Shown: positions 1-27,219 of the stretch, piece after piece | How the letters are laid out: the number at the start of each line of letters is the position of its first letter | Position numbering within the stretch: the stretch's first letter is position 1 | Virus record (IMG/VR): IMGVR_UViG_3300010389_000099 | Span: 1 to 27,219 of that record | Strand: one strand, 5' to 3' | Source: a virus | DNA: 27,219 nt | Position numbers and translations under genes: made by a program | Notes under the pieces: generated by a model | Told to the model about the DNA's origin: nothing | Seen by the model: the letters and a program-made list of their open reading frames with translations, nothing else | Database searches by the model: none

Positions 1-2521
1 CACCGGCCAAGAACCCGCCGCCGTCGATGATTTGCAGATAGATGTACGTTCCGCTGGCGTTTGTGTTCGCCGCATTGCTGCGGAGTTTTGCCCCATTGGA
101 AAGGTAATCAATAAAGTTTCCTTCAAATGACCCCGCACCGCTTTGTGGTTCTGCGGAACTGCTATTTAAGGCCAGCGTGGCGTAGTTTTGGGCGTTATAA
201 GGCTCCCTAACCGTGTCTTGGTTTATCCAGTTTCCGGTGCTGTCAGTGCGCTTGATAATGTTGGACAATATACTTGCATCGTTTGTCAGCATCGGCCCAG
301 TACTAGAGTTATTCCCGCTATAAGAACCTACGCGAAAGCAACTGGTCGCCAAGTCGGCAACGTCAGCGAAAAATATCGCTATGTACTGCCCACTCGAATT
401 GTTCGTCTCATTGGCCGCACCAAGTGAAAATACCGTTGACGTTGGTTCTGTGTCATTGAAAGGGGTTGACGAAGTAAACGCGCTGTTTGTTGTGTCAAGG
501 TACAGGTACTTTGTTGCACCAATGCTTTTGTGATACACGATCCAACCGCCTGTCGTATCTAGGCGTTTGATAATCCCCATGCTGACGCCGGGAAGGAAAT
601 GCGGGATTGTGCCAGCAGCGCCGGTGCCGTCATATTCAACAATCGACAAGCCGGAAACGCTATTTACACTTGCGCGAGTGATCGCGATTGTACCAGCCGC
701 CGACGAACCGTTCGCGCCGTCGATCTTAACGGAGCCAGCGGTTTGCGCAGCACCGGCACTTGCCACGTTGTCAGTCGTAGGTGCACCACCAGCTTTCAAG
801 CCAAGCGCAAAATATGACTCCCCCGACTGGTTTGCTGTGATAGATGTTCCACCACTACCGTTTTCAATCGTAAAACCGTCCGTAACTAAATCGGCTAAGT
901 AGCCGTTACTGAAGTCGATAGGGCCATCTTGCTCGGCGGCGGTGCTATCAGTCCTGAGAATTTTGTTACTACCACGCACCGAGTCGATAAGATTCCAAGG
1001 AAGGTACGGGGCCGAATTATTTGTCCGACATTTTTGTAGGATTAAATCAGGATCAAATCCAAAGCCCGTCACCGTTCTTGCAGTGGTGCCGCTGGAACCT
1101 GTCGCACCATCACCGGCATAAAGGACAACAGCAGCATGCTCGCTCGGGTTCACACTTGGCGGCGTGATGTTTTGGGTGGCGAGTGCGGAGAAGCCGGTCG
1201 GTGCGGTGTAATTCCAATCAGCTTCGTCAACCAATTCAATAGTATCGCCACTGGCAAAGACACGCGCCGCAATCATTAGGTCCGGCGTCCAATCGAATGT
1301 CGTAATGTTGCCAGTACCCGCCGCAGGGTCGCCACTATTCAGCCACGTTCCATCGTAGCCAGCCCACCACTTTGCGGTCGCAGGATCGTAAGCCCCCATC
1401 ATAATGCCGTTGACGGCAGACGGCCCCGGAGAACTGGCTGAACTTTGTATCGTTGTATCTGAATTGTTGTAATAGTAGACCCAGTTGGTGCCGTCATCGC
1501 GGAACGAAATGCCGTTGGTGTCTACCCCAAGGTTGCCGGTGTAAGGGTGCTTATTGTTAGCAAGGCCACATTGCAAACGGTTGTCTGCCGTCTGCGCGAT
1601 GATCTTCTGTTCCCAATAAATCTTCTTGTCTGAGGGGATAGTCAGAGTTGATGCAACAACATGCCCGGAGCCAGCGCCGTCAATTCGTTTATTACCATTT
1701 GAGTAGGTCCCGCCTGTCGGTCGGTTTGCGTCCCACCTGAACAGGTTCCCATACCCATCACTGGCCGAATCCGTTGCAGAGTCCGATGTACTCGTAATCG
1801 TCCCGCTAGGCGTGAAGTCGTTGCCATTGCCGGAACTGTCCGTACCAGCAGCGACGTTCACGCCGCCCTCAAGAATGAACCCGTTCGCCCCAAAGCTCAG
1901 GCCGGATACGTCTAAAATTTCCCAGTATCCGTCCGAGCTGAATTTGCCCATACCTGCCGCTTCGGGGCTGGTTATGGTTAGGCCGTCATAAAATGCAATA
2001 CGCGCAATGTAATCATTACCATAGACCGACCCTTGTTGCTGCCATATTGAATGATTGATTGCTGTATTAAACTGCTGTGACGCCGCAGAGGCGCTAGGGT
2101 CTGAACCTGTTGTGGATAAGCGAGCGCCATTGACATAAAGCCTCATGCGGTCAGCAGCGGTTCCGTTTGTGCTGTCGTAAACACCAATCAAATGGTACCA
2201 AGCGCCAAAATCTCTAAGAACAGCATCGGAGGTAACATTGCCAATCGCTGAACCGCCTGTGTTTTCAATCTGAAATGTAAATTTATCTGCTGAGTTAATG
2301 AGGAATAACCCCAACCCACTCCCATTTGATGTTGCCATAATGGGATAGTTAGAGCCTCGTTTCCCACGCTTTACGACTGCCTCAATAACAAATGTAGTCG
2401 TGCTATCAGCGGTCCCGAAAGTAAGATCATGGTGTCCTGTAGAGCCATCAGGATACGCGCTGCCTTCGATGATGTAGCCGCCAGCCGCCCGTAGCCTCGG
2501 AGGGAACATCCCTAAAGTCAT
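1..2521 (-). CDS. Large tail adhesin with LamG-like and SPRY-like domains (3' end cut by window)
   Basis: I read this minus-strand frame codon by codon from the ATG at 2521 to the left edge and found no stop, so 840 codons are visible and the protein continues outside the window. The ATG follows the DUF4376 stop by three bases, with GAAGG about 10 nt upstream. Residues about 25-190 look like a concanavalin/LamG jelly roll (motif RLYVNGARL near 137). Residues about 300-395 look SPRY-like (IYWEQKI, then KWWAGYDGTWLN). From about 460 onward the pattern VVLYAGDG, GFGFDPDLI, DGFTI, YFALGLKAGG matches a domain common in phage tail fibres (I believe DUF7483), and it seems to begin again near the edge. 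Such domains bind glycans, so a receptor-binding role at the tail tip is inferred. Base composition is about 48-50% G+C in lines I counted, lower than the head genes, which suggests exchange as a module. Confidence 0.85.
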   Translation of the reverse strand, partial: MTLGMFPPRLRAAGGYIIEGSAYPDGSTGHHDLTFGTADSTTTFVIEAVVKRGKRGSNYPIMATSNGSGLGLFLINSADKFTFQIENTGGSAIGNVTSDAVLRDFGAWYHLIGVYDSTNGTAADRMRLYVNGARLSTTGSDPSASAASQQFNTAINHSIWQQQGSVYGNDYIARIAFYDGLTITSPEAAGMGKFSSDGYWEILDVSGLSFGANGFILEGGVNVAAGTDSSGNGNDFTPSGTITSTSDSATDSASDGYGNLFRWDANRPTGGTYSNGNKRIDGAGSGHVVASTLTIPSDKKIYWEQKIIAQTADNRLQCGLANNKHPYTGNLGVDTNGISFRDDGTNWVYYYNNSDTTIQSSASSPGPSAVNGIMMGAYDPATAKWWAGYDGTWLNSGDPAAGTGNITTFDWTPDLMIAARVFASGDTIELVDEADWNYTAPTGFSALATQNITPPSVNPSEHAAVVLYAGDGATGSSGTTARTVTGFGFDPDLILQKCRTNNSAPYLPWNLIDSVRGSNKILRTDSTAAEQDGPIDFSNGYLADLVTDGFTIENGSGGTSITANQSGESYFALGLKAGGAPTTDNVASAGAAQTAGSVKIDGANGSSAAGTIAITRASVNSVSGLSIVEYDGTGAAGTIPHFLPGVSMGIIKRLDTTGGWIVYHKSIGATKYLYLDTTNSAFTSSTPFNDTEPTSTVFSLGAANETNNSSGQYIAIFFADVADLATSCFRVGSYSGNNSSTGPMLTNDASILSNIIKRTDSTGNWINQDTVREPYNAQNYATLALNSSSAEPQSGAGSFEGNFIDYLSNGAKLRSNAANTNASGTYIYLQIIDGGGFLAG

Positions 2522-2524
2522 CGT

Positions 2525-3169
2525 TTATACGCCTTCTGCTGTCGGGTTTGTGGGCCATCCGGCATCTATATCTATGGCGCGGATGCCATCAACGTCTGCG
2601 GCGTTGTCTATTTCTGCCTCCAGCGCAGCCTGTCGCTCGTAGCACGCATTGACATGGTTTCTGACCGCCAACGCCATCGCCTTAAAGTCCGCAATGTCCA
2701 TGACCACCATCTCGTTGTCAGCCATGCGCCACCCTTGAACGGTAAGGCTGTCCTCGTTGGCCGCGACCACCGCACCGGTCAGTTCCCGGCGGCTGTCGCC
2801 GTCCGTCTGAACGACATAGACAGGGTCGCCGCTCGCGGCTTGAAACTCCACGCCCCCGTTCATCACCGCATCCCGCTTAGACTTCACCTTCCGCTTTGCG
2901 GTGCTCTGCGCCTGTTCCAGCGGGATGTCGGAGACGGTCCGGGTGCCTGTGATGGTATCGCCGTCCACGCTGTACGAGATACCCGCTGCCTGTTGATACT
3001 CACCCTGTCCCGGCCCGGTCTCGACGTAATTGTACAGGTCCAGATCAGCGTTAGCGGTGATCTTCCCTGTCATCACGACGCCATCAGGCAGCGTGTACTT
3101 CTGCCGGTTTCCACTGCCGCTTACCTTAGCCTTGCGCGGCGATCCATTATTCCAGTGATAGAGAGCCAT
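2525..3169 (-). CDS. DUF4376-like tail fibre-associated protein
   Basis: This encodes 214 aa. The C-terminal half carries the DUF4376 pattern: a KRKVKSKRDAVMNGGVEF stretch near residues 92-110, then a beta-rich piece with QTDGDSRRELTG, then WRMADNEMVVMDIADF and a helical end finishing with IDAGWP. DUF4376 proteins usually sit next to tail fibre genes and are thought to act as fibre tip or assembly proteins; the exact activity is not established. It lies between two fibre genes, starting two bases after the upstream fibre stop and ending three bases before the large adhesin start. That placement fits a fibre accessory or chaperone role. The Shine-Dalgarno is weak (AGGCGG, about 8 nt before ATG), so coupling to the upstream gene is likely. 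Confidence 0.72.
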   Translation of the reverse strand: MALYHWNNGSPRKAKVSGSGNRQKYTLPDGVVMTGKITANADLDLYNYVETGPGQGEYQQAAGISYSVDGDTITGTRTVSDIPLEQAQSTAKRKVKSKRDAVMNGGVEFQAASGDPVYVVQTDGDSRRELTGAVVAANEDSLTVQGWRMADNEMVVMDIADFKAMALAVRNHVNACYERQAALEAEIDNAADVDGIRAIDIDAGWPTNPTAEGV

Positions 3170-3171
3170 GA

Positions 3172-4065
3172 TTAAACCGCCTGTGTCACTTCAAGGTATG
3201 TGTTCGTGTTGTGTTTGCGGATCGTCAGGACATTGACGGTCCCGGCAGTTGTGTCCACCGTCCCGCTGATCTCGTTGAACCCGGAGAGCGTCAGCGTGTA
3301 TCCGCCTGTGCCGTCGATGGTGAACTCCAACTCGATGTACCCGCTCTCTGTGTCGTCCGGGGCGGTCAGTGTGAACGATCCGGTCATAGTCGCGTGCTGG
3401 ATGTTTCCGTTCGCGATCTTCAGGGTCGTTGCGCTGTTCAGGTTCCCGAGGCTGTAGCTGTCCGCAGCCGCGCCGCTGAACAATTCAACGACGCCGGTGC
3501 CCTTCGCCCCGATGCCGAAGTTGATATTAGTGTCGTCCCCGGTCGCGTCGATACGCGGAACACCGCCCGTTGCAGCGTTGGTGATGTCGATTTGATTGAC
3601 CGCCGAACCCGTTGTCTGGAAGATCACCAACTCGTTGCCGTTGCCGTCGTTGATGCCCGTCGCGTCGTCGAACTGGGCGTCCTGCCCGTTGAAGTCGATG
3701 GGCACCGACATCGTCAGAGCGGCGGCTGTCAGAGACATACGCAATGACGCCGAGGAATAGAAGTCCATCTGATCGTCTGTTGCCGAGACGATGTACGTGT
3801 CCCGGTCGTTATCGAGCGCGACCCGTGCGACGTTGTTCGTCGCGTCTGCGACCGCAAGAGGTATGTCATCTGTGCCGTCGTAAATCTTATATATGGCGTT
3901 CGCCGATGTGCTGTCCGCCCAGATCATCCACGTCTGAACGTAGGACGGCTGCGTCGATCCGCTGTGCAGCGTGTTCTGCGCGTCCCTGAAATCGTTCAGA
4001 TCACTCGCTAGGTCTGTCCCCGACTTGGTATTCGGGTTAATGGTGCCGAAGTCGTTCTGTGCCAT
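3172..4065 (-). CDS. Tail fibre-like structural protein
   Basis: This 297-aa protein is rich in Thr, Ser, Asn, Asp and Gly and has almost no Lys-rich or helical stretches, as expected for a beta-structured trimeric fibre. The N-terminus (DFGTINPNTKSGTDLASDLNDFRDAQNTLHSG) has the look of an attachment head common in phage fibres. The middle has a repetitive IDITNAATGG / INFGIGAKGTGVVELFSG pattern, and the C-terminus is predicted beta. No enzymatic motif is visible. The ATG at 4065 has a good Shine-Dalgarno (GAAAGGG, 6 nt spacing) and the gene follows the J-like protein after a 47-nt gap in which I see no feature. It is probably a side or tip fibre bound to the J-like protein; receptor specificity cannot be read. 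Confidence 0.7.
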   Translation of the reverse strand: MAQNDFGTINPNTKSGTDLASDLNDFRDAQNTLHSGSTQPSYVQTWMIWADSTSANAIYKIYDGTDDIPLAVADATNNVARVALDNDRDTYIVSATDDQMDFYSSASLRMSLTAAALTMSVPIDFNGQDAQFDDATGINDGNGNELVIFQTTGSAVNQIDITNAATGGVPRIDATGDDTNINFGIGAKGTGVVELFSGAAADSYSLGNLNSATTLKIANGNIQHATMTGSFTLTAPDDTESGYIELEFTIDGTGGYTLTLSGFNEISGTVDTTAGTVNVLTIRKHNTNTYLEVTQAV

Positions 4066-4112
4066 GTCACGCCCTTTCGTCTAGACGTTATACCTGAAAA
4101 AGCCGCTACGCG

Positions 4113-7100
4113 CTAGGTTCCGCGTTCCCGACCGTACCCTATAGCTTGCCAGTCGAAGGTTCTGCTAACCGCTGTTCCGCCGCTGTCGCGGAAAGTGATG
4201 TCGAACCCTGTACGCGCCTTGTTCGTCACCTCCCAATAGTCCCCTTGCTGAAGGTCTTGCGCGTTAATCGTGACCGACTTTAATACCCTGAAGTCCGGGG
4301 AGAAGGCGACGGAGTACGTACCTGCCCCAGAGGTGAGGTCTTCACCACTGGCAACCCTGTCCGGCATATCAATCGTGACCGACAGCCCGTCGATGGTCGG
4401 TGACACCCCGGCGTTTGCGGTCGCCAGCCGTGCGCGGAACTTGAGGTGGCGTGCTGTGTAGTCCCCGACTGCGAACGGACGCCACCCTTCATAGGATGGC
4501 GTGGCGCTGTCAGCGATGGAGTAGTTGACCTGCAACTCGACGAATGCGTTGTCCGTGGACCCCGCCCCGGCGAGCGTTGCGACCTCTGCAAGCGTATCCC
4601 ACGATCCCATCAAGTTCAGTAACGATGAGACACCGGCATTCACATCCGCCGTGACGCGAGACGTGTACACCTCGGACAGATCGTTCTCTCCGAACTCGTA
4701 GAAGCCCTCCGTCTCGAACCCCTGACCGGTTCCGTATGTCAGGGTCGTGACCGCAGCCAAGGTCGTCCAGTCCGCCATCACGCCAGCCGATGCAAGCTGC
4801 AACTCAGAACCGTTCAGTGATACATTCGTCTTCGTACCTGTGAACAGCGGGTCTTCCGTCTCTGTGACGATCACGTTCACATCATCCGGGTCTTCCAGAG
4901 ACGCATTGATATACAACGCCGCCGTGGACTTGTTGCCGAGGTAGTCCACTGCCTTGATTGCGTATGTGCCGTTGCGGGTGGGGATCGTGTACGACCGCGC
5001 TTGTCGAGGCACGTCAGAGGCGATAGGCACCATCCTCGACCAGTCCGTGATGTCCTGTGATGCGTGATACCTGATCTCGTAACGAGTGACATCGACCGCT
5101 GGCGTGTACGTCCACTCTAGGTACGAATGCGGCCCGACGGTGTTCATTGTAAAGGTGTCGAGAGGAGCGGGTGGGGACGACGCCCCGATGACGATGTGAT
5201 CCGACACTTTCGTCGAGTTGGAGACGTTTCCGAACCGATCTATTGCCTGAACTTCAATGTCGTACCCTTGCCCCTGTTCGACTGGTGTCAGGTAGAAGGA
5301 CCGAGCATCGTTCTGGACCTTCGGTGTGTACACCCAGCGGCTTGTCGAGTTTGTCGGACGGAACCGCGCCCGGAACTCCTCTGTGCGGGTCGTCTCCCCG
5401 TTTAGCGGATCACCCGCAGCGCCCGGCTGGAAGTAGACCTCGATACCGATCTGGATGCCCCCGTCAGCGGAACGGCGCAGGGCGTCTTCGTCGGAGATGA
5501 CATCGGTGATGACGGGAGCCGGTGGTCCGATCAAAGAAGATGAGACTGGCTCCGACAGCAGCGAAGTGTATGCCGGGATGGTGGCGTCAGCGTCGAAAAT
5601 ATCAGGGGAGTACGGGACTGCTTTGACGGTCGCTGTAAGATCGTCGCCCGGTTCGATGTCGGTGACAACAAGTTCGAGGCTCTCCTGATCCGTCTCCCCG
5701 AACTGGAACAGATCGCCGACCGCCATACCGGTCGCATCTGCAACCGTGATGGTCGATTGTGTGCCCGGAGCGTTGGTTACAGTCTGCACACTCGTCGTTC
5801 CGTCCGATTTGCGGACCCGTATCGAGTAGTCGGTAGAGATCACCATCGTCACCGGTTCGTCGAGTGTGATGTCGTTCCCGGACACAGCCGTCAACCGGCC
5901 AAAGCCCAGCCCGATCTTCGGCACGTCGTGGTTCAACCGGATGAGGTCTCCTCGCGTTGCGATCAGGTTCTCGAAATCCACATCGAACGTGAACGCCTCC
6001 GGGCGCAGCCGGATACCAGCAAGATAATACCGCGCCAGTTTGTAGACGTTGTCCGCATCGGTCTGTCCCGCCAACTGGAGCACCTCGTAGACGGTTGCAT
6101 TGTTCTCGTCATAGCCATCGTCGAAGACCGTGCGCTCGTCTTCCCTGTACCCTTTGTCGGCATTCAAGAACCGAACCCGTAGGGCTTGCGGCACCTCCGG
6201 GAACTGGATGGACGCGGAGAAGTCGCGGGAGTTGCGTGGCGTGAAGTGCTGGACGACTGTCGAGCGTGTCGTGTCAATGATGACGCCCCACTTGTTGTCC
6301 ATCAGTCGAGGAGACGCTCGCCCAGCGGAGGCAACGTCTTGCATAAGCTGTCGCACGCTGGCGCGGTAGTCTATCACACCATCATATTTGAAGCCCTTCG
6401 CCTCACAGAACTCATAGAACTCGCCCAGATTGTCGTCATCGACCTGTGCGGAGGTCAGCGCCTTGGCGTTGGGTGCGCCCGTAAGGATATAGCGAAGGAT
6501 CGCCGCAGGATTGGAAGTCGCGCTGGTCGATACCGTCCAGCCTGACCCTGTCCATGTCGGTATCTTCATCGACACGACGCCGTTCAACTGGTCAACGACG
6601 CCGTTCAACTGGTCGGACGCACGAATGCGATACGCTGACTTTGCGATGCCAGAGAGTTGGATCGGGTCTTCGTTGGTGAATGAGCGCAGTGCGGACCAGA
6701 CCGTTTCGTCTCTAGTCAGGCTGTCATTCGACTGGTTTTCGACCTTGATACGGATGTCGTAAGTGCCGCGAGAGATCGACGTATTCCTGACCGCGATCCG
6801 TTTCACCTCTGCTGTGTTGTCTGTGTAGGTCGTTGAGAACCACGAGGTCCACGACATCGCGCCGACTTCTTGATACTCAGCCGTCACGAGAACAGACGTG
6901 TTCTGCCGGTTTGCCCCCTCGAACTTCACGAGACCAGCGGGCCAAGTGATCGTTATACCGAACTCGTCCACATCCCCGTCCGTTCTGCGGGTCTGGAACG
7001 TGTCGGACAGCGTGATGCTCAAGTCCTCCTGCGTGGCGGCGTTCGGATACAGTGTCAGCGTGTCAAGGGTTCCCGTGAAGTCATTCTCGCTCTCGACATC

Positions 7101-7835
7101 CTCGAAGTTCGCGATGGGAGTGTTGCCGATGCGGATGTCCGTCACATCCACCGGTCCGTAGCCCCAGCACACAACGAAGCGGAGGTACTGGTCGTCCCCG
7201 ACGACTTCAGTGTATGGCGCGGCCCCGTAAGGCGGGACCATCTTATGCGTGCCGAGGACCGCCGGGATCGGACCGTACCTATTTGCGCGGTTTCGAGCGG
7301 ACGTGATCGAGAATGTCGGGCTTTCCTGTTCCGACCTTGTTCCGCTTCTACCGTCGAACGCATTACTCGGCGCAGACGGGCCGAACAACGCCCCGCCGAT
7401 GGCGCTGACTGCCATCGTCACGACACCAGATATAACTGCGCCGACCACTTTAGTCAGGAGCGCCCCCTTGACGAGCACCTCCGCAGCAATCAAATAACCG
7501 ACCGCCGCCTCCGCCGCGAGTGTCCCCGCAACAGCACCGACTAGAGCGATGGCCGGGCCTTCTGGGAATACGTTGAGGACGACATCCGCACCGACTTTCG
7601 GGCGCACTACCCTCCAGTGTTCCCTCGGTATCGGCATCCCGCTGATCGTGATGTGGCAGAACTCTCGGTACTCAGGCGTGGGGACAAACCGCATGACGAT
7701 CTGTTCGACCGTCATACCAACCGGCAGATCAACGAACAGCCGCTCCGACGTAAACGGATCAAAAGCAGCGGCGAGGCTAAAATAGCCGCTCACTTCATGC
7801 GGTCTGTAGACCTGTAGTGCAGTCCCGTCAGGCAA
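4113..7835 (-). CDS. J-like tail tip / central host-specificity protein
   Basis: This 1240-aa protein occupies the lambda J position, straight after the NlpC/P60 (K-like) gene. A hydrophobic segment at about residues 95-152 (rich in Ala, Val, Gly) is typical of tip proteins of this type. The middle has the hub-like pattern RNRANRYGPIPAVLGTHKM and a CWGYGPVDVTDI motif. Two fibronectin type III-like domains lie at about 770-880 and 885-982, each starting PPAP. The C-terminus ends with FDWQAIGYGRERGT, a common ending of tail tip proteins. I choose the TTG start at 7835: AGGAG lies 9 nt upstream and the frame overlaps the K-like stop by 8 bp. Residues about 407-420 hold an exact DQLNGVV duplication caused by a 21-bp tandem repeat. 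It should form the distal tail tip, contact the receptor and help DNA ejection. Confidence 0.88.
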   Translation of the reverse strand: MPDGTALQVYRPHEVSGYFSLAAAFDPFTSERLFVDLPVGMTVEQIVMRFVPTPEYREFCHITISGMPIPREHWRVVRPKVGADVVLNVFPEGPAIALVGAVAGTLAAEAAVGYLIAAEVLVKGALLTKVVGAVISGVVTMAVSAIGGALFGPSAPSNAFDGRSGTRSEQESPTFSITSARNRANRYGPIPAVLGTHKMVPPYGAAPYTEVVGDDQYLRFVVCWGYGPVDVTDIRIGNTPIANFEDVESENDFTGTLDTLTLYPNAATQEDLSITLSDTFQTRRTDGDVDEFGITITWPAGLVKFEGANRQNTSVLVTAEYQEVGAMSWTSWFSTTYTDNTAEVKRIAVRNTSISRGTYDIRIKVENQSNDSLTRDETVWSALRSFTNEDPIQLSGIAKSAYRIRASDQLNGVVDQLNGVVSMKIPTWTGSGWTVSTSATSNPAAILRYILTGAPNAKALTSAQVDDDNLGEFYEFCEAKGFKYDGVIDYRASVRQLMQDVASAGRASPRLMDNKWGVIIDTTRSTVVQHFTPRNSRDFSASIQFPEVPQALRVRFLNADKGYREDERTVFDDGYDENNATVYEVLQLAGQTDADNVYKLARYYLAGIRLRPEAFTFDVDFENLIATRGDLIRLNHDVPKIGLGFGRLTAVSGNDITLDEPVTMVISTDYSIRVRKSDGTTSVQTVTNAPGTQSTITVADATGMAVGDLFQFGETDQESLELVVTDIEPGDDLTATVKAVPYSPDIFDADATIPAYTSLLSEPVSSSLIGPPAPVITDVISDEDALRRSADGGIQIGIEVYFQPGAAGDPLNGETTRTEEFRARFRPTNSTSRWVYTPKVQNDARSFYLTPVEQGQGYDIEVQAIDRFGNVSNSTKVSDHIVIGASSPPAPLDTFTMNTVGPHSYLEWTYTPAVDVTRYEIRYHASQDITDWSRMVPIASDVPRQARSYTIPTRNGTYAIKAVDYLGNKSTAALYINASLEDPDDVNVIVTETEDPLFTGTKTNVSLNGSELQLASAGVMADWTTLAAVTTLTYGTGQGFETEGFYEFGENDLSEVYTSRVTADVNAGVSSLLNLMGSWDTLAEVATLAGAGSTDNAFVELQVNYSIADSATPSYEGWRPFAVGDYTARHLKFRARLATANAGVSPTIDGLSVTIDMPDRVASGEDLTSGAGTYSVAFSPDFRVLKSVTINAQDLQQGDYWEVTNKARTGFDITFRDSGGTAVSRTFDWQAIGYGRERGT
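6574..6614 (-). repeat. Tandem 20-bp repeat, period 21 bp, inside the J-like gene
   Basis: Two identical 20-base copies at 6574-6593 and 6595-6614 are separated by one base. They encode DQLNGVV twice in frame. This looks like a recent slippage duplication, though related tip proteins often have a diverged version of the same amino-acid repeat here. Confidence 0.85.
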
Positions 7836-8223
7836 GTCGATACGCTCCTATGACCCGCCACGCGCACCGTGTCCGCGTGTAATCCTCAACAATAGACCCG
7901 GTGCCCTCCTCGATATGGAGCACCTTTCCCGGCTCTGTGATTATACCAACATGGAGCGGCAGACGCTTCCCTTTATATGTCGCCCACATATGAAGGATGT
8001 CCCCCTCCCGGACCTCTGTGAGATCGACAGGGTGCCCTGCTGAGAAGTAGGGCTGTGGAGCGCCTCTGCCTTCCGCTGCGCGGCTCTCTATGTCATCGTG
8101 GGACGGCAGCGCCTTGCCAAAGACATCACGCGCCACAAGGCGCACAAGCCCCCAGCAGGAGCACCCGTCGCGGTCTGATCCGTGCCATTTGAAAGGGATG
8201 CCGATGTAGTCGTTCCACCACAT
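7828..8223 (-). CDS. NlpC/P60-type peptidase, K-like tail assembly protein
   Basis: This 131-aa NlpC/P60 cysteine peptidase matches the position and size of lambda gpK-like tail proteins. The catalytic cysteine is in DGCSCWGLV (Cys23, with Cys21 beside it), the histidine in LPLHVGII (His91), and a third polar residue is probably His103 in VLHIEEG. These enzymes cut peptidoglycan stem peptides; in tails they help local cell-wall digestion during injection or assembly. The ATG at 8223 overlaps the upstream TGA as TGATG. The open frame extends further upstream to 8358, but that extension lies inside the previous gene and lacks family similarity, so I reject it. It is followed by the J-like gene with an 8-bp overlap. 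Confidence 0.88.
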   Translation of the reverse strand: MWWNDYIGIPFKWHGSDRDGCSCWGLVRLVARDVFGKALPSHDDIESRAAEGRGAPQPYFSAGHPVDLTEVREGDILHMWATYKGKRLPLHVGIITEPGKVLHIEEGTGSIVEDYTRTRCAWRVIGAYRLA

Positions 8224-8702
8224 CAAAACAGCCCCGGAAAATTGGACGGCGTGAAGGATAGCGAAGGGAAAGGCTCCGACAGGAAGTTCTCCAGATACAG
8301 GTCGAAGCTCATGCTTCTGGCGTTGTATTGCAAGTTCGCCAGCGTGAAGTTCGACCACGTCGCCAGCACTGTATCCGGGTCACTTGCCTCGATCAGCTTG
8401 ACGGTACAGGTGGCGCGTGCGCTGCCTCCAGCGATTGCGCGGAACTCATCGACAAGGAGCCGGGTCACGTTGACCACGCGGATCGACATCGTCGGCTGCA
8501 ACTCCTCACTGTCAGGAGGAAGGACGATTGAAAAGGGAAACGCGGAGTATAGCTGACCGTTGGAGGTGACATTCGCCGTGTTGTTCACTAGGTACACGTT
8601 CGTCCAGTCCGGGTGCGTTACATCCAGAAGCGTCAAGACGACCGCAGAGGTCGTCTGTGCCGTCATGGCTTGGACTACGGTGGACGGGAATGTGCGGGCC
8701 AT
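8223..8702 (-). CDS. DUF1833-like minor tail protein (L position)
   Basis: This 159-aa protein is beta-rich: AVVLTLLDVTHPDW, VYLVNNTANVTSNGQLYSAFPFSIVLPPD, then ISMRV-like strands and a C-terminal YLENFLSEPFPSLSFTPSNFPGLF. That pattern matches DUF1833 tail proteins, which take the place of lambda gpL in many siphoviruses between the M-like and K-like genes. They are thought to form part of the tail tip complex, possibly around the distal hub. The ATG at 8702 overlaps the upstream TAA (TAATG), and the longer frame up to 8738 is only read-through of the previous gene. It also overlaps the K-like ATG. Function is inferred from position and family. Confidence 0.75.
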   Translation of the reverse strand: MARTFPSTVVQAMTAQTTSAVVLTLLDVTHPDWTNVYLVNNTANVTSNGQLYSAFPFSIVLPPDSEELQPTMSIRVVNVTRLLVDEFRAIAGGSARATCTVKLIEASDPDTVLATWSNFTLANLQYNARSMSFDLYLENFLSEPFPSLSFTPSNFPGLF

Positions 8703-9064
8703 TAACCGACGACCTCCAGTTCGAGGGATGCCCGCCACAAGGCTGCGCCGCTAGAGCCGCCCACAAGACCGCGAAACGTCGGAGGGGACACAAACCGGCA
8801 CGCAACGGTGGAGGCGTCCAGAGGGTCGAGCATATCGAACTCATCGGCCCCCTCGTTGATCGTCGTCGTGTAAAAAGTCTCGAAGGTGGACCGCTGGGCT
8901 GCGGTCAGCAGCATGGTGCCTCGAAGGGTGCGCGTGGTCGTAGTGAACCGCTTGCGCTGCTTCGACGGACCAGCATCTACCTCAGAGCGCAGAAAGCCCT
9001 GCTGTCGCGTGTCCTCCAGACCGATCTCCATGTAGTCCGGCAATGAACCCGGCCAAGTTGCCAT
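8702..9064 (-). CDS. M-position minor tail protein
   Basis: This 120-aa protein follows the tape measure gene, where lambda has gpM. Visible features are WPGSLPDYMEIGL near the N-terminus, RSEVDAGPSKQRKRFTT (a pattern frequent in this group of small tail proteins), an FETFYTTTINEGADEFDML middle and a LELEVV end, all compatible with a small beta-barrel tail tip protein. I do not recognise a named Pfam family with confidence. Of the two possible starts (TTG 9067, ATG 9064) I take ATG: AGGAG lies about 6 nt upstream and it overlaps the tape measure TGA as TGATG. Confidence 0.7.
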   Translation of the reverse strand: MATWPGSLPDYMEIGLEDTRQQGFLRSEVDAGPSKQRKRFTTTTRTLRGTMLLTAAQRSTFETFYTTTINEGADEFDMLDPLDASTVACRFVSPPTFRGLVGGSSGAALWRASLELEVVG

Positions 9065-10629
9065 CAACCTCTCCTATTCAGTGCGGGTGTCAACTCGAAC
9101 GTCTTTCGGATCGCTTGGAAGGTCGAGCCGCCGCCCGCTATGTCAGCGGCTACGCTGCGCCGAATGATGACATCTATGTCCGGCCCGTTCTGTTGGGTCT
9201 CCACCTTGCCGCCGTTCTCATTGACAATGTTGATGTTGACCGTCTGCCCTCCCATAGCATTGTTCGGAACGATGCTACCGCTGGCTTTCGGCACGAACAG
9301 TTCAGGCCCGCGCTCCCCGACGATGTATGGAGAGCCAGACATGACCGGACCGCCCGAAGCACGGAAACCGAGGCTTGATGCAGTGCCCGCGCTTAGTTGA
9401 GGACCAAACCCGCTACCGGACGACCGGAAAAATGAACCGAAATCTACGCCGCGTATCATGTCCGATAGAGCGCCCCCAAGCGGATCGGTGATTGATTTAC
9501 GCACAACGATCTTCGCCAAGTCGTTCAAGATCGAAGCTGCCATATTACGAAAGGCATCGGATACGGACATCGTGCCATTCACGATTGACGTGAATGCGTT
9601 CTCGAACCCGCTCGATATACTATCAGCAGCGCGGTCCGCATACTTCTGCTTCTCCGCTTGCGCTTTGCGGAACTCCTCAACGTCTTTGTCGTATAATTTT
9701 TTGGACAGTTTCTGTCCTTCTTCTTCTGCCTTTATGCGCTCTGCAATCCGGGCGTTCGCCACCGCAATGCTTTCCGAACCGGCAACGCCGAACCCTTCAC
9801 GCCCGGCGATCCCGCGTGTGCCTGACCGAAGCATCGGTGATGCCGACTTGCTGGCGTTTAGCGCATCATTGGCGACCTTCGCCCGGTTGGTCTCTCTGAT
9901 GTTTTCTTGTAAAGCGGAGGTTTCTTTGTTGATCTGTTCTGTGAGTTCGGCAATTCGGTCGCGTAAAGACCGGCGCTCGCCTCCTCTCATTCGAGACCCT
10001 TGTTCCATGCCTTCCGCTAGTTGCCCTCGTAGAGTTTCCCGCTCTGCCTTTAGCTGTTCAATGGCTTGCTTTGCACGAGCCTGTGCAACGGTCTCCAGCC
10101 CTTGTGCTAGACGGTAGAGTTCTAGCTTTGCCTCCTCTGTGCTCTCCCTCAACTCGTCAAATATATCCTTCAGGGATTTAACTTTTTTACCGGTGTCATC
10201 TGCTTCATTACCGATGTCAAAAAGCAGTGGGGCAAAAGAAAACGCGGCACCAACCGCCAAACCAATCGCCCCGGCAAGCCCGCCGAACGCCCCAGCAAGT
10301 TGAGGTAGTTGCTGCCCCAGTGTTCTGGTTATAGGAACCCCCATCTCTAGCTGAACCATGATGTCCTGCAACTGGAGCGGAACCATCCCAAGACCAGCCT
10401 TAGCTTGTCCTGCGCTGATCCCTAATGTTCTCAAAGCGCGGGCACCAAGACCGACTTTTTGGGATGCGACAGCCGCCGCTTGCGAAGTTTGGCGAAGTTC
10501 GTTCTCCACCATATCCAAGGATTGCGCTGCGTTCTTACCTTCTGTGGACGTGCGTTTAAGATCAGCTTGAGCCTGTTTCAGACCCGTGCCTGAATAGGTA
10601 AATCCGACAGTGGTATTCAGATCAGCCAT
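9064..10629 (-). CDS. Tail tape measure protein
   Basis: This 521-aa protein sits just after the chaperone pair, as tape measures do. The N-terminus (VGFTYSGTGLKQAQADLKRT) has the usual start of these proteins. A hydrophobic Ala/Gly-rich segment spans residues about 111-137 (LAGAFGGLAGAIGLAVGAAF). Long charged coiled coils run from about 150 to 260. A C-terminal piece has FRASGGPVMSGSPYIVGERGPELFVP, which is a hallmark of tape measure C-termini. The protein sets tail length and is ejected ahead of DNA. At 521 aa it is short for the class, implying a tail near 80 nm. It overlaps the chaperone stop by 8 bp. The coding region is somewhat A+T-richer than the head genes. Confidence 0.9.
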   Translation of the reverse strand: MADLNTTVGFTYSGTGLKQAQADLKRTSTEGKNAAQSLDMVENELRQTSQAAAVASQKVGLGARALRTLGISAGQAKAGLGMVPLQLQDIMVQLEMGVPITRTLGQQLPQLAGAFGGLAGAIGLAVGAAFSFAPLLFDIGNEADDTGKKVKSLKDIFDELRESTEEAKLELYRLAQGLETVAQARAKQAIEQLKAERETLRGQLAEGMEQGSRMRGGERRSLRDRIAELTEQINKETSALQENIRETNRAKVANDALNASKSASPMLRSGTRGIAGREGFGVAGSESIAVANARIAERIKAEEEGQKLSKKLYDKDVEEFRKAQAEKQKYADRAADSISSGFENAFTSIVNGTMSVSDAFRNMAASILNDLAKIVVRKSITDPLGGALSDMIRGVDFGSFFRSSGSGFGPQLSAGTASSLGFRASGGPVMSGSPYIVGERGPELFVPKASGSIVPNNAMGGQTVNINIVNENGGKVETQQNGPDIDVIIRRSVAADIAGGGSTFQAIRKTFELTPALNRRG

Positions 10630-10966
10630 TCCGCACCCTCATCCATGCTATATCGAGCCGCTTAATCGTCTGGACTTCCCAGCCGACTAGACCCGCACCA
10701 GTGAGGCGATTATACGCTTCAATCGCCTCGAATGCTATGGGTCCGACAGACATACCGACAGGGCGTGCCGCACTGAGTTCATAGAAAACCGACATCAGGT
10801 ACTCGAACTCCTTCGGTATATCCGGCACGTCCAATTCTGGAGGTAGTCGGCCTGTAGTCTTGTGAACTACCTCCAGATGTTCCCGCATCGTCACCCCGTT
10901 CGCGTCAACCTTACCTAGTCCGAAGTGCGCCTCGGCGACCTCGATCAGCCAGTTGACGCGACGGAT
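10622..10966 (-). CDS. Tail assembly chaperone, T part (read by -1 frameshift)
   Basis: This is the downstream part of a lambda G/GT-type pair. The frame contains a GTG at 10894 (giving 90 aa) but no convincing Shine-Dalgarno, and the coding frame is open without a stop up to the slippery site at 10966-10972. Reading from there gives IRRVNWLIEVAEAHFGLGKVD followed by TMREHLEVVHKTTGRLPPEL, which reads like real protein. The fused product would be 123 residues of the G part plus 114 residues, 237 aa in total. GT fusions bind the tape measure and recruit tail tube subunits during assembly and are absent from the virion. The stop overlaps the tape measure ATG by 8 bp. Confidence 0.8.
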   Translation of the reverse strand: MRRVNWLIEVAEAHFGLGKVDANGVTMREHLEVVHKTTGRLPPELDVPDIPKEFEYLMSVFYELSAARPVGMSVGPIAFEAIEAYNRLTGAGLVGWEVQTIKRLDIAWMRVRNG

Positions 10967-11334
10967 AAAAAATTTGCGCGGTCATGGACAAAAACATCAA
11001 CTTGATCCCTGATCCACGGCTGCGATGTGTACAGGTCACGGATCGCCTTTTCCACGCACTTCGGGTTCTTGCCGTCCAGTTGTATATCCCAGTTCGCAGT
11101 CACCGCGACCAGCATCTCCAGTGCGAACTCCTCGCCGTCCTCGAAGGTCGCGTCTTTGCTCAACAAAAACTTGCGCCTCAGTTCGTGCATCTTCTTCTTG
11201 TATGCGTTTGTCTCCGCGCCGTAGAGCGTGATCGACATCGGGTCGCCGTCGTCCTTCTTTAAAGGCGTCTTGTCGATGGGATGCACGAGGTCGAGTACCG
11301 CAGTCTCTTTCGGCGAAATATCTTTCAAGTCCAT
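10945..11334 (-). CDS. Tail assembly chaperone, G part
   Basis: This 129-aa protein lies between tail tube and tape measure, the lambda gpG position. It begins MDLKDISPKETAVLDLVHP, has the typical ITLYGAETNAYKKKMHELRRKFL stretch and a C-terminal VTANWDIQLDGK region followed by a short helical tail. It has no enzymatic motif. G-type chaperones coat the tape measure protein and keep it soluble. Near the end of the frame, codons 121-123 hold the T TTT TTA slippery heptamer, so a small share of ribosomes should continue into the T part. The ATG has AAAGGAA about 7 nt upstream, immediately beside the 3' arm of an unusual RNA structure at 11349-11408. Confidence 0.82.
   Translation of the reverse strand: MDLKDISPKETAVLDLVHPIDKTPLKKDDGDPMSITLYGAETNAYKKKMHELRRKFLLSKDATFEDGEEFALEMLVAVTANWDIQLDGKNPKCVEKAIRDLYTSQPWIRDQVDVFVHDRANFLSVASTG
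10966..10972 (-). other. Slippery heptamer TTTTTTA for programmed -1 frameshift
   Basis: On the minus strand, codons 121-123 of the G part read AAT TTT TTA, so T TTT TTA is in the exact X XXY YYZ phase. A -1 slip joins it to the T frame, which stays open to 10622. The zero frame stops about 20 nt later, at 10945. The efficiency cannot be read from sequence. Confidence 0.88.
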
Positions 11335-11348
11335 ATCGGGTTCCTTTC

Positions 11349-11408
11349 TTACGTCGGGTCCAGAGGGAGGCGGGGCTGGGAGAGAACCCGACGTAAACTC
11401 CCAGCCCC
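11349..11408 (-). promoter_or_regulatory. Two interlocked 11-bp inverted repeats (pseudoknot or alternative hairpins)
   Basis: Between the tail tube stop (11426) and the chaperone start (11334) lie two perfect 11-bp inverted repeats in an A-B-A'-B' order. A is TTACGTCGGGT (11349-11359) with ACCCGACGTAA (11386-11396); B is GGGGCTGGGAG (11372-11382) with CTCCCAGCCCC (11398-11408). The stems can form an H-type pseudoknot or two competing hairpins. No U-tract follows either stem, so it is not an ordinary intrinsic terminator. The 3' arm ends just before the chaperone Shine-Dalgarno, so control of translation or mRNA stability at the step from abundant tube protein to scarce chaperone is a fair inference. 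A 10-bp palindrome, CGACCGGTCG, lies next to it at 11411-11420. Confidence 0.6.
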
Positions 11409-11425
11409 TACGACCGGTCGGTCGA

Positions 11426-12334
11426 TCAGGTCTTCGTCAGTTTGATGTTCGTGCTGTCCGACGAATCGTAGAGCGCGACGAACGGCAGCGAGATGATTCG
11501 GGATTGCGGATCGGACACCGGGACATCGGCCCCGTTGTACTTAATGTTCGGGAAGTCGAACGTGTACGTCGAACCCGACGCCGGGTCGTCGAGAACAACT
11601 TGCAGAGACGACGAGGTCTCGTTGAGGAACTTGTTCAGGAGGCTCTCGTCCTCATAGTACGCCGACACAGTCCCCTCAACTACTGCCCGTCCGAACTCAA
11701 GCTGTGAAGTCGTCGAACTGCCGACAGTGAACGTCGGGGCGAGAGAGTTCGTCAGCGTGAAGTCGAGCGCCGTGACGGACGCAATGCTCAAACCGCCTTC
11801 CGAAATCGACCCGGAATAGCTGTCGAAAGGCTCCCCACCGCTGGCTGCGGTCGGGCTTGCATCGAGGCTAGTCGCCGACTGGGTGAGGTCTTGGCCGACA
11901 ATCGAGAAGGTCGTCTGCACCATCTGGTTCGGGGCGATGCTGACAGACATCGCTGAGACGCCGCAGCCAACCATCTGCCGGTACTCGGAGATGTCTTCTG
12001 CACCGTCCTCGATGGTGAGGAACTGCTGGCTAGTCCCGACAGTCAGAACGCCGCCGCTGGTGAACGTGTTGAAGAACGCGCTCTCCAGCAAGTCGTCATA
12101 GTCGGTATCCCGCAGTTCGACGGTGATGTCACCGGAGACGTTCCGGTTGCCGTGACGATCTACGCGAGGGATGCGGTCGGATTGAATTTCCTCACCAGTG
12201 ACGCGCTGCTTCACAAGGGAGAGCGAGTGCGTGTTGTAAGGTAGCGTAATCATGGACGGCGCGGACGGAGTAGCCCCGAAAGAACTTTCGACGACATAAG
12301 TCAGCGACGACCGTGAACCTTGAGCGAATGCCAT
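11426..12334 (-). CDS. Major tail tube protein
   Basis: This 302-aa protein starts MAFAQGSRSSLTYVVESSFGATPSAP, a typical opening of phage tail tube proteins of the Phage_tail_3 type. It continues with DRHGNRNVSGDITVELRDTDYDDLLESAFF and a beta-rich body, with IKYNGADVPVSDPQSRIISLPFVALYD near the end. Many copies polymerise into the tail tube that carries DNA to the cell. It sits between the tail terminator and the chaperones, as expected. The start has AGGAG 9 nt upstream of ATG. I see no added Ig-like domain beyond the tube domain, though at 302 aa it is somewhat long. Confidence 0.85.
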   Translation of the reverse strand: MAFAQGSRSSLTYVVESSFGATPSAPSMITLPYNTHSLSLVKQRVTGEEIQSDRIPRVDRHGNRNVSGDITVELRDTDYDDLLESAFFNTFTSGGVLTVGTSQQFLTIEDGAEDISEYRQMVGCGVSAMSVSIAPNQMVQTTFSIVGQDLTQSATSLDASPTAASGGEPFDSYSGSISEGGLSIASVTALDFTLTNSLAPTFTVGSSTTSQLEFGRAVVEGTVSAYYEDESLLNKFLNETSSSLQVVLDDPASGSTYTFDFPNIKYNGADVPVSDPQSRIISLPFVALYDSSDSTNIKLTKT

Positions 12335-12349
12335 GTTTCAGGTCTCCTA

Positions 12350-12766
12350 CTAGCTGCGATAAGAGTACCAAGCGACCGACACCGGCACCTGATACCACGG
12401 GCTGTCTACTAGCCCTTGTCCGCGTTCCGAATAACGAAAACGCACATTTGTCGAATTGACCGTGAGGACATCATCGACGGTGAAAGCGGCACGAACGGCA
12501 TCTGCCAACGTGTCCGCGCCATTCGCCCCATTGCCTTCCGGGGCGAATATATCGACGAGGAACAAGCCCTCGTACAAAAGTTGTGGAGAGGCTCCACGGA
12601 CCGCTGGGCGCATCGCTGATGGGATGATGTTCATCCGCGCCCATGTCGTTCCTTCAGTCGGCTCGAAGCGGACATTCTCCCACGCCCGGTTGCTGCTGTT
12701 AGGGAACCCGGACACAGTGACGACCTGTTGCTCAAGTGCAGCCCGTATATCGGTCATTGCTGTCAT
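12350..12766 (-). CDS. Tail terminator protein, DUF4128-like
   Basis: This 138-aa protein has the usual features of siphovirus tail terminators: an N-terminal helix (DIRAALEQQV), a WENVRFEP strand, a LLYEGLFLVDIFAPEG strand-turn, a helix ADTLADAVRAAF, and a final edge strand. Size and order (after the gp10-like gene and before the tube gene) match lambda gpU and DUF4128 proteins. It caps the finished tail tube and joins it to the head completion proteins. The ATG overlaps the upstream TGA (ATGA) and has GAGGG about 9 nt upstream. An alternative ATG three codons later is possible. Confidence 0.78.
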   Translation of the reverse strand: MTAMTDIRAALEQQVVTVSGFPNSSNRAWENVRFEPTEGTTWARMNIIPSAMRPAVRGASPQLLYEGLFLVDIFAPEGNGANGADTLADAVRAAFTVDDVLTVNSTNVRFRYSERGQGLVDSPWYQVPVSVAWYSYRS

Positions 12767-13185
12767 CGTCTAAACCCTCTGATGCGCTGTGCCGTCAACT
12801 GCGCGATCTGCTTCGTCTGGCTCAGGGTCTTACGGACAAACGCTCTCGGAGCCATGCGCGACGTGCCATACTCGACGAACCGGGCGTACTTGGCCCCGTT
12901 GATGAAGTACACAGTGTCTCCTGCCTCCATTGTAGAGAGCACAAGGCTCGCTTGACCGACTGCCCGCTGCCCAGACTTGTCCGCCGTGCGTGCCGTACCC
13001 AGCGCATTTGCCGGATTGAGAGTGACGTGCCACGAATTGCGGAGAAAACCTTCATCGACGGGCGTGTTCTGCACTACCCGTTCCATAAGGCTCTGCCCGT
13101 ATTCGCGCAGATACGTCTCCAGCGTGACCTCTGTCTCCTTGGCCCAGCGTTCAACGTCATCTGCGAAGTCAATGGCTTTTAGCAT
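12763..13185 (-). CDS. HK97 gp10-like tail completion / neck protein
   Basis: This 140-aa protein carries the strong family signature TPVDEGFLRNSWHV (residues about 41-54) and YARFVEYGTSRMAPRAFVRKTL (about 100-121). HK97 gp10-like proteins complete the neck or proximal tail end and help join tails to filled heads. The gene overlaps the upstream connector stop (TAATG) and the tail terminator start (ATGA), consistent with coupled translation in a head-tail joining block. Confidence 0.85.
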   Translation of the reverse strand: MLKAIDFADDVERWAKETEVTLETYLREYGQSLMERVVQNTPVDEGFLRNSWHVTLNPANALGTARTADKSGQRAVGQASLVLSTMEAGDTVYFINGAKYARFVEYGTSRMAPRAFVRKTLSQTKQIAQLTAQRIRGFRR

Positions 13186-13562
13186 TATTCACGCACCTGA
13201 CAGATATAAACGGCGTTCACATCCGACGGCTTCGGCTTCTCCACTGTCACGATGCGGACATTGTTGCCTTCGCCGATCAGTAGATCACTCGATTGCGGCG
13301 TCTTAGTGAGCGCCGCCCCGCTGGCGTCCACCGCAGAGATGATTGCCTTGCGGTCGCCTCTCTGGATCGTCGTGCCGTCAATCTCGTTCAGTTCGTAGTC
13401 GGCGAAGTAGCCCCGGACGGTCTCGTCATCGTTTGACGATGCGCCTGTCGTCCCTGTTGCCGGATTGTAGGTGCCCTCGACAATCCGACGGAACGTCAAA
13501 TCATAGCCGAACTCGTCCATCAGCTTTCGGACCTGTTTCTGCATATACGAACCAATGCTCAT
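13185..13562 (-). CDS. Head closure / head-tail joining protein
   Basis: This gene encodes 125 aa if started at the ATG at 13562, which overlaps the sulfotransferase TGA (ATGA) and has AGGTGG 5 nt upstream. A GTG at 13571 would add three residues but has no Shine-Dalgarno. The protein has an N-terminal helix (SYMQKQVRKLMDEFG), an RRIVEGTYNPATG turn and beta strands with VRGYFADYELNEIDGTTIQRGDRKAIISA, a pattern shared by small stopper or head closure proteins of siphoviruses. It would seal the filled head below the connector ring. The family assignment rests on pattern and position, and three cargo genes separate it from the upstream connector. Confidence 0.7.
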   Translation of the reverse strand: MSIGSYMQKQVRKLMDEFGYDLTFRRIVEGTYNPATGTTGASSNDDETVRGYFADYELNEIDGTTIQRGDRKAIISAVDASGAALTKTPQSSDLLIGEGNNVRIVTVEKPKPSDVNAVYICQVRE

Positions 13563-14161
13563 CCGTGCCACCTGTCAGGTCGAATGACAGCCTTCACCGC
13601 TTGTTCATCCCAATTAAGCCCGGCCCAGTCTATCACAGAAAACAGGCTTTCGTAATCGCCTTTCAGTACGTCTTGAGACATGACCGTTCTCATGTCGGTG
13701 TGCTGCGACATTTGGGCGCAACAGCCGTGATAATAGTCGGCATAAGCACGCCAGAGATAGACATCCTCTCCGTGCGCCTTCATAAACGCCGTTCGGGCGC
13801 AGCTTTCGGCGACCTTTTGTGGGTCGCGGTAAACGAACACATATTTTGCGTCCGGGAAGTGTTTCGCCCAGAGAGGCCAAAACGTGACGGCAGGGACGAC
13901 TTTGACTGCGGTCGCTTCCCCCACTACGTCGAGGACTTGCGCTCTCCAGTCTGGAACGTCGTACCAGTCCGCCGGGTCCATCAAAGGGTGCTGTGCAATA
14001 GGATCGACACCCGCTTTGCGTAGATATGGAGCGGTCAACTTATCCCGAACGGCGTGTATCTGGTTCAAGCCGCCGACATTTCCCAGATTGGCCCCACACG
14101 CCTCCAAAAGCCCCATCGTCAAGGACGTGCCAGATCGAGGAGCGCCGACGACGAAGATCAT
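13559..14161 (-). CDS. PAPS-dependent sulfotransferase family protein
   Basis: This 200-aa protein begins directly with the sulfotransferase phosphosulfate-binding loop GAPRSGTS (residues 6-13). The second cofactor motif, which contacts the 3'-phosphate of PAPS, is YVFVYRDPQKVAES (Arg112, Ser120). The family moves a sulfuryl group from PAPS to sugars, lipids or protein tyrosines; the acceptor here is unknown. It is the last of three coupled cargo genes placed inside the head-tail connector block, overlapping the methyltransferase by ATGA and the closure gene by 4 bp. It is short compared with 250-300 aa relatives, so a minimal enzyme or substrate-specific variant is possible. Modification of a capsid glycan, host surface polysaccharide or small metabolite is inference. 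Confidence 0.82.
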   Translation of the reverse strand: MIFVVGAPRSGTSLTMGLLEACGANLGNVGGLNQIHAVRDKLTAPYLRKAGVDPIAQHPLMDPADWYDVPDWRAQVLDVVGEATAVKVVPAVTFWPLWAKHFPDAKYVFVYRDPQKVAESCARTAFMKAHGEDVYLWRAYADYYHGCCAQMSQHTDMRTVMSQDVLKGDYESLFSVIDWAGLNWDEQAVKAVIRPDRWHG

Positions 14162-14718
14162 CGGCAGATCGCAATCACGTCCCGGTCGCCCGTAAGATCA
14201 ACGTCGATCCAGTGCAGACGAAGTTGTTCTGCCCACCAATCCTTATTCTGAACGGTGAGGTGTAAAGGTTCTCCGATGAGAGGCTTCCCCAGACCGTCCG
14301 GTCGGGTGCTGATCTGGAAGTAAACCGCGCCGACTGCCTTGCGGATCGACGCCAGTGTCAGTTCTACATAGTCAGGAGGGATATGCTCCATGACATCGGT
14401 GCAGAAGCCGTACTCTGCGGTGAGGTCGTCGGGGAGTTCCCAGAGACAATGCTGACAAAAGTTCAACATCCCCTTGACTTGTGTGTCTAGGCAGTTCGCC
14501 GCATGATCGACAGCAATCACCCTAAATCCCAGCTTTTGCAGAGCGAACGCCGGACGTCCTGTGCCGCAGCCAAAGTCGATCACACTTGAACCTATAGGCA
14601 TTCCCAGCGCCTTGATAGCGTGCGCCACCCGCTTCTCTCCCGGCGCGTTCTGCCGATATCGGTCGTGCGTCCATACTTTCTCGTATTTCGCTTGTTCGGT
14701 CTGTCGCATAATAATCAA
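14158..14718 (-). CDS. Class I SAM-dependent methyltransferase
   Basis: This 186-aa protein has motif I as SVIDFGCGTGRPAFAL (acidic Asp48, glycines 50, 52 and 54), motif II as FRVIAVDHAANCLD, and motif IV-like FCTDVMEHIPPDYVE. The HIPP pattern is typical of small-molecule or glycan methyltransferases of the Methyltransf_11/25 group rather than DNA methyltransferases; no NPPY or cytosine C5 motif is present. I choose the TTG at 14718: GGAGG lies 7 nt upstream and it overlaps the previous stop (TTGA). The ATG at 14709 would be 16 nt from that Shine-Dalgarno. The gene is coupled to the DUF115-like gene before it and the sulfotransferase after it, suggesting they act on the same product. Confidence 0.82.
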   Translation of the reverse strand: MIIMRQTEQAKYEKVWTHDRYRQNAPGEKRVAHAIKALGMPIGSSVIDFGCGTGRPAFALQKLGFRVIAVDHAANCLDTQVKGMLNFCQHCLWELPDDLTAEYGFCTDVMEHIPPDYVELTLASIRKAVGAVYFQISTRPDGLGKPLIGEPLHLTVQNKDWWAEQLRLHWIDVDLTGDRDVIAICR

Positions 14719-15338
14719 CTTAAATCCTCCAGAGGTCGGGTCTGAAACTCGGTCAGTTTGGAACGGGGACTGCCCACAAAGTTAATGACGTTGATCCCCG
14801 CCTGTTCAAGCTGCTGCGCCGCCTTGCCGAAGTCCAAGGACCACTTGTTCATAAACCGGTTCGAGTTCTTGTTCTGCCACGGATAGGAACCGTGCCAGTG
14901 GACAGTCGATCCGCTGACCATGTCCATCCCCAGCAACCCGATCTCTTTCGCCCCCTTCAGATAGCAGACACCGAGTGCGGCGTACCCTGTGTGCAGCCCG
15001 TACACCCGCGTCGGATCACCAGACAGCCCTTGATTGCGCACGCGGTAGACGTAGGTCGCCCCCTCGACTTGTTTGTGCCCGACCTCGCTGGGCGGCATGA
15101 CGAGGACCGCTTCCCTGCCTTTATCGACAAACCGCTGTATGTCGTCTCTGCGCATCCTACAGAAGTGTTGATCGAGGGAGACTATCACGTCGCAGTCTGC
15201 GTCGAATGCGGCTCTGTTGCAGCCCACAGTCCTACCGTCTAGACACTTGAAGTCGAAGTCCTTCAGAGAAGAACCGCCCCCGACGATATACGTGGGGCGG
15301 TCCGACCAGTCACCTGTGATCTCGGAGAACTGGAGCAT
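14715..15338 (-). CDS. DUF115 / MptE-like protein, possible sugar-transfer enzyme
   Basis: This 207-aa protein opens with YIVGGGSSLKDFDF (residues 17-30), a nucleotide-binding-like glycine loop, then VGCNRAAFDADCDVIVSLD, and has HTGYAALGVCYLKGAKEIGLLGMDM (about 116-140). That trio of motifs is typical of DUF115/MptE-like proteins and related sialyltransferase-like folds, which occur in flagellin glycosylation and phage genomes. The exact reaction is not known. The gene starts four bases after the connector stop (GGAG 8 nt upstream) and overlaps the methyltransferase start. Together the three cargo genes look like a small surface or glycan modification pathway, but no glycosyltransferase is proven. 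Confidence 0.65.
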   Translation of the reverse strand: MLQFSEITGDWSDRPTYIVGGGSSLKDFDFKCLDGRTVGCNRAAFDADCDVIVSLDQHFCRMRRDDIQRFVDKGREAVLVMPPSEVGHKQVEGATYVYRVRNQGLSGDPTRVYGLHTGYAALGVCYLKGAKEIGLLGMDMVSGSTVHWHGSYPWQNKNSNRFMNKWSLDFGKAAQQLEQAGINVINFVGSPRSKLTEFQTRPLEDLS

Positions 15339-15341
15339 GGT

Positions 15342-15800
15342 TTACTCCAGATAATCAGCCTCGTCGTCGTCCGGCGGGTTCCTGAACATATCGTGGCGAA
15401 AAGCTGGGCGGACCCGGTCGTCGTCTTCGCGGACGCTCTCGATGTCGGATTCGCTAATGCCGCCAACAAGCGGAACCCCCAGCCCGGAGGAGCCGTACTT
15501 CGACGCTTGCTTCTCCATCTTGACAGCGAGGCTTGTGTAGTGGGCTTGACGCTGAGACGCCGCGACGCGGATGCTCTCCACGGAACTGTCCACTTCACGG
15601 GCGTACTTGGCAGCGATGGATCGGCAGGAGATCGCCGCCGCCCGGTATATGTCGTTGGACGTTTGCGACAGGGCGAACGTGATCTCCTCGTCGGTGATCT
15701 GCTGATCTGTGGTGTCGGTGTCGCCGACTAGGAACCGGACAGCATCCCGCCGCGTTGCGGCGCTGTCCGTACCCGGCGCTCCTCCATAGGTCCACGTCAT
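15342..15800 (-). CDS. Head-tail connector (adaptor) protein
   Basis: This 152-aa protein has the pattern of siphovirus adaptor proteins: an N-terminal TRRDAVRFLVGDTDTTDQQITDEEITFALSQ, then a helix with YRAAAISCRSIAAKYAREVDSSV, then a helix with ASQRQAHYTSLAVKMEKQ and an acidic C-terminal tail (NPPDDDEADYLE). Such proteins form the ring that binds the portal and receives the stopper (gp6-like/gp15-like). It overlaps the preceding gene by ATGA and follows the major capsid block. It is very probably structural; the exact family name cannot be fixed by eye. Confidence 0.72.
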   Translation of the reverse strand: MTWTYGGAPGTDSAATRRDAVRFLVGDTDTTDQQITDEEITFALSQTSNDIYRAAAISCRSIAAKYAREVDSSVESIRVAASQRQAHYTSLAVKMEKQASKYGSSGLGVPLVGGISESDIESVREDDDRVRPAFRHDMFRNPPDDDEADYLE

Positions 15801-16165
15801 CCGCGTGCCTCACGGATCGCGGCACGTTGATCGACCTTCGAGGTCTTGTAGGGAGCACCCACCTCATCAGCGATCTCGCGTAGTTCCTTCATCGACAGAT
15901 CGTCGAGGTCGTCGCTGACTTCGACCGGTACCTCCTTAACAGGGGCTTCGACTTTGGGTTCCTCGACTTTGGGTTCCGGGAGGTCGCTTTCCGCGTGCCG
16001 GACTTTACCGGTACGGTATAGCAAGGCAACTTTCTCAGGGGAGACGCCCATGTCTTTCCACGGGAAAGGTTGCCCGCGCTCGAACTTCCGCCCTTCAGCG
16101 ATGAATGACCGATAAGCGAACAGAGGATACTCCGTCTGGAAGCTGGTCTGATAAATTCTGTGCAT
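15797..16165 (-). CDS. Small protein with C-terminal HeH/SAP-like motif
   Basis: This 122-aa protein is the first gene after the capsid terminator. The N-terminal 65 residues look globular (FERGQPFPWKDMGVSPEKVALLYRTGKV). A Pro/Glu/Val/Lys linker follows, with EPKVE twice from an exact 15-bp tandem repeat. The C-terminus (DLDDLSMKELREIADEVGAPYKTSKVDQRAAIREA) resembles HeH, LEM or Rho N-terminal helix-extended-helix motifs, which often bind nucleic acid. Proteins of this layout are frequent between capsid and connector genes in phages. The role is unknown; a DNA-binding head completion or packaging accessory function is plausible. AGGAGAA precedes the ATG by about 7 nt. Confidence 0.65.
   Translation of the reverse strand: MHRIYQTSFQTEYPLFAYRSFIAEGRKFERGQPFPWKDMGVSPEKVALLYRTGKVRHAESDLPEPKVEEPKVEAPVKEVPVEVSDDLDDLSMKELREIADEVGAPYKTSKVDQRAAIREARG
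15948..15977 (-). repeat. Exact 15-bp tandem repeat, two copies
   Basis: The 15-base unit TCGACTTTGGGTTCC (plus strand) occurs at 15948-15962 and again at 15963-15977. On the coding strand it gives the duplicated EPKVE of the linker in the HeH-like protein. It is a simple in-frame slippage repeat. Confidence 0.9.
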
Positions 16166-16189
16166 CGGGTTCTTCTCCTGTATTGAGGG

Positions 16190-16215
16190 AAAAGGGGCGT
16201 CCCGAAGGACGCCCC
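16190..16215 (-). terminator. Intrinsic terminator with UUCG tetraloop after the major capsid gene
   Basis: On the minus strand, a perfect 9-bp stem GGGGCGTCC / GGACGCCCC closes a TTCG loop (C-UUCG-G, an extra-stable tetraloop) and is followed by TTTT. It starts seven bases past the capsid stop at 16222. It should stop or weaken transcription so that the capsid block is transcribed more than the connector and tail genes. Confidence 0.88.
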
Positions 16216-16221
16216 CATCCG

Positions 16222-17214
16222 TTAGGCGACGATGGCGTCCCAGAAGTAACCGAGATCAGCCGAGACCAGTTTGTGATCGTAGTGCGAACGCGCACGGACC
16301 ACATCCATGTCTTCCTCGTCACGACGCTTCGTATCGACGACAAAACCGAACTGGTTGATGCCGCCGAGGTAGCCGGACCACGAGAACGTGTAGCCAGCCG
16401 CCGGGGTCATAATACCCGGAGCCGCCGGACGATACGTCAGCAGACACTTCTTGCCGAGGATGAACGAGTGAGCATTCGTGTCACCTTCCGCAGCCGTGTT
16501 CTGCACCGCTTCGCCGACCATGACCTCATCGACCTCGAAAATCTGCGCCAGCAGATTGAGCGAGGCGAGCGACGGTTGCGCGGTGGTCGCGCCGCCGTTA
16601 ATGCGGCCTTGGATGTCCGGGTGGTCGATCAGAGCCGAGTAAACCTCGCGGCCCATGACCATGACATTCGGCTTGATGCCGGTCGAACCGAGGACGGTAT
16701 CGATACCGGTACGAACGTCACCAATCGGGTCGCCGCTGGTCGTGTCGGACCACTGGATCGTTTCACCGGAAGCGGGAGACGATGCGACGCCCGTGACATC
16801 GGTCGTCCAGAGCGAGGTCGAGAAGAAGTTCGTGGTAAAGTCCACTTCCTTCTCGATCAGCATCTGGTGGGTCGCCAGAGCGGCAGCGAGACGGTCCGGC
16901 GGTGCGCCAGCGTCTGCGTTTGCTTTGGCCTGATCCGTGATCGGAACGGCAACGCCACGTTCTTCGCAGAAGTAGCTGTCGTTCGAGATCGCGAAGCCGA
17001 TTTCGGACACCCGCGTACCCGGAGCACGCTTTTGTGCGCCGTTGCGGTTAAAGTACCCACGGTCGAACGTGTAGTACTTGTCCGATTGCTTCATCACGGG
17101 GACGTTCTGGAACACCCGAGAGGAGACGAACGAAACAGGGTTCTGCAAGATTGCAACCGAGACGTTCGTGAGGGCTGCATCAATATGATAATCGCCCGGA
17201 GTTGGTTGAGCCAT
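16222..17214 (-). CDS. Major capsid protein
   Basis: This 330-aa protein has the size and position of an HK97-fold capsid protein. It begins MAQPTPGDYHIDAALTNVSVAILQNP, with FVSSRVFQNVPVMKQSDKYYTFDRGYF next, an E-loop-like stretch with ERGVAVPITDQAKANADA, a long central helix region (RLAAALATHQMLIEKEVDFTTNFF), and a P-domain with VMVMGREVYSALIDHPDIQGRI. The C-terminus ends with VRARSHYDHKLVSADLGYFWDAIVA. No long N-terminal delta domain is present, consistent with a separate scaffold protein. The start has AAGGAGG about 8-9 nt upstream, nearly perfect, as expected for a highly expressed gene, and a strong terminator follows it. Confidence 0.88.
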   Translation of the reverse strand: MAQPTPGDYHIDAALTNVSVAILQNPVSFVSSRVFQNVPVMKQSDKYYTFDRGYFNRNGAQKRAPGTRVSEIGFAISNDSYFCEERGVAVPITDQAKANADAGAPPDRLAAALATHQMLIEKEVDFTTNFFSTSLWTTDVTGVASSPASGETIQWSDTTSGDPIGDVRTGIDTVLGSTGIKPNVMVMGREVYSALIDHPDIQGRINGGATTAQPSLASLNLLAQIFEVDEVMVGEAVQNTAAEGDTNAHSFILGKKCLLTYRPAAPGIMTPAAGYTFSWSGYLGGINQFGFVVDTKRRDEEDMDVVRARSHYDHKLVSADLGYFWDAIVA

Positions 17215-17230
17215 CTTTCAGCCCTCCTTC

Positions 17231-17596
17231 TTACAGTGCGCCACGCGGCTGGAAGATCATCTCGATGATCCGACCGCTGGCACCGGTTTCGAGAGCGGTG
17301 CCGAGGATGATGTCACCGGAAGCGGCGTTGACCGCGTTCCCCGACGCATCCGAAGCGACCGCGCCGCCCCGCGTGACGGTTCCGCCACACTGGACTTTGA
17401 CTTTCCCGCCGATTGCGACTTCCGCAGCACGACCAGCCGCAGCCGGTTTGTTTTGCAGAACGCCGTCGGCAAGAGCACCGTCACCCGTCGGGTCAACCTG
17501 ACCGTCAGAGGCGACAGACACGAAGAAGAACTGCTTCGCGGACAAGTCCTGACCAGCCTCCAACGTGATGCAATACGGTTTGTCTTGAGTTGCCAT
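17231..17596 (-). CDS. Capsid decoration (cement) protein, DUF2190-like
   Basis: This 121-aa protein is made of short beta strands and Gly/Ala turns: CITLEAGQDLSAKQFFFVSVASDGQVDPTGDGALADGVLQNK, then AAEVAIGGKVKVQCGGTVTRGGAVASDASG and ALETGASGRIIEMI. This matches the DUF2190 type, small beta proteins beside the capsid gene that bind capsid surfaces as decoration or cement. It lies between scaffold and capsid protein and has its own strong Shine-Dalgarno (AAGGAGG, about 10 nt before ATG), consistent with a high copy number. Confidence 0.75.
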   Translation of the reverse strand: MATQDKPYCITLEAGQDLSAKQFFFVSVASDGQVDPTGDGALADGVLQNKPAAAGRAAEVAIGGKVKVQCGGTVTRGGAVASDASGNAVNAASGDIILGTALETGASGRIIEMIFQPRGAL

Positions 17597-17611
17597 GATG
17601 TGCGGCCCTCC

Positions 17612-18160
17612 TTACTGAGCGTGACGCTTGGCGAACAGTTCCGCCCCGCGACCCGACTTGGTGACTTCCGCATACGCTTCGTGATAGCTGACGCTTTTGT
17701 CCGAAGCATACGACTTCGCCAACTGATCGAGTTCTTCCAGCGCCGAGTTCTCCTCGGTGTTGGAGTGACCTTTCTCAGCCAGCGCCATGCTGAACGCTTT
17801 GTCGGCGGACTTCAGGATGTCCATCGCGCCGTCGATGCCTTCGGCAGCTTTCAGCAGTTTGGCTTTCGCGGCGACATCACCAGCAAGATGCGGCAGTTCG
17901 GCGTTCGCACGCTTCACCAGCGCGTCCGCTTCGCGGTCCGCTTCCATTTTGGCGAGAGCCGCGCCCTGTGCTTCGAGTGCTTTGAGCACCGGAGCCGGAA
18001 CGGCAGACTTCTCGATCTTCTCACCTTGGAACTCGATATACTCGACCTCCTCGGCACCTTTCGCGACTTTGGCAAGCGCCTCGTCACGTTCGGCGGTCAA
18101 CTGTTCAACCTGTTTCTTGAGGTCTTCCAGTTGCTCGCCCATCTTTTCCACATCAGACAT
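17612..18160 (-). CDS. Scaffold protein, short form from internal start
   Basis: Inside the longer frame, an in-frame ATG at 18160 has the best Shine-Dalgarno of the neighbourhood, AAGGAGG with 5 nt spacing (18166-18172). Starting here gives a 182-aa protein that opens with a coiled coil (MGEQLEDLKKQVEQLTAERDEALAKVAK) and is rich in Ala, Glu and Lys, with a basic C-terminus ending ELFAKRHAQ. This is the usual make-up of capsid scaffolds: a coiled-coil body and a basic C-terminal helix-turn-helix that touches the capsid protein. It would be the abundant form, like lambda Nu3 nested within gene C. Confidence 0.72.
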   Translation of the reverse strand: MSDVEKMGEQLEDLKKQVEQLTAERDEALAKVAKGAEEVEYIEFQGEKIEKSAVPAPVLKALEAQGAALAKMEADREADALVKRANAELPHLAGDVAAKAKLLKAAEGIDGAMDILKSADKAFSMALAEKGHSNTEENSALEELDQLAKSYASDKSVSYHEAYAEVTKSGRGAELFAKRHAQ

Positions 18161-18340
18161 ATCGTCCTCCTTGTTGTGGATGGGTGGATTGCCGGAAGCC
18201 CCGGCAGCTTCACGCGACTGGTCGCGTGTCTCGGCCCGCTTGAAGATCGACACCTTCGCATCGACGTTCGCAGGGTTATCAACGAGGCTGATTTCTTCGA
18301 GCATCAGCCCGGCCAACTTGTACTTATCCTTCGACGGCAT
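17612..18340 (-). CDS. Long form: protease C-terminal strand motif plus scaffold
   Basis: The 242-aa frame starts at an ATG overlapping the end of the protease gene by 17 bp, in the +1 frame, with GGAGGAAAGG upstream. Its first 36 residues contain LMLEEISLVDNPANVDAKVSIFKRA (EISLVDNPAN at about 16-25). That motif normally lies inside prohead proteases of the S78/XkdF type, after the catalytic serine, and is not a scaffold feature. The rest is the scaffold described under the short form. The long form is therefore either a separately translated partner that completes the protease or the 3' part of a frameshifted protease-scaffold fusion, as in lambda C/Nu3. A sequencing indel is the dull alternative. 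Confidence 0.7.
   Translation of the reverse strand: MPSKDKYKLAGLMLEEISLVDNPANVDAKVSIFKRAETRDQSREAAGASGNPPIHNKEDDMSDVEKMGEQLEDLKKQVEQLTAERDEALAKVAKGAEEVEYIEFQGEKIEKSAVPAPVLKALEAQGAALAKMEADREADALVKRANAELPHLAGDVAAKAKLLKAAEGIDGAMDILKSADKAFSMALAEKGHSNTEENSALEELDQLAKSYASDKSVSYHEAYAEVTKSGRGAELFAKRHAQ
18166..18172 (-). promoter_or_regulatory. Near-perfect Shine-Dalgarno for the internal scaffold start
   Basis: AAGGAGG on the minus strand, five bases before the in-frame ATG at 18160. It lies inside the longer reading frame and supports nested translation of the scaffold. Confidence 0.75.
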
Positions 18341-19661
18341 TTCGGATCGCCTTTCCTCCGATTGAGAACGCTTTGAGTTCGCCGGACTTCACTCGGCTCC
18401 AGATGTCATCGTCATGAACTTTCATGGCGATGATCCAGCCCTCTTGATCCGACTGGATGCCGAGCGCGTCTCCGATCTCTTTGGTGAGAGGTAGGCTGTG
18501 GATCACTTCGCCGACTTGGTCGCCGTCGTGCATCGCCTTCGCAACCCGAACGTCCATCATAAATTCATTCGCTGCCTTGACCAGCACGTCGGGTTCTATG
18601 CTGTCGCCCTGCGTGTCGTAGATTGGCTCGCCGCCTTTGCTAATCACAGACGCCCAGCCCCACACAACCCGCTGTTCTTCGTCGAACTTTACAATATCTG
18701 ACTTCATCTGACTAGACGATTTACCTACGACAGCCGACACAATAGCACGAATGGCACGCTCTAGCATAGCCCCAGTGTCCTCCTCTTGCTCATATGCGGC
18801 GCTCTCAACGCCTCCAAGGGCTGCAACCCGCTCAAGGTAGGCCTCATGCGTTGCCCCCGGCATATAGACCGCCTGCCCGTCCTGTTCGTGGACGTGGACG
18901 CCCTCCAGCCCCAACTCCATCGCCCGGCCACCGGCTTCGATTGGATCGGTGAATACGTCGTCCGACAAACGGCGCTTTTCGATCTGCATCTCTGCCTCTG
19001 CATCTGCCTTCGTCAGTTCGCTGACGCTAGCCCCTCGCTCCCACATCCGACATGACCAGTATCGGGCGCTGGTCTTGTCGGTCGCCGTGTCGCAGCTATG
19101 CCGCGACCGGAAGTTGGCACGCGCCTGTTCATCATCTCGACGAATTTCCATGTTCGGATCGCCGAACGTGACGCGCTTCACCTTGTCTCCGTCCTTCACG
19201 TAGACGCCGAACTTCTTGCTCGACCCTTTCGGGAGGCGGAACGGTTTATTCAGATCGACATCGCGGCCTTGGTATTGGGCTTTGCGTAAGGTCTCTACTT
19301 TGTGTCCTACTATCGTTCCTGTAGGCTCGCCCTCATCGTCGATTATTTCTATCTGGGCGGCAGGAGCATCTTTTGTTCCCGTGACCTTCACGTTCCCGTC
19401 AATCCCCGGCACGTCACCATCTGTAATGATACGACGCACAATTCCCCGAGCAATTCCTCCACTAGAAGACCACGAAACCCGCTGACCTACTCTGACCGAG
19501 TCTGCTTTCTTCACCGCAGCCCACGCCGAAGCGAATGCAACCTCCTCAGACTTTCCGGCCTCAAGTTGAGCGTTTACGACCGCCATAAACTGCCGCAGCT
19601 TGTCCGCTGGCAAGTTGTCCTTAACTGAGGAAGGCAGTTCGCTCGTTCTCTGATATGGCAT
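18324..19661 (-). CDS. Multi-domain XkdF-like (Peptidase_S78_2) prohead protease
   Basis: This 445-aa protein is built from modules. Residues 1-52 look like a ChaB domain (PYQRTSELPSSVKDNLP, SAWAAVKK). Residues 55-127 look like the small Tudor-type DUF2945 domain (VRVGQRVSWSSSGGIARGIVRRI). Residues about 160-207 have the phage head module VKRVTFGDPNMEIRRDD to RYWSCRMW. Residues 330-440 are the XkdF-like serine protease core: WGWASVISKGG, then KAMHDGDQVGEVIHS with candidate catalytic His378, and LKAFSIGGKA with candidate Ser433. The frame stops right after the serine segment, and the usual next motif (EISLVDNPAN) is in the overlapping +1 frame. I take ATG 19661 (TGATG overlap, GGAG 8 nt upstream) over GTG 19664. 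It should process scaffold and head proteins during maturation. The N-terminal half is A+T-richer. Confidence 0.8.
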   Translation of the reverse strand: MPYQRTSELPSSVKDNLPADKLRQFMAVVNAQLEAGKSEEVAFASAWAAVKKADSVRVGQRVSWSSSGGIARGIVRRIITDGDVPGIDGNVKVTGTKDAPAAQIEIIDDEGEPTGTIVGHKVETLRKAQYQGRDVDLNKPFRLPKGSSKKFGVYVKDGDKVKRVTFGDPNMEIRRDDEQARANFRSRHSCDTATDKTSARYWSCRMWERGASVSELTKADAEAEMQIEKRRLSDDVFTDPIEAGGRAMELGLEGVHVHEQDGQAVYMPGATHEAYLERVAALGGVESAAYEQEEDTGAMLERAIRAIVSAVVGKSSSQMKSDIVKFDEEQRVVWGWASVISKGGEPIYDTQGDSIEPDVLVKAANEFMMDVRVAKAMHDGDQVGEVIHSLPLTKEIGDALGIQSDQEGWIIAMKVHDDDIWSRVKSGELKAFSIGGKAIRNAVEG

Positions 19662-20416
19662 CACTCTGGCTCCGTATATCCAAACATTCCGGCGGTAATA
19701 GTTGCGGCTTTGTCATGATTAGCCGTAAACCCGACCCACTCACCCGCCGGGATGGGAAACGGGCCGAATTTAGGGAATGCTTCTGACGCATCTTGAATGG
19801 CGATACCAGCGACCGAATGCAAGTACCCATCATCCGCGAAGCTATCGCCGTTTATGAACGATGTCACAAGGCGCACGACTACTCTACTATCCGATGTTCC
19901 CGAAGCTGAACCAGAATACAAACCCGTCAGCATCAATCTTCGATTTGCTGGCACTCTCACAAGAGATGTATAGAACTGTAATTGACCCGCTGAAATTCGG
20001 GCATAAGTCGTTCCGCCATTTGTGAGTGTGACATTTCCCGCGACTGGACCACTCTTAGAATAAACATTGTTAATTGCGCGAATGTCCGTTGCTGTAGTCG
20101 TGACGGATGAAAGCCCGTTCAGCGTCAATGTTTCTGTTTCTTCGATTAGATCGCTGTTGAGGTATCTTATTAAAATTTCGCCAGTGTCGCTTGCCGAGGT
20201 GGAGACTGCGGTTAGTTGTATGCTGTTAGGAACCGTCAACGTTGTCGGCATCCCGGTATTCCATATGATCGTTGAACCGGACCCGATAACGTCTTTTTCT
20301 CCGAACGTGGTGAATGGAGATGTCGCGTTGACGCCACCTCTAGCAATTTCGGCGTCATTGTTCGTCCTCCAGAGGCGCTCGGTCCAGTTCGCCACAGGTT
20401 TGATCGTGTTAGCCAT
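19661..20416 (-). CDS. Uncharacterised beta-rich protein in the head gene cluster
   Basis: I do not recognise a named family. The 251-aa protein begins MANTIKPVANWTERLWRTNNDAEIARGG and is then dominated by Thr, Ser, Gly and Asn with alternating hydrophobic residues, for example IQLTAVSTSASDTGEILIRYLNSD and GPVAGNVTLTNGGTTYARI. It ends with PIPAGEWVGFTANHDKAATITAGMFGYTEPE, a layout typical of a jelly roll or other virion surface fold. No catalytic motif or signal peptide is seen. It has TGATG-type overlaps on both sides, so it is coupled into the head operon. Sampled lines are about 45% G+C against well over 60% in the MuF gene just upstream, which suggests later acquisition. A head surface or decoration role is inference. 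Confidence 0.6.
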   Translation of the reverse strand: MANTIKPVANWTERLWRTNNDAEIARGGVNATSPFTTFGEKDVIGSGSTIIWNTGMPTTLTVPNSIQLTAVSTSASDTGEILIRYLNSDLIEETETLTLNGLSSVTTTATDIRAINNVYSKSGPVAGNVTLTNGGTTYARISAGQLQFYTSLVRVPANRRLMLTGLYSGSASGTSDSRVVVRLVTSFINGDSFADDGYLHSVAGIAIQDASEAFPKFGPFPIPAGEWVGFTANHDKAATITAGMFGYTEPE

Positions 20417-20616
20417 CAGATCACCATCTCTCTAGGATCGAGGTCATCGTGCCATCCGTCCTTCGGCAGTCCGAAGTCCCTCGGCGTTAACTGCGACCCG
20501 CGCAACATCGCGTTCCGCATGAAGTCGTCGATCCGCACGAACTGTTCCTGTGTCAGTTGGCGACTGTCGTACATCCCATCGGGGAACATCTCCATGTAAT
20601 CGTCAAAGACGCTCAT
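20416..20616 (-). CDS. Small acidic protein overlapping the MuF-zincin gene end
   Basis: This gene encodes 66 aa, starting MSVFDDYMEMFPDGMYDSRQ and ending DDLDPREMVI. It is acidic and Met-rich, without a recognised domain. I choose the ATG at 20616 because it gives the compact protein, with GGAGG about 9 nt upstream (inside the MuF gene, whose stop it overlaps by 14 bp). The longer frame up to 20748 is read-through of MuF codons in another frame. The stop overlaps the next ATG as TGATG. It may be a small head protein; an inhibitor or immunity partner for the MuF-linked peptidase domain is an untested possibility suggested only by size, charge and overlap. Confidence 0.6.
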   Translation of the reverse strand: MSVFDDYMEMFPDGMYDSRQLTQEQFVRIDDFMRNAMLRGSQLTPRDFGLPKDGWHDDLDPREMVI

Positions 20617-22612
20617 TAGCTTCCTCCACAATCCGACGGAACGTCTTCGAGGTCCGGGGAAGGAACCGCTCGAAGATGGCAAGCTGCGTCTCGTTGCCAG
20701 ACGTGTACGCCTCGAACCAGTTGGCGAATATCTGGGTCGTGTGCCCATGATTGTATTTCTGCCGGTTAATCGTCTTTGTCTCGCCGATATAGTCAGCGAA
20801 GCTGTTGAACTTCTTGTAATACGATTTGCCGTGCCCGTATTTGTACGAGAATTTGACGTTCGTCGCTGCCTCGATGCTGTCGGACAGCCCTGACAGGATC
20901 GAGGCGTGTCCCTTAGACCAGTCGGTGTTCGCCATCAGGAGCGCATGGTCGTTCTTATCCCACGCAGTCAAAAAATTTGCCTGTCCATTTCTTTGGCCCA
21001 CATTGAAATTGGCATGCACTTGTTCCGGGAGTAGGCCGCGCTTCCGCACTTCGTCGTCGAAGTTCATACCTTCGTCCAGCTTTTTCCACAGCCCATCACG
21101 GTACTTCGTGTTCTTCTCGTCTAACGCACGCGCTCGTTCGGTGTCCTTGGCGTTGCCGTACCGCTGTGATCGGGTCTTCAGCAAGTCTTTCCCGTCTGCA
21201 CCGACGTCATCGACCGCCTCGAACGATATCCATCCCATACTGTCGCCGCGCAGTTGACGCTTCAACCGGCTGTCAACGTAGTGTCCGTATTCGTGCCGGA
21301 ATACCGTCTGGCCGGGGGCGCTGCCCGGATCGGGATGTTCGTAACCCATCTCGATGTAGTTCCTCGATGGGCTGTAAAAAGCGGTTTCTCCTCTGGTGTT
21401 CTCGATGCTCCCCAGCTTGTCCTCTAGGTTCTGCAAGAACTTCACCCGCGTTGCGTCTGTCTTCTCCATCGCCTTTTCCATCCACCGTTGCTCGTGGATC
21501 GGGCGTGTTGCCATGATCGCCGCCATACCACCAACGTCGGGCGTCGGGACAAGGGGGAGATCGGGCTGTACCGGCGGACGGTTCTCTCTGGGACGCAGCA
21601 ACTCCATCGAGACGATGCGGGAAAAGACCGTGCAGCGGCAGTTGATCGTGTTGTCCGGTCGAGCGTTCGGATCGCCGGGATACATGATCGGACCGAACCG
21701 GCTCTGGAACGGCTCGTCCTGCCCGACGCCGTTCTCATTGCCGGGAAGCTGCGGTATTTCGAGGTGTCCCATACGGGTCCGCTCGTCGAGGGTCGGCGTC
21801 CAGAACCGGCGCACCTGTTCCTTCGCGACTTTGCCCTCATCGATGTACGACTGGAACAGTTCGTGGTTCGCGCCGTTCAGGCTGCGGGTCGCCTCGGTTC
21901 GAGCGATGGTGCGTGACCTATAGGCGAGGTACTTCTGCCGGTAACGGTCCACCATGCCGTCGATCTGCTTCTGCGACAGCCGCTTCTGGTCGGCTATGGC
22001 GCGGCGCACCGCTCCGTCCGACCGCTTGTCGCGCAGTTCACGCTCCAACGCTGCCGGGTCCATCGTCTCCAGCGCCCTGCGGTAGTTCATCACCGCAGCC
22101 TCTTGCCGGGCTGTCAGACCGATGCTGTCCTTGATCCGGCGAGCCGTGTCGCGTGGGTTGATCCCGTTGACGGTGTCTTGTGCGACAATGGTGCGAATGA
22201 CCTCGCGGACATCGTTGCCAATCTCACGAATACGGGTGCCGCTGATCTGTTGGGCGTATGTCGCCAGACGAGGGTTCTGGCTGTCGAATACGAACTCGAT
22301 CTTGCGACCGTCCGGCCCCTCGACCGGAGGCTGCGCCCGAACCGCCAACTTCGCCCCGTCGCTGACTGCCTCGGAGATCGCCGCCCGAAACGCGATGAAG
22401 TCGTCGCCCTTGCCGACATCGAGGAGGTCGAGGATCGCGTTCGGCTTGCGTGCTTCGACTAGACGCTGGAGTTCCGCAGCCGTCTCACGGTCGCGGACAC
22501 GCTCCAAGGCATCTAGCAGCGCCCGTCGAATACGGCCTTCAGCACGCCGCGCAGCCCGGTCGAACAACTCTACCGTCTGCGAACCCGACAGTGCTTTGTG
22601 GATAAAGGTCAC
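20603..22612 (-). CDS. MuF-type minor head protein fused to a zincin-like metallopeptidase domain
   Basis: This 669-aa protein has two parts. The first about 340 residues are the MuF/SPP1 gp7 head morphogenesis domain: a helical N-terminus, ARTEATRSLNGANHELF, then RRFWTPTLDERTRMGHLE and NTINCRCTVF near 325. Residues about 365-669 are an added domain with TVFRHEYGHYVDSRLKR, where His440, Glu441 and His444 form a zinc HExxH motif. A second conserved-looking segment, HTTQIFANWFEAYTSGN, offers Glu634 as a possible third ligand. MuF proteins sit near the portal and can be ejected with DNA; MuF domains fused to toxin or enzyme domains are known in temperate phages. The start is GTG (GTGA overlap with the portal stop, GGAAGGG about 11 nt upstream). 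Substrate is unknown; an injected effector or a structural-processing role are both possible. Confidence 0.82.
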   Translation of the reverse strand: MTFIHKALSGSQTVELFDRAARRAEGRIRRALLDALERVRDRETAAELQRLVEARKPNAILDLLDVGKGDDFIAFRAAISEAVSDGAKLAVRAQPPVEGPDGRKIEFVFDSQNPRLATYAQQISGTRIREIGNDVREVIRTIVAQDTVNGINPRDTARRIKDSIGLTARQEAAVMNYRRALETMDPAALERELRDKRSDGAVRRAIADQKRLSQKQIDGMVDRYRQKYLAYRSRTIARTEATRSLNGANHELFQSYIDEGKVAKEQVRRFWTPTLDERTRMGHLEIPQLPGNENGVGQDEPFQSRFGPIMYPGDPNARPDNTINCRCTVFSRIVSMELLRPRENRPPVQPDLPLVPTPDVGGMAAIMATRPIHEQRWMEKAMEKTDATRVKFLQNLEDKLGSIENTRGETAFYSPSRNYIEMGYEHPDPGSAPGQTVFRHEYGHYVDSRLKRQLRGDSMGWISFEAVDDVGADGKDLLKTRSQRYGNAKDTERARALDEKNTKYRDGLWKKLDEGMNFDDEVRKRGLLPEQVHANFNVGQRNGQANFLTAWDKNDHALLMANTDWSKGHASILSGLSDSIEAATNVKFSYKYGHGKSYYKKFNSFADYIGETKTINRQKYNHGHTTQIFANWFEAYTSGNETQLAIFERFLPRTSKTFRRIVEEANERL

Positions 22613-23976
22613 TCCTCGGTGATCCCTTCCGGCTCATCCATCTCTGGCTCGTCGATCTCTGGGATGGCCTCATCGACCCGGCCCATCATGTCGTCGTCGA
22701 TCTCCGCTTCCGGCAGACCGCCGACTTCACGGAGGACATTCTGCGTGTCTTCATCGAGGAGATCGATGCCCGAACCGGACAACGCTTTGACGTACTCGCC
22801 CAGTTCTTGCAGATCGACCGGGGCGACTTCGCCCGGTATAATTCTCGGCATCGTATCGAACGGCATCCCGTTCAGTTCCCACAACGTCGGCATCAGTCGT
22901 TGATTGAGGACTGCCGCGATGTTGGTGGCGTATCCTTCGAGAGAACGTAGGAACAGATCGGACTTTGACTTCGACAGGGCAAACGACCCACGCTCGCCTT
23001 GCCCCAACATCAAGAAGTCCGCCATCGCCACCCGTGCCATATCTTGCTGATGGCGCATGATTACCTTCGTGGTGTCGATGTCCCGCGTCCCTTGGCTGGC
23101 GATCAACTCAAAGCCCACCTGATACGTCGAGGTCTTCGATCCGTCGTCATTCTCTATCAGATCGGACGGCAGGACGGCGTACCCTTGCTCGTTCAGCTTC
23201 ACGTCCCGCGCCAGCTTCTGTATCTGGTTGCGGAAGGCGACCTGACTGTCCGTTGCATCCGAGTTCAGATATTCAGACGGGATGCGAAGCACTGGCAGGC
23301 CATTTAATTCCCGCTCGATAGCGATTGCCTCGTACTTCGCAATGTTGGTGGCGTAGTGGTACGGCACATAGGCATTGCGTAGAACTGACCGACCGGTCGG
23401 CTCATCGTTCAGGCTGGCGGTGCGGAAGTGGAGCAACTTGTCCGCCGGGATGAATACGTTCTTCCGTCCGTATGCCCCGTCCTGCCGGATACCCTCAAGG
23501 CGTCCGTCGTTGCTGATGACGAACTCCTCGATAGTCCACTGAGCGCGGCTGGCTAATTTGTGGATACCGATCTTGCCGTCATCGTAGATAGACGGCGTGT
23601 CCCCGTTCATGCCGGTGCGCCGCTTGAACACCATCTCGGCAATGAAGAAACCGAACGGGATCATCGTGGTCACTTCAGCGATGAATTCCGGGAAGGTGTG
23701 ATCCATATCGTCGAAGACGCCCTCGACGAACTCCTTCGCTTCCTCTGCTGCGCTGTTATCATCCGCCGCCTCGACGCGCCACTCGACAGCCCGGAGCATC
23801 ATGTCCATCGCCATCAGGATCGCACCGATGATCGGATCGTTGTCGCGCATCTCCCGGTATTTGCGGATGCCATTGCGGCCACGAAGCTGCGGGACGTATT
23901 CGTCCCAGTTGAAGCCTTGGGAGTACGGGCTGGTCGCTACGCCCAACTCCTTCATCGGCTGTCTAGGTTTAGCCAT
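22609..23976 (-). CDS. Portal protein, DUF935-like
   Basis: This 455-aa protein follows the large terminase (8-bp overlap) and precedes MuF, the standard portal position. The N-terminus has GRNGIRKYREMRDNDPIIGAILMAMDMMLRAVEWRVE, typical of portal proteins of the Mu gp29/DUF935 type. It continues with FIAEMVFKRR, LLHFRTASLNDEPTGRSVLRNAYVPYHYATNIAKYEAIAIERELNGLPVLRIP, and the stem-like helix region KVIMRHQQDMARVAMADFLMLG. The C-terminal tail is strongly acidic (repeated DE and EPE). Twelve copies should form the DNA channel at one capsid vertex, the dock for terminase and connector. Confidence 0.85.
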   Translation of the reverse strand: MAKPRQPMKELGVATSPYSQGFNWDEYVPQLRGRNGIRKYREMRDNDPIIGAILMAMDMMLRAVEWRVEAADDNSAAEEAKEFVEGVFDDMDHTFPEFIAEVTTMIPFGFFIAEMVFKRRTGMNGDTPSIYDDGKIGIHKLASRAQWTIEEFVISNDGRLEGIRQDGAYGRKNVFIPADKLLHFRTASLNDEPTGRSVLRNAYVPYHYATNIAKYEAIAIERELNGLPVLRIPSEYLNSDATDSQVAFRNQIQKLARDVKLNEQGYAVLPSDLIENDDGSKTSTYQVGFELIASQGTRDIDTTKVIMRHQQDMARVAMADFLMLGQGERGSFALSKSKSDLFLRSLEGYATNIAAVLNQRLMPTLWELNGMPFDTMPRIIPGEVAPVDLQELGEYVKALSGSGIDLLDEDTQNVLREVGGLPEAEIDDDMMGRVDEAIPEIDEPEMDEPEGITEE

Positions 23977-25258
23977 TAATCACCTCGGCCCAGTTCACTT
24001 GACGCTCTCCGGTCATGCCCAGCTTGGACGGCTTGGCACGCCGGACGCCCTCAACGGCGTACCGCAGACTGTCGATGACGTGGTTCTTCTTGTCTTCCAA
24101 CACAGGCAACACCTCATCGGTCTGCGGGTCAACTTTCCACCGGTAATGCGTCAACTCGTCGATGGTGTGACGGCACCTCGGATGCGCGACTATATCATAA
24201 TTCTTGAGAAACTCGATACCATCCATGACAGAACCCGGACCTTTTCTTGCCGGACGGATATTGAAGCCCTTCCGCTTCATGTAGCTGATGGTCTCAGGGC
24301 GGGCGCTGTCCGCAACAATCGGCCACTTCAGCGCCCCCTCGATGCCGGGGTATTGCTTCGGATTGTCCCAGTCATCGCTGCTTCCGGCGAACAGTGCGGG
24401 TGTGTGCTCGATCTCGCAACCCACAGCATACGCCTCGTGATCGATGTACAGCGTCCGGTCTGTGATGAAGCACCGCACCAACACCGACGGATCGACGCTG
24501 TATCCCCAGTCGGCCCCGTAGTAGAACCGCTCGATGTCGTCCGGCGTCCTGAACTCGTCAACGATCCAGTTATTGAACACCCGGCTCTCGCTGCGGCTTA
24601 GGTACTCGCCCTGCCAGATGTGGCCGAACTTCTCCGGGTCTCGTTTCCTGTCCCACTCCATTTGCTGCCGCAGCACGTCAGGGAACCACGGATTGTCGGA
24701 CCAGTTCATCTCGACGATCTTGCTGTCAGGTGGAGGGTCCTTCTTGAACATCTCGTCGGTCGGAGATCCGTCTGTCTCCGGGTTCCACGTCACCCATATC
24801 TCGCTGTTCGCTTCCCGGACGGTCGGCATGATCTTGTCCCACGCCGCCCTCGATACCGGCTCGGCCTCATCGACCCACAGGATCAGGATGCGGGCCTTCG
24901 ACTTGATGCTGTCCAGATTGTAGCGGAGACCTGTGAACTTGAACTCGACCCGTTTGCACCGGGTTCGGATGTAGCGTTCGCCGATGTCGAAGTGTTCGGC
25001 GAGCCACGGTTCCGACAGGATCGCGTGCTTCACCTCTGCCATCGAACTCTCATCGAGGGAGTTCATGTACTCACGACCGCAAAGAATGATCCCGCTGATC
25101 CCGGCCTGTGCGTAGATCAATGCACGCACAGCAGCCATCTTCGCGAAGGTTCTCGTCTTACCCGACCCCCGACCGCCCCATGCGCCACGGAACCGCGCCT
25201 CCCCGGCGAAGACCGGGATCAGCTTCGGCGGGACTTCGAGTTCAACGGTTTGGCTCAT
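23969..25258 (-). CDS. terL: Terminase large subunit
   Basis: This 429-aa packaging motor has the full set of motifs. Walker A is GGRGSGKT at residues 28-35, Walker B is ILILWVDEAEP with Asp130 and Glu131, and the coupling motif is WVTWNPE near 156-161. The C-terminal RNase H-like nuclease has candidate metal ligands Asp250 (YYGADWGYSVDPS), Asp273 or Glu275 (YIDHEAY) and Asp318 (IVADSARPE). It is of the Terminase_3/PBSX type. It pumps DNA into the prohead through the portal and cuts it into genome units. It overlaps the small subunit by 17 bp and the portal by 8 bp. The packaging type (cos or pac) cannot be read. Confidence 0.93.
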   Translation of the reverse strand: MSQTVELEVPPKLIPVFAGEARFRGAWGGRGSGKTRTFAKMAAVRALIYAQAGISGIILCGREYMNSLDESSMAEVKHAILSEPWLAEHFDIGERYIRTRCKRVEFKFTGLRYNLDSIKSKARILILWVDEAEPVSRAAWDKIMPTVREANSEIWVTWNPETDGSPTDEMFKKDPPPDSKIVEMNWSDNPWFPDVLRQQMEWDRKRDPEKFGHIWQGEYLSRSESRVFNNWIVDEFRTPDDIERFYYGADWGYSVDPSVLVRCFITDRTLYIDHEAYAVGCEIEHTPALFAGSSDDWDNPKQYPGIEGALKWPIVADSARPETISYMKRKGFNIRPARKGPGSVMDGIEFLKNYDIVAHPRCRHTIDELTHYRWKVDPQTDEVLPVLEDKKNHVIDSLRYAVEGVRRAKPSKLGMTGERQVNWAEVING

Positions 25259-25544
25259 GCTCTATGACTTTCGGCGCGACCAGTTTGATCTGCGCGAATT
25301 GTACCGGCTCGTCGTTGGCGTCCACGACTTGCGTCGGCAAAATCTTACCGAGGAGGATCAGGAACTCCTTCGGGTAAAGCTGCATCATGCGACGCAGCCA
25401 ATCCTCGCCGCCGATGTCCTTGAACGGTCCGTCTGCCGGTCCCTTGTAGAAGGCATCGAGGACAGCGACCTTCACGTCCCGCGTGAACTTATTCGGAACG
25501 CCCTTCTTTCTTCCGCCTGTTTTCGGTTGCCCTTTGCCAGCCAT
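25242..25544 (-). CDS. Terminase small subunit-like protein (DUF5681-type)
   Basis: This gene encodes 100 aa from the ATG at 25544 (AGAGGG about 11 nt upstream). The start MAGKGQPKTGGRKKGVPNKFTRDVKVAVLDAF is the well-known DUF5681-like opening, a basic GGRKKGxPNK segment that probably contacts DNA. A conserved WLRRMMQLYPKEFLILLGKILP helix follows. It sits directly before and overlaps the large terminase, so recognition of the packaging start is the likely job. The longer frame up to 25646 only reads through the nuclease gene end. Confidence 0.78.
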   Translation of the reverse strand: MAGKGQPKTGGRKKGVPNKFTRDVKVAVLDAFYKGPADGPFKDIGGEDWLRRMMQLYPKEFLILLGKILPTQVVDANDEPVQFAQIKLVAPKVIEHEPNR

Positions 25545-25582
25545 GTCTAAAAGCCCTCTGCTATAGACCTTGAGTATAGCGA

Positions 25583-25909
25583 CTAGACGGACTTGATGCC
25601 AGCCCTCTCCAGAAGGTCGAGCAAGGTCGCCTCCTCCATGATCCACAGGCGGCGCTGACGGTCCTCACGGACGCAGAGAAGATGTGCCCCGTCCTGATCG
25701 AGAGACTGATAAAGGAACTTGTATCCGCTTTTCTTCCGTTTGCATTCGACGGTGTACGGTCCCAGCTTCAGGTCGCCTTCGAGGTCGGCGTGCGCCGCCT
25801 TGAACGCACCACTGCCGAAGACGCGCTGACACGGGACGCCGTTCGCTTGCATCGCCAGAACGGTCTCCCGCTCCAATTCATACCCCCGCGCTTTGTTCCG
25901 GTTAGCCAT
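25583..25909 (-). CDS. Small PD-(D/E)XK nuclease, resolvase-like
   Basis: This 108-aa protein resembles Hjc-like and other small phage PD-(D/E)XK nucleases. The N-terminal ARGYELERETVLAM carries an acidic Glu in helix 1, Asp46 lies in ADLEGDLKLG, and the E-x-K pair is Glu55/Lys57 in YTVECKRKK. A Gln in FLYQSLDQDG (Gln68) adds to the usual motif set. Such enzymes cut branched DNA, for instance Holliday junctions before packaging, or act in recombination. I choose ATG 25909 with AGGAG 6 nt upstream. The frame continues upstream to 25957 through the repeat region with GGTNMANM, but that start has no Shine-Dalgarno. It leads the packaging gene block. Confidence 0.75.
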   Translation of the reverse strand: MANRNKARGYELERETVLAMQANGVPCQRVFGSGAFKAAHADLEGDLKLGPYTVECKRKKSGYKFLYQSLDQDGAHLLCVREDRQRRLWIMEEATLLDLLERAGIKSV

Positions 25910-25929
25910 CAGGTTCTCCTTTCGTTCGC

Positions 25930-26027
25930 ACATATTCGCCATATTCGTACCCCCCACCCCATAAACACCAAAAACCGCCCAAAAATCAGTAGAGAGGGGG
26001 TAGGGGGTACGAATATGGCGAATATGT
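25930..26027. repeat. 31-bp inverted repeat (one mismatch) with 36-bp spacer
   Basis: Arms at 25930-25960 and 25997-26027 pair with a single mismatch (25955/26002), and the outer 24 bases of the pairing are perfect. Each arm has one full CATATTCGTACC and one shortened CATATTCGCC. In a transcript running toward the nuclease gene it would fold into a long hairpin just upstream of the nuclease start. Confidence 0.9.
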
Positions 26028-26031
26028 ATAT

Positions 26032-26060
26032 ATAATATACAAAAAACCCTTTGTTTTCAG
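26032..26060 (-). promoter_or_regulatory. Candidate sigma70-type promoter for the packaging/morphogenesis operon
   Basis: On the minus strand, CTGAAA (26060-26055) and TATTAT (26037-26032) are separated by 17 nt. The boxes match 4/6 and 5/6 of the consensus. Transcription would begin near 26025, inside one arm of the inverted repeat, with the perfect palindrome just upstream. This places motif copies on both sides, as expected for a regulated promoter. The evidence is pattern-only. Confidence 0.35.
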
Positions 26061-26067
26061 GCACTTG

Positions 26068-26097
26068 ACATATTCGTACCCTAGGGTACGAATATGT
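26068..26097. repeat. Perfect 30-bp palindrome
   Basis: The half-site ACATATTCGTACCCT is followed directly by its reverse complement, giving a 30-bp uninterrupted palindrome centred between 26082 and 26083. It consists of two opposed copies of the array motif and is likely bound by a dimeric protein. Confidence 0.93.
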
Positions 26098-26180
26098 ACG
26101 AACATTCGTACCTTTTTGCCCGGCAGTTATTCGTACTTTTTCACATATTCGTACCCTAAAACCCCACATATTCGTACCTT

Positions 26181-27219
26181 TTAAATCCCCGTAGAGACGA
26201 AGACATCGAACGGCTTCGATCCTTCCTTCTCGACCTTCTGCTTTTTGATGTACCGGGCGTCGATCAGGTCTTGCAGCACGGTGTCGAGATACGCCGCCTT
26301 CATCTTTCCGAACTTGCGGAGTAGTAGGCTGCGGGTCACGTCCTCGTTCTCCTCGATAAACGTCCTCACCGTCTGCTTCCGCTTGGCGAACTTCGGGTCG
26401 TGATCGTCCACGTCGAGGTCTTCGGCTGCGCCGTGCATGAAGCCGAACGACTGGTACACGAACTCCCGCGCCCATTCGACATGATCGTAGGCGATGACCG
26501 GCTTGAACACGTCTTGAGCGTCGCCGACAGCGAGGACACCGGCGACCCGGATCACGTTCTCACAGATGCGCGGCGACAGCCCGGCGATCAGGTGGTCGTT
26601 GGTACTTGCAGCCAACTCATTCGCGTCGTCTCTGATGCTCTCGATCAGCGCGGTTGCATCATCGTCAGCGAGGATCATCACGGTCCCTCGGTACATCTGG
26701 GACTTGTCCGCATCTCGGAGGTCGTTCGCAAAGCGCAGCGCAGACAGTCGTGCAATGCGCTCTCGCAGCCCGTCAGGCATATCTCCCAGTCCGCGACCGT
26801 TCTTCGTCCGCATCACCTCCTTCGTCTCCTGAACCATCAGGAGACGGTTCAGGAAGCCGTCTGACACGCTTTCCTCGGTCAAGGCATCTGTCAGGGTCTC
26901 GACGGTCGTTGTGCCCATGATGCAGACGTAGGGGCTGTCTACGAGCGGCTTCGCGTCCTTGGCGTTGGAGTACACCTTCGCCGGGATGACGCTGCCCTTG
27001 TGCAGCCCATATGCAGACATGGCGAACTTGAGGACGTTGGAACTGTGTGCTCCAGCCTTCGAGGATGCGAACTTGAGGTACTTACCGAACTCGTCCGGCA
27101 TCCACGTCAATCGTGACGATCCGAGGAGCGCCTGATGGAACCCCGTCTCGGACGCCGGATCGGCGACGACTTCGAGGTCGTCGGCAGCGCGGAGGACATC
27201 CTGCACGACGGTCCGGGGC
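26181..27219 (-). CDS. DUF3987-type primase/helicase-like replication protein (5' end outside window)
   Basis: The frame is open to the right edge (the codons before the GTG at 27206 continue without a stop), so about 345 C-terminal residues are visible and the N-terminus with the Walker A region lies outside. The visible part has SETGFHQALLGSSRLTWMPDEFGKYLKF, then YVCIMGTTTVETLTDALTEESVSDGFLNRLLM, a pattern of DUF3987 proteins, which serve as primase-helicase-like replication proteins in phages and mobile elements. A long helical domain follows (AREFVYQSFGFMHGAAEDL), ending in a winged-helix-like tail (TRSLLLRKFGKMKAAYLDTVLQDLIDARYIKKQ). Its stop lies three bases from the nearest motif of the repeat array, so array and replication gene may belong to one replication module. 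Confidence 0.72.
   Translation of the reverse strand, partial: PRTVVQDVLRAADDLEVVADPASETGFHQALLGSSRLTWMPDEFGKYLKFASSKAGAHSSNVLKFAMSAYGLHKGSVIPAKVYSNAKDAKPLVDSPYVCIMGTTTVETLTDALTEESVSDGFLNRLLMVQETKEVMRTKNGRGLGDMPDGLRERIARLSALRFANDLRDADKSQMYRGTVMILADDDATALIESIRDDANELAASTNDHLIAGLSPRICENVIRVAGVLAVGDAQDVFKPVIAYDHVEWAREFVYQSFGFMHGAAEDLDVDDHDPKFAKRKQTVRTFIEENEDVTRSLLLRKFGKMKAAYLDTVLQDLIDARYIKKQKVEKEGSKPFDVFVSTGI

Follow-up and report, generated by a model that had tools for sequence, protein, structure and literature searches.

What is the function of a dense cluster of short repeats that lies, in a viral genome, between a replication gene and the genes for DNA packaging? The question is raised by a 27,219-bp viral record, a partial contig that was analyzed over its whole length (hereafter, the window), in which a non-coding array of about 270 bases begins a few bases from the stop codon of a primase-helicase gene and reaches almost to the start of the next gene. 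A sequence-only reading of this DNA had placed three options side by side, namely, a replication origin, a packaging-related site and the operator of a late-gene regulator. The analysis described below indicates that the array is very probably an iteron replication origin recognized by the neighboring primase-helicase. Iteron origins located 3' of a primase-helicase gene are of a kind already known from P4, SaPI and Sfi21, with pRN1 as the precedent for the long hairpin.

Read along the minus strand, the DUF3987 primase-helicase gene ends at the array; next come a short nuclease gene, another short gene where terS would be expected, and terL, and thereafter the genes of a portal (Mu-like), a head protein (Mu F-like), a protease and the major head protein. 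The array had been placed between the replication gene and the packaging operon, and this location stands, with the addition of the nuclease gene ahead of the terminase genes. The features to which the argument refers are as follows:

26181..27218, minus strand: proposed initiator, a DUF3987 primase-helicase represented by its C-terminal 345 residues (gene cut by the contig end)
26184..26396, minus strand: winged-helix domain predicted by AlphaFold2, residues 275-345 of the initiator, the proposed iteron reader
25910..26180, strand not assigned: candidate replication origin, the complete array in the non-coding gap from the primase-helicase gene to the nuclease gene
25583..25909, minus strand: small nuclease gene (PHROG 244, RusA-like), with an ATG start and a ribosome site
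23969..25258, minus strand: terL (the sequence shared with loci L190 and L191 starts at 25239, near the terL start)

The XkdF-type protease (PF14550) encoded at 18324-19664 (minus strand) also matches ChaB (PF06150) and Hva1_TUDOR (PF11160) close to the N-terminus; head proteases do not usually show this combination.

The array is built on one word, CATATTCGTACC, in both orientations. All six exact copies fall within 239 bp, and there is no other in the whole record, for which 100 dinucleotide shuffles gave an expectation of 0.00 copies. Four degenerate copies had also been claimed; three can be listed, with 2-3 mismatches, and two further words, truncated to CATATTCG, lie within the arms of a long inverted repeat. 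The 30-bp perfect palindrome and the 31-bp inverted repeat reported by the sequence-only reading are both present, and both are built from the motif. The elements of the array are:

25940..25951, plus strand: iteron, exact
26006..26017, minus strand: iteron, exact
26069..26080, plus strand: iteron, exact
26085..26096, minus strand: iteron, exact
26144..26155, plus strand: iteron, exact
26167..26178, plus strand: iteron, exact
26095..26106, minus strand: degenerate iteron, 3 mismatches
26101..26112, plus strand: degenerate iteron, 2 mismatches
26126..26137, plus strand: degenerate iteron, 3 mismatches
26068..26097: 30-bp perfect palindrome (15+15 nt, 100%) formed by two convergent iterons, folding z -5.6
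25930..26027: long inverted repeat of 98 nt, a possible hairpin, folding z -10.0
26018..26060: A+T-rich patch with 25.6% G+C (contig, 57.3%), which may serve as the DNA unwinding element

The arms of the long inverted repeat (25930-25960 and 25997-26027; 31 nt, 97% identity, spacer of 36 nt) are made of iterons and a C-rich/G-rich part. When this repeat and the palindrome were folded as single-stranded DNA, no shuffle equaled either. G-rich runs of the GGGGTGGGGGG type were seen in several arrays (window, 25950-25960 and 25996-26007; L007, ~11150; L084, ~7190) and are possibly G-quadruplex-prone or a piece of a common core. BLAST found nothing like the array among phage and plasmid records, in keeping with a private word, and an Rfam search of the array returned nothing. 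The convergent motif pair, searched in IMG/VR, had two matches outside the family (L010 and L011), each a single pair.

Four features of an iteron origin are found together in the window: a repeated short word in non-coding DNA 3' of the putative initiator gene, an adjoining gene of the primase-helicase kind (with matches to DUF3987 and a DNA-primase PHROG), a C-terminal DNA-binding domain on its product (the predicted winged helix), and an A+T-rich element among the iterons (26018-26060). The protein was modeled with AlphaFold2 using 14 aligned relatives. Residues 275-345 are predicted as three helices and a two-stranded wing (pLDDT 84-90), and the remainder of the model, helicase part included, is of low confidence. 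Structure comparison of the C-terminal domain retrieved winged-helix DNA-binding proteins and regulators (Z about 10-11); matches of longer stretches to MCM and Orc1/Cdc6 were weaker and, having E-values above 0.01, are merely suggestive. The predicted fold is thus one shared with DNA-binding proteins, which does not by itself demonstrate iteron binding.

The closest relative in a protein search is a single phage lineage at 42% identity, represented by L007 and two near-identical copies. The protein of L007 is complete (719 aa) and has both a Prim-Pol and a DUF3987 domain, from which we infer an N-terminal Prim-Pol domain for the window protein as well. The order of genes is that of the window, with the Prim-Pol-DUF3987 gene, an array and a nuclease gene 59% identical to that of the window. 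The L007 array occupies the position of the window array but uses another word, GGTGTCACC, with nine AAGGTGTCACC-like copies in both orientations; 6 of the 8 GGTGTCACC copies in the 41.5-kb record fall in the array. A CAGTAAGGG-like or CGGTAAGGG-like element is common to arrays that otherwise differ in their word (L007, ~11080 and ~11210; L017, ~7110; L023, ~7115). The gene after the array is often small and nuclease-like (window, L007, L017, L040, L058 and L014), in differing sequence families and mostly as judged by eye rather than by profile, so that primase, origin and nuclease look like a recurring module.

The breadth of this arrangement was assessed in a survey of DUF3987 and Prim-Pol relatives, which formed 62 families after grouping at 50% identity; a scan of genome contigs found 8 relatives, mostly on MAG contigs. 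Repeated 8-mers on both strands were scored in every 350-nt segment of each locus, and the 350 nt after the primase-helicase stop codon were ranked against all other segments, with nearby ones left out. These 350 nt ranked first in 29 of the 62 families and exceeded 200 shuffles of themselves in 35; the strict rank-first test failed in 33 families, and the shuffles were not exceeded in 27. The same test applied before the start codon gave 0/55, and after terL it gave 1/64 (loci here ungrouped by similarity). The window array, with a score of 159 against 17 elsewhere, is third of all. The crr region of P4 and the origin of Sfi21, used as positive controls, each rank first by the same score. Where no array lies directly 3' of the gene, some families have strong repeats at a distance of 1-2 kb downstream and many have none; very strong clusters 1-2 kb past the primase gene were observed in L165, L173, L127 and L148.

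The words differ between families, and in most relatives many words form short clusters, direct and inverted. A+T-rich patches like that of the window occur in most relatives' arrays and are missing from a few (for example, L131). The helicase part of the array-bearing Prim-Pol fusions is, by Pfam, of the DUF3987, VapE-like, AAA_25 or DUF5906 type (in L128, the domain search covered part of the frame), and an array also follows one Toprim primase. Among close relatives, the array was absent solely where the adjacent initiator gene was absent; loss of the array beside unchanged flanking genes, which the sequence-only reading had named as evidence against it, was not encountered. Its proposed motif search came out in favor of an origin: the window has a single cluster, and in five near-complete relatives of 37-59 kb the words lie essentially in one cluster, with 11/11, 9/9, 8/8 (within about 720 bp) and 4/4 copies clustered in the four genomes other than L007. 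The GC-skew analysis that it also proposed showed no consistent turn at the array in these five relatives.

Evidence on what the word belongs to comes from L190 and L191, which match the window at 93.6% identity over 3,651 nt from the terL start onwards, so that the late operons are nearly the same. Upstream of terL, the replication module of these loci is unrelated to that of the window and encodes a protein of 656 aa with Toprim and AAA_25 domains; TACGAATA is absent from them, and a GGTAACA array lies 3' of the primase stop codon. The structure predicted for the C-terminus of the L191 primase has a pLDDT of 40, too low to be informative. Alignment of L191:1-5011 with window 25239-27219 places the exchange of the whole replication module at the terL start. 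Because L190 and L191 share the late operon but lack TACGAATA, the word goes with the initiator gene and not with terL or the late genes.

This exchange weighs on the late-gene operator that had been proposed, and on a wider version of it in which a regulator, perhaps the primase-helicase itself, would control the nuclease-terminase-late operon or its own gene through the words. The array does precede the start of that operon, and a weak promoter-like site on the operon strand (26060-26032) overlaps it; however, this match is at chance (1 found, 0.5 expected), as are promoter and terminator matches within the array generally. A nearly identical late operon exists without the words in L190 and L191, nine or more sites exceed what is usual for an operator, and copies before several genes were not found, the words forming one cluster in the window and recurring before no other genes in the five near-complete relatives. 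We consider such an operator very unlikely, and a secondary autoregulatory role of the words is possible.

The same comparison bears on a packaging (pac) site read by the small terminase subunit, the third of the original options. The array is near terS and terL, and the exchange in L190 and L191 took in the terS-position gene along with the primase and the word, so that this comparison leaves a packaging role some probability. Against it, the array abuts the primase gene, with the nuclease gene between array and terS; arrays stay beside the primase in families whose downstream genes differ; the control after terL is empty but for the one locus in 64; and symmetric repeats in both orientations around an A+T patch are typical of origins. 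A pac site is accordingly disfavored, to the point of being extremely improbable. The origin reading draws its support from the single cluster, the conserved position, the motif that travels with the initiator gene and the characterized analogues.

Among these analogues, P4 alpha is a multi-domain primase-helicase that binds origin repeats by a winged helix (PMC4234260). In P4, 46 bp separate the alpha gene from crr on its 3' side, where ten type 1 repeats are annotated in both orientations. P4 differs from the window in having a Toprim-type primase instead of Prim-Pol, its own word (GGTGAACA) and a further cluster of repeats, some 4.7 kb from the first, that carries the origin annotation. The window, a partial contig, showed no counterpart of this further cluster. 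The SaPI and SCCmec Cch2 origins comprise short iterons just downstream of the initiator helicase gene, the C-terminal domain of which binds them (PMC7581432). The iterons of the window are likewise directly downstream of the helicase gene, but the staphylococcal islands and cassettes use DUF927 or Primase_Cterm/D5 helicases, whereas the window is a tailed-phage contig with DUF3987. In Streptococcus phage Sfi21, the annotated origin is a non-coding region overlapping the 3' end of the primase gene, with AGTAACTAA words repeated around an A+T-rich core; the word and the host are different, and by annotation the primase resembles those of plasmids.

The pRN1 origin is a 100-nt stem-loop located 54 bp 3' of orf904, a gene for a Prim-Pol-helicase-winged-helix protein, and the same authors proposed a similar arrangement for Bordetella phage BIP-1 (PMC4234260). 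In BPP-1, which is near-identical to BIP-1, we found an inverted repeat ahead of the endonuclease gene that itself consists of TTTGCCTCG words in several copies, with one extra gene between the primase and the repeat. The window shares with pRN1 the helicase, the winged helix (here predicted) and an origin-like element 3' of the gene, here the 98-nt inverted repeat, and the Prim-Pol domain is seen in L007. This resemblance raises the alternative that function resides in the long inverted repeat and that the words matter merely as hairpin arms, for which the folding score of the inverted repeat, the pRN1 precedent and relatives with long inverted repeats and few words could be cited. Such a relative is L013 (Loktanella phage pCB2051-A), in which 7142-7514, 3' of the primase, contains few repeated words and two long inverted repeats (41 nt at 93% and 56 nt at 79%), perhaps a hairpin-only version of the origin design. 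The pRN1 origin, however, is one stem-loop without iterons, whereas the window combines a hairpin with six exact and several degenerate words, four of the exact ones outside the long inverted repeat, and the short direct and inverted clusters of most relatives do not fit a pure hairpin either. An origin of the stem-loop type alone is therefore unlikely, although the coexistence of hairpin and iterons means that the two models may be two views of one design.

Origins for DUF3987-winged-helix fusions were not found reported in the open-access literature, a scope within which the absence of reports is no proof of novelty. In the passages of Kazlauskas et al. consulted, the PrimQH and All3500 primase families are described as combining a primase with DUF3987, many with a C-terminal winged helix, and for the related PolpTN2 the winged helix is suggested as the origin recognizer; the DUF3987 members are described there without an origin or iterons (PMC5862659).

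Under the iteron-origin reading, the primase-helicase would bind the CATATTCGTACC iterons as duplex through its modeled C-terminal winged helix. Iterons flanking the A+T patch and in both palindromic elements would load helicase rings in opposite orientations, the A+T patch would melt, hairpins may extrude, and the same protein would unwind the DNA and prime both strands. We infer this course of binding, melting, ring loading, priming and initiation from the layout of the locus and from the known systems.

The words could instead, or in addition, be priming sites, that is, single-strand templates for primer starts by the Prim-Pol domain, with one set on each strand, like TTTGGTTA for NrS-1 polymerase. 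The copies do lie on both strands; the NrS-1 polymerase depends on an 8-nt word in its template, found once per strand in the center of the phage genome (PMC8718748, PMC7102993); and the priming preference of CCPol-MP resembles the origin repeats (PMC7581432). Yet a Toprim primase, unrelated to Prim-Pol, also has an array at this position, perfect palindromes point to a symmetric complex bound to duplex DNA, and the P4 and Cch2 repeats are bound as duplex, all of which makes priming sites an improbable account of the array. A combined scheme, in which the same protein reads the word twice, as duplex via the winged helix for loading and as single strand via Prim-Pol for primer start, within a very large set of private initiator-word pairs formed by phage primase-helicases, is improbable.

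In the L017 clade (L017, L023, L026, L029, L039, L095 and L096; 350 nt after the primase stop codon), the words drift (TGACGAAAGT, TGCCGGAAGT, TGCCAGAAA, TGTCATAATT and others). The wing type goes with the 3' half of the word: the word ends in AAGT for 3/3 proteins with a short GRKR/GRSR wing and for 0/4 with a longer SGxGRPR wing, a pattern noticed post hoc among seven proteins, with the L096 wing taken from the frame past an in-frame stop. L023 is closer to L039 in every domain, yet its wing type and word ending are those of L017. Across one clade, motif distance did not correlate significantly with winged-helix distance (rho 0.22, 15 pairs), nor with the distance of any domain.

For a specialist, the interest lies in the breadth of the position rule and in the module exchange. 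If the word is read twice, word and protein would drift together, and whole replication modules could be exchanged between phages without cross-talk. Initiator-origin recognition becomes tractable through the exchanged module and the word drift seen in a single clade, and both hint that independent replicons are available in large numbers.
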